Positions 1 through 51,557 of a stretch of DNA of 51,557 nt are shown piece by piece. Position numbers and translations under genes: made by a program. The number at the start of each line of letters is the position of its first letter. Position 1 is the stretch's first letter. The notes below the pieces were generated by a model that saw nothing but the letters and a program-made list of their open reading frames with translations, ran no database searches and was not told where the DNA came from. Source of the stretch: Candidatus Saccharimonadota bacterium (GTDB lineage: Bacteria; Patescibacteriota; Saccharimonadia; Saccharimonadales; Saccharimonadaceae); NCBI GenBank assembly GCA_030528625.1, contig JAUMYN010000003.1:1-51557 (forward strand), written 5' to 3'.

Positions 1-605
1 GCCGTTTTTCAACCGCCGCCCTGACGCTGATTCGTGGCTTGAAAGACCCAGTGGAGCAGGAGCATTATTTACAAGTTGTCGCTCGGACAACGGGTGTGAG
101 TATGACGGCGCTACAGGCCAAGCTCAGCGGAGTGACTGTCGAACGGCCTCAGCTAAAACTCCCAAAAACCGCCAAGGTATCGCCGCAGCCTGCTCAGGAC
201 GAGACCGAAGAACGGATTATCGGCCTGGCGCTACGTCACCCCGAGCTGCGTCGCTGGGTAGCCGCGCTGCCGACGGCGGCTATGGCAACTCCGCTACTTC
301 AGCAACTACTGGAAGCGCTGCGTCAGCCAGCTCAGCCGGGGATATCGTATAAGCAGCTATTGCAAAATAATGAGCAGTATGTAAAAATAGTACAGTTAAA
401 AATTGACAATTGGTATGCCAACTGGGAGGAGTCAGACCTCGACAAGGAAATGGCACGATTGGTCAAGAAAGCAGTAACCAAACACCGCGAACAACACCTA
501 CAACACCTAGTAGCTCGCCTGCGAGACGCCGAGGCGGCGGGTGATGAAGCGAGCGCCGCACCGCTGCGCCGCCAAATAAATGCACTAATCAAGGAGAAAA
601 CGTGA
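1..605 (+). CDS. dnaG: DNA primase DnaG, C-terminal part (5' end outside window)
   Basis: The reading frame is already open at base 3 and runs to the TGA at 603-605, so only about 200 C-terminal residues are visible. They begin with a stretch ([16 protein letters not shown]) typical of the region after the TOPRIM core of DnaG, where the chain enters the helicase-interacting C-terminal domain. The remainder is charged and helical, as in that domain. DnaG lays down RNA primers for replication. The stop overlaps the GTG start of rpoD by 4 bp (GTGA), the classic dnaG-rpoD arrangement, so the two are probably translationally coupled. No catalytic motif lies inside the window; the call rests on the C-terminal sequence and on the neighbour. 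Confidence 0.82.
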
Positions 606-1558
606 CCGATAGCAGCCAACCTTATACTAACGACGATTTTATTGAACCGGACTTTACCGGCGATGAATATGATGACGCCGAAGACCTCGAGGCGTTGAAT
701 AATACGCAATATCTGGACGATATTTCTGACGACTCGGTGCGGCTTTACCTGCGTGAAATCGGGAAAATTCCGCTGCTGAGCGCCGATGAAGAGATGGAGC
801 TAGCGCAGCGAGTACTGAAAGGCGACAAGAAAGCCAAAGACAAGATGGCCGAGGCGAATATGCGCCTGGTGGTATCGATTGCTAAGCGCTACTCGGGCCG
901 CGGCCTTGATTTTTTGGATTTGATTCAAGAGGGCAATACTGGTCTGCTGCGCGCTGTAGAGAAGTTTGATCCGGACAAGGGCTTCAAGTTTTCAACCTAT
1001 GCCACCTGGTGGATTCGCCAGGCAATCACCCGCGCCATTGCTGATCAGGCGCGCACTATTCGTATCCCGGTGCATATGGTGGAGACCATCAACAAGCTGC
1101 TGCGTACCCAGCGGCGGATGACCCAGGAGCTCAACCGCGAGCCAACCATTGAGGAGCTGGCAAAAGAGCTCGAGATGGAGCCGGAAAAAATCGAATATGT
1201 GATGAAAATCAAGCAGGATATTTCATCACTGGACGCTGGGGTAGGGCGTGACGGCGACGAAGAAGACTCGGTCTTGGGTGATTTTATCGAAGACGAGGAG
1301 ACGATTTCACCGGAAGATTCGGCAACCAACCAGCTGCTAAAAGAACAGGTCAATGAGGTGCTGTCAAGCTTGAGTGATCGCGAACAGAAGATCATTCGGA
1401 TGCGCTTCGGGCTGGACAATGGGAAGAGTCATACGCTGGAAGAAGTAGGTCAGCAGTTTGCGGTGACGCGCGAGCGGATTCGCCAGATTGAAGCCAAAGC
1501 GCTGGCCAAGCTGCGCCGCCACAGGGATGCTAAAAAGCTGTACGAATATCTTAGCTAA
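602..1558 (+). CDS. rpoD: RNA polymerase primary sigma factor RpoD (sigma-70)
   Basis: This 318-residue sigma-70 factor selects promoters for RNA polymerase. An acidic N-terminus of about 40 residues is followed by region 1.2 ([16 protein letters not shown]). Regions 2.1-2.4 follow ([54 protein letters not shown]), then region 3, and region 4 with the helix-turn-helix [20 protein letters not shown] near the C-terminus. It lacks the large region 1.1 and non-conserved insert of the E. coli protein, so it is short but complete. The GTG start overlaps the dnaG stop. Its target preference is likely mirrored by the many TGnTATAAT/TACAAT boxes in this window. Confidence 0.96.
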
Positions 1559-1572
1559 GCGCCGCCGCTCAT

Positions 1573-1649
1573 TTGACAAAATATATTTTCTGTGCTACAA
1601 TTAAAGACGTTGGATAATCTAACACAAACAACCAAAAGCATGCTACAAT
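1573..1649 (+). promoter_or_regulatory. Tandem promoters for the 1688-2192 envelope genes
   Basis: P1 is TTGACA (1573-1578), 17 bases, then TACAAT (1596-1601) with an upstream TGc extension. P2 is TGcTACAAT with its -10 at 1644-1649, predicting a start near 1656 and a leader of about 30 nt that includes the AAAGGAGG ribosome site at 1676-1683. P1 is one of few clear -35 elements in the window. Confidence 0.6.
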
Positions 1650-1687
1650 AGAGTTACAACCATTTGAATCTCGCGAAAGGAGGTCGT

Positions 1688-1906
1688 ATGCAAGATATGC
1701 ACACCGTTGTCATTCTCCTGTCGGTACTGGTCGGGCTCTTGTCGATACTATCACTCATTATGATGGGGGTGATCATCGCCCTACTCGTCAAGGTTCGTCG
1801 TATCGCGCACAAAGTCGATACCATCACTGGTAATATTGCGCGCGCTACCGAGTGGCTGTCGCCTGCCAAGGTGTTTGGAGAGATTCGTCAACTGTTCCAT
1901 AAATAA
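1688..1906 (+). CDS. Small single-pass membrane protein
   Basis: A protein of 72 residues. Residues about 5-35 form one strongly hydrophobic helix (HTVVILLSVLVGLLSILSLI and onward), followed by a basic, cytoplasm-like tail ending in IRQLFHK. The ATG at 1688 is chosen over an upstream in-frame TTG at 1664 because a perfect AAAGGAGG (1676-1683) sits directly before 1688. It precedes a YtxH-like gene with a similar strong ribosome site, and the two probably form one envelope-related transcript. I recognise no family with certainty; DUF948-like or YtxH-partner proteins have this layout. No enzymatic role is visible. Confidence 0.7.
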   Translation: MQDMHTVVILLSVLVGLLSILSLIMMGVIIALLVKVRRIAHKVDTITGNIARATEWLSPAKVFGEIRQLFHK

Positions 1907-1922
1907 GTAAAGGAGGACTATT

Positions 1923-2192
1923 ATGAAAAAAGTTATCGCTGCCGTAGGTGCTATCGCCGCTGGATTTGCCGCTGGTGTACTATTAGCGCCAAAGAGTGGT
2001 AAAGAAACTCGCCAGGACCTGAAGCGCAAGGTGGCCGAGTTGAAGAAAAAGGCCGACAAGACTGCCAAGCAGGCCAAGGCCGCAGCCAAGGACAGCCTGG
2101 GTGCTCTCAAGACCGGTGCGCAAAAAGTCGGTGATGTCGCTGCTGAAACCGCCCGCGATGTCAAGGGTAATGTCGAAAAGCGCTTTAAATAA
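1923..2192 (+). CDS. YtxH-domain membrane-anchored protein
   Basis: An 89-residue protein. The N-terminal hydrophobic helix (VIAAVGAIAAGFAAGVLLAP) is followed by the hallmark APKSGKETR of the YtxH family. After it comes a long Lys/Ala-rich amphipathic helix resembling LEA or apolipoprotein-like repeats. YtxH proteins are linked to general and envelope stress in Firmicutes; their molecular role is unclear. The start has a strong AAAGGAGG site about 10 bases upstream. It follows the 1688 gene by 16 bases and is followed by a stem-loop terminator, so the pair looks like a closed two-gene operon. Confidence 0.8.
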   Translation: MKKVIAAVGAIAAGFAAGVLLAPKSGKETRQDLKRKVAELKKKADKTAKQAKAAAKDSLGALKTGAQKVGDVAAETARDVKGNVEKRFK

Positions 2193-2214
2193 TCGCTGGT
2201 GAGCTACCATAGTC

Positions 2215-2243
2215 AACACCCCGTCAAGTAGGCGGGGTGTTTG
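2215..2243 (+). terminator. Stem-loop after the YtxH gene
   Basis: A 9-bp perfect inverted repeat AACACCCCG (2215-2223) / CGGGGTGTT (2233-2241) with a 9-base loop is followed by a short T run. It lies 23 bases after the YtxH stop codon. Confidence 0.65.
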
Positions 2244-2277
2244 CTGCGGGGCGGCGTTGCCCAGGGGTGTCATCTGG

Positions 2278-2318
2278 TATATACTACAAGAGAAGACGAG
2301 CAGAACTAAGCCGAAGGA
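2278..2318 (+). promoter_or_regulatory. yebC promoter and ribosome site
   Basis: TGgTATATACT gives a -10 at 2280-2285 (TATACT) or 2278-2283. The predicted start near 2292 yields a leader of about 33 nt carrying an AAGGAG site a few bases before the ATG at 2325. This gene therefore has a conventional leader, unlike many neighbours. Confidence 0.5.
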
Positions 2319-2324
2319 GTAAAG

Positions 2325-3044
2325 ATGGCAGGACATAGTAAGTGGGCCAAAATTAAACGAGACAAGGGTGCGAATGATGCCAAGCGAGGCGCGATATTTA
2401 CCAAACTAGGCAACCAAATCGCGGTGGCGGCGCGCGGCGGCACCGATCCGACGCTGAACTCGGCGCTAGCGCTAGCGATTGAAAAGGCCAAGGCCGCTAA
2501 TATGCCGGGGGCCAATATTCAGCGGGCGATAGACCGGGTGGCGGATAAAAACGCCGCGGCGCTGGAAGAAATTACCTATGAGGGTTATGGGCCGGGCGGG
2601 GTTGGCCTGATTATCGAGACGGCAACAGACAACCGCAACCGTACTTTCCCAGAGGTCAAGACGGCTCTAGTAAAAAACGGCGGCCGGATCGCTGATGCTG
2701 GCAGCGTGGCCTTTCAGTTTACTCGAAAGGGCGTGATTACGGTTGAGGGTACGGGCGAGGAATTACTGCTGCAGATTCTTGAGGCCGGCGCAGAGGACGC
2801 GACGGAAGAAGACGGCGAGATGATTGTCTACACCGATCAAAAAGATCTAGCGGCGGTGCGGACAGCATTAGTCGAGCAGGGCTTGCGCGTCAAGGACGCC
2901 GAGCTGCAATATGTGGCCAATACGCCGGTTGAGGTGGCAGACGCTGAGACGGCACAGAAGCTGCTAAAGGTCATGGACGCATTGGATGATCTGGACGATG
3001 TAGTGAACGTCCATACCAACGCCGACATTACAGCTGATATTTAG
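2325..3044 (+). CDS. yebC: YebC/PmpR-family protein (TACO1-like)
   Basis: A full-length (239-residue) YebC/PmpR/TACO1 protein. The diagnostic N-terminus AGHSKWAKIKRDKGANDAKR and the following IFTKL are present, as are the internal EITYEGYGPGGVGLIIE and the NRNRTFPEVKTALVKNGG segment. Family members have been described as transcriptional regulators and, more recently, as translation factors that relieve ribosome stalling at difficult peptide sequences. In many bacteria yebC lies beside ruvC and ruvA; here a surface-protein gene separates it from ruvC. It has its own promoter and an AAGGAG ribosome site. Confidence 0.96.
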   Translation: MAGHSKWAKIKRDKGANDAKRGAIFTKLGNQIAVAARGGTDPTLNSALALAIEKAKAANMPGANIQRAIDRVADKNAAALEEITYEGYGPGGVGLIIETATDNRNRTFPEVKTALVKNGGRIADAGSVAFQFTRKGVITVEGTGEELLLQILEAGAEDATEEDGEMIVYTDQKDLAAVRTALVEQGLRVKDAELQYVANTPVEVADAETAQKLLKVMDALDDLDDVVNVHTNADITADI

Positions 3045-3060
3045 AGCGCTAGAGTAGTCG

Positions 3061-3089
3061 ACACCGCTCGTTTGGTCGGGTGGTGTTTT
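3061..3089 (+). terminator. Stem-loop after yebC
   Basis: ACACCGCTCG (3061-3070) can pair with CGGGTGGTGT (3077-3086) over 10 bp including two G-U pairs, with loop TTTGGT and a following TTT. It lies 16 bases past the yebC stop. Confidence 0.5.
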
Positions 3090-3128
3090 ATGGTACACTG
3101 GAAGTGACAAGCATAAGCAGGAGTGAGC

Positions 3129-4985
3129 ATGGGGTGGATGCGCAGAGGGCTACTTATGGTACTGATCGCGGTGCTGGTTGTGCCGACGCCGTTGGCTGGT
3201 GCCAGTGCTCCGCTGGGTGCGGATCACGAGCCGCTATCGACTGCGGAGACGGCATCGTCCGCAACTGAACTAGCAAATCCGCCGACAGAGATAGAGCCAG
3301 CGTCAAAGCAGCCGCTCGTAGCCGACGATGCATCGTCCGCGGCACGCACTGCACCACCGACAGCGCCAGCGGGAGTAATTGAGCCGCCAGCCGCTAGCAC
3401 GCCAGCGAATGTAGCGGAGGCCCCAAATGCACCTACCGCGCCGCCAGCTACTTCAGTACCGCCGACCGAAACGGCAGCAAACGCAACGGCGACCACCTCT
3501 GCGCCGTTTTTTCCGCCGCCAGCGCCATCACCCTCTAAGCCAGTAGCAACCACGCCGGATATTGCTATAACGGCGTTTGTTGGTGGTGTGCGGCTGGAGT
3601 TGGTTGAGCTGTACAATCAGAGCGATCATCATATCGACATGAGCGCCGTGTCGCTACGAGCGGTAAGTCAACAGGGTGAGGCGCAGCAGCTGTCGTTTGG
3701 TGCTGGCTACCTCCTGCGCGGTCGCTTCCTTAGCTATGGTGCCGAACAGAATACCTTTCGCCCTTTTGCGCAGCTACCGCGGGAGTTTAGTAAGGATATT
3801 TCTCGAATAGAGTTGCTGTATAGAGGCGCCGTCATCCAAGTCATCGCTGATATTCCGGTAGGGCTGTCGGCTCAGGTAGCCATTCATAAACAGCGCGGCA
3901 GCAAGTACGTCAAGCAAACCGGCGAGCTCGAGAAAGATTTTCAGCTGGCGCACCCCCAGGGCGTGTCGTTTTATGATGACGAGCTATACATCCCACCCGT
4001 CAATACTGCTGGCCTGACGATCACCGAGATACTCACCAATCCGCGCCACTGTTTGGTGGACGAGCCAGAGCTGGGTGCCTGCGCAGATTTTATAGAGGTG
4101 GCAAATCGGGGAACGCAGCCAATTGATCTTGGTAAGTATCGACTGCGGTTTGGTATATACGGCGACACGCCAAGTATCGCCAACACCTTTCACTGGGAGC
4201 ATGATCCAGCTCTTGAGGCTGAGATTATACTACAGCCCCAGGAAGTGTTGGTGGTGTGGCGTCGTGATGACGGGAAAGCATTGAGCCTTGCGGCGGAGGA
4301 TCGGTCGGTGTGGCTAGAGGACGCCAAGGGCCTTGCGAGATACCAAACGGTGGCGGTGCGAGAAACTGGTCGAGCGTCGCGTCGAGGGGCGTCATGGGCG
4401 CTGTTTGACAATGGGTGGCACTGGGCAGTGCCGACGCCAGGGACCCGGGCAAATCTTCGCCTGCCTGAAGCAGGTCGAGGAGCCAGCGCACCCGAGGGCC
4501 TGGCGCCTTGTCCCGCTGGGCAGTATCGGCATCCTGAGACTAAGCGTTGCCGCAAGATTGTGGCGGCCAAAACGCCAGCACCGTGTCGCGAGGGGTATTA
4601 TCGTTCGGAAATCACCGGCCGTTGTCGTTCTATTGCTGCTGCGGCGGCTAAGACGCTCAAACCCTGTGCCGATGGCTATTTTCGCAATCCCGCAACGGGG
4701 CGCTGCAAGAAAATTGCTGCCGATAGCGAAGTGCTCAAGGAATGCCCCGAAGGATTTGAACGTAACCCGGTAACCAATCGCTGCCGTAAAATCAAAGCCG
4801 CTAGTATGCCGCTGGCCGAATTCGCGCCCGAGCAGGTACAGCAGGTGGCTGGTGCTGCGTGGGGCTGGTGGGTGTTTGGCGGTGTTGGCTTGCTAGCGGC
4901 GGGCTACGGCGTCTGGCAGTGGCGCTGGGAGTTGGGACGGCTGCTGCGGCGCATGGGCGCAGTGTTCACCTCAGGCAGAAAATAG
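3129..4985 (+). CDS. Secreted lamin-tail surface protein with four Cys-hairpin repeats and a C-terminal anchor
   Basis: A protein of 618 residues. Residues 1-27 are a signal peptide (two Arg, then LLMVLIAVLVV, ending AGASA). Residues about 28-140 are a Pro/Ala/Thr-rich linker. Two lamin-tail-like beta domains follow, starting near residues 143 (ITAFVGGVRLELVELYNQSD) and 293 (GLTITEILTNPR, DFIEVANRG). Residues about 460-555 hold four tandem modules of the form C-x2-G-[YF]-x-R-x4-[TK]-x-RC-[RK]-x-I. A transmembrane helix at about 577-596 and a basic tail close the protein. The ATG at 3129 is chosen over a GTG at 3123 because AGGAG (3119-3123) spaces properly to it. It is likely a cell-surface or host-contact protein; the function is unknown. 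Confidence 0.8.
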   Translation: MGWMRRGLLMVLIAVLVVPTPLAGASAPLGADHEPLSTAETASSATELANPPTEIEPASKQPLVADDASSAARTAPPTAPAGVIEPPAASTPANVAEAPNAPTAPPATSVPPTETAANATATTSAPFFPPPAPSPSKPVATTPDIAITAFVGGVRLELVELYNQSDHHIDMSAVSLRAVSQQGEAQQLSFGAGYLLRGRFLSYGAEQNTFRPFAQLPREFSKDISRIELLYRGAVIQVIADIPVGLSAQVAIHKQRGSKYVKQTGELEKDFQLAHPQGVSFYDDELYIPPVNTAGLTITEILTNPRHCLVDEPELGACADFIEVANRGTQPIDLGKYRLRFGIYGDTPSIANTFHWEHDPALEAEIILQPQEVLVVWRRDDGKALSLAAEDRSVWLEDAKGLARYQTVAVRETGRASRRGASWALFDNGWHWAVPTPGTRANLRLPEAGRGASAPEGLAPCPAGQYRHPETKRCRKIVAAKTPAPCREGYYRSEITGRCRSIAAAAAKTLKPCADGYFRNPATGRCKKIAADSEVLKECPEGFERNPVTNRCRKIKAASMPLAEFAPEQVQQVAGAAWGWWVFGGVGLLAAGYGVWQWRWELGRLLRRMGAVFTSGRK

Positions 4986-4987
4986 CG

Positions 4988-5002
4988 TATCATAGAGCCA
5001 TG
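4988..5002 (+). promoter_or_regulatory. Leaderless-type promoter of ruvC
   Basis: TATCAT at 4988-4993 ends 6 bases before the ATG at 5000, so transcription should begin at or beside the start codon. No ribosome site is present. Confidence 0.5.
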
Positions 5003-5479
5003 AGGATTATCGGTATTGATCCGGGGACGGGGATTTTGGGCTTTGGCGTGATTGATGTTGCGCGCGGTAGCTACAAACTAGTGACAGCGGGAGTGGTGCG
5101 GACGCCGGCGCATACGCCGCTGGACGAGCGGTTGGAAGAGATTTTTGATAGCCTGACAGAGATTATTACTGAGACGAAGCCGCAGGTGATGTCAATTGAA
5201 AAACTGTTTTTTGCCCGCAATGTTACGACAGCGATAAGCGTATCGCATGCCCGCGGCGTGGCAATGCTGGCGGGGCGAAAGGCGGGCTTGGAGATTGCTG
5301 AATATACCCCGCTGCAAATCAAACAGACATTGACGGGCTATGGCAAGGCCGATAAAAAGCAGGTCCAGGAAATGGTGCGGCTGAACCTGGGCCTCAGCGA
5401 GGTGCCAAAGCCTGACGACTGTGCTGATGCGCTGGCCGCAGCGGTGACGCATGCGGCGATGAATCGAGGAGGACGATAA
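5000..5479 (+). CDS. ruvC: Holliday junction resolvase RuvC
   Basis: A 159-residue nuclease that cuts Holliday junctions moved by RuvAB. The N-terminal IIGIDPGTGILGFG holds the first catalytic Asp. SIEKLFFARN holds the second acidic residue. The C-terminal PDDCADALAAAVTHA supplies the final Asp pair. Length and motif order match the family. An upstream in-frame extension to 4859 lies inside the preceding gene and is rejected: the ATG at 5000 starts exactly at the conserved N-terminus and at the predicted transcription start. The TAA stop overlaps the next ATG by one base. Confidence 0.96.
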   Translation: MRIIGIDPGTGILGFGVIDVARGSYKLVTAGVVRTPAHTPLDERLEEIFDSLTEIITETKPQVMSIEKLFFARNVTTAISVSHARGVAMLAGRKAGLEIAEYTPLQIKQTLTGYGKADKKQVQEMVRLNLGLSEVPKPDDCADALAAAVTHAAMNRGGR

Positions 5480-6066
5480 TGGGCGGAACGTTTGCTTTGG
5501 GTAATCCGCTGTATAGCGAAGTTCCCGGCTGGAAGCCTGGCGGTTGGCGCGAGATGCCGCAAATTATCCAGAATGAAAAAATGATCAAAGGTTTTTTCGG
5601 CGACTATCGGTGGCTGAGTAGTTTTGGCCGGGCGCATCTGGAGCTAGACGGCGCTCAGTACCCCAATGTTGAGGTGGCGTACCAAGCGGCCAAGTGGCGG
5701 CCAGAAGATCGACGGGTGTTTCAGGGTATGACTGGCGAGCAGGCGATTACCTACAATCGTCAACATGTGCCGAATCGCTATACGGCTGATGAATGGGACG
5801 CAGTAAAGTTGGCAGTGATGGCGCAGTTGGTGGGTCAGAAATTTTGCCCGGTCGATAACCCGGAGAACGCTGAACGATTGTTAGCGACGGGCGATAGGTA
5901 TCTTGAAGAAACCAACTGGTGGGGCGATACGTTTTGGGGTAAAAATTTGCGCGGCGAGGGTGAGAATAACCTTGGCGAGATCTTAATGGCGGTGCGGTGG
6001 ACGCTGCGAGAGGTGTCGAGCAAGCATTGCCTATGCGGCGAAGTTTTGGGTATACTTGAGACATGA
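5479..6066 (+). CDS. NADAR (YbiA/DUF1768) family protein
   Basis: A 195-residue NADAR-fold protein. The signature FFGDYRWLSSFGRAHLELDG lies near residue 40. EVAYQAAKW follows, and the C-terminal GDTFWGKNLRGEGENNLGEI is the conserved end of the family. Known members either hydrolyse N-glycosidic bonds of riboflavin intermediates (plant and bacterial YbiA-like) or remove ADP-ribose from guanine in nucleic acid (DarT-associated NADAR). The gene sits between ruvC and ruvA, overlapping both (1 bp and 4 bp), which suggests a DNA-repair link; that is inference. The first 30 residues are an extension beyond the core. A GGAGG site precedes the ATG. Confidence 0.88.
   Translation: MGGTFALGNPLYSEVPGWKPGGWREMPQIIQNEKMIKGFFGDYRWLSSFGRAHLELDGAQYPNVEVAYQAAKWRPEDRRVFQGMTGEQAITYNRQHVPNRYTADEWDAVKLAVMAQLVGQKFCPVDNPENAERLLATGDRYLEETNWWGDTFWGKNLRGEGENNLGEILMAVRWTLREVSSKHCLCGEVLGILET
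6051..6065 (+). promoter_or_regulatory. Internal leaderless-type promoter of ruvA
   Basis: TATACT at 6051-6056, inside the 3' end of the NADAR gene, ends 6 bases before the ruvA ATG at 6063. ruvA may thus be transcribed both by read-through and from its own start. Confidence 0.5.
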
Positions 6067-6638
6067 TAGCACATGTTTCGGGAGTAGTGGCGGAAAAATT
6101 TAATGGCGCACTGGTGATTGATGTTGCTGGAATTGGCTATGAGGTGAGCGTGCCGGCGGGTGATTTTGACGGCCCGGCGCTGGGCGATGAGCTGAAGCTA
6201 TACACCTATCATCACATTCGCGAGCAAGCGGAAGAGCTGTTTGGTTTTTCAACTTTGGCGGCGAAAAAGTTGTTTGAGCTGCTGATTACGGTGCAGGGCG
6301 TCGGGCCAAAGGCAGCTCTGGCGATTCTCAGCCTGGGCGACGTTGAGGCGGTGCGTAATGCTATTGCTAACGCCGACGCAGCGTTTATACAAAAAGCGGC
6401 CGGTGTGGGCAAAAAAACCGCCGAGCGCGTAGTGGTTGATCTGAGTGATAAAGTAGGCCTGCCAACACAGTACGGCCGTAGGGATGTGTCGGTGCAGACG
6501 GAGCTAGATACCGCCGATGAAGCACTAGAGGCGCTGATGGCGCTGGGCTACACCTTGGCGGATGCAACGAAAGCGCTGGAAGGTGTTGATCCGAGCCTGC
6601 CGACAGCGCAGCGGGTGACGGAGGCGTTGCGCGGATGA
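6063..6638 (+). CDS. ruvA: Holliday junction branch-migration protein RuvA
   Basis: A 191-residue RuvA, the tetramer that holds a Holliday junction and loads RuvB. Domain I begins MIAHVSGVVAEKFNGALVID with VAGIGYEVSVP. Domain II has helix-hairpin-helix motifs LLITVQGVGPKAALAILS and AAGVGKKTAERVVVDL. Domain III, the RuvB-binding part, is the final ~45 residues with ALMALGYTLADATKAL. It overlaps the NADAR gene by 4 bp (ATGA) and the next SDR gene by 4 bp. Its partner ruvB is 2 kb downstream in its own unit. Confidence 0.96.
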   Translation: MIAHVSGVVAEKFNGALVIDVAGIGYEVSVPAGDFDGPALGDELKLYTYHHIREQAEELFGFSTLAAKKLFELLITVQGVGPKAALAILSLGDVEAVRNAIANADAAFIQKAAGVGKKTAERVVVDLSDKVGLPTQYGRRDVSVQTELDTADEALEALMALGYTLADATKALEGVDPSLPTAQRVTEALRG

Positions 6639-7342
6639 ATCGCTCGGTGGAAAAACGGACGGTTATTATCACTGGGGCGAGCGACGGGCTGGGTGCGGCA
6701 ATACAAGAGACAGCTCGGCGCGCCGGTTTCCAGACAGTTAATATCGCACGCCGCCCACATCCGCAGGCGACGCACAATATTCAGGCCGATTTATCAACGG
6801 TCGAAGGTGTTTTTCAGGCGGTCGCTGATCTACAAAAGCTCAATTGCACGCCCGCAGCTATCATTTTTAATGCTGGCGTGTTGAGCGTTGAGCCGATTGC
6901 GCATATTTCTGTTAGCGAATATGAACGAGTGATGAACCTGAACCTTCGGGCGCCGCTGTTGATGGCGAGTCGGCTCTATGATTGGTTGCGTGAGCACGGT
7001 GCGGATATTGTAATGATGAACGCCATCTCTGCCCAGCGAGCTTACACAGGCCAGGCGGTATATGATGTTTCGAAATGGGCGCTGCGCGGGCTGACGGAAG
7101 ACTTGCGGCTGGAGCTGGCCGGAACACTATGCAGGGTGATTGGGGTCTATCCTGGGATGCTTGATACTAATATGGCGACGAAAATGCCTTCGCCGCTCCC
7201 CAATAGTACATCGCCAACCATTCCGGCGCAGGAATTGGCGGAAATGATTATCAACGCGATTCAGCTACCGAAGCAGATGGCGGTGGAGGACATCATTATT
7301 GATAGGCGAAAATTCCCGAAGCGAAAGGATGGTGATGAATAG
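6635..7342 (+). CDS. Short-chain dehydrogenase/reductase (SDR)
   Basis: A 235-residue classical SDR. The cofactor glycine motif TGASDGLG is at residues 14-21, the NAG motif (IFNAGVLS) near residue 80, a Ser in MMNAISAQRAY, and the catalytic pair in YDVSK. The residue after the second beta strand is Arg (IARRPH), suggesting NADP preference. The substrate cannot be read from sequence. The start overlaps the ruvA stop (ATGA), so it is cotranscribed with the ruv genes, although a repair role is not implied. Confidence 0.88.
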   Translation: MNRSVEKRTVIITGASDGLGAAIQETARRAGFQTVNIARRPHPQATHNIQADLSTVEGVFQAVADLQKLNCTPAAIIFNAGVLSVEPIAHISVSEYERVMNLNLRAPLLMASRLYDWLREHGADIVMMNAISAQRAYTGQAVYDVSKWALRGLTEDLRLELAGTLCRVIGVYPGMLDTNMATKMPSPLPNSTSPTIPAQELAEMIINAIQLPKQMAVEDIIIDRRKFPKRKDGDE

Positions 7343-7381
7343 CCGACCAAGCGTTCTACTGTACAAGGAGATGCTAAAGGC

Positions 7382-7882
7382 ATGAAAGTGCTGGCGCGTG
7401 ATATGTGGCGCAAGGAGTATGCGCTAGAGGTGAAGGCTATAGCGTGGCGCCCCAGCGTATATGGGGTGCTGATTGAACATGACCATGTGTTGGTGGTGCC
7501 TCTTTATGATAGCGGGTACGGGCTGCCGGGCGGCGGGGTGGAGCTTGATGAGTCATTTGAGCAGGCTTTGGTGCGAGAGATGAAAGAGGAAACGGGCTTG
7601 ACGGTTAAGCCCGTACGGATGGTTGAATGTCGGGATGATTTTTTTGTCTGGAAGCCAGGGGAACCGGATCAGGAGGTTTATCATACGGTATTGGCGTTTT
7701 ATGAATGTCGGCGCGTGGCGGGCGAGCTGTCGAGCGATGGCCTGACCAGTGCCGAGCAGGGGTACATGCAGCAGGCAAAATGGGTGCCTCTGTCGGAGGT
7801 TGATACTATGCCGCAGTTCGGGTCGGTGGATATTGCGCCGGTGATTCATATGGTCGCAAGAAAGGAGAATAAAGATGAGTAA
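7382..7882 (+). CDS. Nudix hydrolase
   Basis: A 166-residue protein with a complete Nudix box: G-x5-E-x7-REMKEETGL starting in GGGVELDESF at about residue 50. The preceding YGLPGG is typical. Nudix enzymes hydrolyse nucleoside diphosphates linked to another moiety; likely substrates are damaged nucleotides or nucleotide sugars, but specificity is not readable. The ATG at 7382 has a weak AAAGG just upstream. The stop overlaps the following HIT gene by 8 bases, so the two are coupled nucleotide-hydrolase genes. Confidence 0.9.
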   Translation: MKVLARDMWRKEYALEVKAIAWRPSVYGVLIEHDHVLVVPLYDSGYGLPGGGVELDESFEQALVREMKEETGLTVKPVRMVECRDDFFVWKPGEPDQEVYHTVLAFYECRRVAGELSSDGLTSAEQGYMQQAKWVPLSEVDTMPQFGSVDIAPVIHMVARKENKDE

Positions 7883-8348
7883 TAATTGCCACATCTGCCC
7901 ATTTCTCGTCGGGCAAACGGCAGCTGACGAAAATGTCATAGTGCAAACAGAGCGTTGGGTAGCCGTGCTTGACAGTAACCAGAGTTACTTAGGGAAATCA
8001 TTTGTTACCCTGCGCCAGCACAAAGCAACATTGTCTGATCTGGATGACGCGGACTGGCGCGAACTACACAAAGTCATCCGCCAGATGGAGTACGCTGTCA
8101 AAACAGCCTTTGGTGCTGACGTGTGCAATTGGGAATGCCTGATGAATAATGCTGTGATGAATGGCGAGCCGACTCACGTGCATTGGCACCTCTACCCGCG
8201 TTATCGGGGGGGGGCGAGCTTCGCTGGAGAGGAGTTTCCTGATGAAAAATGGCCGCGTCACGCCGAAGGGATCAAGCATCCAGTGTCTGACGAGGTGTTT
8301 ACTCAAATTGCCAGCGCTCTGCGCCAACAGCTGACGTGCGATTCGTAA
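7875..8348 (+). CDS. HIT-family nucleotide hydrolase/transferase
   Basis: A 157-residue histidine-triad protein. The catalytic H-x-H-x-H-xx is at residues 101-105 (THVHWHLYPR). The N-terminal CHICPF supplies the Cys pair common in HIT proteins that bind zinc. The family hydrolyses Ap4A, AMP-lysine and related phosphoramidates. AAAGGAG stands just before the ATG. A run of nine G at 8206-8214 encodes RGG in frame right after the triad, so this tract does not break the gene. Its stop abuts the stop of the opposing gene with no spacer. Confidence 0.92.
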   Translation: MSNNCHICPFLVGQTAADENVIVQTERWVAVLDSNQSYLGKSFVTLRQHKATLSDLDDADWRELHKVIRQMEYAVKTAFGADVCNWECLMNNAVMNGEPTHVHWHLYPRYRGGASFAGEEFPDEKWPRHAEGIKHPVSDEVFTQIASALRQQLTCDS

Positions 8349-8702
8349 TTAAGGAGTGAACACAGCGCTAGCAGCAACGCCGTACAAGATAGCTAGCATC
8401 ATGGGGAATGCTACCATACCCCATTCACGACGCTTGAAGCCAATAGCGGTATCGCCCAGCTGCGCGAGAGCCGCGGCGCTAAGAATGAGCTGCAGGGCAA
8501 GGCCCTGAAGAGTAAATGGTGCAGCCGCCGCCAGAAGCCCTAACGGAATGGCGCGCGAGGCGTACATCATGGCATAGAACTGCTCGCCAGAGCTGACCTG
8601 CTGCGATTTGCTCATTATGGTCGGTCGCACGACAGCGATGATTCCTGCCGCCACTGTTGCGAGAGAGAAGAGTGTCACTAGGACAGCCATGACTACATGC
8701 AT
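8349..8702 (-). CDS. Small multi-pass membrane protein (DUF4267-like)
   Basis: A 117-residue protein with about four hydrophobic helices (VVMAVLVTLFSLATVAAGII; GLLAAAAPF; LQLILSAAALAQLGDTAIG; MVAFPMMLAILYGVAASAVF). The central FYAMMYASRAIPLGLL and the QLGDTAIG segment resemble small DUF4267/DUF4345-type integral proteins of unknown function; this match is from memory and uncertain. It is convergent with the HIT gene and divergent from ruvB. TATACT on the minus strand (8709-8714) ends 6 bases before the ATG, predicting a leaderless mRNA. Confidence 0.62.
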   Translation of the reverse strand: MHVVMAVLVTLFSLATVAAGIIAVVRPTIMSKSQQVSSGEQFYAMMYASRAIPLGLLAAAAPFTLQGLALQLILSAAALAQLGDTAIGFKRREWGMVAFPMMLAILYGVAASAVFTP

Positions 8703-8708
8703 AGTCCC

Positions 8709-8754
8709 AGTATATCATGCGCCATGACGCGGTGGTGCTATAATACCTAATATG
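8709..8754. promoter_or_regulatory. Divergent leaderless-type promoters (8702 minus gene / ruvB)
   Basis: Minus strand: TATACT at 8709-8714, predicted start at the ATG (8702). Plus strand: extended TGcTATAAT with its -10 at 8739-8744, predicted start near 8751, one base before the ruvB ATG. The two boxes are 24 bases apart, so polymerases would compete. Confidence 0.6.
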
Positions 8755-9750
8755 GCAATTGAACGAATTGTTGATACCAGCGCCCATGTTGATGATGCGG
8801 CTGAGCAAGCGGTTGAAGTTAGTTTGCGACCGCAACGGTTTGATGAATATGTTGGGCAGGAACGGCTGAAGCGCAATTTGCGCCTAGCGATTGAAGCGGC
8901 CAAAAAGCGCGGCGAGTCGCTGGATCATATTTTATTGTACGGGCCGCCGGGTCTTGGCAAGACCACCATGGCGACGGTGATCGCTAATGAAATGGGGGCG
9001 AATATTCGGATTACGGCGGGGCCAGCCATTGAAAAAGCGGGCGATTTGGCGTCAATCTTAACGAATTTACAGGACGGCGATATTTTGTTTATTGACGAGA
9101 TTCATCGCCTGAGTCGAGCGGTTGAGGAGGTGCTGTATTCGGCGATGGAGGATTTTAAGCTGGATATTGTGATTGGCAAAGGTCCAGCGGCGCGATCGAT
9201 CCGGTTGGATGTGCCGCGTTTTACGGTGATTGGTGCGACGACACGGACGGGTAGCTTGGCGGCGCCGCTGCGCGACCGGTTTGGGCATGTCTATCGGCTG
9301 GAGTTTTACACTCCGGCGGAGATTGCACTGATTATTCAGCGAGCGGCCGGTATTTTACAGTCGTCAATTCATGATGAGTCAGCAGAGCTACTGTCGACGC
9401 GGGCGCGTTTGACGCCGCGCATTGCAAATCGCCTGCTCAAGCGAGTGCGGGATTATGCTGATGTCAACGGCGATGGTATTATTGATGTAGAAATGACAAC
9501 AAAAGCGCTGGCGATGTTGGAGGTTGATGAACTGGGGTTGGACGCAGCAGACCGTCACTTGCTGTCGTCAATGCTTGAACATTATGGCGATAATCCAGTA
9601 GGGTTGACGACCATTGCCGCCCTGACTGGTGACGAAGCAACGACCATTGAGGATTTTTACGAGCCGTATCTGCTGCAAATCGGCTTTATTGAGCGTACAC
9701 CGCGCGGCCGGCGCATCACTCCGAAAGCCCGGCAGCACTTGCGGCGCTAA
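8752..9750 (+). CDS. ruvB: Holliday junction helicase motor RuvB
   Basis: A 332-residue AAA+ motor that drives branch migration with RuvA. Conserved [19 protein letters not shown] opens the ATPase. Walker A is [10 protein letters not shown], Walker B is [10 protein letters not shown], sensor 1 lies in TVIGATTR, and the arginine-finger region is PLRDRFG. The C-terminal winged helix carries [17 protein letters not shown] and ends with [12 protein letters not shown]. Length is normal. It has its own leaderless-type promoter and is not in the ruvC-ruvA cluster. Confidence 0.97.
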
Positions 9751-9803
9751 GCCTGGCGGCATAACTAGAGAAACTGGCAGATAGTGGCGCTGGTTCGCAC
9801 GTG

Positions 9804-9821
9804 TGGTATAATAAAGCCATG
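9804..9821 (+). promoter_or_regulatory. Leaderless-type promoter before the PH-domain gene
   Basis: Extended TGgTATAAT with its -10 at 9807-9812; the predicted +1 is the A of the ATG at 9819. Confidence 0.6.
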
Positions 9822-10670
9822 AATTCACGGGAGCCGCAACACCAGGGGCCGCCACAACCAGTGGCCTATGACGCTGAGGGCCGGCCGCTATACCATCATC
9901 CGCCTGCGCCCATGCCGTCTCCTGAACCACCTCAGGTGTCCGAGGCTCCAGCAGTTAAGGCCTCGCATGTCACGGCCCGCCCAGATGTAATCGAGGGGCA
10001 GAATTTCGATCCGCGCATCCGCAGTCAGTACGCTAATGAACCAGACGTGGTACATGCGGCGCGCCGTCCAGAACCAGCACCATTTACGATCAGTGATGAG
10101 TTGAGACGCAAGCATGATGCGTCGGTGTTGCGCTATCCTCACCTTAATCTTAGTGAAGCGGAATATGTGATTCTTGATATCAAGCGCCATCCTATCGGCA
10201 TGCTTATCCCCGTTAGTATCACGATGGTACTGATCGTCGCTATTTTTGCTTTTGCGGCGATTTATCCGTCGCTCACCTCGTCTGCTACGCCGTTCATGCC
10301 TTCGTTTGAAAGTGTTTTGATTATCTCAATGGTGCTTTCTGTGCTGGTGGCGCTGGGCGGCGCGGCGGCGCTGTGGGTGTATCTGCAAAATCAGTTTTTT
10401 ATGACTAACGAAAGTGTTATTCAGGAAATCCAAGAAAGCCTGTTTTCGCGGCGCGAGCAAACGGTCAGCCTTGGTAGTATTGAGGATGCTAGTTTTCGTC
10501 AGGCGGGTATTTTACAGATGGTGTTTGACTATGGCACAATTCGACTGAGTACTGAAGGCGAGGAGACGACCTACATTTTTCGCTATGTGACCAACCCCAA
10601 GCGGCAAATTGCCATTCTGAACAATGCGATTGAGGCATTCAAAAACGGTCGTCCAGTGTGCGACGACTAG
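9819..10670 (+). CDS. PH-domain (bPH2/YdbS-like) membrane protein
   Basis: A 283-residue protein. Residues 1-90 are Pro-rich and polar with PxxP-like stretches. Two transmembrane helices follow (MLIPVSITMVLIVAIFAFAA and VLIISMVLSVLVALGGAAAL). The C-terminal ~90 residues form a bacterial PH domain: NQFFMTNESVIQ, SLFSRREQTVSLGSIEDASF, FDYGTIRLSTEG, and a closing helix. Such proteins occur in many Patescibacteria; their role is unknown, and membrane or protein binding is presumed. The ATG at 9819 is chosen over a GTG at 9801 because the GTG overlaps the -10 box. Confidence 0.75.
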   Translation: MNSREPQHQGPPQPVAYDAEGRPLYHHPPAPMPSPEPPQVSEAPAVKASHVTARPDVIEGQNFDPRIRSQYANEPDVVHAARRPEPAPFTISDELRRKHDASVLRYPHLNLSEAEYVILDIKRHPIGMLIPVSITMVLIVAIFAFAAIYPSLTSSATPFMPSFESVLIISMVLSVLVALGGAAALWVYLQNQFFMTNESVIQEIQESLFSRREQTVSLGSIEDASFRQAGILQMVFDYGTIRLSTEGEETTYIFRYVTNPKRQIAILNNAIEAFKNGRPVCDD

Positions 10671-10689
10671 AACAGTATGGTTTTGGAAA

Positions 10690-11082
10690 TCAACGCTGGC
10701 GATTGGTTTTGACAAAATCATCTTCGCCAGCTAAGGTAGCGCGCAGCGTATAGGAGCGGCAGCGGCCATCGCGGCAGTCGGTGGCTTCGTAGCGATAGGC
10801 ACTGGCAGTTTCGCCAATTGGGTGGCCAGCAGGGTCTTTTAGGAGGGCTTGATCCATGGTAGGCAGCACCCCTTCACGGAGCTGCTCAGGATAGTGGCCG
10901 TGGCGCTTATAAAAATCCTCTTCCAGACTGAAGTACATGGCGTTGATGGCGGTGCGCTTTTTGTCGTTCAGCGTCTTGGTGTTGATAGCCTGTAGTTGCG
11001 ACAGCGCAACCAGGCTGGCCGCAGCTAGAAAGGCGATGGCGACCAATAATTCAATAACAGTAAACCCTCGGTAGCGAGTCAT
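10690..11082 (-). CDS. Type IV pilin-like (prepilin) protein
   Basis: A 130-residue protein with a textbook class III signal: a short basic leader MTRYR, Gly6/Phe7 cleavage site, then FTVIELLVAIAFLAAASLVA with Glu at mature position 5. A soluble domain with a Cys pair (ATDCRDGRCRSY) follows. It would be processed by a prepilin peptidase and assembled in a type IV pilus or pseudopilus, structures implicated in twitching and host attachment of Saccharibacteria. It stands alone here; the assembly genes are elsewhere. A minus-strand extended TGcTATAAT (11089-11094) ends 6 bases before the ATG. Confidence 0.85.
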   Translation of the reverse strand: MTRYRGFTVIELLVAIAFLAAASLVALSQLQAINTKTLNDKKRTAINAMYFSLEEDFYKRHGHYPEQLREGVLPTMDQALLKDPAGHPIGETASAYRYEATDCRDGRCRSYTLRATLAGEDDFVKTNRQR

Positions 11083-11088
11083 GGAGGT

Positions 11089-11121
11089 ATTATAGCAAAT
11101 TTTCCCGATTGACGGTATACT
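11089..11121. promoter_or_regulatory. Divergent promoters: prepilin (minus) and recA (plus)
   Basis: The minus-strand TATAAT lies at 11089-11094 with a TGc extension and predicts a leaderless prepilin mRNA. On the plus strand TATACT at 11116-11121 predicts a start near 11128 and an 18-nt recA leader with a GGGGGAG ribosome site. I see no clear SOS-box palindrome in the 60 bases before recA. Confidence 0.5.
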
Positions 11122-11145
11122 GGAAGTAGTAAATAAGGGGGAGTT

Positions 11146-12204
11146 ATGGCCAAAACCGACGACAAAAAAGCAACCACGAACGCTGTAGCCGACGCGCCGG
11201 CTGACAAGAAAGTTGACGAGGGCAAATTAAAAGCCCTGGGGTTGGCGATGGAGCAGATTACCAAGCAATTTGGTGATGGCTCGATTATGAAGCTGGGCGA
11301 ATTTCATCAGGCCGATGTCGAGGTCATTCCGTCGGGTGCGCTGAGTTTGGATTTGGCGCTGGGCGGCGGCTATCCAAAGGGCCGCATTATTGAAATTTAC
11401 GGGCCGGAGTCCAGCGGTAAGACCACGCTAACGCTGCACGCTATTGCCGAAATCCAGAAGCAGGGCGGTACGGCGGCTTTTGTGGATGCGGAGCACGCGC
11501 TGGATCCAAGCTACGCCAAGAAACTGGGCGTTGATACTGATAATCTACTGGTGGCGCAGCCCGATAACGGCGAGCAGGCGCTGGAAATCACCGAAACTTT
11601 GGTGCGCTCCAACGCGGTGGATCTCATCGTGGTGGACTCGGTGGCGGCGCTGACGCCGCAGGCGGAAATTGACGGTGACATGGGTGACTCGCACATGGGC
11701 CTCCAGGCGCGGCTGATGAGCCAGGCGCTGCGTAAATTGACCGGCATTATCAACAAGTCAAAAGCGACGGTGATTTTTATCAACCAAATCCGCATGAAGA
11801 TTGGCGTGATGTTTGGTAATCCTGAGACAACCACCGGCGGTAACGCGCTGAAGTTTTACGCCTCGCAGCGGGTGGATATTCGCCGCATCGGCCAGATTAA
11901 GGTTGGCGAGGATATTGTTGGCAATCGCACCAAGATTAAGGTGGTGAAGAATAAGATTGCGCCGCCGTTTCGTACCGCGGAGTTTGACATTATGTACAAT
12001 GAGGGGATTTCCCGGACGGGCGATCTGCTTGATTTGGCAGCGCAGCATGGCGTGGTGGAAAAATCTGGCGCGTTTTATAAATACGGCGGCGAGACTATCG
12101 GCCAGGGCCGCGACAAAGCCAAGGCATATCTGAAGGAACATCCAGAGGTGCTGGCTGACATCGATGCCAAAGTGCGCCAGAAGGTGAAAGAGGCGGAAAG
12201 CTAG
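11146..12204 (+). CDS. recA: Recombinase RecA
   Basis: A 352-residue RecA, the strand-exchange ATPase. After a Lys/Ala-rich 25-residue start come [16 protein letters not shown], Walker [29 protein letters not shown], Walker [13 protein letters not shown], loop 1 and loop 2 ([20 protein letters not shown]), and the C-terminal lobe. A GGGGGAG ribosome site precedes the ATG. recX is present but 5 kb away rather than adjacent. The following Nudix gene starts at the base after the recA stop. Confidence 0.98.
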
Positions 12205-12659
12205 ATGCCAGAGCAAACAACCCTACGTGACGCGTGGGGAAATTTGGCGGTGACGTTATCGTGTAAAGCAATTGTGCGCGATGGCGACGCTATTTGGCTA
12301 CGCAAGAATGAGCGTGGCGACTGGGAGCTGCCCGGCGGGCGGCTGGACGAGGGTGAGCAGCCTGAGCAGACGATTGTTCGTGAAATCCGTGAAGAGCTGG
12401 GGCTCGAGCTTGTCTCGCCGCGACTGGTAGACATGTATATTTGGAAGAAGGACTTTGGCACCACAACTCACGTGGGTATCGTGACCTTTATGGGGGGGCG
12501 GGCGCTCGCACGGGCGCGTTTGAATTACAGGGCGAGGCTGGCAGTGCGACGTTTCAGAAATACACTATTCATGATGCTTTGGCGTTGGACAATTTGCCAG
12601 AGGTCTACAAGCGAGCGATTCGAAAACAAGCGATGCTAAAGCCCTTCGCTTCACAGTAG
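12205..12659 (+). pseudogene. Nudix hydrolase interrupted by a frameshift at a G tract
   Basis: The frame starting at 12205 reads a good Nudix protein (WELPGGRLDEGEQPEQTIVREIREELGL) as far as GIVTFMGG. It then enters seven G (12492-12498) and continues as low-quality sequence. The next frame carries the missing C-terminus (GAGARTGAFELQGEAGS, then DNLPEVYKRAIRKQ) to a TAG at 12657-12659. One additional G would give a continuous 151-residue Nudix enzyme. The catalytic box is upstream of the break and intact. It starts at the base after the recA stop, so it is probably cotranscribed. Sequencing error, slippage or real inactivation are all possible. Confidence 0.8.
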
Positions 12660-12720
12660 CAAGGCATGATACGACCACGTATTCGTTTGTGGGATGGCGG
12701 TAAATTATAACCCCAGTTCT

Positions 12721-12749
12721 GCTATACTAAGCATAAGAATAGTTAGCGA
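12721..12749 (+). promoter_or_regulatory. Promoter of the ABC transporter pair
   Basis: TGcTATACT with its -10 at 12723-12728; predicted start near 12735, 14 bases before the ATG at 12749. Confidence 0.5.
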
Positions 12750-13582
12750 TGGTGGATATGCAGTTCGATAACGATAAGCAAATAGAGGCGTTTCTCTCCC
12801 TGTTTGATGGGGATATTGCTGCGGCGCACACCGCGCTGAGCGAGTATGCTCAGCGACGGACTCGTCCTGTCGTAGCGGCTACCAGTGCAGCCCAACAGGT
12901 TCAGCTGGCTGGAGACGACCTAATCTCCCTTCGGCACGTTTCCAAACAATATCGACTTGGCGGGCAAACGGTGAACGCCCTACAGGACATCACGCTCTCT
13001 ATACGAAAGGGTGAGTTTGTGGCTATTACAGGCGCTAGCGGCAGCGGTAAAAGTACACTCCTACAGCTGATTGGGTGCCTGGACAAGCCAACCTCGGGAG
13101 AGGTGATGGTTGAGGGAAGATCTACGACTAAGCTGGGCGATGCTCAGCTTAGTGAGCTGCGCCAGAGCGCCATCGGCTTCATTTTCCAGTCGTTTTATCT
13201 ACAGCCATTTTTGCAGCTAAAGGATAACCTTGCCGTGCCTGCTATGTTTACCAATCAAAAGAAGGAGCATATAAACACAAAAGTAGACGAACTACTTCAG
13301 CGTGTGGGCCTCGATGATCGCGCCAAGCATTTTCCTAAAGAATTGTCTGGCGGGCAAATGCAGCGTGCCGCGATTGCCCGGGCGCTGGTTAACAATCCGC
13401 GGATCATTCTGGCCGATGAACCAACTGGTAATCTTGATTCAGCAAACAGTGCATCCATTCTTGATTTATTTCGTGGTATCCGTGATACGCTTGGTGCGAC
13501 TGTTGTGGTGGTGACGCATGATGCGGAGATTGCTCGTCGGGCGGATCGTGTCATTGTGCTGAAAGATGGAGGTGTTGTGTGA
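12749..13582 (+). CDS. ABC transporter ATP-binding protein (MacB/LolD type) with N-terminal extension
   Basis: A 277-residue ATPase. Residues 1-55 are an extra helical, acidic segment (FDNDKQIEAFLSLFDGDIAA) absent from ordinary LolD-like ATPases. The ATPase domain then has ISLRHVSKQYRLGGQTVNAL, Walker A TGASGSGKST, Q-loop FIFQSFYLQPF, signature LSGGQMQRAAIARAL, Walker B IILADEPTGNLD and the switch His (VVTHD). It pairs by a 4-bp overlap with the FtsX-like permease, so the two form a mechanotransmission-type or peptide/lipoprotein-moving system. The substrate is unknown. Confidence 0.92.
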   Translation: MVDMQFDNDKQIEAFLSLFDGDIAAAHTALSEYAQRRTRPVVAATSAAQQVQLAGDDLISLRHVSKQYRLGGQTVNALQDITLSIRKGEFVAITGASGSGKSTLLQLIGCLDKPTSGEVMVEGRSTTKLGDAQLSELRQSAIGFIFQSFYLQPFLQLKDNLAVPAMFTNQKKEHINTKVDELLQRVGLDDRAKHFPKELSGGQMQRAAIARALVNNPRIILADEPTGNLDSANSASILDLFRGIRDTLGATVVVVTHDAEIARRADRVIVLKDGGVV

Positions 13583-15549
13583 TTCGACCGTCGTATGCCC
13601 TGAAGCTTGCTCGTACCAAACTACACTCGAAGCGAGGAGTGTTGATAACATCCATCTTGGTGGCCAGTCTCTTGTTCGCCGCCCTTATCGCTCTGGTCAT
13701 TGTGTTCACTGGAGCGGAAAAGAGCGCCCTCGTCTTTAGTAAAAAAGCTGGCAATGACACCTATCTTGTGAAGACGCAGCCCAACCTGCCGTATGAAAAA
13801 ATAAGCTTTCTCCTCACGCCGTCGCTTGATGAAATTCGTGAAATAAAGGCGTTTGAAAAGCGGTATTATCAGGAGCTTAGAGAGAAGTACAAGTCGCTTG
13901 GAATTGAGTATGATGCATCATCTGAGGTGTCCGCTTTGGAGCCATATGCCTATGCTGACAAAAAACTGCCCGAAGAGCAGCGTGTGAGGGTGAATTTCTC
14001 ATCGCCTGTTGTTGCAGCGATGAATGAGAAGAAGTTTGAGGAATATATCAAGACTGCGACGAATAAACTGAGCGACCTGAGGGCGATCGGCCGACAGTAT
14101 GGCGCGCGCGGCTACACCATCGCCAGCAAGCCAAGCCCGCTTCCGATGCTTCCGCAGGCTCGTCTTATTCAAAACGGCAAGGAGGACTTTGGTGTTTCCG
14201 AGCCGCGGACTGGCGGAGATTTTGGCAGTTACGGCTTCTTTACGAACGCTATATATAACAGCGCCTATCATTTTACCGACCAAAAGAATGTTTCTCGCTA
14301 TATGCTTCTTACTGATACATCAAACCTCAAGGGTATCCCGGTCATTGTATCTGCTCAAGAGGCGGCTGCGCTGTTTGGTGAAAAGGTCGGCATCGGCAAG
14401 GAACCTGAGTCTGCTGGCGAAAAGAAGCGGTGGCTCAGGGATATACAAACCAAGCTAAAGGGGCAAACCTACCAGGTCTGCTATCGTAATTCGGTAGAAC
14501 AGAAGATGCTTGAAAAAATCCAACGCGACTACGCTGAGATCAAGAATAATGAACAGAACAAGGAATATCGAAAACCGAGCCTTCTCTATGACTATCCCGT
14601 CGAGCCGTGCGGTGATATTGTTGTAAAACAAGACTCGCGCACCGCTACCGAGAAACAGGCCGACACCAAGCTGGAGGCGGCGCAGAGGAAGCTCGGCACC
14701 TATGTTGCACCGAGCCATACGCTGCTTACCTTCCAAATTGTCGGCATTAAATATGCACAGCCGCACCTTGATCACACCAAAGGCGTGCAGGAATATGTGA
14801 AGAGCCTGCTTGCTCCGCAGGGCGACGCCTTGTCTATAGACATACCAATACAGCTGTATGACGCCTTGTCAGATAGTCTGAAGCTAGAGGCTATCCAGAA
14901 GCAGGACGAGCCAAGTGCGGTGTTGTCAAAGGCGTTCGCGACCGAGGATTTCGCTCCTAGGATACTAGAATTTCCTACTGTGGAAGACGCTCGTTCGTTT
15001 TTGAAGCAGGAAACTTGCCCGACTTCGGACACTAATTGCGACAAGAAATTCTTGGCCGACCCTTACGGCTCAAACTATCTTATCCTTGATGAGATCGGCG
15101 CCTTGTTTCATAACGTTGCTGTCATCGCCTTTCCGGTCGCCCTTGGGCTAGCGGCTCTTATCATCTGGTTTACCATTTCTCGTATTATGATGGAGAACCG
15201 CAAAGAAACGGCCGTATATCGCGCGATGGGGGCGAAGCGCCGTGATGTGGCGAGTATCTATCTTGTGTATGTCTTGCTAATCGCGCTACAGATAGTAGTG
15301 GTATCGGCGATGCTTGGTGTTGCTGCTGCCTTCGCGGTCGATTATGCTCTTGGGCGCACGCTAACCGATGTCGCCGCGACAGCCTTTGGCATCATAGACG
15401 CCGCGCCAGCCTTTCGTTTGTTTGCCCTTGAGTCCCCGTTACTGCTCATGATCACGGGTTCGATAGTTGGTGTTAGTATTGTCGCGAGCATTCAGCCGCT
15501 CATTCGCAACGTGCGCCGCAGCCCAATCCGCGATATGCGTGAGGAGTAG
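13579..15549 (+). CDS. ABC transporter permease (FtsX/MacB type)
   Basis: A 656-residue permease. One transmembrane helix near residue 30 (VLITSILVASLLFAALIALV) is followed by a large external domain of about 450 residues, rich in Lys/Glu and with Cys pairs (CYRNSVEQ, VEPCGD, CPTSDTNCD). Three C-terminal helices then form the FtsX domain (FPVALGLAALIIWFTISRIM; VYVLLIALQIVVVSAMLGVA; LLLMITGSIVGVSIVASIQP), with YRAMGAKRRDVASIYL as the conserved coupling region. The GTG start overlaps the ATPase stop by 4 bases. The extracellular domain is the part that would define substrate, and I do not recognise it. Confidence 0.88.
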   Translation: MIRPSYALKLARTKLHSKRGVLITSILVASLLFAALIALVIVFTGAEKSALVFSKKAGNDTYLVKTQPNLPYEKISFLLTPSLDEIREIKAFEKRYYQELREKYKSLGIEYDASSEVSALEPYAYADKKLPEEQRVRVNFSSPVVAAMNEKKFEEYIKTATNKLSDLRAIGRQYGARGYTIASKPSPLPMLPQARLIQNGKEDFGVSEPRTGGDFGSYGFFTNAIYNSAYHFTDQKNVSRYMLLTDTSNLKGIPVIVSAQEAAALFGEKVGIGKEPESAGEKKRWLRDIQTKLKGQTYQVCYRNSVEQKMLEKIQRDYAEIKNNEQNKEYRKPSLLYDYPVEPCGDIVVKQDSRTATEKQADTKLEAAQRKLGTYVAPSHTLLTFQIVGIKYAQPHLDHTKGVQEYVKSLLAPQGDALSIDIPIQLYDALSDSLKLEAIQKQDEPSAVLSKAFATEDFAPRILEFPTVEDARSFLKQETCPTSDTNCDKKFLADPYGSNYLILDEIGALFHNVAVIAFPVALGLAALIIWFTISRIMMENRKETAVYRAMGAKRRDVASIYLVYVLLIALQIVVVSAMLGVAAAFAVDYALGRTLTDVAATAFGIIDAAPAFRLFALESPLLLMITGSIVGVSIVASIQPLIRNVRRSPIRDMREE

Positions 15550-15660
15550 GGGCCGAGGCGGAAGCGGTGTGCGTACAGCTCGGTATTATGTGTGCGGTTG
15601 GTGGTTCGTTTCGTTGAGTGCAGCAAAATTCGCTGAAGGGATAATAAAAGAATAGCCATC

Positions 15661-15780
15661 CTAATCCTACGGACGGGGGTGAGCGCAGTTAAAGGGTTCT
15701 TCGCGATTAACCCCCCACCCTGTCTCCCTGGGTGATATTTAGAACTTATCTTCTAAGACGCCCTATGACTTACGGATTAG
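15661..15780 (+). ncRNA. Candidate structured RNA or palindromic element (three-way junction)
   Basis: In the roughly 300 bases without a gene (15550-15855) the ends CTAATCC (15661-15667) and GGATTAG (15774-15780) pair perfectly. They enclose two arms. Arm A pairs GGA (15671) and CGGGGGTG (15674-15681) with CACCCTG (15716-15722) and TCC (15725), with a nested GGGTT/AACCC hairpin. Arm B pairs GGGTG (15730-15734) with CGCCC (15759-15763) and, inside it, TTAGAA (15739-15744) with TTCTAA (15751-15756). GATAAT at 15640-15645 could be its promoter. It matches no RNA family I know. It could be a 5' element of the 15856 gene, an independent RNA, or a short inverted-repeat element. Confidence 0.35.
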
Positions 15781-15855
15781 TAATATTTACATTGTTACTA
15801 CAGTGACGTAAACTCATACATGGGCAGCTGAGCATTATACGTGTTTAAGTAGTCC

Positions 15856-16077
15856 ATGGAAGTTTCAATGATGCACAGTGAAAAACCTGATCGGAACATC
15901 CTTTCGCTTGCTTGTATCGTCACTAGTCTTCTGACTACCTATTGGTCAGTCAACTTGGGAATAGATAGAGCATTGGCCGACAAACCAGCACTTGTCTGGC
16001 TGCATATTGCTGCATTTTTTGTGGCTGTCGGATTGGTATTGATGGGTGTAGTCTTAAACTTGAAGAACAAAAAATAA
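15856..16077 (+). CDS. Small two-helix membrane protein, unknown
   Basis: A 73-residue protein with two hydrophobic helices (ILSLACIVTSLLTTYWSVNL and VWLHIAAFFVAVGLVLMGVV) and a basic tail NLKNKK. Other ATGs at 15868 and 15871 are possible starts; no ribosome site supports any of them. TATACG at 15836-15841 could serve as a -10. I recognise no family. It lies downstream of the folded region described at 15661-15780, which could be its leader. Its existence as a gene is supported mainly by the membrane-protein character. Confidence 0.5.
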   Translation: MEVSMMHSEKPDRNILSLACIVTSLLTTYWSVNLGIDRALADKPALVWLHIAAFFVAVGLVLMGVVLNLKNKK

Positions 16078-16165
16078 AATCCTGACAGTGATGGAAGGGC
16101 CTGGCTTATTTATGGTTTTGCGTTCTTATTGGGTCTTTTTGAGACAGGGGGTCAATGTCCATAAT

Positions 16166-16516
16166 CTATCGGCAGCGCCAGTTATAGAGACTACTTGAAT
16201 CATTGTTTATCAGATAGGCTCTCGACGACGTGCCGTACTGCTTTTTGCAAGCATGGTTCATGTCGATATCAAGGTTCTTGGTAAAGATGACGTTCCATCT
16301 CACTTGACAGCGCCAAGAGTAGGCGTTACTGCCAACCGTAACTGCTTTGCCGTAAGCGCCAGCATACTGAGTTGAGCAGTACCACTGAACATCAATGCCG
16401 CGAACAGCAGCGTAAGCTGGTGTCGAACTTAGGGTGTTGGCGATCATGGGCACCGCCAGCACGAGAGCGACGACCGACAGTTTGATATTAGAAGTTGCCC
16501 TGCGAAATAGTACCAT
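16166..16516 (-). CDS. Small secreted protein with two WRC repeats
   Basis: A 116-residue protein. Residues 1-36 are a signal peptide (basic start, VVALVLAVPMIA, cleavage likely after AYA). The mature part holds two similar units, Cys47-Cys70 and Cys90-Cys115, each of the form C-x2-QY-(x)n-A-(x)n-WRC, so two disulphide loops are expected. Similar short repeat proteins occur as secreted lectin-like or adhesive proteins in Actinobacteria; this parallel is from memory. An AAGGAGGG ribosome site and a minus-strand extended -10 (TGaTACAAT, box at 16547-16552) precede it. A role at the cell surface or toward a host cell is inference. Confidence 0.72.
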   Translation of the reverse strand: MVLFRRATSNIKLSVVALVLAVPMIANTLSSTPAYAAVRGIDVQWYCSTQYAGAYGKAVTVGSNAYSWRCQVRWNVIFTKNLDIDMNHACKKQYGTSSRAYLINNDSSSLYNWRCR

Positions 16517-16632
16517 TTCTATACCCTCCTTCTACGTTATAGGGCCATTGTATCATAATGGATAAATATTACAAAGAAGCACCTGTTCAGGCTATTTGAA
16601 CTGACCTACCCTTTTCGATACAATGAGAATAT

Positions 16633-16848
16633 ATGAACATCCCGACGTGGTCTTATCTACTAAATAATCAGCCACTGGCTGGAGTATCGTGTCTGGCGTT
16701 GCAGGATATCGTCGGGACGTTGCGCGTGTGGGTGTGCCGAAGTGCTGCTTATGGGTCAGTTGACATTTCGTCCCAGAGGCGGACTGAGGATGCCAGGGGA
16801 AAAATTCTCCCAGTAATTGATAGATGGTGGATCTTATGGAGCAGCTGA
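16633..16848 (+). CDS. Possible small ORF of unknown function
   Basis: A 71-residue frame (begins MNIPTWSYLLNNQPLAG) starting 8 bases after a TACAAT box (16619-16624), the spacing seen at other leaderless genes here. Its sequence has no recognisable domain and includes unusual runs such as DRWWILWSS. It overlaps the next ORF (16824) by 25 bases in another frame. It may be a genuine short gene, or the front half of a broken gene whose remainder is the 16824 frame. Confidence 0.3.
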   Translation: MNIPTWSYLLNNQPLAGVSCLALQDIVGTLRVWVCRSAAYGSVDISSQRRTEDARGKILPVIDRWWILWSS

Positions 16849-17066
16849 ACAAGCCACTCTTGCCACTCAGCGTAACTCGCACATCCTACGGCCATGGGTT
16901 GAGCGACGAGTCACTGCTGGTGCTCGATGGTGGGGTTGTTGAGCTTCGCTGGGCGTTCCTGGACGGGCTTCCGTACACGATTGATGAATCACCGACATTA
17001 CTGTTTGTGCTGCGTTTGATGGCTCGCCTTACGACGGTGGCAGGACATAGGCGAGGTTTGTTGTGA
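16824..17066 (+). CDS. Hypothetical 80-residue protein upstream of recX
   Basis: This frame begins MVDLMEQLNKPLLPLSV and ends in a short hydrophobic helix-like stretch (TLLFVLRLMARLTTV). Its TGA overlaps the GTG start of recX by 4 bases, the coupling seen at many true gene pairs here, which is the main support. No ribosome site or family match is visible. With the 16633 frame it could be one disrupted coding region. Confidence 0.4.
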   Translation: MVDLMEQLNKPLLPLSVTRTSYGHGLSDESLLVLDGGVVELRWAFLDGLPYTIDESPTLLFVLRLMARLTTVAGHRRGLL

Positions 17067-17713
17067 AAATCACCGACATTTCCCTCCAGGCCCGTGATAA
17101 AAATCGCGTCAATGTCAGCGTTGACGGGGTGTATCGCTTTAGCTTGGATGTGTTTCAAGTGGGCGAGCTGGGGCTGAAAGTCGGGCGCGAGTACACTGAG
17201 GCCGAGCTAGCGGCACTGGAAGATGAAAGCCAATTTGGCAAGCTCTACGCCCGCGCCATGGATTACTGCCTGATGCGGCCGCGAGCGGTGCGCGAGGTGC
17301 GCGATTACCTGTGGCGTAAGACGCGTCCGACCAAAAAACGCTCGTCCAAGACCGGCGAAATCATCGAAAAATCAGGCATCAAGCCAGAGCTCGCCGACCG
17401 GGTGCTGCAACGGCTGATAGACAAAAACTATTTGAACGACGAAAAATTCGCTCGCTTTTGGTTTGAGCACCGCTTTGTGCAAAAAGGCACTAGCCTGCGC
17501 CGCCTGAAGCTCGAGCTCAGTCAAAAAGGTATCGACCGCGAGCTGATCGACCAGCTCATCGCCGAAAATATCCGCTCCGACGAAGAAGAGCTGGCGAAAA
17601 TCATCACCAAAAAGCGCCATAAATATCCTGACGACCAAAAATTCGTCGCCTACCTAGCGCGACAGGGGTTTTCTTATGATGATATTCGTCAGGCACTGGG
17701 GGTCGATGATTGA
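17063..17713 (+). CDS. recX: RecA regulator RecX
   Basis: A 216-residue RecX, the modulator that caps RecA filaments. An N-terminal extension (KITDISLQARDKNRVNVSVDG) precedes the three-helix repeats: YARAMDYCLMRPRAVREVRDYL, then LADRVLQRLIDKNYLNDEKFARFWFEHR with the diagnostic LND-x-x-FA, then GTSLRRLKLELSQKGIDRELI and KYPDDQKFVAYLARQGFSYDDI. It uses a GTG start overlapping the previous ORF. In many bacteria recX follows recA directly; here it is separated by 4.9 kb. Confidence 0.93.
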   Translation: MKITDISLQARDKNRVNVSVDGVYRFSLDVFQVGELGLKVGREYTEAELAALEDESQFGKLYARAMDYCLMRPRAVREVRDYLWRKTRPTKKRSSKTGEIIEKSGIKPELADRVLQRLIDKNYLNDEKFARFWFEHRFVQKGTSLRRLKLELSQKGIDRELIDQLIAENIRSDEEELAKIITKKRHKYPDDQKFVAYLARQGFSYDDIRQALGVDD

Positions 17714-17744
17714 CAGCTGCCCCGAGAGCTGAAACAATAGAAGT

Positions 17745-18284
17745 ATGCGTCGTCTCATACAAAAAAGCAGTATCATGATGATCATCGGCCTGCTGGTGCT
17801 GCCGACCTCGGCTGCCGCTCAGGCGCTGCAGCCAACTGGTGCCACGCCGGTGGATCGCCTCCAGGCGCGCTGCGATACGATTCGACCGTTGGTGCGCCGT
17901 CTTCACACCAGCGACGCCTTGCTGCGGGTGAATATTGGGCAGGCTTACAATAGCATGTCGCAGCGGCTGATGGCTCGATTGAACAGTCGTTTGGCGCTCA
18001 GTCGGCTGGATAGTGCCCAGCTGGTGGCCATCACGGCCCGCTTTGAAACGGCGCGGACGGCTTTTGGTGCCGCCTATGATGAATACGAGCAGGCGCTGTC
18101 GGCGCTGACCAAGATTGATTGCCGTCAAAAACCAACTGATTTTTATCAACAATTACTGATGGCGCGCGATGCCAGGCATAAGGTATCAAAGAACGTCCAA
18201 AACCTGAACGATATTATCAACGATTATCGAGTGGCAGTTGAGACCTTGCAACAATCAATGAGGAGTAAAGATGCGCCCCGCTAA
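17745..18284 (+). CDS. Secreted helical protein, unknown
   Basis: A 179-residue protein. A signal peptide covers residues 1-25 (basic start, IMMIIGLLVLPTSAAAQA). The remainder is helical and coiled-coil-like with two Cys (ARCDTIRPLVRRLH and TKIDCRQKP). A weak AACAAT box at 17733-17738 ends 6 bases before the ATG. The next gene begins 14 bases before its stop, so they are a coupled pair of envelope proteins. No family is recognised; periplasm-like or surface location is inferred from the signal peptide. Confidence 0.65.
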   Translation: MRRLIQKSSIMMIIGLLVLPTSAAAQALQPTGATPVDRLQARCDTIRPLVRRLHTSDALLRVNIGQAYNSMSQRLMARLNSRLALSRLDSAQLVAITARFETARTAFGAAYDEYEQALSALTKIDCRQKPTDFYQQLLMARDARHKVSKNVQNLNDIINDYRVAVETLQQSMRSKDAPR

Positions 18285-18603
18285 ACAGCTCATTCAGCAG
18301 TACCGATTGCCATCCTTTATTGTGGGAGTGATTGTATTGGCGATGCTAATGATGGTGGTTTCGATGTCGATTTACTATCTGTCGGGCGCTTATCGGCTAG
18401 ATCTGAGCCGGCCAGAATACACCGCGCTGCGCTCGCAGATTCGCCAGGACGCAACAACGGTCGAGGAGTTCCCAGCCCAGGGAGCGGTTGACGGAGCGGT
18501 TTTGGAGGATTTTTTGCTGCGCTATAAAAAAGAAGCCGATGGGCTGATTGAATTGAAAGCCTTTTCGATTGATGTGCTGAGTGATGAAAATCTCGGCATA
18601 TAG
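18271..18603 (+). CDS. Small single-pass membrane protein, partner of the 17745 gene
   Basis: A 110-residue protein: basic N-terminus, one transmembrane helix (FIVGVIVLAMLMMVVSMSIY), then an outside-facing domain of about 65 residues (PEYTALRSQIRQDATTVEEF, EDFLLRYKKEADGLIELKAF). An AGGAG site lies before the ATG. Its start is inside the end of the preceding secreted-protein gene, which argues for a joint function. Its stop is two bases from the stop of the opposing mscS gene. The family is unknown. Confidence 0.62.
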   Translation: MRPAKQLIQQYRLPSFIVGVIVLAMLMMVVSMSIYYLSGAYRLDLSRPEYTALRSQIRQDATTVEEFPAQGAVDGAVLEDFLLRYKKEADGLIELKAFSIDVLSDENLGI

Positions 18604-18605
18604 TA

Positions 18606-19505
18606 TCATTTCTTGGGAGTATTGGGTGTGGGTAGCGTGGCAAGGAGAATATTGCGTTTTTCAAATTCGACAAACAGGCGGCGGCGCATCTCTGAGGTGA
18701 CGGCCCACTGATCCGACGGCTGCACCTTGCCAGCAACAATCATCTCGACTGAGCGGCCAGTAATATCGCCGACGGCCACGAACTGCGGCGGATCGATAAT
18801 TTTAGCCTGCCACTTCTTCTCCTTGGCCAGCTTGAGGCCAGCGGCATTAATTAAATCGGTCACCTGGGCAATATCAGCACTTGGGTCGAGCTGTAACACA
18901 AACCTCGCCACGCTATAGCCCATGGTTTTATTGATAACATGCTGAATGGTGCCGTTGGGAATATAGTGTACATTGCCATCGACGTCGCGCACCACAGTCG
19001 AGCGGGTGCCGACGCGCTCCACGGTGCCGCTTGCACCCATGATGTCCACCACGTCGCCGACGCGGTACTGGTTTTCGGCGATGATAAAAATGCCGCTCAA
19101 AAAATCCTTCACCAGCGACTGTGCACCAAATCCGAGCGCCACTCCGATAATACCGGCGCTAGCAAACAGCGGCGAGAGGTCGAACAGAAAGAGCTTGTTG
19201 GCGGTCATGGCAACCGCATAGCCGATCATGGCAATATACCAAAACCCTCGCAGCATTTGCACCAGGGTGTTTTCGCGCTTCTCGATATCCTTGCGGTGCC
19301 AAGAGCGATGCTTGGCGGTAGAGCGGATAATGCGCCGCACGCCCCACTCGATAAACAGCCGCCCGAGATAGTACGCCAGCAGCGCGCCGAGCAGGACGCT
19401 GATCGTCTCGGCCACCCGCGGGCTGGCCAGCCAACCCAATCCATGGGCCGCGAGCCACTCATCAACCTGAGAGTGAGTAAACCAATAGTGTATGAGCGCG
19501 TCCAT
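18606..19505 (-). CDS. MscS-family mechanosensitive channel
   Basis: A 299-residue small-conductance channel. Transmembrane helices precede the pore-lining TM3 and the beta domain: LFASAGIIGVALGFGAQSLVKDFLSGIF is the conserved Gly/Ala-packed helix, then NQYRVGDVVDIMGASGTVERVGTRSTVVRDVDGNVHYIPNG is the beta domain, and a C-terminal alpha/beta domain follows. It releases solutes under hypo-osmotic shock. The start at 19505 (MDALIHYW) is chosen over 19601 because a minus-strand TATACT (19515-19520) lies just before it, and the longer form would run into the divergent trmB. Confidence 0.92.
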   Translation of the reverse strand: MDALIHYWFTHSQVDEWLAAHGLGWLASPRVAETISVLLGALLAYYLGRLFIEWGVRRIIRSTAKHRSWHRKDIEKRENTLVQMLRGFWYIAMIGYAVAMTANKLFLFDLSPLFASAGIIGVALGFGAQSLVKDFLSGIFIIAENQYRVGDVVDIMGASGTVERVGTRSTVVRDVDGNVHYIPNGTIQHVINKTMGYSVARFVLQLDPSADIAQVTDLINAAGLKLAKEKKWQAKIIDPPQFVAVGDITGRSVEMIVAGKVQPSDQWAVTSEMRRRLFVEFEKRNILLATLPTPNTPKK

Positions 19506-19514
19506 TATCAATTT

Positions 19515-19532
19515 AGTATAATAAACCGTATG
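19515..19532. promoter_or_regulatory. Overlapping divergent -10 boxes between mscS and trmB
   Basis: The minus-strand -10 TATACT occupies 19515-19520 and the plus-strand -10 TATAAT occupies 19517-19522, sharing four bases. Predicted starts are about 3 bases before the mscS ATG (19505) and one base before the trmB ATG (19530). Only 24 bases separate the two genes. Confidence 0.6.
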
Positions 19533-20195
19533 AGTTTTGTCGATCCAGAGCAGTTTATTATCACCCGCAAGCGCAAGAAGTATAAGTTTGCCCTGTTTCA
19601 TAATTCACCGCTGTGTTTTGAGTATGACGAGTGGCAGGCGGCCCAGGCCGAGGCGGCCATGCCAGTTGATGTGCTGGAAGTTGGGGCGGGCAACGGCATG
19701 TTCAGCGTCGAGCTGGCGGCGCGCCGTCCTGAGCAGGTGTTTCTGGCGCTGGACGTCAAGGGTGATCGCCTGCAAAAGGGCGCGCGCGAAGCTGAGGCGC
19801 GCGGTCTCGCAAACGTGTGGTTTGTGCGGGCGCGAGCCGATCAGGCGGAGGAACTGGTGGCGCCGGGGTCGCTCCGCGGCATTTGGCTCACTTTTTCCGA
19901 TCCATTTCCGCGGCGGCGTTCGGCGGGGCGGCGCCTGACACATCCAGGTTTTTTGGCGCGCTACGCTCGGGTGCTAGCCCCTGGCGGCTCGCTGCTGCTC
20001 AAGCATGACAACCGTGATTTTTTCTGCTGGAGCCTGGAGCAATTGGTGGCTAGCGGCTGGCGTATTGACGAGCTAAGCTTTGATCTGCACCAATCTGACC
20101 TATCAGAAGACTACAGACTTCTCACTGCCTATGAACAGCGCTGGCTGGGCGAGGGGAGGGTGACGCAGTGTGTCAAGGCTAGTCGCCCAGACTGA
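19530..20195 (+). CDS. trmB: tRNA (guanine-N7-)-methyltransferase TrmB
   Basis: A 221-residue enzyme that methylates G46 of tRNAs. The SAM-binding motif is LEVGAGNGMFSVELA, followed by LALDVKGDRLQKGAREAEA. The family signature appears as WLTFSDPFPRRRS-x-RRLTHPGFL, with Phe where many members have Trp. A long upstream extension of this frame to 18939 is antisense to mscS and is rejected. The leaderless-type start at 19530 matches the normal N-terminus (FIITRKRKKYKFALF). Its end overlaps the opposing HD-CYTH gene by 17 bases. Confidence 0.92.
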   Translation: MSFVDPEQFIITRKRKKYKFALFHNSPLCFEYDEWQAAQAEAAMPVDVLEVGAGNGMFSVELAARRPEQVFLALDVKGDRLQKGAREAEARGLANVWFVRARADQAEELVAPGSLRGIWLTFSDPFPRRRSAGRRLTHPGFLARYARVLAPGGSLLLKHDNRDFFCWSLEQLVASGWRIDELSFDLHQSDLSEDYRLLTAYEQRWLGEGRVTQCVKASRPD

Positions 20196-21505
20196 CAAAG
20201 TTGAGGTCGGTTCTGTTAGCAAGCGAGTGGTTTTTGAAGCGCTTGTCTTCGCTGATATCCTTGCCAAACCATGCCGGCGCTTTAAAGGTGTTTGCTTGCA
20301 CTAGTGCATCTGCTTCACGGCCGCTAAATTCGATCTCTGCGGTTGCTAGACCTTCGAGGTGGCCGTGATAGATGTCAAGTTCGATAGTAAGCTCCCTACC
20401 ATGTTCATCCTTGAGTGGTATATAGTAGCGCGTCTTCTCAATGCGACTACCCTCAGTCAATGGCCATAGTGCTTCGAACGCCTCTTTCGTCAATTTAATA
20501 GTTTGCTCACCGCGGACAATGGTGCCATCGCTCTTCATTGTCAACTCAAAGCGTTTGTCGTCCCCAAAGCTGCGGATGCGCACTTCTGACCCGTCACCGC
20601 CAGTCGCGAGGTAGCCTTGTTTTAGTTCTGCGCACCGCATCTCGCCTAGCGCAAAGGGTATATTCTCTGGATTAATGCGCCATTTGCGCTCCACTTCAGT
20701 CAGTTGCTGGGGACGTTCTGGGAGGCGAGCTTTCCGCGCTTGACGTTCAAGTTCGTACTTGTTTTCGAAGAGGTAGGCGAGTACTGCGTAGGCTTGCTCC
20801 ACTTCGAGAGGGAACTCGTTTTCGAACATCGTGCGTAGCTTGGCTGCTAGCTTATCATGCGACGCACGCAACTCTTCAACGCTTGATGTGCCAAAGTCTT
20901 CCTCTACCACACGAGTGCCTTGGCCGGTAAAATCTAGAACGGTCGGTAATAGTTTATCAACCATACGCACAAAGCGCGCCTCGGGGGTGTCCTGCCTCTC
21001 GTATGTCTCCAGGGCTTCTGCCTCAAGTATAGGTAGTCTCTTGCATAGTTTTTTGAGGGCCGCCTTTTCGCGTCGCTCTTTCTCTTTTTGCTCCTCGGGC
21101 GAGACGTTAAAGGTCGCAACGTCGCCGGTTTCTATCTCGAGCGCATCATGCACCAGGCCAAAGTGGCGCATCAAATTGAGATCAAGCTTCAGCCCAAGAG
21201 CATGCGCAATGTTTGGCGCAAGTGTTGCCAGTTTAAAGCTGTGTATAACGTTATTTTCGCGCTCCCCATTTTTTCGTCTAGGTATTCTTGTAACGTCGGC
21301 AAGGTCTTCTACATAAGAGTCCGTCTGGAGTGCGAGGCGCCCGATCGCTAAAGTCCTGGTGGGATTAGCATTGCGCCGCTCCAGGGCCTGGCTAATGTCC
21401 GGGTTCTCAATGTCTGGCGTCGGTACACCCTCTCGCAATGCATCGAGTAGCTGCTTAGGTTGATATTCGCCCCCCCCGTGTCGTTCGTTCTAGCGCGTTG
21501 GCCAT
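20179..21505 (-). pseudogene. HD-domain/CYTH-domain fusion protein, frameshifted at a G tract
   Basis: With one base removed from the eight-C run (21470-21477; G on the coding strand), the gene starts at the ATG at 21505 behind a TAAGGAGG site and encodes 441 residues. As given, that start stops after 16 codons and only an internal TTG (21438) opens the main frame. Domain 1 (about 80-200) is an HD hydrolase like YfbR: His88, the pair His119-Asp120 in LVHDALEIETGD, and Asp183. Domain 2 (from about 268) is CYTH with E-x-E-x-K (270/272/274), a fold that cleaves triphosphates. The fusion suggests (d)NTP or polyphosphate turnover; the substrate is unknown. Confidence 0.82.
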
Positions 21506-21530
21506 ATATCCTCCTTATGATGATACGTTT

Positions 21531-21586
21531 AGTGTAGCACAGCATTACTATATCGTGCTATTATGAGTTCGTATAGCAAGTATAAT
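21531..21586. promoter_or_regulatory. Divergent promoters for HD-CYTH and winged-helix Nudix genes
   Basis: The minus-strand extended TGcTACACT (-10 at 21531-21536) predicts an 18-nt leader with AAGGAGG. The plus-strand TATAAT at 21581-21586 predicts a start about 5 bases before the ATG at 21598. Confidence 0.5.
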
Positions 21587-21597
21587 TTGACTCAAAT

Positions 21598-22272
21598 ATG
21601 GTTGATCAATTCATCCCCGAACATCACATCCAAAAGCACATTATCAGCGTGCTGATGCATCAACAGTACGCTCGATTTCGCGATATGCGGCCGCCAAAAG
21701 TCGACACAAATCTTTATAGCTACCACTTAAAATTACTACAAAAGCGCCAGATGGTGCAAAAGACCGACAAAGGGTATTGCCTGGACAAGGCGGGACTGCT
21801 CTATGTTGATCGGGTCAGCCTAAAATCGCTCAATATTCGTACTCAGCCAAAAATTATTACCATGATTGTACTGCAAAACGCAGAAGGTGACGTGCTACTT
21901 CAGAAACGCACCAAGCAACCCCACATTGATACCTGGACGCTGCCATATGGCAAACTACACATCGATGACCCGTCAGTTCAGGCAGCGGCCCAGCGCGAGG
22001 CGTGCGAAAAGCTGGGTATTGAGCAGCTGGACGCGCAGCACGCCGGCGATTGCTATATCCGTATCTGGCAACATGACGAGTTGCTGTCGACTACCTTGGC
22101 GCATGTGTTTTATGCCGAGACCGATGGCATTGTCTTGAATGACGAACTCAGGTGGGCTCGGCCGCATCGCCTGGGCCAGTACTGCTTAGCGCCAGCCGTC
22201 GAACAGATCGTGGCGCGGACCTTTTTTCGCGACCCCTTCTTTTTTGAAGAGTTCGTGGTGGAGCTGGTATAA
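21598..22272 (+). CDS. Winged-helix plus Nudix-fold protein with degenerate Nudix box
   Basis: A 224-residue protein. The N-terminal ~75 residues look like a winged helix (HHIQKHIISVLMHQQYARFRDM, YHLKLLQKRQMVQKTDKGYCL). Residues about 85-200 have the Nudix fold, but the box reads G-x5-D-x8-REACEKLGI: the first Glu is Asp and the usual EE pair is EK, with one extra spacer residue. Catalysis is therefore doubtful. Proteins of this architecture can act as metabolite-sensing regulators (NrtR-like), which is a parallel, not proof. The coding region also contains the promoter of the next gene at its 3' end. Confidence 0.72.
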   Translation: MVDQFIPEHHIQKHIISVLMHQQYARFRDMRPPKVDTNLYSYHLKLLQKRQMVQKTDKGYCLDKAGLLYVDRVSLKSLNIRTQPKIITMIVLQNAEGDVLLQKRTKQPHIDTWTLPYGKLHIDDPSVQAAAQREACEKLGIEQLDAQHAGDCYIRIWQHDELLSTTLAHVFYAETDGIVLNDELRWARPHRLGQYCLAPAVEQIVARTFFRDPFFFEEFVVELV

Positions 22273-22283
22273 TGGTGCCTATG
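22265..22283 (+). promoter_or_regulatory. Leaderless-type promoter of the MazG-like gene
   Basis: Extended TGgTATAAT with its -10 at 22268-22273 overlaps the stop codon of the preceding gene. The predicted start is one base before the ATG at 22281. Confidence 0.6.
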
Positions 22284-22622
22284 AAGATTGATGATTATGC
22301 GCAGAAGGCACTGTCTACCCTGATGGGCACCCATGAATATGGCGACATTACGCCGCAGCTAATGGCCCAGGTGCTGGGCCTGGCGGGCGAGTCAGGCGAG
22401 GTGATGGAGAAGCTCAAAAAGCTGATGCGTGACCAGCAAGGCCGCCTGAGCGATGAGGCGAAAATGGAGCTACTGAAAGAGCTGGGCGATATTTTGTGGT
22501 ATATCAATGCTGTGGCGTATTTGCTCGGCTCCAGTCTAGAGGAAGTAGCGCGGCTCAACAACGACAAGCTCGCCAGCCGCCGTCAGCGCCAGCAGCTGCA
22601 TGGCAGCGGCGATAACCGCTAG
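22281..22622 (+). CDS. MazG-like nucleotide pyrophosphohydrolase
   Basis: A 113-residue all-helical dNTPase-type protein. Metal-binding pattern: GLAGESGEVMEKLKKLM supplies the E-x2-E part and LLKELGDILWYINAVA supplies E-x2-D. It resembles MazG-like/phage-type pyrophosphohydrolases that remove non-canonical or excess NTPs. The ATG at 22281 (MKIDDYAQ) is preferred to an in-frame ATG at 22272 because the -10 box covers the latter. Its last 4 bases overlap the end of the opposing murC. Confidence 0.88.
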   Translation: MKIDDYAQKALSTLMGTHEYGDITPQLMAQVLGLAGESGEVMEKLKKLMRDQQGRLSDEAKMELLKELGDILWYINAVAYLLGSSLEEVARLNNDKLASRRQRQQLHGSGDNR

Positions 22623-23902
22623 GCATTAGGGGCGGCCGAGGCGTGATGCCTGACCCAGCTATCAATTGAGCCAGCACCCATGCAAAGGACGAGTTTGCCA
22701 GCACGCCGCGCTGCCGTAATAGTCTCCCACAGCGCGTCGTTAAGCTCGGCGTGATGCACGACGGTATCGTTCAGCTGCTGGGTCAACTGCTGCGGCGCTA
22801 GCACGGCCAGCGACGGATCTTCGCGCGTGAGGTGGGTCGACAGCCAATAGACCTCATCGGCGGCGGCGAACAAGTCGTCGGTGTATTGCTCATGCACCTG
22901 GTGCTGGCGGGTGTTTTGGTGCGGCTGGTAGACCAGCACCACTTGATCATTCAGTTCGCGCGCCAGCTGCAACGTAGCCCTGATCTCCGCTGGATGATGC
23001 CCATAGTCGCTATACAAATGCCCGGCCAGGCGCTCAAACCGCCGCCCTGTGCCGGGAAAGGCATTGATGGCATCGAAGAGCTTATCGGCGTCCGTCGCAG
23101 CCTCGTTGACGGAAGATAACTCACCCATCACGCGCTCCGCTGCCCGCAGCACCAGCGTGGCGTTGCGTCGATTGTGCTGGCCGGCCAGCGTGATGCGCGA
23201 ATCAATCGCTTCAATCACCGTCAGATTGCCGGGTGCAAACGCGGCTGCGTCCTCACGCCAAGCCAGCACCTGCTCTGACTGCGCCCCAAACTGCCGAAAA
23301 GCCGCCAGATATTCCTCCTCGGTGGGGTAGGTGTCAGGATGATCATAGCCGACAGACGTAATCACGCTGAGCCAGGGCCGAAAATGGAGGAAATTACGAT
23401 CAAACTCATCACATTCGTAGATAAACAACTGACTTTCGGTGTCAAATCGGCCGCTGGGCCCAAAGCTCAGGGTTGAGCCCACCGAATAACTCACTGGCAC
23501 ACCCAGGCGTTGTAGTATCCAGACTAACATACCAGTTGTGGTCGTCTTGCCATGGGTGCCAGCAACCGCGACCAGCTTCAGGCCGGTAGTTTCCAGGAGG
23601 TGCGCCAAAAACTCATCACGCTTGCCGGTGCGGATGCCTAGGGCTCGGGCCGCCGCCAGCTCTGGATGGTCAGCCGGCAGGGCCGCGGTGTGTACCAGCC
23701 AGTCAAAGGGCTGAGCCGCGTGCTGCTGGCGCAAAAATGCCCCTGATTGATCAAACGACACCATCAGGCCGCGCTGCTCGAGCGCCGCCGTCATCAGACC
23801 CGCTTCGCGATCCGACCCGCAGACCGTGTGGCCCGCATCAGCCGCAATTTCCGCCAGCGGTCCGATAGCAACCCCGCCAATACCCGAAAAATAAACTCTC
23901 AT
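22619..23902 (-). CDS. murC: UDP-N-acetylmuramate--L-alanine ligase MurC
   Basis: A 427-residue Mur ligase that adds the first amino acid to UDP-MurNAc. The N-terminal Rossmann domain is YFSGIGGVAIGPLAEIAADAG with GSD. The central ATPase has VAGTHGKTTTTGMLVWIL, then YECDEFDRNFLHF and VGYDHPDTYPTEEEY. The C-terminal domain carries AFPGTGRRFERL, the MurC/Mpl signature YSDYGHHPAEI, and VYQPHQNTR. Mpl is a less likely alternative. The start at 23902 follows a minus-strand TGgTATAAT (box at 23910-23915); a longer frame to 24049 is rejected because it runs through this promoter. Confidence 0.93.
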   Translation of the reverse strand: MRVYFSGIGGVAIGPLAEIAADAGHTVCGSDREAGLMTAALEQRGLMVSFDQSGAFLRQQHAAQPFDWLVHTAALPADHPELAAARALGIRTGKRDEFLAHLLETTGLKLVAVAGTHGKTTTTGMLVWILQRLGVPVSYSVGSTLSFGPSGRFDTESQLFIYECDEFDRNFLHFRPWLSVITSVGYDHPDTYPTEEEYLAAFRQFGAQSEQVLAWREDAAAFAPGNLTVIEAIDSRITLAGQHNRRNATLVLRAAERVMGELSSVNEAATDADKLFDAINAFPGTGRRFERLAGHLYSDYGHHPAEIRATLQLARELNDQVVLVYQPHQNTRQHQVHEQYTDDLFAAADEVYWLSTHLTREDPSLAVLAPQQLTQQLNDTVVHHAELNDALWETITAARRAGKLVLCMGAGSIDSWVRHHASAAPNA

Positions 23903-24007
23903 AAAACGTATTATACCACCCCCGTCGTCCAGAGAAGACATATACTTGTAAAAATATAAAATATGTGCTACAGTAAGAAATACGACCGTAACAAATACAA
24001 ACACCAT

Positions 24008-25225
24008 ATGATACAGCGATTGATTCACACCATTCTCAAGCGTCGCCACTTCTGGCGCTACGCCACCTTTTCAGAAGTGGCCGAAATATATATGGCGAGT
24101 ATTTTGCGTACCATTGCCATTAGCCTGGGTGCGGTGTTTATGTCGGTCTATCTATTTAAGGCTGGTTATAGTATTGTTAGTATTTCGCTGTTTTGGGCGG
24201 CGTATTTTGCCGCTAAGTCGTTGGTGATTTTGCCGCTGGCCCAGTTGGTGGCGTTGATTGGCATCAAACGCTCAATTCTTATCTCTAATTTACTCTATAT
24301 TCCATCAATCGCTTGTTTTATGGTACTGGGCGAGCTGGGTTGGTGGGCGCTGATCGGGACGGCGTTGTTTCAGTCGGTATCGGCTGGCCTGTATGACGTT
24401 GCCTACCTAGTAGGCTTTTCCCGCGTCAAGAGCCTGGAGTGTGCTGGTCGCCAGGTCGCAACCATGCAAATGTTTGAAAAACTGGCGCGCGGCATCTCCC
24501 CGCTAGTGGCTGGTATGCTCGCATTGTGGATTGATCCATTGGCGCCGATTGCGCTATCAGCGGTGTTTCTGGCGTTTGGCGCCTGGCCGCTGCTGAGGAG
24601 CGCCGAGACGATGACGACCGGCTTTTGGCTGGCACCCAAGGGCTTTCCGTGGTCGACGGCGCTGCGTTCGCTGCTGGTGCAGCTGCCGCTCGGTATTGAT
24701 CTGTATGCGTCTGATCGGGCTTGGTCGCTATTTTTGGTGAGCTTGATCTTTGTGGCCGAAGACAATCAGGCCTATGTTGCTATTGGCGCACTAGCCTCTT
24801 TGGTGCTGTTGATCTCGCTGGCGGCGGCCCGAATGTTTGGCCAGTTGATTGATCGTCGGGCGGGCAATCAACTGCTGCTGTGGATGGCGCTGGGCGATGC
24901 GGCGGTACATCTGGCCCGAGCGCTGACTCATACACCGATGATGGCCATTGGCACCAATGCAGCGGGAGAGGTGGTGCGTACTGGCTACGGCATGGCGTTT
25001 ATGCGAGGCATGTTTGATGTGGCGGACCGTTCGGGGTATCGGGTGCTCTATATCGGCCTGTCGCAACTATTGCTGAATGTCGGCGTGGCGCTCGCTGCGC
25101 TGCTGTTGGCTGGCTTGATGCTGCTGCTAGATAGCCACTATGGTTTTAGTGCGTTTTATCTTTTGGTCGCTGGTCTGGTCATATTCTTGTCGCTGGCGCG
25201 CTTCCGGGTATACGCGCCCCGCTAA
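24008..25225 (+). CDS. Multi-pass membrane transporter (MFS-like)
   Basis: A 405-residue protein with about 10-12 hydrophobic helices and short polar loops, as in the major facilitator superfamily. Examples are MASILRTIAISLGAVFMSVY, ALIGTALFQSVSAGLYDVAY and LLLNVGVALAALLLAGLMLL. No substrate-specific motif is clear. The start is uncertain: ATG 23963 would add 15 residues of unusual composition, and an extended -10 (TGcTACAGT, box at 23969-23974) overlaps that segment. ATG 24008 is therefore preferred. It is divergent from murC, and the following gene has its own leaderless-type promoter. Confidence 0.72.
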   Translation: MIQRLIHTILKRRHFWRYATFSEVAEIYMASILRTIAISLGAVFMSVYLFKAGYSIVSISLFWAAYFAAKSLVILPLAQLVALIGIKRSILISNLLYIPSIACFMVLGELGWWALIGTALFQSVSAGLYDVAYLVGFSRVKSLECAGRQVATMQMFEKLARGISPLVAGMLALWIDPLAPIALSAVFLAFGAWPLLRSAETMTTGFWLAPKGFPWSTALRSLLVQLPLGIDLYASDRAWSLFLVSLIFVAEDNQAYVAIGALASLVLLISLAAARMFGQLIDRRAGNQLLLWMALGDAAVHLARALTHTPMMAIGTNAAGEVVRTGYGMAFMRGMFDVADRSGYRVLYIGLSQLLLNVGVALAALLLAGLMLLLDSHYGFSAFYLLVAGLVIFLSLARFRVYAPR

Positions 25226-25245
25226 TTATGCTATACTTACCCCAT

Positions 25246-25917
25246 ATGAAAGGGGTGGCATCACAGCATCAGCGGCAGTTGCGGCGGGGCATTCGGCGGC
25301 TAGAACGCGTTAAGACCTGGCAGCTGGTGGTGCTGCTAGTGATGGTTGGTTTTGTGGCGGCAACTTTTTTACGCCTCAATAATATCGGCATGATTGAGCG
25401 GCGGGCGGCGGTGGAGGCGGCCGATCGCGAGGGTGATCGAGTCAATTTGGAGGCCAGGCTGTATGATTTGCAGCGCTACGTCAGCTCGCATATGAACGCC
25501 GATCCGGGGCGGATTGCGCTAGATCAGACCTACCAGCGCGACAACCAGCGGCATAAGGATGACTACGCCAAGCGTATTGCTGGTCGGCCAGAAAGCGATG
25601 TGTTTCAGCAGGCTGAGGCAGTGTGCGGTCCGCAGGCTAGGGCGCAGGGGTGGCGCTGGCCAGATATTCGCTATGCGCAGTGCATGGACGCCGAGCTAGC
25701 CAAGCATCCAGCTGGCGTGGCGGTGTCGCAACAATTTCGTCCCTTACCGCCGGAGCCTTATTATCAAACCTTTTCTTCGCCGCTGTGGTCGCCTGATTTT
25801 GCCGGCTGGAGCGTCCTGTTAACAGGGGTGATTGCCGGGCTCATCGTCCTGCGGCTAGCGACCAGCGCCCTCCTTCGCCTACTACTCTATCGCCACTATC
25901 GACGGATTCGGGCTTGA
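25246..25917 (+). CDS. Membrane protein with two terminal transmembrane helices
   Basis: A 223-residue protein: basic N-terminus, one helix (LVVLLVMVGFVAATFL), an external domain of about 120 residues with a Cys pair (EAVCGPQARAQGWRWPDIRYAQC), a second helix (WSVLLTGVIAGLIVLRLATS), and a basic tail. The external domain contains SSHMNADPGRI and PDIRYAQCMDAEL, which I do not recognise. The start at 25246 follows the extended -10 TGcTATACT (25232-25237) by 8 bases; an ATG at 25228 lies inside that promoter. The function is unknown. Confidence 0.65.
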   Translation: MKGVASQHQRQLRRGIRRLERVKTWQLVVLLVMVGFVAATFLRLNNIGMIERRAAVEAADREGDRVNLEARLYDLQRYVSSHMNADPGRIALDQTYQRDNQRHKDDYAKRIAGRPESDVFQQAEAVCGPQARAQGWRWPDIRYAQCMDAELAKHPAGVAVSQQFRPLPPEPYYQTFSSPLWSPDFAGWSVLLTGVIAGLIVLRLATSALLRLLLYRHYRRIRA

Positions 25918-25967
25918 CAGAGGTGTACAGGGGTAGTACGCTATAGGGGTAAAGCACTAATAGGAGG
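25914..25967 (+). promoter_or_regulatory. Promoter and ribosome site of the 25977 gene
   Basis: TTGACA (25914-25919) overlaps the stop codon of the preceding gene. With 17-base spacing the -10 is TACGCT (25937-25942); TATAGG follows as an alternative. A TAGGAGG ribosome site stands about 10 bases before the ATG at 25977. Confidence 0.5.
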
Positions 25968-25976
25968 TACAACCAC

Positions 25977-26183
25977 ATGGCTTACAAACACACTAACTCG
26001 AAGGGCGTGACATACTACTTGCACAAGACCGATGTAACATTGCGCGGCGGCAAGACGCAGACCATCTACTTCTTCGCTAAGGTAGAGAAGAATGACAAGG
26101 GTACGCCATGCGACCTGCCAGCAGACCGTATCGTCAAGGAAAATCCACGCAACGGCTTCCTGACAATCTCAAAGAAGAAATAA
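25977..26183 (+). CDS. Small conserved protein typical of Saccharibacteria
   Basis: A 68-residue basic protein (AYKHTNSKGVTYYLHKTDVT, then GGKTQTIYFFAKVE). It has a strong ribosome site, its own promoter with a consensus -35, and a strong terminator, all of which suggest abundant expression as a single gene. I recall near-identical short proteins from Patescibacteria genomes but know no function. Its alternating hydrophobic pattern predicts a small beta-rich fold. No Cys pairs or catalytic motifs are visible. Confidence 0.75.
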   Translation: MAYKHTNSKGVTYYLHKTDVTLRGGKTQTIYFFAKVEKNDKGTPCDLPADRIVKENPRNGFLTISKKK

Positions 26184-26239
26184 GCACTTGCATTATGCAC
26201 TGATTGGGCGTATAGTAGACCCAAACAAACAGGTGCCTT

Positions 26240-26265
26240 ATCCCCTCCCTCGGGAGGGGATTTTT
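26240..26265 (+). terminator. Intrinsic terminator after the 25977 gene
   Basis: TCCCCTCC (26241-26248) / GGAGGGGA (26253-26260) forms an 8-bp stem with a CTCG tetraloop, followed by TTTTT (26261-26265). This is the strongest intrinsic terminator in the window. Confidence 0.88.
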
Positions 26266-26315
26266 GTGGTCTGAAGCAGCCGCGGGGAGGGTGTAAATAA
26301 TACAATGATAATCGC

Positions 26316-26370
26316 TTGACACACGCTATATATCGGGTGTACAGTGAGACGTAAGCACTAGATATGGTGT
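26316..26370 (+). promoter_or_regulatory. nrdD promoter with two NrdR-box-like operators
   Basis: TTGACA (26316-26321) and TACAGT (26340-26345) are separated by 18 bases. Box 1 at 26323-26338 (ACGCTATATATCGGGT) lies between them. Box 2 at 26355-26370 (GCACTAGATATGGTGT) lies at and just past the predicted start near 26352. Each matches the remembered NrdR consensus acaCwAtATaTwGtgt at about 13 of 16 positions. The boxes are 16 bases apart, so start-to-start distance is 32, three helical turns, the arrangement NrdR uses to repress ribonucleotide reductase operons. Confidence 0.7.
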
Positions 26371-26454
26371 TTTCAGCACATAAATAACGGTATACAAGAA
26401 ACGGGCCTCATAGACAAGGAGGCTGGTTTGATGATACGTCAAAAAGGAGGGGGT

Positions 26455-28578
26455 ATGTATCAGTCAATCAAAAAACGAGACGGCCGACGGGTAAAATTTC
26501 AGGCGGAAAAAATTACCGCGGCGATTGAGAAGGCTGGGGCTGCCACCGGTGAATTTGGCCGCAAAGAAGCGGAAAAGCTGACCACAAAAGTGCTGGCGCG
26601 CCTGGAGCAGCGCGGCGGCCGAGCGGTGCCGGGAGTTGAGGATATTCAGGACATTGTCGAGGATGTATTGATTGATTCGAAGTTCAAAAAGACCGCCAAG
26701 GCCTACATCATCTACCGCGACCAGCACCAGAAAATTCGCGAGATTACCTCGGCGGCGCATGTCGATTTGGTCGATCAGTACCTTGGCAAGCTTGACTGGA
26801 AAATTAAAGAGAACTCCAACATGGGTTATAGTCTGCAGGGCCTCAACAACTACATTTCGGCTGAGGTGAGCAAGACGTACTGGCTAGATAAAATCTATAC
26901 CCCAGAGATGGCGGTAGCGCACAAATCGGGCGACCTACACATGCACGACCTGAACCTCATCAGCGTGTACTGCGTGGGCTGGGACTTGCTGGATCTGCTG
27001 CGCGAAGGGTTCACCGGTGTGCAGGGCAAAGTCGCCTCAAAGCCCGCCAAGCACTTTCGTTCGGCGCTCGGCCAGGTGGTTAATTTCTTTTACACCCTTC
27101 AGGGCGAGGCGGCGGGCGCGCAGGCCTTTTCGAACTTTGATACGCTGCTGGCGCCATTCATTCGTCACGACAATTTGAGCTACGCCGAGGTTAAGCAGGC
27201 GCTGCAAGAATTCGTCTTTAATGTCAATGTGCCGACCCGGGTGGGCTTTCAGACGCCGTTTACCAATATTACGCTGGACCTCGAGTGCCCCAAGCACATG
27301 GCGGGCAATCCTGTCATTATCGGCGGCGAGATTCAAGACACTAACTACGGCGATTATCAGTCAGAGATGAACACCTTTAACAAGGCATTGCTGGAAGTGC
27401 TGAGTGAGGGTGACGCGTCAGGCCGAGTCTTTACCTTCCCGATTCCGACCTATAACATTACCAAGGATTTTAATTGGGATAATCCCGTCATCGAAAATCT
27501 TTGGGAGGCCAGCGCTAAATACGGCATTCCGTACTTTTCGAATTTCGTCAATTCCGACATGGACCCAGAAGATGCGCGCTCGATGTGCTGTCGGCTGAGG
27601 ATCGATAATCGGCAATTGGAATATCGCGGCGGCGGGCTGTTTGGCTCCAATCCAATGACCGGCTCGGTCGGCGTGGTGACGATCAATTTGCCGCGGCTGG
27701 CGCTGAAATCGAAAGACGAGGCGGCGTTCCGCGAGGGGCTGGCGCGGCTGATGGATATGGCGCGTGACAGCCTGGAAACCAAGCGCAAGGTGCTGGAGCG
27801 CTTGACTGAAGCCAACCTCTACCCATACACCAAGTTCTACCTGCGCGATATCAAAAAACGTTTCAATGAATACTGGAAAAATCACTTTTCAACCATTGGG
27901 CTGATCGGCATGAATGAGGCGGCGCTGAACTTGCTAGGGGTGGATATTGGCTCTGAGGAAGGCAGGGCGTTTGCTGAGCGGACGATGGATTTTATGCGCG
28001 ATCGTTTGGTTGAGTACCAGAAGAACACCGGCAATAACTACAACCTCGAGGCCACGCCAGCCGAGGGCACAACCTATCGATTGGCGCAAATTGACCGCAA
28101 GGACTTTGGGGCGCGGGCGCATTTTGCCAATGGTCGCGGTGATGAGGACATTGAGCCGTTTTACACCAACTCAACCCATCTACCGGTCAATTACACGGAC
28201 GATTTGTTTGAACTGCTGGAGCTGCAAGACACGCTGCAAACCAAGTATACCGGCGGCACCGTGATTCACTTTTTCCTCGGCGAGCGGATGAGCGATCCCG
28301 AAACGCTGAAGCAGTTGGTGAAAAATATCTGTACCAATTATCATCTGCCGTACTTTACCTTTAGCCCGAGTTTTAGCGTTTGTCGCAATCACGGCTATTT
28401 GGCGGGCGAGCATCAAGTCTGTCCGAACTGTGGCGGTGAGACTGAAATTTACTCGCGCGTTGTTGGCTTCCTGAGGCCGGTGTCGCACTGGAACAAGGGA
28501 AAACAGGCTGAATTTGTGATGCGCGAACATTATGATGGAGCGGCGCACGATGCCAGGCTCGCAGTGGCAGCCGCCTAA
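26455..28578 (+). CDS. nrdD: Anaerobic ribonucleoside-triphosphate reductase NrdD
   Basis: A 707-residue class III reductase that makes dNTPs without oxygen. An ATP-cone (KKRDGRRVKFQAEKITAAIEK) occupies about the first 95 residues and gives allosteric control. The catalytic barrel follows. The C-terminal zinc site reads C-x2-H then C-x2-C (VCRNHGYLAGEHQVCPNCGG), and the glycyl radical site is Gly671 in SRVVGFLRP. The ATG at 26455 with AAGGAGGGGG is preferred to upstream TTG/ATG codons at 26428 and 26431. Operon order is nrdD, nrdG, flavin reductase, all overlapping, under an NrdR-like promoter. Confidence 0.96.
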   Translation: MYQSIKKRDGRRVKFQAEKITAAIEKAGAATGEFGRKEAEKLTTKVLARLEQRGGRAVPGVEDIQDIVEDVLIDSKFKKTAKAYIIYRDQHQKIREITSAAHVDLVDQYLGKLDWKIKENSNMGYSLQGLNNYISAEVSKTYWLDKIYTPEMAVAHKSGDLHMHDLNLISVYCVGWDLLDLLREGFTGVQGKVASKPAKHFRSALGQVVNFFYTLQGEAAGAQAFSNFDTLLAPFIRHDNLSYAEVKQALQEFVFNVNVPTRVGFQTPFTNITLDLECPKHMAGNPVIIGGEIQDTNYGDYQSEMNTFNKALLEVLSEGDASGRVFTFPIPTYNITKDFNWDNPVIENLWEASAKYGIPYFSNFVNSDMDPEDARSMCCRLRIDNRQLEYRGGGLFGSNPMTGSVGVVTINLPRLALKSKDEAAFREGLARLMDMARDSLETKRKVLERLTEANLYPYTKFYLRDIKKRFNEYWKNHFSTIGLIGMNEAALNLLGVDIGSEEGRAFAERTMDFMRDRLVEYQKNTGNNYNLEATPAEGTTYRLAQIDRKDFGARAHFANGRGDEDIEPFYTNSTHLPVNYTDDLFELLELQDTLQTKYTGGTVIHFFLGERMSDPETLKQLVKNICTNYHLPYFTFSPSFSVCRNHGYLAGEHQVCPNCGGETEIYSRVVGFLRPVSHWNKGKQAEFVMREHYDGAAHDARLAVAAA

Positions 28579-29281
28579 AAACTGGCCAAAGGTGCCGGTC
28601 GGTGGCGTGCAGAAATTGACCTTGGTGGACTATCCAGGGCACGTGGCGGCAGCGCTGTTCACCGCGGGGTGTAATATGCGCTGCGGCTATTGCCACAACC
28701 CCGAGCTAGTGTTGCCGGAGCGCCTGGCGCCGTCGATCCCGCTGGACGATATCTTCGTCTTTTTGGAAAAGCGGCGCGGGCGGCTGAACGGCGTGGTAGT
28801 GAGCGGCGGTGAGCCGACGGTGCATGAGGAGCTGCCGGAGCTGTGTCGGCTGATCAAGTCGCTCGGCTATGATGTTAAGCTAGATAGTAATGGTACGCAT
28901 CCGGCGATGCTGCGGGAGATGATCGAAAAGGGCTGGATCGATTTTGTGTCGATGGACATTAAGGGGCCGCTGGAAAAGTACATCGAGATTGCGGCGCGGC
29001 CGATTGACTTGGCGGCGATTCGGGAGAGTATTCGCCTGCTGATTGACTCTGGGGTGGGGCATGAGTTTCGCACCACGGTGGTGCGCCAGCAACTGGCGGT
29101 GGAGGATTTTGAGAAGATTGGCCAGTTGGTGCGTGGTGCCGAGCGGTTTGCGCTGCAACATTTTCGACCAGGCAAAACCATCAGTCCGCAGTTTGCCGAG
29201 TTTGACACTTTTGCGGAAGAAGAGTTTGCGGCGGCGCAGAAAATTATGGAAAGGTATGTGACACAATGCATCATCCGCTAA
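28550..29281 (+). CDS. nrdG: Anaerobic ribonucleotide reductase activase NrdG (radical SAM)
   Basis: A 243-residue radical SAM enzyme that makes the glycyl radical on NrdD. The cluster motif C-x3-C-x2-C is Cys41, Cys45, Cys48 (TAGCNMRCGYCHNPEL). GGEPTVHEELPEL is the SAM-binding GGE motif, and VKLDSNGTHP and FVSMDIKGP continue the family pattern. The N-terminus VGGVQKLTLVDYPGHVAAAL matches the activase family. Start choice: ATGs at 28532, 28535 and 28550 are all inside nrdD; 28550 has GGAG 9 bases upstream. The end overlaps the next gene by 16 bases. Confidence 0.93.
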   Translation: MPGSQWQPPKNWPKVPVGGVQKLTLVDYPGHVAAALFTAGCNMRCGYCHNPELVLPERLAPSIPLDDIFVFLEKRRGRLNGVVVSGGEPTVHEELPELCRLIKSLGYDVKLDSNGTHPAMLREMIEKGWIDFVSMDIKGPLEKYIEIAARPIDLAAIRESIRLLIDSGVGHEFRTTVVRQQLAVEDFEKIGQLVRGAERFALQHFRPGKTISPQFAEFDTFAEEEFAAAQKIMERYVTQCIIR

Positions 29282-29928
29282 TAGTGACAGTTAAAAAAGT
29301 GCGCCGGGAAAACCCTGAAGTGGTGACGCTGTATTTTCGCCGCCCGTTTGCGTTTACCGCCGGTCAATACATTACGGTGTATATTCCGGACAGTGCCGTG
29401 ACGGCCGGCAAGGCGTATAGCTTATCGAGTCTGCCGCACGAGGAATTGGCGTCAATTACCGTCAAAGATGTCGGCGGTGAATTTTCGAGCTACCTGTGTC
29501 AGCGAGCGGCGGGCGATGAACTGCATATCAGCCAGCCCTATGGGTATTTCAATCCGCAGACCACGCGGCCGCTGGTGGGAATTGCGGCGGGTTGCGCGCT
29601 GGGGCCGGTGTGGAGTGTACTGGCCAGCGCCGAGCAGGATACCTATCTGTATTTTAGTCATCGTTCGCCTGATAGGACGGTGTTTGATGAGGAGCTGGCG
29701 AATTCTCGCATTCAGGTGACGCACTTTAGTACTCGCCAAAAAGTTGAGGAGGCGAATGGTTGGCGCAATGGTCGCTTTGAGGTGGCGGCAATTGTCCAGG
29801 AGGTTCCGCCAGCAGCACACTTTTTGGTGTGCGGCAGCGTGGAATTTGTGCGTGATGTGTGGCAAAAATTAGTGGCGGCGGGAGTGGACACGCAGCGAAT
29901 TTCAACGGAGACGTTTTTTGAGTCATGA
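29266..29928 (+). CDS. Ferredoxin/flavodoxin-NADP reductase-like flavoprotein
   Basis: A 220-residue FAD/NAD(P)-binding reductase without an iron-sulfur domain. The FAD domain has FTAGQYITVYIP and the flavin motif KAYSLSSLP (usual R-x-Y-S with Lys in place of Arg). GGEFSSYLC is the second flavin contact, GIAAGCALGPVWSVL is the nucleotide-binding loop, and VCGSVEFVRDVWQKL is the C-terminal NAD(P) motif. Overlapping nrdG and following nrdD, it probably delivers electrons for NrdG activation or NrdD turnover, a role usually filled by flavodoxin reductase. The operon link is strong; the role is inference. Confidence 0.85.
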   Translation: MHHPLIVTVKKVRRENPEVVTLYFRRPFAFTAGQYITVYIPDSAVTAGKAYSLSSLPHEELASITVKDVGGEFSSYLCQRAAGDELHISQPYGYFNPQTTRPLVGIAAGCALGPVWSVLASAEQDTYLYFSHRSPDRTVFDEELANSRIQVTHFSTRQKVEEANGWRNGRFEVAAIVQEVPPAAHFLVCGSVEFVRDVWQKLVAAGVDTQRISTETFFES

Positions 29929-31490
29929 GCGAATGTGCCCCGTCATCTGTCGACGACATAAATAGCCCTTCGGGGCCAGAGCAGGAAGGTGTTGCTGAGC
30001 TTGATCTGGTGGCAGTTGCTGGCGGCAGGGCGGAGCTGCCGGTGATTGCTGGTATTGCACCGGTGGCGGAAAAGCCCGAGGCGGATGGCAATCCGGAGCT
30101 GAATACTACTGCGTCGCCCGCAGTGTGCGAAGGGTTGGGGCGGGCAGCCTGTGCTGGTTGTCCATTCTTCCGAAACTGTTTTGGGCAGCAGCCAGAAGCT
30201 GTTGATAAGACCGCACCGCCGAATTATCTCGAGGAGCTATTGGACGAAAAAGGTCCAGAAGTTGTGGTGGCGCGTCCAGCAGCGTCAAAAGAACAGCCTA
30301 GTCCGCCTGGGGCGTCAGCCCAAAAGCAACCTGATACGCCACCGAGTGTGGCGCCAGTTGAAGAGTTATCTCGGTTGCTCACGCCCGTCGAAGAGCCGGC
30401 GGTGGGCCCAGAGGCGATCGCTCCTGTGGTTGAGCCAGAGGTGAAAAATGAGAGTACTCAGCCAGTCATAGAAGCTCCACCGCTTCAGCCATCACCAACG
30501 TTGGCTGAAGCCAGGTCGGCGTCTATTGAGGAGCAAGCGTCGGAATCATCGGAAGAATGTTCGACGCTACAGCCAACTGCGCCTGAAGTTGATGCGGTGG
30601 CAACCCCGCCAGAAGAGAGCGATAGGGTTGAATTGCCAGCGACTTTTCAGCCGATGGATGATGCTGCTTTCGGCGTGGCCTCGCTGAACCTGGAGTCGAT
30701 CACTCATGAGGTCGCGGTTAAGGTGAACACCGCACCGATCGACCAATCGCCTGCTTCGGTGGTTGTAGCGCCTGTGCCGTTGGTTGCGGTCTCTATGGCA
30801 ACAGAGCAAGATCTGCTATTGCAGTCCCCTGTCGATAAGGGAGCAACTGAGCGGTTGTTGAGCTGGGATGTCGAAGAGACCGGGGAACTAGAGTGCTTGC
30901 CGTATCCAGCTGCACCGTTGGTGATGCGCCCAGGGGAATTGGCCATGGCGGTAGACGATGAGGGGTGCGAGGAAGTGCCACGTCGAACAGAACAGGGTGG
31001 GTGTGAGTGGAAACAGCCGGACATAACCAGTCCTTATAGCGAGATAGAGCAGAACACATCGCATGAGGGGTGGGCGCTGGCCGAACAGCCAGGTGCTGAT
31101 GAGGCGCTTGATCCGCCCATCCGTTCTCAGGAGACAGAGGCAGACGCTGGAGGCGAACAGCCGCTGGTAGCCAATAAAATTGCGGTGGTCGAGGAAGGTG
31201 GTGTTGAGCAATCTGATAACCCATTGGAGGACTGTCAGGCAGAGGCTGGTGTTGTCATGGCGCTGCAACCGCCAGATATTGTTGTAGAAAAAACATCATT
31301 GTGCCAACTGGTGGATAATACAGCGGTTCCTTTTGAGAATGGCGTGTCGCCCTATGATGAATCCCTGGCTGACAATAGCCCGGAAACTGAGTCGCCAGCC
31401 CCGCGTAATGACACACCATGGTGGTCAACGATACTGGGGATGGTTGCGGTGTTTGTCGCTCTTCAGCGCCGTCAAGGTGCGGTATACTAG
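29925..31490 (+). CDS. Acidic Pro/Glu-rich protein with four-Cys motif and C-terminal membrane anchor
   Basis: A 521-residue protein. Near the N-terminus a compact C-x7-C-x2-C-x5-C motif (Cys68, 76, 79, 85; in AACAGCPFFRNCF) could bind an Fe-S cluster or zinc. The next ~400 residues are low-complexity, rich in Pro, Glu, Ala and Val with repeated PVEEP-like phrases, predicted disordered. A C-terminal helix (WWSTILGMVAVFVAL) with a basic end would anchor it with the bulk cytoplasmic or outside. The ATG overlaps the reductase gene by 4 bases, so it is the last gene of the anaerobic reductase operon. No known family is recognised. Confidence 0.65.
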   Translation: MSECAPSSVDDINSPSGPEQEGVAELDLVAVAGGRAELPVIAGIAPVAEKPEADGNPELNTTASPAVCEGLGRAACAGCPFFRNCFGQQPEAVDKTAPPNYLEELLDEKGPEVVVARPAASKEQPSPPGASAQKQPDTPPSVAPVEELSRLLTPVEEPAVGPEAIAPVVEPEVKNESTQPVIEAPPLQPSPTLAEARSASIEEQASESSEECSTLQPTAPEVDAVATPPEESDRVELPATFQPMDDAAFGVASLNLESITHEVAVKVNTAPIDQSPASVVVAPVPLVAVSMATEQDLLLQSPVDKGATERLLSWDVEETGELECLPYPAAPLVMRPGELAMAVDDEGCEEVPRRTEQGGCEWKQPDITSPYSEIEQNTSHEGWALAEQPGADEALDPPIRSQETEADAGGEQPLVANKIAVVEEGGVEQSDNPLEDCQAEAGVVMALQPPDIVVEKTSLCQLVDNTAVPFENGVSPYDESLADNSPETESPAPRNDTPWWSTILGMVAVFVALQRRQGAVY

Positions 31491-31497
31491 ATCTATG
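31483..31497 (+). promoter_or_regulatory. Leaderless-type promoter of the APH-like kinase gene
   Basis: TATACT at 31483-31488 reaches the first base of the stop codon (31488-31490) of the preceding gene. The predicted start is exactly the A of the ATG at 31495. Confidence 0.6.
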
Positions 31498-32517
31498 GAG
31501 AAGATGGGGTATGATCACTTGGTATCGCCGCTGACGATGCGGGCGCTTTCTTGTGCGGCGCGAGAGCTGGAAGTGGAGGCTAATAGCCTAGAGGCACATC
31601 CGGTGCGGGGTGGATTTTCGCGTAATCGGCGGGCGGTGGTGTCTGCTGGCAAGCGGAGTCTGTTTGTTAAAGAAGTGGATACTGAGCTGTTGCCGGACGA
31701 AGGCCTCACAGAGTTAGGCTGGTTACGCAAAGATGCCGCAATAGTCCAGGCGCTTCAGGCGACGCATCCTGATATAGTAGCGGACTGGATACGCCTCAGT
31801 GATGATGGGCATGTTCTTATGATGAGCAATTACGCTCCTGAAGATGGTTGGTTGTGGCAGCCACCAACGGACGAGGCGCTGGCGCGGCGCTACACGGAGG
31901 CGGTGATGCAGACGACGCGGCGTTTGGAGACGGTGCAGCTTGATAAACAAGCGGCGCATGGCTTGGATCTGTCGCCATTTTTACAACATGAGCTGGTACG
32001 GGATGATCGAATTGATATCTTGGTTGATGATGAAGCGGTACGCCGACAATTGAAAGAAAAATACCGTGAACTGACGGCGGTTGGTCCTGATTGGCGGCGT
32101 GTGCGGTGCGAGCGAATGGTGGCGCTACTGGATGATGTGGCGCAGCTGCATGAGCTTCGCGGGTGGCTAAAAAGCGTGGCGTTACAGCCGGATGATTGTT
32201 TTAATCACTGTGATGTACGGAGCGATAATCTGGCGTTTAATGTGCATACGGGCGAGGTGAAGCTGGTGGACTGGAACTGGGCGTCATATGCTCCGCGGGG
32301 CTATGGCGCGACGGAGTTTTTGCTCGATATGGCGCGGCATGGTCATGATATTTCGCCGTGGTATGGCGAGATCAATCAGCCAATGATCGCAGCAAGCATC
32401 GGATTCTTTGCGGTACGCTCACTGAAGCCGCCACTAACACCAGGAGGTACGCTACGGGAAATGCAGGCACTAGCTGCGGCCGTGGCACACGAGATATGGC
32501 AGGAGGTAAAAGCGTGA
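31495..32517 (+). CDS. APH/choline-kinase-fold phosphotransferase
   Basis: A 340-residue protein of the protein-kinase-like phosphotransferase family. The catalytic loop is H-x-D-x4-N (FNHCDVRSDNLAFNV), followed by the metal-binding Asp in KLVDWNWASYAPRG. The N-terminal lobe has SLFVKEV with the nucleotide-binding Lys. Members phosphorylate aminoglycosides, choline, homoserine, sugars and others; specificity cannot be read here. The frame extends upstream to 31333 inside the previous gene, but the promoter places the start at 31495. It forms an operon with a P-loop kinase and a peroxiredoxin. Confidence 0.78.
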   Translation: MEKMGYDHLVSPLTMRALSCAARELEVEANSLEAHPVRGGFSRNRRAVVSAGKRSLFVKEVDTELLPDEGLTELGWLRKDAAIVQALQATHPDIVADWIRLSDDGHVLMMSNYAPEDGWLWQPPTDEALARRYTEAVMQTTRRLETVQLDKQAAHGLDLSPFLQHELVRDDRIDILVDDEAVRRQLKEKYRELTAVGPDWRRVRCERMVALLDDVAQLHELRGWLKSVALQPDDCFNHCDVRSDNLAFNVHTGEVKLVDWNWASYAPRGYGATEFLLDMARHGHDISPWYGEINQPMIAASIGFFAVRSLKPPLTPGGTLREMQALAAAVAHEIWQEVKA

Positions 32518-33038
32518 TGGCGACGCTGATCATCCTGCGCGGTAACTCTGGTAGCGGTAAAACCTCGACGGCTCGGCTGTTGCAACGGGAGTTGGGCTAT
32601 GGCACGATGGTGGTGTCACAAGATGTGGTGCGGCGGGAGATGCTGTATGTCGAAGATACGGTGAAGCAAAATCCAACTCCCCAATTACTACACGACCTGT
32701 GTATGTATGGCAACAAACTGGGCGGCATGGTTATTCTTGAGGGGGTATTGGGTCGAGAAAAATATGGTGGCGTGCTATACAAACTACTGAGGAATTTTCA
32801 GGGCAACATCCATGTTTATTATTTTGATATTTCCCTTGAGGAGACGGTGCGGCGCCATGGCCAACGGGCGGAAAGTCAAGAGTTTGGCATAGAAAAGATG
32901 CGTGCATGGCGAAGAGAAAAAGACTATCTTGGCACGCCAGGCGAAGTATTGATTAATGAGACGATGAGCCAAGATGATATTGTTCAGATGATAATAAGTG
33001 ATGTAACGGGCAAGGCCCAGAAAAATAAAGGAGCGTAA
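32517..33038 (+). CDS. P-loop kinase (AAA_33/zeta-toxin-like fold)
   Basis: A 173-residue ATP-binding protein. Walker A is LRGNSGSGKTSTARLL at residues 6-21. A conserved Asp in VVSQDVVRREML and VILEGVLGREKYGGVL follow, with a lid-like RRHGQRAE and a C-terminal INETMSQDDIV. The fold fits nucleotide or small-molecule kinases; substrate unknown. The ATG at 32517 overlaps the previous stop by one base; a GTG at 32514 is an alternative, with GGAGG at 32502-32506 serving either. It lies between the APH-like kinase and the peroxiredoxin, all tightly coupled. Confidence 0.78.
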   Translation: MATLIILRGNSGSGKTSTARLLQRELGYGTMVVSQDVVRREMLYVEDTVKQNPTPQLLHDLCMYGNKLGGMVILEGVLGREKYGGVLYKLLRNFQGNIHVYYFDISLEETVRRHGQRAESQEFGIEKMRAWRREKDYLGTPGEVLINETMSQDDIVQMIISDVTGKAQKNKGA

Positions 33039-33493
33039 TGATGGCGATGCAACCAACCCCCTACCCGGCACCAGATTTTAGCTTGAACGGCGTGAGCCTT
33101 AAGGATTTTCGTGGACACTGGGTGGTCTTATATTTTTATCCAAAGGACGACACGCCGGGCTGCACAGTGGAGGCGTGTAGTTTGCGCGATGCGCGCGATG
33201 AGTTGGCGGGTCTTGGTGCGGAGGTGATTGGTGTTAGTATGGATCCGCCCGAGGCACACGAGAAATTTAAGGCCAAACATAATTTGCAATTTCACTTGCT
33301 GTCCGACCCGGAAAAGACGGTGATTACGGCGTATGGCGCGTGGGGTCCGAAAATGTTTGGCCGCGAAGGAATTTTACGGCGCACCTTTTTGATTGATCCA
33401 GATGGTGTGGTGCAAAAAGCCTACGGCCGCGTTACGCCGCTGGGCCATGGCGAGCAGGTGGTGGCGGAGTTGAGGCGGCTGCAGGCATCGTGA
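33038..33493 (+). CDS. Thioredoxin-dependent peroxiredoxin (Bcp/PrxQ type)
   Basis: A 151-residue thiol peroxidase. The peroxidatic Cys42 lies in KDDTPGCTVEACSLRD, and Cys47 five residues later is the resolving Cys of PrxQ-type enzymes. FYPKDDTPGC and the Arg-containing ILRRTFLIDPDG complete the active site. It reduces H2O2 and organic peroxides, useful for an epibiont on an aerobic host. The ATG overlaps the preceding stop by one base. An alternative start four codons in has no better support. Confidence 0.93.
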   Translation: MMAMQPTPYPAPDFSLNGVSLKDFRGHWVVLYFYPKDDTPGCTVEACSLRDARDELAGLGAEVIGVSMDPPEAHEKFKAKHNLQFHLLSDPEKTVITAYGAWGPKMFGREGILRRTFLIDPDGVVQKAYGRVTPLGHGEQVVAELRRLQAS

Positions 33494-33511
33494 CGGATTA
33501 CCGATAAAACC

Positions 33512-33529
33512 TGCTACAATAGACCCATG
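33512..33529 (+). promoter_or_regulatory. Leaderless-type promoter of the 33527 ORF
   Basis: Extended TGcTACAAT with its -10 at 33515-33520; the predicted +1 is the ATG at 33527. Confidence 0.6.
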
Positions 33530-33910
33530 AAAGCCAATTCGTTACTGGCTGAGGTCAGAGGGGCGGTTGACGCGTATATCGCGGAGTGTCTTGGTGAGCG
33601 GGTTCGGCAGGCGGCGACGATTCACCCGCGCTACGAGCGACTGTGGCGGGAGATTGCTCGCGTGTACCAGGCGGGTGGCAAGCGAATGCGGCCATACTTG
33701 ACAGTGGTGGGGTATGGTAAAATAGACGAGGCGATCGTGTCAGTGGTGGCGGCGGGTGGTTTGTATATTATCAACTTGCTGCCGTTTGTGCGAATTTGTG
33801 ATGATACTTCCGCCATGGCACGGGCCGGCTGGCGACGCTTTTTATGGCTGAATTATGTAGTCGGGGCGGTAGTGACGATGGTGCTGCTGCTCGGGGTGTG
33901 GGGTGCGTGA
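33527..33910 (+). CDS. Chimeric ORF: N-terminus of a polyprenyl synthase joined to a membrane-protein C-terminus
   Basis: A 127-residue ORF. Residues 1-77 look like the start of a trans-isoprenyl diphosphate synthase: LLAEVRGAVDAYIAECL, then the substrate-binding GGKRMRP and an AIVSVVAA helix. Both Asp-rich catalytic motifs should follow but are absent. From about residue 78 the sequence changes to GLYIINLLPFVRICDDTSAM and a hydrophobic WRRFLWLNYVVGAVVTMVLL ending, which recalls the C-terminus of UbiA-type prenyltransferases (from memory). The simplest reading is an internal deletion that fused two adjacent isoprenoid genes. It keeps a leaderless-type promoter and overlaps radC by one base. 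It is unlikely to be catalytic. Confidence 0.65.
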   Translation: MKANSLLAEVRGAVDAYIAECLGERVRQAATIHPRYERLWREIARVYQAGGKRMRPYLTVVGYGKIDEAIVSVVAAGGLYIINLLPFVRICDDTSAMARAGWRRFLWLNYVVGAVVTMVLLLGVWGA

Positions 33911-34554
33911 TGAAAATGCACGACCGTCGCCCTATGGATCGCCCGCGTGAGAAGTTGGCGCTATATGGCGCGGCCAGGTTGTCTGACCTGGAGCTGCTGA
34001 TGGCGATTATCGGTAGCGGCAACAAGCAGGCAGATGTGGGTGTGATAGCCCGGCGAGTGCTAAAGGTGCTGCAGGCGAAGGGCGCGGATGTGTCATATGA
34101 TGATTTGCGGCAAGTTGGAGGACTTGGCGCGGCCAAAATCCCGGTGATTTTGGCGAGTTTTGAGCTCGCACGGCGACATTTGCTCGAGCCTGATCGACCG
34201 GTAATTGACTCGTCCGAAAAGGCGGCTGAGCAATTGGTAGATATTCGCGACAAACAGCAAGAATATTTCGTCTGCTTGACGCTGGACGGAGCAAATCGAC
34301 TGATCAATAAGCATGTGATTTCCATCGGCACCCTCACCGCCAGCCTGGTGCATCCGCGCGAAGTCTTCGCTCCTGCCATTACTGACCGGGCTGCGAGTAT
34401 CATCGTAGCGCACAATCACCCGAGTGGGAGTTTGCGACCGAGCGAGGCAGACAAAGATGTTACCGATAGGATCGCCGAAGCGGGGAAGATTCTCGGGATT
34501 ATGCTTAATGACCATATTATCATCACAAAAAATGACTATGTAAGTATCCTGTAA
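33910..34554 (+). CDS. radC: RadC/UPF0758 family JAMM-domain protein
   Basis: A 214-residue RadC-like protein. The N-terminal helix-hairpin-helix-like part has [19 protein letters not shown] and [15 protein letters not shown]. The C-terminal MPN domain has the JAMM metal motif H-x-H-x7-S/D as [20 protein letters not shown], with a Glu in HPREVFAPA. Despite the name, a direct role in recombination is unproven; RadC-like proteins also occur on mobile elements. It starts at the base overlapping the previous stop. It is immediately followed by the restriction island. Confidence 0.92.
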
Positions 34555-34579
34555 TTCCGTGGCACTTTCAGGGGTGATT

Positions 34580-34597
34580 TGCTACAATATATCTATG
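34580..34597 (+). promoter_or_regulatory. Leaderless-type promoter of hsdM
   Basis: TGcTACAAT with its -10 at 34583-34588; the predicted +1 is the ATG at 34595. The same TGcTACAAT box precedes hsdR, so the methylase and nuclease genes have matching but separate promoters. Confidence 0.6.
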
Positions 34598-36073
34598 AAC
34601 ATAAAGACTCTTGAGCGGCAGCTGTGGGCTGCGGCAGATAAATTACGCGGCAATATTAGCTCATCTGACTATAAATATGTTGTCCTTGGTTTGATTTTTC
34701 TAAAATATGTATCAGATGCTTTTGCGGTGCGGTATCAGGCTGCGCTTGATGATAATTATGACCCAGAAGACCGTGATTGGTATATCGCCGAAAATGTCTT
34801 TTGGATTCCGCAGGAGGCTCGTTGGGAACATTTGGTTGCAAATGCAAAGCAGCCAAATATCGGGTTGTTGGTTGATACCGCTATGGAGGCGATTGAGCGT
34901 GACAACCCAAGTCTCAAAGGGGTACTGCCAAAGAATTATGCTCGCGAGGCATTAGACAAGCGACGCTTGGGTGAACTGATAGACCTTTTTACGAATATTC
35001 GTTTTGACACCGGCGACACCAAGGATCTGCTTGGCCAGGTGTATGAATACTTTATGGGCATGTTTGCCGACAGTGAAGGCAAGCACGGCGGTGAATTTTA
35101 TACGCCCCGCTCTATTGTGAAGCTGCTGGTTGAGATGCTAGAGCCGTATCAAGGCCGGGTGTATGACCCATGTTGTGGTAGTGGTGGGATGTTTGTCTGG
35201 AGTGAAAAGTTTGTTGAGGAACATGCGGGTCGTACCGACGACATTGCCGTGTACGGACAGGAGTTAAACGAAACCACTTGGCGTTTGGCAAAAATGAATA
35301 TGGCGATTCGCGGCATTGACGCCAATATTAAGCGTGGCGATACGCTCATGGATGACCAGCTCAAGGACCTTAAGGCCGATTATATCTTGGCAAACCCACC
35401 ATTTAATATCAGTGACTGGGGTCAAGAACATTTGCAAGATGACATCCGCTGGAAATATGGCCTGCCGCCAAAAGGCAATGCCAACTTTGCCTGGATTCAG
35501 CATATGATTCACCACCTTAGTCCTCGTGGTACAGCTGGGTTTGTATTGGCGAATGGTAGTATGAGCAGCCAGACGGGTGGTGAAGGTGAGATTCGTAAGC
35601 AGTTGGTGCTGAATGATATGGTCGATGCGATCGTTACCCTGCCAGATAAGTTATTCTTTAATGTGGCAATTCCGTGCTGTTTGTGGTTTGTGTCGCGTGA
35701 TAGGGCGAATCGTCATGGTAAGGTGCTGTTTATCGATGGTCGCAACCTTGGCAAAATGGTCAGTCGCAAAAACCGCGAACTCGAGCCGGCTGATATAGAA
35801 AAAATTGCCACTACCTACCATCAATTTAAAAAGCAATCTGCCGACTATCAGGATATAGCTGGCTTTTGTAAGGTAGCTGAGCTAGAAGAAATTAAGCAAC
35901 ATGATTTTGTACTCACGCCGGGCCGATATGTCGGAGTTGAAGAAGTTGAAGATGATGGCGAGCCGTTTGAAGAAAAAATGGAGCGACTGACAACTGAGCT
36001 GTATGAGCAATTTGCGAAGAGTCGGGAGCTTGAAAAAAAGATTAAGTATAATCTGGAGAATCTAGGATTATGA
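34595..36073 (+). CDS. hsdM: Type I restriction-modification methyltransferase subunit HsdM
   Basis: A 492-residue N6-adenine methyltransferase. The N-terminal helical domain starts [23 protein letters not shown]-binding motif I is [14 protein letters not shown], and catalytic motif IV is [13 protein letters not shown] (NPPF). [18 protein letters not shown] is the typical pre-motif-I segment. The C-terminal ~40 residues form a coiled coil ([15 protein letters not shown]) for HsdS contact. It protects self DNA and forms the core of the R-M complex. The ATG at 34595 is chosen over 34559 because the promoter ends at it. It overlaps rhuM by 4 bases. Confidence 0.96.
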
Positions 36074-37089
36074 CAATAAAAAATCCCACTGGAGAAGTGG
36101 TAATTTATGTCAGTGGTGATGGGAAGCCAAATATTCAAGCTCGTCTGCAAGGTGAGGACCTTTGGTTAACTCAGGTGCAGCTAGCGCAAGTGTTTCAAAC
36201 AACAAGGCAAAATATTGGTCAGCACATCAAGAATATATACGAAGAAAAAGAACTCAATCCTTCGGCAACTATAAAGAATTTCTTTATAGTTCAAACTGAG
36301 GGTAGTCGTGAGGTTTCTAGAGAAGTAGATCATTACAATTTGGATATAGTGATTGCTCTTGGGTATCGTATTAAGTCTGGCGTAGCAACTAATTTTCGTA
36401 TCTGGGCAACTGAGAGGTTACGGGAATATATCACGAAAGGTTTTGTGATGGATGATGAACGCCTTAAAGAAAACGGCGGCGGTAATTATTGGAAAGAACT
36501 ACTTGAGCGGATTCGAGATATCCGCAGTAGTGAAAAGATTTTATATCGTCAGGTGTTGGATTTATTTGCGACGAGTCAGGATTATGATCCAAATTCGAAG
36601 GATCAAATTGAGTTTTTTAAAATCGTTCAAAATAAACTTCACTATGCAGTAAATATGCTGACTGCTGCCGAAGTGATTCATTCTCGGGTTGATTCAGATA
36701 AACCATTCCTAGGATTAACAACTTTTCGTGGCCAATATCCAACCAAAAGCGAAGCGCAAATCGCTAAAAACTACCTTACGGCCGATGAATTGGCGGTATT
36801 AAATCGCTTAGTGAGTGCCTTTTTTGACCTAGCTGAGTTAAAGGCGATTAATCACGAGCCGATGTGTATGGCAGATTGGGTACATGAGGTGGATAGATTT
36901 GCTGCTACTTACGGCAAGGGAGTGCTGGATAATCCAGGTAAAATATCACATCAGGCAATGATTGCCAAAGTGGCGAAAGAGTACGAGTCCTACAAAGCGC
37001 GCATTCGTAACCATGAGTTGAGTGTTATTGAGCAGCAATATCTTGATGAATTAAAGAAGGCGCAGAAGAGGCTGGAGGTAAATAAATGA
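36070..37089 (+). CDS. rhuM: RhuM-family protein
   Basis: A 339-residue RhuM homologue. The N-terminal segment [32 protein letters not shown] resembles a helix-turn-helix, and [32 protein letters not shown] is the RhuM signature. The C-terminus has a helical region ending in [11 protein letters not shown]. RhuM genes (first named in Salmonella pathogenicity island 3) are often found inside type I R-M loci, and their function is unknown. It is coupled to hsdM and to the next gene by 4-bp overlaps, so it is an integral island member. Base composition is visibly more AT-rich than the flanking chromosome. Confidence 0.9.
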
Positions 37090-38384
37090 GTAAAAAAACA
37101 CACACGCGATCGAAGTCTGAGGGTGATGCAGAAGCCCAAGTAAAAAAACCTAAACATGCGATACTAAGTGGGAAAAATGGAGAGCCTACTTCTTATAGTC
37201 TAGAGATTGCCGTTCGCGCTGACACTGAGTTGCTTGCTATAAATAAGCTCAAAGATCTTGGATTGAGCAGGGCTGATCAAGTGAAGACTGGTGATATTGA
37301 TCAGCAGGCGGGGCTGTATATACTGAAGGTGGGGTCTGATATTGATGAACTGGTGAATAAATTTTACGCAGCTGCTCGAGGTGATTACGATGTCTATATA
37401 CTCTCAGATGAGGCGTCGATAGAAAGATCACAAATCATCATTAAAGAATCTTCAATTGTGGAGCTGCAAATAAGAAAATTATTATTGTATATCTTGCCAG
37501 AAACTAAAAAGGTTTTTCTTGACATAATTAATAACATTCAAAAGTTTAAAACATCCAAAAATACTCCGACTACATACATAGAGTGGTGCGCAATGATCAG
37601 CGGGTTTACTTTTGGGGAGTTGATTGAGGTTTTAGAGACCGACATTTCTGAAGTTGCGAGAACTAGCGTCTTGTCAGACAGGGGACTAGCTGAACTGATA
37701 GTCAGTGTTAATGGCTTTGATGAATTTAAATCTAAAATTCAAGAAGTTTCCACACCGAAGCCCATATGGAATCTAGTGAACAAAATAATAGAAAAGCCGA
37801 TAGAATATAGGCATATTAGCCAGAAAATTAGAGAACTGTATGAATTAAGAAATACCGCTTCTCATGTGCAAGTTATCACTCCGCAAGATGTTGAAAACGC
37901 AGTAAAGTGCAGAAAACATATTATGCGCTACATTAGCAGGATAAAGAGTAACTATCAGGTGGAGCTGCAAGGCAATTTAAAAAATATTGCAAAAACTATG
38001 GCAGAATCCTTGAATATTGCTTATAAAATTAATCCCCGTATATTTGATGATTATCTAAAGCAAATTCAAAATCCGCTGGCAGAAATAGTATCTCGATATA
38101 AAGTGGATCTAGTTAATGCTGCCAGTATCGCAAAGCTCATAAATACTAACCAGAGTGCAGCTTTATCTTTGGGTAAAATGATTAATGATCAGATAATGGC
38201 TAGTGTGCCCCATAAAGAGCTGGAAGAAATCACCAGTCAAGTTGCCTCTATCGGCTTTAATAAATACCTGGAGAATAGCAATAAGGAGCTGGTCAGGGCT
38301 ATACGGCTCGCCAGCGGGCACTCGGCGAATAGCTGGAGTATAATAAAGGCTGCCGACATTGAGAAGAACGGGAGAGACGGATAA
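37086..38384 (+). CDS. Unknown protein with HEPN-like R-x4-H motif
   Basis: A 432-residue protein. Residues 1-35 are basic and disordered. About 36-115 look alpha/beta (SYSLEIAVRADTELLAINKL, GLYILKVGSDIDELVNKFYA). Residues about 120-290 are helical and contain Arg255-x4-His260 in IRELYELRNTASHVQVI, the placement and context of a HEPN ribonuclease motif. The last ~130 residues are a further helical domain. HEPN proteins often act as RNA-cutting toxins or abortive-infection effectors. The gene is wedged between rhuM and hsdS by a 4-bp overlap and an abutting start. The family is otherwise unrecognised and the activity is an inference. Confidence 0.62.
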   Translation: MSKKTHTRSKSEGDAEAQVKKPKHAILSGKNGEPTSYSLEIAVRADTELLAINKLKDLGLSRADQVKTGDIDQQAGLYILKVGSDIDELVNKFYAAARGDYDVYILSDEASIERSQIIIKESSIVELQIRKLLLYILPETKKVFLDIINNIQKFKTSKNTPTTYIEWCAMISGFTFGELIEVLETDISEVARTSVLSDRGLAELIVSVNGFDEFKSKIQEVSTPKPIWNLVNKIIEKPIEYRHISQKIRELYELRNTASHVQVITPQDVENAVKCRKHIMRYISRIKSNYQVELQGNLKNIAKTMAESLNIAYKINPRIFDDYLKQIQNPLAEIVSRYKVDLVNAASIAKLINTNQSAALSLGKMINDQIMASVPHKELEEITSQVASIGFNKYLENSNKELVRAIRLASGHSANSWSIIKAADIEKNGRDG

Positions 38385-39545
38385 ATGACAAGAGGCTTGT
38401 TGGGCGATGTAGTAGATATCGTAAAAGGAATTTCTTATAGGAGTTCTGATTATTCCAATTCAGAAAAAGGAATTGCTTTTGTGAATCTTAAATCTGTTGC
38501 TAGAGGTGGGGGCTATAACCCAGACGGGATAAAATATTATGCTGGACAGATAAAAGCAAATCAGTATGTGGAAGCCGGAGATATTTTAATTGCAAATACT
38601 GATCTTACGCAAAATCGTGAAATTATTGGTAGCCCTATCATTATGCCGAATATTGATAGAACAGCTTGCTTTTCGTTAGATCTGTCGAAAATAGTAATTA
38701 AAAAGCCTGATGTTATATATCCTAAATATTTGTTTTATTACCTAAAGTCTCCGCTTGCTCGAGAATTTATGCTGGCACATAGTAATGGTAGTACTGTTAT
38801 GCACTTGTCGATTAAATCTGTTCCTAATATGGAGATAAAAATTCCGTCGATTGAGAAACAAAAGAAAATTGCAGATATTTTAGATACCCTTGATGAAAAA
38901 ATCGAGCTCAACCGCCGCATAAACGAAACCCTCGAACAAATTGGCCAGGCGCTTTTTCGTCATTATTTTATTGATAATCCAGATGTGAATAATTGGGAAG
39001 AAAAATCGCTAGATGAGATAGCAAATTACCTCAACGGTCTAGCCATGCAGAAATATCCAAAGATTGAAGGCGAACCTACGCTGCCTGTTATTAAAATTCG
39101 TGAGATGTCTAACGGGATTACAGACAATACAGACATTGCGAGGGCTAGTATACCGGAAAAATATATCATTCATGCAGGCGACCTGCTATTCTCGTGGTCG
39201 GGTACATTGATTGTTAAATTTTGGGATGGTGTTGACGGGGCGCTTAATCAGCATCTATTTAAAGTTACGTCAGATAAATACCCTGAATGGCTGTATTATT
39301 ACTGGACAAAGCATTATTTGAACGAGTTTACACACATTGCAAAAACAAAAGCTACGACAATGGGGCATATTCAACGCAGACACCTAAAAGAATCGAAAGT
39401 TTTGATACCACCGAATATAGATGAGTTAACGGGTATTTTTGAGCCAATTATTAATCAAATCAAAAACAATAATAATCAAATCCAAGATCTTTCTATTATT
39501 CGCGATTCACTTTTGCCAAAATTAACCAGCGGAAGAGAAGGTTAG
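38385..39545 (+). CDS. hsdS: Type I restriction-modification specificity subunit HsdS
   Basis: A 386-residue two-domain specificity protein. The first target-recognition domain (about 1-165) begins LLGDVVDIVKGISYRSSDYS and ends with LSIKSVPNMEIKIPSIEKQ. The first conserved coiled coil is KIADILDTLDEKIELNRRIN. The second recognition domain (about 205-345) includes YLNGLAMQKYPKIEGE and GHIQRRHLKESKVLIPP, followed by a second helix to SLLPKLTSGRE. The two domains define a bipartite DNA target. The start abuts the preceding stop. Its AT-rich codon use matches rhuM and the HEPN-like genes. Confidence 0.94.
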   Translation: MTRGLLGDVVDIVKGISYRSSDYSNSEKGIAFVNLKSVARGGGYNPDGIKYYAGQIKANQYVEAGDILIANTDLTQNREIIGSPIIMPNIDRTACFSLDLSKIVIKKPDVIYPKYLFYYLKSPLAREFMLAHSNGSTVMHLSIKSVPNMEIKIPSIEKQKKIADILDTLDEKIELNRRINETLEQIGQALFRHYFIDNPDVNNWEEKSLDEIANYLNGLAMQKYPKIEGEPTLPVIKIREMSNGITDNTDIARASIPEKYIIHAGDLLFSWSGTLIVKFWDGVDGALNQHLFKVTSDKYPEWLYYYWTKHYLNEFTHIAKTKATTMGHIQRRHLKESKVLIPPNIDELTGIFEPIINQIKNNNNQIQDLSIIRDSLLPKLTSGREG

Positions 39546-39550
39546 CTACT

Positions 39551-40456
39551 GTGACCGAACAATACGAGAAAACCCCTGAGGAGGAATGGGTAGAGAAAAA
39601 TGCCCCTAAAGTACTTGGTGTTGATGAAAAAGATTTAATAACAACACAACTCATTACTATTGTTGACAAATATGATGAAGTAATAGTAAAAGACATACTT
39701 GGGGTATTTAATCATAAGAATACGAAAGAAATATTAAACACTCGTCGTTCAGGTTCCTTTGCGAAAGCACATAGCCATATCATCAACATGTGCTTCGCCC
39801 TAGTAAGTGTAAATGTGCATTGTAGAAATTATTTTAATAAACTAGAATCCGCACGCGAGCACGCCAGTAAAGAAATGCTAAGCTGGGATAGTAAATATGA
39901 AACCGCAATCTACAACCAAGAAATAACAGTAGAAATAATTGGTGCATTAATGTCCTTCAAGACAGCTCTTGATTGCCTGTCTCAGGCGCTTGCAGCTATG
40001 TATGGTTATAGCCTAAAGACTTGGGGTGATAATGGCAATAAAGTCCTAAAAGCCTTGAATAATAATCTTACTGAGAAAGACAAGCCTTCGGCTGAAAGGC
40101 TGATATCTTTTATCGAAAGACATCGAGCTGACACTAAGGATTATATAAATTTACGAGACAATCTTGGGCATGGGCTCACGGACTATAAAGATACATTAAG
40201 TGGGTTTTTCAAACGTAAAGACGATATAAAGCCCCAGAACCCGCGAGTACAGATAAATGATAAGGTAATTGACACTTACGATCTAATGGAGGCTTGCAGG
40301 AGGTTTTCTGGGCAATATTGTCGTGAAGTGGTGGCACTTAGTTTATCAAACATTGTGCCAGGTATAACAGTAGGAATATCAGACGGCAGGTATATATGGT
40401 CGCATAACTTTTTTGCATCGACTGATTTAAAAACAGGAAAGACTGAGTTTCTATAG
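39551..40456 (+). CDS. Second unknown protein with HEPN-like R-x4-H motif
   Basis: A 301-residue, largely helical protein using a GTG start 5 bases after the hsdS stop. The region of about residues 120-265 has long helices (EITVEIIGALMSFKTALDCL) and Arg202-x4-His207 in YINLRDNLGHGLTDY, a motif order like RNase-type HEPN domains. There is no signal peptide and no membrane helix. It is followed by a strong bidirectional stem-loop, which ends the hsdM-rhuM-HEPN-hsdS-HEPN operon. Function is unknown; toxin, antitoxin or accessory restriction factor are all possible. Confidence 0.6.
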   Translation: MTEQYEKTPEEEWVEKNAPKVLGVDEKDLITTQLITIVDKYDEVIVKDILGVFNHKNTKEILNTRRSGSFAKAHSHIINMCFALVSVNVHCRNYFNKLESAREHASKEMLSWDSKYETAIYNQEITVEIIGALMSFKTALDCLSQALAAMYGYSLKTWGDNGNKVLKALNNNLTEKDKPSAERLISFIERHRADTKDYINLRDNLGHGLTDYKDTLSGFFKRKDDIKPQNPRVQINDKVIDTYDLMEACRRFSGQYCREVVALSLSNIVPGITVGISDGRYIWSHNFFASTDLKTGKTEFL

Positions 40457-40502
40457 TGCTAATATCTGTCTGGGTGTATATCTCAGCGATTTATGAGAAT
40501 GT

Positions 40503-40536
40503 TCAAAATAGCCGAGAGTTGTACTCGGCTATTCTT
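40503..40536. terminator. Bidirectional terminator ending the hsdM operon
   Basis: AATAGCCGAG (40507-40516) / CTCGGCTATT (40524-40533) is a perfect 10-bp stem with a 7-base loop. An upstream AAAA gives a U-run for the minus-strand gene; a shorter pyrimidine/T stretch follows on the plus strand. It sits between convergent genes. Confidence 0.75.
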
Positions 40537-40553
40537 AGTTTGCAGTAGACCTC

Positions 40554-41270
40554 CTAATAGCGGTATGTAAACTCAACCACTGGATCTGTCTGCCATTTCC
40601 AGAAGAACGCAGTATCTTCACCTAGCGGCTGATTTAGTATCTCGGCAACGGGGTTTGCTCCGTCCCCAAAAGGATTGGTGATGGCGTGGGTGATTTCTTG
40701 TGGCCTGATGGCCTCATCACCCTTGAATAGCACAGTAAGCGTAAGCGGCACGCGACCACCTGCCATATTAAATGCTGGCAGAGGAGAATACGCTTTAAAT
40801 GAGTAGTGCCTCACTCCATCTTCGCCAGCTATAGCATCAATGACGGCTGATAGTTGGATCTTGATAGTGATTTGACCCTGTGGTAGTCGTAGCTTGCCCG
40901 CTCTAAATTGACCAGCGACAGTCTTCAGCTCTTTGCTTGTGTCATACTGATCCTCAGAAAGTCCAATTTTTTGTAGGTATGGCTTAATCCTAGTTAGGTC
41001 ACTTCTAATGCGACCCACCTGAGAAATGCGTTCACTATAGGCCTTTTCTCCAGCTGAGATTACTGCGATAGAGGCGCTAAACTTAACCGTTGGATAGGGT
41101 AGGATGAACTCTACCTCGCGCTCTTGGTCGTTATTGACAGTTATGATAGTAGTTATTTCGGCTGAGTCGTATATTCCACCCATTTGCGATGTGGGCTCGA
41201 CGACGACAGTCGTGTGCTGTTTAACTACTGCTAGGTTGAGGGCGGGGTCGCCCAGGGTGATCTTACTCAT
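40554..41270 (-). CDS. Unknown protein divergent from the LexA-like regulator
   Basis: A 238-residue soluble protein without signal peptide or transmembrane helix. It is rich in predicted beta strands (TTVVVEPTSQMGGIYDSAEI, EVEFILPYPTVKFSASIAVI, VPLTLTVLFKGDEAI, PVVEFTYRY) with one charged helix (RIRSDLTRIKPYLQKIGLSE). I recognise no family. An AAAGGAGGG ribosome site precedes the ATG. A minus-strand extended -10 (TGgTATACT, box at 41457-41462) 190 bases upstream would give a leader running antisense to the candidate small RNA. Its placement inside the island suggests involvement in defence or its control. Confidence 0.6.
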   Translation of the reverse strand: MSKITLGDPALNLAVVKQHTTVVVEPTSQMGGIYDSAEITTIITVNNDQEREVEFILPYPTVKFSASIAVISAGEKAYSERISQVGRIRSDLTRIKPYLQKIGLSEDQYDTSKELKTVAGQFRAGKLRLPQGQITIKIQLSAVIDAIAGEDGVRHYSFKAYSPLPAFNMAGGRVPLTLTVLFKGDEAIRPQEITHAITNPFGDGANPVAEILNQPLGEDTAFFWKWQTDPVVEFTYRY

Positions 41271-41320
41271 GGTAATTCCCCCTCCTTTCTGCCAGCTGAG
41301 GCTGGCTTTAAAAATGTTTT

Positions 41321-41397
41321 TATGATAGGATGGGAAATATAGAAGAGATTGCGTTTTTCTATATTTCTGGACACTGATTTTTGATCAGTGTCTTTTT
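41321..41397 (+). ncRNA. Candidate small RNA with two hairpins and a terminator
   Basis: A TATGAT box (41321-41326) predicts a start near 41333. The RNA would begin with an 11-bp perfect hairpin, GAAATATAGAA (41334-41344) / TTCTATATTTC (41357-41367). A second perfect 9-bp hairpin follows, GACACTGAT (41370-41378) / ATCAGTGTC (41384-41392), then TTTTT (41393-41397), an intrinsic terminator. Total about 65 nt. No plus-strand gene lies upstream for nearly 900 bases, so the terminator needs another transcript to serve. A weaker third hairpin (GAAGC/GCTTC, about 41400-41428) follows. There is no convincing -35. Confidence 0.4.
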
Positions 41398-41451
41398 CGA
41401 AGCCTACCCTCCGAAAAACTCCGCTTCATCTTTTTATTTGATTAAGCGTTA

Positions 41452-41541
41452 CTGGTAGTATACCAGACCCCTGGCACTGTATGCAACACTCTTGCATAGT
41501 AATTTGTACAATACGAAGCTATGTGCTATACTGAGAGGTGA
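41452..41541. promoter_or_regulatory. Divergent promoter region with two palindromes, candidate operator of the LexA-like regulator
   Basis: Palindrome 1, CTGGTA-GTA-TACCAG (41452-41466), contains the minus-strand -10 (box at 41457-41462, extended TG). Palindrome 2 is TATGCAA-CACTC-TTGCATA (41480-41498). The plus-strand promoter is TTGTAC (41504-41509), 17 bases, TGcTATACT with its -10 at 41527-41532, giving an almost leaderless regulator mRNA. Binding at the palindromes could repress both directions. Confidence 0.5.
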
Positions 41542-42182
41542 TGAACGAGATTCAATCTAAGGTTCTGGAGCTAGCGGAAACTAAAGACGTGGGCGCGATC
41601 ACTTACTATAGGTTGTCGAAAATACTGGGCGTAGATCATCCATATAAAGTTAAGTACGCCATCGACAGGCTCGTAGAAAAGCAACTGTTAACCAAAAGGC
41701 CAGATGGCTCAATAGAAAAGGTTGTGTCTAGCCCGTCTGAAGGTTTTGTAAAACTGCCATACTATGGTGAGGTAAATTGCGGGGAGGCGACAGCACTTGC
41801 CGAGGATAGAATCCAAAGTTACCTTGAAGTGTCACCCTCTGTTCTTGGTATTTCAGACCTGAGCAACCTATTTGCCCTGAAAGCCTCTGGTGATTCAATG
41901 AATAGTGCTAGCATAAAAGGCAATCCAGTTAATGACGGGGATTATGTTATTGCTCGAAAAAAAAGTAATTACCTGCCGAGCAATGGTGATTATGTTATTT
42001 CAATTATTGGTGGAGCGGCAAATCTTAAAAAGTTTCGCAAGGATGTTAAAAATCGCCAAATCGTTTTGGAGTCCGAATCAACAGAAGATCTGCCCCCAAT
42101 CGTGATTAGCGAGGAGGATATTGACAGCTTGGGTTTGTATAGTGTAGCAGCCCAGGCGGTGGCTGTGGTGAAAATGTCCTAG
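41541..42182 (+). CDS. LexA/S24-family self-cleaving transcriptional regulator
   Basis: A 213-residue protein. The N-terminal ~60 residues form a winged-helix DNA-binding domain (AITYYRLSKILGVDHPYKVK, AIDRLVEKQLLTKRPDGSIE). The S24 peptidase domain follows: cleavage site Cys80-Gly81 in YYGEVNCGEATAL, nucleophile Ser119 in LKASGDSMNSAS, and Lys163 in ANLKKFRK as the general base. RecA filaments stimulate self-cleavage of such repressors. It could couple DNA damage or phage infection to the island. It is divergent from the 40554 gene and just upstream of hsdR, which has its own promoter. GTG 41538 is a possible alternative start. Confidence 0.85.
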   Translation: MNEIQSKVLELAETKDVGAITYYRLSKILGVDHPYKVKYAIDRLVEKQLLTKRPDGSIEKVVSSPSEGFVKLPYYGEVNCGEATALAEDRIQSYLEVSPSVLGISDLSNLFALKASGDSMNSASIKGNPVNDGDYVIARKKSNYLPSNGDYVISIIGGAANLKKFRKDVKNRQIVLESESTEDLPPIVISEEDIDSLGLYSVAAQAVAVVKMS

Positions 42183-42262
42183 GGCGATAGACTGCATGCG
42201 GTGGGCGTTGGGTTGTGTTGTATTACCATCATGCCACTTTAGCGACAATAACCTAATCAGTC

Positions 42263-42283
42263 TGCTACAATAATATCAAGATG
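42263..42283 (+). promoter_or_regulatory. Near-leaderless promoter of hsdR
   Basis: Extended TGcTACAAT with its -10 at 42266-42271; the predicted start is about three bases before the ATG at 42281. No ribosome site is present. Confidence 0.6.
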
Positions 42284-45200
42284 ACCGAAGAAAAAATCGA
42301 ACAATCCGCGCTTAAGCTGCTGGCTAGTCTTGGCTGGCAAGTGCTGCATGGTCCGGATATCGGCCCTGACGGTGTGGTGGGCGAGCGTGAATTTCGTGAT
42401 GTGGTGTTAACGGAGCGATTGCGACAGGCGCTTACAAGAATTAATCCGCACATTCCAACTCCTAAAATAGACGAAGCCTTGCGGCGATTGGTGCAGGTTA
42501 ACAGGCCTAACTTACTAGAAAACAATCATGAGCTTCACCAGCTGCTAGTAAATGGCGTGCCGGTGGAGTATCGCACGGCCAGTAGTGAAACGAAACATGA
42601 TATTGTGCGGGTGATTGATACAGTAGAGGTGCGAAATAATGACTTTGTCGCCGTTAATCAGCTAACTATCATCCAGGGTGATTGCAATCGCCGGCCAGAC
42701 ATTGTGCTATTTGTAAACGGCTTGCCAGTAGTGGTGATTGAGCTCAAAAACGCCGCCGATACCAAGGCTGATCTTTCGGCAGCTTATCGACAGCTGCAAA
42801 CCTACATGCGTGAAATAAGCGATTTCTTCCGCTTTAATGAGTTGTGTATAGTGAGCGATGGACTGTCTGCGGAAATGGGTACTGTCACCAGTCCGCGTGA
42901 GCGTATGATGCCGTGGAAAACGGTGAACGGCGAAAAGGAAGCCGGCAATGTGCCGATGCTATCTGTGCTACTGCAGGGTGTTTGCCTGCCCGAGCGACTA
43001 CTGGATATTATTACCAATTTCATCGTATTTGAGCGAACGGACGGTGAAAAGCTAATCAAAAAAGTGGCGGCGTATCATCAGTACTGGGTGGTGAATAAAG
43101 CACTTGCCAGTACATTGCAGGCAAGTGCGGCTAATGGCGACCAGCGGGCTGGCGTGGTGTGGCATACACAGGGTTCGGGTAAAAGTCTAAGCATGGTATT
43201 TTATGCTGCAAAGTTGATGCGGTCTTTGGAGTTGGCAAATCCGACGGTAGTGGTGGTGACTGACCGAAATGACCTTGACGGGCAACTGTTCGGTACATTT
43301 AGCGCTTGCCGCGAGCTATTGGGTGAAGATCCAAAACAGGCGGAAACCCGCACGCAGTTGCGTGAACTATTGCAGCGAGAAGCGGGTGGTATCATTTTTA
43401 CGACGATTCAAAAATTTTCGCCCGATGGTGATGAAGACTCGCTGCCGATACTCACTGATCGCCGTAATGTCATTGTGATGGCAGATGAGGCGCATCGCAG
43501 TCAATACGGCCTAAAAGCACGAATTCGCAGTAGCGATGCTCAGCTGGTATACGGCTACGCAAAATATATGCGTGACGCTTTGCCAGGTGCGAGCTATATT
43601 GGCTTTACTGGTACGCCGATTGAGACGGATGATAAGTCAACGCCAGCGGTATTTGGCAATTATGTTGATATTTATGATGTTAAACAAGCGGTTGAAGATG
43701 GTGCGACCGTGCCGATTTACTACGAAAGCCGGTTGGTTGATTTGAACATTGATGATGACACTCGCCGATGGCTTGATAAAGAAGTTGATGAGTTGCTGGA
43801 GGGTGAGGAGTTAAGCCGTCAGGATGCGCTGAAGGCGGAATATGCTCAAAAAGAGGCAATTGTCGGTAGTGACGAGCGACTGAGTATGGTGGCACTCGAC
43901 ATCATCCAGCATTTTGAACAACGACAAAGTGTGCTTGATGGTAAGGGTATGATCGTGACGATGAGTCGAGGGATTGCGGCTGATTTGTATGAAAAGATCG
44001 TGGCCTATCGCCCTGAATGGCATAGTGATGATGATGCGAGCGGTGTGATTAAAGTGGTTATTACGGGTAGCGCCAGCGATCCAGAACATCTGCAGCCGCA
44101 CATTCGTAATAAACAGCGTATTAAGGTGATTGAAAAACGCATTAAAGACCCAAACGATCCGCTGGAGCTGGTGATTGTGTGCGATATGTGGCTCACAGGC
44201 TTTGATGTGCCGAATATGCATACGATGTATTTAGATAAGCCGCTCAAAGGCCACAATTTAATGCAGGCGATTGCGCGAGTGAACCGTGTATTTCCTGGCA
44301 AGACGGGCGGGTTGGTGGTTGACTATTTAGGCGTGGCAGCAGCGCTGCGTGATGCGATGGCGAACTATACCGAAAGCGGCGGCCAAGGTGCACCGCAACT
44401 TGATATTGGCGAGGCAGTGGCGCAAATGCAGATGCGTTATGAGGTGGTGCGAGATTTGTTTGGAAAATTTGAGTACCGGCGATACTTTACTGTGCCAACC
44501 GAACAGCAATTGCAAATTATTTTAGATGCTGAAGAGTATATTTTAGGGCTAGAGGATGGCGAAAAGCGGTTAAAGCAGCATGTCGCGGAGCTAAGTAAGG
44601 CGTTCGCCTTGGCAATGCCGCAGCCGGAAGCATTGGCGATTCGTGAGGAGGTGGCGCTGTTTCAGGCAGTGAAAGCTCGGCTCGAGAAGGTGTCGTCTTC
44701 GACCGTGGTGACTGATGAGGAGTATCGCAGTGCGCTGAAGCAAATTGTTGATAAGGCGATTGCACCGGTTGGGGTGGTTGATGTGTTTGAGGCAGCGGGG
44801 CTTGTGAGGCCAGAATTATCAATTTTGAGCGACGAGTTCTTTGCTGAAATTCGCAGTATGGAGCGAAAGAATTTAGCAGTTGAGGCACTACAAAAATTAC
44901 TAACTGATGAAATTAAGGTGCGGTTTGCTCGTAATTACGCAAAAGATACTAAGTTTTCGGAACTGCTCCATCAAGCTTTGACGCGATATAAAAATGGTAC
45001 GATTGAAGCGGCACAAGTGATTGAAGAGCTGATTGCTATTGGGCGAGATGTCCGCGAGGCGGCTGACGCGGGTAGGATCGAAGATCTCAGTGAAGATGAG
45101 ATGATATTTTATGATGCCCTGGTGGAGAACGGTAGTGCTCGAGAAGTGATGGGCGACGCGCAGCTACGCGACATTGCGAAAGTTTTACTTGAGCAAGTCC

Positions 45201-45415
45201 GGCGTGATGCGACAATTGATTGGGCGGAGCGAAGGATGGTTCAAGCGAAGCTACGGGTGAATGTGAAGAAAACGCTAGCAAGGTACGGCTATCCGCCGGA
45301 TCAGCAAGCTATTGCGACAGATATGGTATTAGAACAGGCGAAGCGATACGGTAATGAATGGAGTCAAAAGCGTGCAGTGTATGATCAGTATGGCGGCGCG
45401 AGTTTGGTTGATTGA
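42281..45415 (+). CDS. hsdR: Type I restriction endonuclease subunit HsdR
   Basis: A 1044-residue translocase-nuclease. The N-terminal nuclease domain has PDIVLFVNGLPVVVIELKNA, the PD-(D/E)xK motif. The helicase motor follows: Walker A GVVWHTQGSGKSLSMVF, VVVTDRNDLDGQLFGTF, DEAH box VMADEAHRSQYG, motif III YIGFTGTPIE, and motif VI region AIARVNRVFPGKTGG. The long C-terminal helical domain contacts HsdM/HsdS. The gene is complete, so the system is probably active. It is separated from hsdM-hsdS by the second HEPN-like gene, the unknown minus-strand gene and the regulator, and has its own promoter. Confidence 0.96.
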   Translation: MTEEKIEQSALKLLASLGWQVLHGPDIGPDGVVGEREFRDVVLTERLRQALTRINPHIPTPKIDEALRRLVQVNRPNLLENNHELHQLLVNGVPVEYRTASSETKHDIVRVIDTVEVRNNDFVAVNQLTIIQGDCNRRPDIVLFVNGLPVVVIELKNAADTKADLSAAYRQLQTYMREISDFFRFNELCIVSDGLSAEMGTVTSPRERMMPWKTVNGEKEAGNVPMLSVLLQGVCLPERLLDIITNFIVFERTDGEKLIKKVAAYHQYWVVNKALASTLQASAANGDQRAGVVWHTQGSGKSLSMVFYAAKLMRSLELANPTVVVVTDRNDLDGQLFGTFSACRELLGEDPKQAETRTQLRELLQREAGGIIFTTIQKFSPDGDEDSLPILTDRRNVIVMADEAHRSQYGLKARIRSSDAQLVYGYAKYMRDALPGASYIGFTGTPIETDDKSTPAVFGNYVDIYDVKQAVEDGATVPIYYESRLVDLNIDDDTRRWLDKEVDELLEGEELSRQDALKAEYAQKEAIVGSDERLSMVALDIIQHFEQRQSVLDGKGMIVTMSRGIAADLYEKIVAYRPEWHSDDDASGVIKVVITGSASDPEHLQPHIRNKQRIKVIEKRIKDPNDPLELVIVCDMWLTGFDVPNMHTMYLDKPLKGHNLMQAIARVNRVFPGKTGGLVVDYLGVAAALRDAMANYTESGGQGAPQLDIGEAVAQMQMRYEVVRDLFGKFEYRRYFTVPTEQQLQIILDAEEYILGLEDGEKRLKQHVAELSKAFALAMPQPEALAIREEVALFQAVKARLEKVSSSTVVTDEEYRSALKQIVDKAIAPVGVVDVFEAAGLVRPELSILSDEFFAEIRSMERKNLAVEALQKLLTDEIKVRFARNYAKDTKFSELLHQALTRYKNGTIEAAQVIEELIAIGRDVREAADAGRIEDLSEDEMIFYDALVENGSAREVMGDAQLRDIAKVLLEQVRRDATIDWAERRMVQAKLRVNVKKTLARYGYPPDQQAIATDMVLEQAKRYGNEWSQKRAVYDQYGGASLVD

Positions 45416-45424
45416 GGTGGTGAT

Positions 45425-45556
45425 ATGAATAGTGCCCTTGATCACCTCCGCCCCCTCCTTCGCCTCGCCGAATCTGCGCAGCAGGCGCAAGACTATGATT
45501 TGGCGCGCGTGGTTCTTGCTGCGGCTGAAGTTTTGGCGCATAATAATCCGCCTTGA
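45425..45556 (+). CDS. Short ORF of 43 residues between hsdR and the 45558 gene
   Basis: An uninterrupted ATG-to-TGA frame encoding MNSALDHLRPLLRLAESAQQ and continuing as an amphipathic Ala/Leu helix (DYDLARVVLAAAEVLAHNNP). It sits 9 bases after hsdR and one base before the next ATG. GAGGTGG before the start is a plausible ribosome site. The well-formed helix and tight spacing suggest a real small gene. The function is unknown. Confidence 0.5.
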   Translation: MNSALDHLRPLLRLAESAQQAQDYDLARVVLAAAEVLAHNNPP

Positions 45557-45557
45557 T

Positions 45558-46010
45558 ATGGCGCCAATTCTGGAATACATGCGTGCATTAACGAGTGAGT
45601 GTGGTCATTGCTATATGGTGCGGAGCGAGGACGAATTAAGGGCGCTTCGTAAAAAGGTGATGCAAGAACTGGCTCGCCATAACATCTCACTCATCGAACA
45701 AAATGGTCAGAAAGCGCTCCGCTTGCCGCCGATGATTCGCCTCGTTACGGCGCTGTACATTCGGTGGGAGGGTGATGTAACCGAGGGTGTGTCAATCGCC
45801 TTTATCATCAATCAGGCGGGCGCGCTGGAGTTTCCACGAAAGGGCCCGCTAATGCACGAGCTACAGCGCTACTGCACCGAGCATCAGGTGGTGCAGGATG
45901 ACATCAATGACTACTGGTTGCCAGAGCAGCTGGCTGATTATCGACTGATGGCTGGTTCGGTCAGTGTGCAGTATATCCTGCCCGAAGAGCTACAGGAAAT
46001 GGACTGGTAA
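45558..46010 (+). CDS. Unknown conserved-looking protein with N-terminal Cys pair
   Basis: A 150-residue protein starting MAPILEYMRALTSECGHCYM, with a C-x2-C pair that could bind metal. The remainder is alpha/beta (DELRALRKKVMQELARHNIS, LVTALYIRWEGDVTEGVSIA, YILPEELQEMDW). The frame is open upstream to 45432, but that part overlaps the 43-residue ORF and is basic and unlikely, so 45558 is preferred. The next gene follows immediately after its stop. I do not recognise the family. Confidence 0.6.
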   Translation: MAPILEYMRALTSECGHCYMVRSEDELRALRKKVMQELARHNISLIEQNGQKALRLPPMIRLVTALYIRWEGDVTEGVSIAFIINQAGALEFPRKGPLMHELQRYCTEHQVVQDDINDYWLPEQLADYRLMAGSVSVQYILPEELQEMDW

Positions 46011-46256
46011 ATGACCATCACCGTCCTCCTCAAACCCAACTCCCGCCATCGCCAAGAGGTTATCAAGAATCCTAACGATACCTACACCATTTACACCAAG
46101 GCACCGGCGATTGAAAACCGCGCCAACAACGAGGCTATCATGTTGCTGGCCAAATATTTTGCTGCGCCAAAGTCGCGCGTCAAGCTCGTGCGGGGAGCGA
46201 CCAGTAAACACAAGGTTTTTGAGATTGAACTGTCGGCAAAGACCAAGAAGGCTTAG
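46011..46256 (+). CDS. DUF167/YggU-family protein
   Basis: An 81-residue DUF167 protein (TITVLLKPNSRHRQEVIK, YTIYTKAPAIENRANNEAIMLLAKYFAAPKSRVKLVRGATSKHK split across the core). The conserved K-x-P-x-S-x-x and the VKLVRGATSKHK segment, where a Gly and Ser/Lys loop is typical, identify it. Size is normal. The function of this widespread family is not established. It starts at the base after the previous stop and its end overlaps the end of the opposing deacetylase gene by 4 bases. Confidence 0.88.
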   Translation: MTITVLLKPNSRHRQEVIKNPNDTYTIYTKAPAIENRANNEAIMLLAKYFAAPKSRVKLVRGATSKHKVFEIELSAKTKKA

Positions 46257-47743
46257 CCCGAGTAGTAGTTGACGCCTGGCTGTGTTCCGCCCAACAGCTC
46301 GCTGACGGTGATAAAACGAAAGCCTTGCTTGCGCAGCCCGTCGATAATGCATGGTACGGCGTCGACTGATGTTTGATGGATGTCGTGCAGCAAAATAATT
46401 GATCCAGAGCGAGCATTGCCGACGGCGCGCTGACAGACAATGGCACTATTGCGATCCGCCCAGTCGCGCGTATCAACCGACCACATGATTGAGGCCAGGC
46501 CTAAAGATCGCATCTCGCCCAGCACCGCTGGATTAACCGCGCCGTAGGGTGCTCGGGCGGTGGTTGGTGCTGCGCCTATTGCCTGCTTTACCGCTTCGTT
46601 GGTGCGCAGCAATTGATCGCGTACTGTTGCGGCGGGCTGCTTGGTAAGATCGGGATGATTCCACGTGTGGTTACCGATAGTGTGGCCTTCGCGCTGCATT
46701 CGCTGCAAGGTGCCAGCCGCACCGCCCACCTTGCTGCCCAGTACAAAGAAAGTTGCTTTGGCGTTACGATCGCGCAGCATATCCAGTAGCCGCTCGGTGT
46801 GCGGGCCGGGGCCGTCATCAAACGTTAGTGCCACGCAGGGCGAATCGCCGCACGCGCCACTTCTTGACACAGGGCGCGGCGTTGGGGCTGGCGCTGGCGG
46901 CGGGGGTGCGGCTGGCTTGGGCGGCTCAGGCACGCTGAGGAGCTGCTTGGCCAGCGGATGCTGGAGCTCGGATACCAATTCATTGACATTGATTGTTACG
47001 CCAACCTCGCCATAGGACGAGGCGATAATCGCGCCAGCACCAAATGGAAAGCTGATAGTGTGCTCGTTGGCAATGACGAATTGCTCAAAGTGCTCGGCGC
47101 TAATACTGTCAATATCGGGCGCTGGCAGCCCGCGTTGCTTGGCGGCGGCCGCCACTTGCTGGCGAGCGATGGTCAGTAGGCGGCGCATACCCGCTTCGCT
47201 ATTGCCGAGGAGTTGCTTGGTGGTAATGGGCTGTCCAGTCGCTTTGTCAAAAGTCCAGAAGCGCGTCGCGGCCATTGGATGAGCGCCAAAGGTGTCTTGC
47301 TTAATATGAACAGTGATCGATAGGTGCTGGTCGGTGTGGTGCGAAATCTGATAGCTAATGGTCTGCGTCATCGGCTGGTCAAAAGGAGAGCCGCGCTGTG
47401 CAGCTGAGCGAAACTCGGCGTCCACGGCATCAATTTCCTTGGCGATGAAGGCATTGATAGTATCGGAAGGCGTCAGAGGATATTCAATGGAAACTTTCTC
47501 GCGCGCTGTATTGCGCAGCAAGAATTTAGAGTTGACACCTGCGTAGTGCGAACTGGTGAAGCGATATTGCTCATCAGAAGTCTGCCGCTGCCAGGCAAAG
47601 AGCCACAGCACACCCAACGCCACCCCGAATGCCACCGCAATACCCGACCCGATGAGCCACAGTCGTTTACGTGCTGCTTTGCGCTGTTGTTCGCGCTTCT
47701 GCCAGCGCCGCGGCTGCCAGTCAGGTTGCTGTTTGTGTCGCAT
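46253..47743 (-). CDS. Membrane-anchored polysaccharide deacetylase (NodB domain)
   Basis: A 496-residue protein. A basic N-terminus and one transmembrane helix (LWLIGSGIAVAFGVALGVLW) anchor it outside. Residues about 65-260 resemble the DUF3298/PdaC-type domain (AFIAKEIDAVDAEFRSAAQ). A Pro-rich linker follows. The NodB domain (about 300-485) has VALTFDDGPGPHTERLLDML (motif 1), HTIGNHTWNHPDL (motif 2), ARAPYGA (motif 3), WSVDTRDW (motif 4) and IILLHDIH (motif 5), all catalytic residues present. It would deacetylate peptidoglycan or surface glycan, which can confer lysozyme resistance. Its promoter overlaps that of the divergent exchanger gene. Confidence 0.92.
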   Translation of the reverse strand: MRHKQQPDWQPRRWQKREQQRKAARKRLWLIGSGIAVAFGVALGVLWLFAWQRQTSDEQYRFTSSHYAGVNSKFLLRNTAREKVSIEYPLTPSDTINAFIAKEIDAVDAEFRSAAQRGSPFDQPMTQTISYQISHHTDQHLSITVHIKQDTFGAHPMAATRFWTFDKATGQPITTKQLLGNSEAGMRRLLTIARQQVAAAAKQRGLPAPDIDSISAEHFEQFVIANEHTISFPFGAGAIIASSYGEVGVTINVNELVSELQHPLAKQLLSVPEPPKPAAPPPPAPAPTPRPVSRSGACGDSPCVALTFDDGPGPHTERLLDMLRDRNAKATFFVLGSKVGGAAGTLQRMQREGHTIGNHTWNHPDLTKQPAATVRDQLLRTNEAVKQAIGAAPTTARAPYGAVNPAVLGEMRSLGLASIMWSVDTRDWADRNSAIVCQRAVGNARSGSIILLHDIHQTSVDAVPCIIDGLRKQGFRFITVSELLGGTQPGVNYYSG

Positions 47744-47750
47744 GGAGTTT

Positions 47751-47770
47751 AGTATATAATAGGTCGGGTG
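47751..47770. promoter_or_regulatory. Overlapping divergent -10 boxes between deacetylase and exchanger genes
   Basis: The minus-strand TATACT occupies 47751-47756 and the plus-strand TATAAT 47755-47760, sharing two bases. Predicted starts are one base before the deacetylase ATG (47743) and one base before the exchanger GTG (47768). Confidence 0.6.
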
Positions 47771-48751
47771 ATTATTCTACAGAGTATTATTTTTATAGTA
47801 GCCATCGCGGCAGTAGTGAAATCTGCCGATTGGTTTTTGAGCGCCGCTAAATCAGTGGGTGATTTTTTGCGAATGCCGCCCTTTATTATGGGCGTCTTGC
47901 TGGTGGGGCTGGGTACCAGCTTGCCAGAACTGGCCACCAGTGTCGCTGCCGTGCTGAACGGCAACAGCGAGATTGCGCTCGGCAATGTGATTGGTTCAAA
48001 TGTGGCGAATGTCTTAGTGATTATCGGCATCGCTACGCTGATGATGGGTACCGTTCGTTTCCAAAAAAACCTCATGGACATTGACATTCCGCTGTTGATT
48101 GCTACGACCATTCTTTTTGTGATGTTAGCAGTGGACGGGGTTTTGACGGGGCCGGAGGCGGTGTTGCTGTTGGTGGGCTGTGCGGGCTACGTACTCTATA
48201 GCCTGCTTCATTCTGACCGTCAGGAATTTCAGCGTGGTCTCGTGACGTTGATGCGGCTGATGGTCCAGTCGCGCCGCCGTCCAAAGCAGCCGCGTGCCGA
48301 CGCTCAGCGACTGCCGTGGTGGGTCTGGGCGCAGTTAGTCGGCTCGCTGGTGCTGCTGGCGGTTGCCTCAACCTATGCAGTGGACAGTTTGCTGGAGATT
48401 GTGCGGCTGATCGGCATCGGTGCTGGCGTGGTCAGTTTCTTTGCGTTGGCCATCGGCACCAGCCTGCCGGAGCTGGTGGTGTCGCTGAAAGCCTTGCGTC
48501 GGGGTGAAGGTGATTTGGTGGTGGGTAATATCATCGGTTCTTGTATTTTTAACCTACTCTTGATCGCGGGCTTGGCTGGCGTAATAGCGCCGCAAACGTT
48601 GAGTCTGCCGAGCGGACACTGGATGCTGGCTGGCATGTTGGTGGCGGCAGCTATGTTGGGGTTGGGCTCGCTCACCAAGCGGCTGCAGATTTGGGACGGC
48701 GTGGTGTTTTTGCTGCTGTACGCAGCGCTGTCGATGCAGTTGATCGCGTAA
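47768..48751 (+). CDS. Calcium/sodium antiporter (CaCA family, YrbG-like)
   Basis: A 327-residue cation exchanger with ten helices in two inverted halves. The first alpha repeat is GVLLVGLGTSLPELATSVAA and the second is FFALAIGTSLPELVVSLKAL; GNVIGSNVANVLVIIG and VGNIIGSCIFNLLLIAG are the paired asparagine motifs. It exports Ca2+ in exchange for Na+ or H+. A short basic cytoplasmic loop (RRRPKQPRADAQR) separates the halves. The GTG start at 47768 fits the predicted leaderless mRNA. Length and motif symmetry indicate a complete protein. Confidence 0.94.
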   Translation: MIILQSIIFIVAIAAVVKSADWFLSAAKSVGDFLRMPPFIMGVLLVGLGTSLPELATSVAAVLNGNSEIALGNVIGSNVANVLVIIGIATLMMGTVRFQKNLMDIDIPLLIATTILFVMLAVDGVLTGPEAVLLLVGCAGYVLYSLLHSDRQEFQRGLVTLMRLMVQSRRRPKQPRADAQRLPWWVWAQLVGSLVLLAVASTYAVDSLLEIVRLIGIGAGVVSFFALAIGTSLPELVVSLKALRRGEGDLVVGNIIGSCIFNLLLIAGLAGVIAPQTLSLPSGHWMLAGMLVAAAMLGLGSLTKRLQIWDGVVFLLLYAALSMQLIA

Positions 48752-48877
48752 GCTATGGAGTGCTTCAGTGGACGGGCGCCAAAGACTAGCTCGTAGCTAG
48801 CCGCTACGCTTGTATCGACTTGGTTAGCTTTCCAGGCTAGATATAGGACACCGCCTCATTATTGGAGCAATGTTCCG

Positions 48878-48895
48878 TGCTAAAATGGGGATATG
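48878..48895 (+). promoter_or_regulatory. Leaderless-type promoter of the ADP-ribosylglycohydrolase gene
   Basis: Extended TGcTAAAAT with its -10 at 48881-48886; the predicted +1 is the A of the ATG at 48893. Confidence 0.55.
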
Positions 48896-50038
48896 GCAAA
48901 ACGTTGGGAATTACGAAAGGGGCGTAGTGGTATGAAAACGAGCGATACTAATCATGTGCCATTTGCACAGATACCAGGCGGATCGCAGCCTGGTAAGATG
49001 CTGATGGGGCTTCTTGAAGGCGAAGATGCTGAAGAGTCTTCGCGGCGAGTTGCTTCGGTAATGACATTGACGCAGTCGGGCAAGCTTCTCAACAAAGTGA
49101 AGGGTATGCTGGTCGGTCTGGCGGTCGGCGATGCGGTGGGTATGGTGTGCGAATTTGCCCAGCCGGGTGAGTTTGAGTATGTTGACGGCATGCGAGCTGG
49201 CGGTCCGTTTGATTTACCGAAAGGGTACTGGACGGATGATACTTCAATGGCATTATGTCTGGGAGCGAGCTTGCTGGAAAAGCAGGGGTATGATTCCTAT
49301 GATGTGATGGATAAATATGTCAAGTGGCGCAATGAGGGTTATTTGAGTTCAATGGGCTTTTGTTTTGACTGCGGCGGACAGATTCAGGCGGAGCTTAATG
49401 AATTTGAGAAGGATCCGCAGCGAGTGGTGCCGGTTGATCAGCCGCGAACCGAGCATGCTGGCAATGGCACGATTATGCGATTAGCGCCGGTGATATTGGC
49501 GGCGTATCGCAGCCGGTCGGCGAAAAGCATCGTTGAGATGGCGCGCATTTCGGCGCGGGAGACGCATTATTCATATGAGGCCGAAGCAGCGACTGAGGTG
49601 TTCGCGGCGATGCTAATTCGGGCGATGCAGGCAGTTGAGGGCCAGAAGTCAGAGATGGATGGCATTGAACTACTGAGCACTGGTGAGCGGTTTGATGATG
49701 TCTGGCGCCGCGTATCCAAAGTTGATGAACTACAGACGAGCGGCTACATTATTCACAGTCTACAGGTAGCATGGTGGGCCTTCCAGCAGTACGATTCGTT
49801 TGAAGAAGGCATGTTGGCGGTGGTCAACCTAGGCGGTGATGCCGATACGAATGGTGCGATTTATGGGCAATTGGCGGGCGCGTTTTATGGCTATGAGGCG
49901 ATTCCTGAAGCGTGGCGCAGCGAATTATATGACGAGGCGGATATTGCGGAGATGGCAATTGAATTATTTGAGATGGGGGAGTGCCCCGTGCTAGTGACGC
50001 GTTTTGCCGAGGATGTGCCGAGTAGCGATAAGCAATAG
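48893..50038 (+). CDS. ADP-ribosylglycohydrolase (DraG/ARH family)
   Basis: A 381-residue enzyme that removes ADP-ribose from proteins or other acceptors. The metal-binding segments are present: VGLAVGDAVGMVCEF, the motif GYWTDDTSMALCLG, and LGGDADTNGAIYGQLAGAFY at the C-terminal side. The first 60-65 residues are an extension with polar, acidic sequence (LLEGEDAEESSRRVAS) before the conserved core. An alternative ATG at 48932 has a weak purine-rich site; the promoter favours 48893. Together with the NADAR gene it is the second enzyme here linked to ADP-ribose removal. Confidence 0.9.
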   Translation: MAKRWELRKGRSGMKTSDTNHVPFAQIPGGSQPGKMLMGLLEGEDAEESSRRVASVMTLTQSGKLLNKVKGMLVGLAVGDAVGMVCEFAQPGEFEYVDGMRAGGPFDLPKGYWTDDTSMALCLGASLLEKQGYDSYDVMDKYVKWRNEGYLSSMGFCFDCGGQIQAELNEFEKDPQRVVPVDQPRTEHAGNGTIMRLAPVILAAYRSRSAKSIVEMARISARETHYSYEAEAATEVFAAMLIRAMQAVEGQKSEMDGIELLSTGERFDDVWRRVSKVDELQTSGYIIHSLQVAWWAFQQYDSFEEGMLAVVNLGGDADTNGAIYGQLAGAFYGYEAIPEAWRSELYDEADIAEMAIELFEMGECPVLVTRFAEDVPSSDKQ

Positions 50039-50045
50039 AAACATA

Positions 50046-50074
50046 AAAACCACCCCATGAACGGGGCGGTTTTT
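50046..50074. terminator. Bidirectional terminator between the ADP-ribosylglycohydrolase gene and clpB
   Basis: AAAACCACCCC (50046-50056) pairs with GGGGCGGTTTT (50063-50073) with one A-C mismatch and a 6-base loop. T and A runs on either side serve both strands, which fits its place between two converging genes. Confidence 0.8.
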
Positions 50075-50100
50075 GATTAGGGCTGGGGCGGGTTACGCGT

Positions 50101-51557
50101 TTAATGAGCTATAAACTGCACTTTACCATCTGTAATGCTAGCGTCCACGATCTGCCCATCATGAATCTTCCCATCAATTAACTCTAGTGCCAGGGGGTCC
50201 AATATTCGCTTTTGAATGAGGCGCTTGAGTGGCCGGGCGCCAAAGGCGGGGTCGTAGCCATCGGTTGTCAATATGTCGCGCACCGCGTCGTCAAACTCCA
50301 GGGTGATGTCGCGGGAATGCTTGATGTCGCGCGCTACCTTCGCCAGTTGCACATCAACAATCGCCCTCATCGCTTCTGGCCGAATACGGTCAAACAGCAC
50401 GATGTCATCGATGCGATTGAGGAATTCGGGACGGAAATGCTGCCGCAGCACATCCAGCATTTGGTTATCCAGCGCCGAAATGTCATCGCCCGTAAGGTCC
50501 ATAATGGCCTGCGAACCAACATTGCTGGTCATAATGATGACGGTGTTGGCAAAATCGACCGTGCGGCCCTGGCCATCGGTCAGGCGGCCGTCATCTAGCA
50601 CTTGCAGCAAGACGTTAAATACATCGGGGTGAGCCTTTTCAATCTCATCAAATAGCACCACGCTGTACGGGCGACGGCGCACTGCTTCGGTTAATTGCCC
50701 TCCTTGGTCGTAGCCGACATACCCCGGCGGCGAGCCAATTAGCCGCGCCACGGCGTGTTGCTCCATATATTCGCTCATGTCGATGCGGATCATGGCGTGC
50801 TCGTCGTCGAACAGTTCGCGACATAAACTGCGTGCCACCTCTGTTTTGCCAACGCCGGTCGGGCCTAAGAATAGGAAGGAACCAATTGGGCGATTGGTGT
50901 CAGCCAAACCCGCCCGCGAACGACGGATGGCGTTGGCTACGGCGGTGATAGCCTTGTCTTGGCCGATGACCTGAGCGCTGATAGTTTCCTCTAGTTTAGT
51001 CAACTTGCTGGATTCGGATTCGATGAGGCGCTCCACTGGAATACCCGTCCAGCGCGCCACTACGCTGGCGATGTCATCAGGGGTAACCTCCTCCCGTAGT
51101 AGGCGGTCGGCTGGCGGAATCTGCGCCAGTTCTTGGCGAGCGGCGGCCAGATTTTTCTCCAGCTCTGGCAAATCGCCATATTTGATGCGGCTAGCAGTGG
51201 CCAAATCAGCGTCGCGTTCGGCGATTTCCAATTGTGAGCGCAAGCCATCCATTTTTTCGGTAGCAGTATTGACAGTCTGGAGAATGTCTTTTTCGTGCTG
51301 CCATTTGTCGTTGATAGTGTCTGCTTTGGCGCGATTTTCACTGATTAGCCGCTCAATTTCTTCTTTGCGCGCCTTGGCACTGTCAGATTTGTCTTTTTTG
51401 AGTGCCGCTTCTTCAATTTCCAGCTGTAGGCGGCGATTGTTGAGCCGATCTAGTGCAATCGGCACGCTCTCCAGCTGCATCTTCAATGCACTGGTGGCTT
51501 CGTCCAGCAAGTCCACGGCCTTGTCGGGCAAAAAGCGGTCGGGCAGGTACCGGGTCG
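50101..51557 (-). CDS. clpB: ATP-dependent chaperone ClpB, C-terminal part (5' end outside window)
   Basis: The frame is open to the right edge, so at least 485 residues of the C-terminal part are visible. It starts in the end of the first AAA+ domain (YLPDRFLPDKAVDLLDEATS). The coiled-coil middle domain follows (EEIERLISENRAKADTINDK), which separates ClpB from ClpA. The second AAA+ domain has VIGQDKAITAVANAIRRSRAG, Walker A FLFLGPTGVGKTEVA, SPPGYVGYDQGGQLTEAVRR, Walker B VVLFDEIEKAHPDVFN and sensor 2 GARPLKRLIQ. With DnaK it rescues aggregated proteins. The left end meets a bidirectional terminator. Confidence 0.97.
   Translation of the reverse strand, partial: TRYLPDRFLPDKAVDLLDEATSALKMQLESVPIALDRLNNRRLQLEIEEAALKKDKSDSAKARKEEIERLISENRAKADTINDKWQHEKDILQTVNTATEKMDGLRSQLEIAERDADLATASRIKYGDLPELEKNLAAARQELAQIPPADRLLREEVTPDDIASVVARWTGIPVERLIESESSKLTKLEETISAQVIGQDKAITAVANAIRRSRAGLADTNRPIGSFLFLGPTGVGKTEVARSLCRELFDDEHAMIRIDMSEYMEQHAVARLIGSPPGYVGYDQGGQLTEAVRRRPYSVVLFDEIEKAHPDVFNVLLQVLDDGRLTDGQGRTVDFANTVIIMTSNVGSQAIMDLTGDDISALDNQMLDVLRQHFRPEFLNRIDDIVLFDRIRPEAMRAIVDVQLAKVARDIKHSRDITLEFDDAVRDILTTDGYDPAFGARPLKRLIQKRILDPLALELIDGKIHDGQIVDASITDGKVQFIAH

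Follow-up and report, generated by a model that had tools for sequence, protein, structure and literature searches.

A paired NrdR-box operator predicted over the nrdDG promoter of a Saccharibacterium, and a cysteine-free NrdR as its most likely reader

The nrdDG promoter and its box pair

Which protein reads the two NrdR-box-like sites lying over the promoter of the anaerobic ribonucleotide reductase (RNR) operon in this genome, and does it do so without zinc? In descriptions of NrdR the protein consists of a Zn-ribbon and an ATP-cone, and DNA binding requires the zinc domain; Saccharibacteria are tiny parasitic bacteria, episymbionts with reduced genomes. The features concerned, within the window (the whole stretch of DNA analysed, 51,557 bases), are:

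26240..26261, + strand: intrinsic terminator of the gene upstream of nrdDG (terminator scan)
26316..26321, + strand: -35 hexamer TTGACA of the nrdDG promoter (consensus scan; TTGAC kept in five aligned sequences)
26323..26338, + strand: NrdR box 1, ACGCTATATATCGGGT, between -35 and -10 (consensus match, alignment of relatives)
26340..26345, + strand: -10 hexamer TACAGT (consensus scan)
26355..26370, + strand: NrdR box 2, GCACTAGATATGGTGT, just 3' of the inferred start site (consensus match, alignment of relatives)
26455..28578, + strand: nrdD, class III (anaerobic) ribonucleoside-triphosphate reductase, which itself carries an ATP-cone at the N-terminus (Pfam NRDD E=1e-200, Pfam ATP-cone; NF006126 / TIGR02487 above cut-off)
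28532..29281, + strand: nrdG, radical-SAM activating enzyme of the NrdG2 type; the gene overlaps nrdD (TIGR02495 193.7 bits, cut-off 131.15)
29266..29928, + strand: FAD/NAD oxidoreductase, overlapping nrdG (Pfam NAD_binding_1 above cut-off)

Since the terminator closes the upstream gene, nrdDG forms its own transcription unit, in which the oxidoreductase gene is probably included; a ribosome site, AAGGAGGGGG, precedes the nrdD ATG at 26455. Two further frames flank this unit. Just upstream of the promoter, at 25977-26183, a small basic protein of 68 amino acids has its own ribosome site and terminator, and after the operon, at 29925-31490, there is an acidic low-complexity frame of 521 amino acids, bearing the motif CAGCPFFRNC close to its beginning.

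The original prediction, of two 16-base sites resembling NrdR boxes at this promoter, is borne out by direct reading of the sequence: each box agrees with the consensus ACACTATATATAGTGT at 13 of 16 positions, and the two are separated by 16 bp (32 bp centre to centre, or three helical turns), box 1 falling within the -35/-10 spacer and box 2 beginning at about +4, counted from an inferred start near 26352. A scan of 701 bp showed no sigma-70-like site other than the promoter itself (TTGACA at 26316, 18 bp, TACAGT at 26340-26345). C4 and G13 are found in both boxes, and the gap falls inside the range of 14–17 bp bound by NrdRs, for which 24–27 bp has also been reported (PMC12051234).

Conservation of the pair over nrdD

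The same pair, in the same place and with the same 16-bp gap, is kept over nrdD in the relatives G050, G153/G148, G130 and G104, whose NrdD proteins are 95%, 82%, 84% and 79% identical to that of the window, as the original prediction would require. The exception is G123 (NrdD 81% identical), where a scan of the nrdD promoter found no good box pair. In the alignment of the window with G153 the two boxes are each 94% identical and the spacer 56%; with G104, the values are 69% and 88% for the boxes and 31% for the spacer.

These data bear on whether the sites might be AT-rich palindromes that arose by chance at an ordinary promoter, a reading to which the three mismatches in each site and the frequency of TATATA-like words near promoters lend something. 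We consider it extremely unlikely, given that position and sequence are kept in relatives and that two sites were found where 0.07 were expected: boxes 1 and 2 are the sole matches to the consensus at three or fewer mismatches in the window, shuffled versions of which gave a mean of 0.07 matches (sd 0.26) and never two (0/100). An equally good pair arose in none of 200 dinucleotide shuffles of the 300 bp upstream of nrdD (p=0.005, the floor of a 200-shuffle test for box pairs), and the 788-kb genome contains seven sites at this threshold compared to two for a reversed-pattern control.

Full-length relatives of the window's type of NrdD were found in only a handful of genomes close to the genus of the window, making the type rare in the class, and after Saccharibacterial records its nearest named relatives are from Smithella and other Syntrophaceae (67–69%). 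Horizontal acquisition of this nrdD is therefore likely. Several of those Syntrophaceae nrdD promoters also carry box pairs. In one genome (G089, L162) an nrdD of the window's type is interrupted by stop codons and a frame change.

Box pairs elsewhere in the genome and family

It had been suggested that the same pair be sought upstream of other nrd genes, and one was found on the class I RNR gene nrdA (contig C2), its boxes lying 32 bp apart. The arrangement of -35, box 1, -10 and box 2 recurs over this nrdA and over RNR promoters across the family. In all 29 family nrdA promoters the best pair reached p <=0.05 in the shuffle test, most of them at the floor of 0.005, and the different type of nrdD present in other genera has pairs in 24/24 promoters at p=0.005. 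Box readings excluded one genus-level locus (L299, in G150), clipped by a contig end.

Many family nrdA promoters have a second, more distal box set near -290 (e.g. L194, L207 and L213, about 290 bp before the start), often a palindrome (for instance ACGCTATATATAGCGT) followed by TTGTAAATA, upstream of the pair that overlaps the promoter; two box sets have also been reported for nrdAB of Listeria (PMC12051234).

Outside RNR genes, a single NrdR-box-like site with three mismatches (C3:274498-274513) lies 93 bp upstream of thyA, which a dihydrofolate-reductase-like frame adjoins. No partner box was found for it; G050 has a site with four mismatches at the same place (-95), and most other relatives have none. 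We tentatively list thyA as a further NrdR target. A pair (six and two mismatches, 32 bp apart) lies 8–55 bp upstream of a greA-like gene at C3:494129-494176, and an apparently intergenic site, CCGCTATATATGGTGT (C3:388932-388947), has a weak partner with seven mismatches 32 bp away. Further sites in the genome are at C3:113718, inside a coding frame, and at C3:160076.

Two NrdR-like proteins, one of them cysteine-free

The presence of an nrdR gene, on which the original prediction depends, was established with PF22811, which identified two NrdR-like genes in the genome: C3:525013-525462 (NrdR1) and C2:31529-32026 (NrdR2). With an nrdR present and the sites conserved in relatives, the NrdR-operator interpretation stands as far as sequence carries, and the window pair is a predicted NrdR operator over the nrdDG promoter. 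The operator itself is an ordinary find, one more instance of something already familiar; the protein predicted to read it is not a standard one.

The gene for NrdR1 directly follows ftsZ. Its product scores 132.4 bits on TIGR00244 (cut-off 124.65), covering profile positions 10–146 of 147, matches the NrdR structures 9fvr and 7p37, and has an ATP-cone above the Pfam cut-off. The zinc of E. coli NrdR is held by Cys3, Cys6, Cys31 and Cys34 (PMC12176259); the equivalents of all four are missing from NrdR1, whose N-terminal domain contains no cysteine at all, and the in-frame stretch upstream, which we inspected, supplies none of them. Because it lacks the family-defining CxxC feature, we regard NrdR1 as a cysteine-free NrdR homologue and not as a standard member.

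The residues that contact DNA are kept. At the positions equivalent to D15, R17, R26–29 and R37, NrdR1 has E, R, RRRR and R, and the glutamate in place of D15 is usual in the class, being found also in 24/25 cysteine-bearing relatives. The loss of all four zinc cysteines together with retention of these contact residues points to zinc-free DNA binding by NrdR1. In the ATP-cone, equivalents of V48, K50, R51, E56 and K62 align; mutation of V48, K50, E56 or K62 abolishes binding elsewhere. This conserved cone suggests that NrdR1 senses ATP and dATP. Since the equivalent of the switch tyrosine Y128 is phenylalanine here, as in many relatives, nucleotide sensing and the discrimination of ATP from dATP may differ in the window's organism. 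Coupling of cysteine loss to this substitution was considered and ruled out, as tyrosine is kept in 26/75 cysteine-free proteins. A scan of viral contigs for a copy of NrdR1 found no relative.

Extent of cysteine loss and the remodelled ribbon

In a census by sequence pattern, which missed G118, 75 of the 79 NrdR1 proteins of the family (f1) lack the four cysteines, the exceptions being G036, G055, G103 and G125. All 21 NrdR proteins examined from the rest of the class keep all four. A phylum-wide sample of 28 sequences gave the same division: two family members have none, and the 26 others, three of which are already in the class census, keep four. Loss throughout most of the family with retention elsewhere is therefore a trait of one family and no sequencing fault. 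In a tree built from the ATP-cone only, f1 groups together (SH-aLRT 100), and cysteine state changes three times, only one of these changes being forced by well-supported branches.

One explanation for such a protein is that NrdR1 is decaying and that the boxes were left behind by an earlier regulator, as the disappearance of all four metal ligands might suggest. The pattern of conservation is difficult to reconcile with this. Among the 75 cysteine-free proteins, RRRR and the arginine before FTT (the R37 equivalent) are present in 75/75 and ESR in 74/75. The first knuckle is replaced by I-G-[DE]-S, whose isoleucine and glycine are near-invariant (73/75 and 74/75); ahead of this motif, the position of the second cysteine mostly holds a hydrophobic residue. 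The second knuckle is typically S/T/A-x-D-G, a D-G turn. The invariant arginines, ESR and the new I-G motif argue against decay and for a remodelled domain under purifying selection. The boxes, moreover, are conserved above their spacer, and they also stand over the window's type of nrdD, which few members of the class have and which was probably gained by horizontal transfer. We therefore think decay very improbable.

It is also conceivable that Asp, Glu or His residues have taken over as zinc ligands in the N-terminal domain of NrdR1, and an Asp/Glu at position -5 before ESR and the Asp of the D-G turn are conserved. However, there is no conserved histidine (38/75 proteins have none in the domain), and the knuckle-1 positions are occupied by hydrophobic or variable residues, so that this reading is unlikely. 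A ribbon folded around a core without metal, with the DNA-contact residues retained, is the form that we prefer, and NrdR1 most likely works as an NrdR does.

Which protein reads the boxes

NrdR1 is not the sole candidate in the window's organism, since NrdR2, with intact CxxC pairs, is also encoded. The start codon of nrdR2 ends a strongly conserved element, TTWTCCACTAG-(about 11 bases)-TAGC-N-GTATGNCAATATATAGAYATG (C2:31430-31531; L127 1400-1503, L128-L146), which is kept even outside the family and leaves almost no leader; its TTWTCCACT resembles a DnaA box. It may serve as a leaderless promoter, or else as an operator for nrdR2.

If NrdR2 bound the boxes, NrdR1 would do something else or nothing. 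Both CxxC pairs are present in NrdR2, it passes the Pfam zinc-ribbon cut-off, and zinc was held necessary for DNA binding in earlier work. Against this, NrdR2 falls far below the family cut-off on TIGR00244 (49.8 compared to 124.65 bits), its ATP-cone scores 20.8 where the Pfam cut-off is 25.8, and it is absent from many relatives in the family with strong box pairs, PF22811 finding in these only the cysteine-free NrdR. We thus regard NrdR2 as an unlikely reader, though the least unlikely of the alternatives to NrdR1. Mixed oligomers, in which NrdR1 would give the sensing ATP-cone and NrdR2 a zinc-stabilised DNA-binding domain, would suit two proteins of which one has a good cone without cysteines and the other cysteines with a weak cone. 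The chance of this is slim, as NrdR2 has been lost in g2, g3, g8, g9 and others with the boxes retained, and as NrdR1 proteins that co-occur with NrdR2 outside the family keep their own cysteines.

The more direct evidence comes from genomes with a single NrdR. A PF22811 search of 28 family genomes found only one NrdR in 25 of them, and the cysteine-free proteins align to the profile only from position 9 or 10 onwards, past the first CxxC. Strong pairs occur in cysteine-free genomes of this kind, for example a perfect ACACTATATATAGTGT in G061 and a pair with one and two mismatches in G136. A set of 40 boxes was taken from 20 cysteine-free genomes in which no NrdR2 was detected. C4, A6, A8, T9, T11, G13 and G15 are invariant in it, although this conservation is somewhat inflated because resemblance to the consensus guided the choice of boxes; all seven are also present in both boxes of the window. 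Because genomes with a cysteine-free NrdR alone keep consensus boxes, the zinc-free "Zn-ribbon" is the protein most likely to read them.

Our main reading, to which we give a probability of roughly 85%, is that the two window boxes form an NrdR operator at the nrdDG promoter, most likely read by NrdR1 without zinc. For the family as a whole, it seems reasonably probable that the RNR regulon is run by a zinc-free NrdR, the ribbon having been re-cored without metal and operator specificity having remained unchanged. We infer binding, repression, nucleotide sensing and the absence of metal for NrdR1 from sequence comparison.

ATP-loaded NrdR forms an assembly unable to bind DNA, while dATP in the outer site leads to tetramers, which engage two boxes simultaneously and introduce a kink into each (PMC9110341, PMC12176259). 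By this scheme a rise in dATP would cause a dATP/ATP-loaded NrdR tetramer to grip both boxes on one helix face and shut the promoter, contact at box 1 covering the -35/-10 spacer and contact at box 2 the start region. High dATP would close both nrdDG and nrdA, and because NrdD itself has an ATP-cone, dATP feedback may apply to both enzyme and gene.

Comparison with known zinc-bearing and zinc-free regulators

The NrdR systems of E. coli, Streptomyces coelicolor and Listeria (PMC9110341, PMC12176259, PMC12051234) have, as here, boxes with C4/G13 and a gap of 14–17 bp over an RNR promoter. In the S. coelicolor structure six arginines lie on the DNA backbone, and D15 and R17 are at bases near the conserved GC pairs C4/G13 (PMC9110341). 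Known NrdRs share with NrdR1 the RRRR motif, R17, R37 and an ATP-cone with the nucleotide-contact residues equivalent to V48, K50, R51, E56 and K62, and nrdD and nrdA are targets there and predicted targets here. Unlike them, NrdR1 has none of Cys3, Cys6, Cys31 and Cys34, its knuckles being I-G-[DE]-S and D-G; it has Glu for Asp15 and, in the window's organism, Phe for the switch Tyr128, and its genome encodes a CxxC-bearing paralog.

Loss of zinc ligands with retention of function has parallels in other families. Makarova, Ponomarev and Koonin, in 'Two C or not two C' (2001), are said to have described C-minus ribosomal proteins, in which zinc-ribbon cysteines are lost recurrently while fold and role are retained. 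Those are ribosomal paralogs, whereas NrdR1 is a transcription factor, the loss spans a whole family, and often no zinc-bearing copy is left. DksA2 of Pseudomonas is a zinc-free paralog of DksA that has lost its zinc cysteines, still works as a regulator and serves as a back-up during zinc starvation. It acts beside the zinc form, whereas NrdR1 is the sole or main copy.

Within the NrdR family, the zinc domain is considered crucial for binding, after work on Streptomyces, and added zinc enhances binding by E. coli NrdR (PMC4898720). NrdR of M. smegmatis is a thiol-sensitive zinc redox switch, in which hypochlorite oxidises a zinc cysteine and the regulon is derepressed (PMC5430705). It belongs to the same repressor family as the Saccharibacterial form and likewise controls an RNR regulon, but the latter has no oxidisable cysteine at that place. 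A literature search, with most subscription journals outside its scope, found no paper linking NrdR with Saccharibacteria, Patescibacteria or the candidate phyla radiation, and no report of a cysteine-free NrdR. The loss of the zinc cysteines from the Saccharibacterial repressor, with its target sites intact, thus appears to be previously undescribed.

Implications for RNR control in Saccharibacteria

A cysteine-free NrdR would be blind both to hypochlorite oxidation and to zinc enhancement. If our reading is correct, RNR transcription in this family would no longer be tied to zinc supply or to thiol oxidation (for example by host hypochlorite), and adenosine nucleotides (dATP, ATP and ADP) would remain as its input. 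Possible reasons for the loss of zinc are that a reduced genome economises on the metal and that oxidants can then no longer drive derepression. NrdR1 would also offer a natural minimal repressor with which to ask whether the role of zinc in the family lies in folding, dimerisation, or redox or metal sensing. The conserved operators and their predicted reader suggest that in these episymbionts with reduced genomes the transcription of both class I and class III RNRs remains under dNTP feedback.
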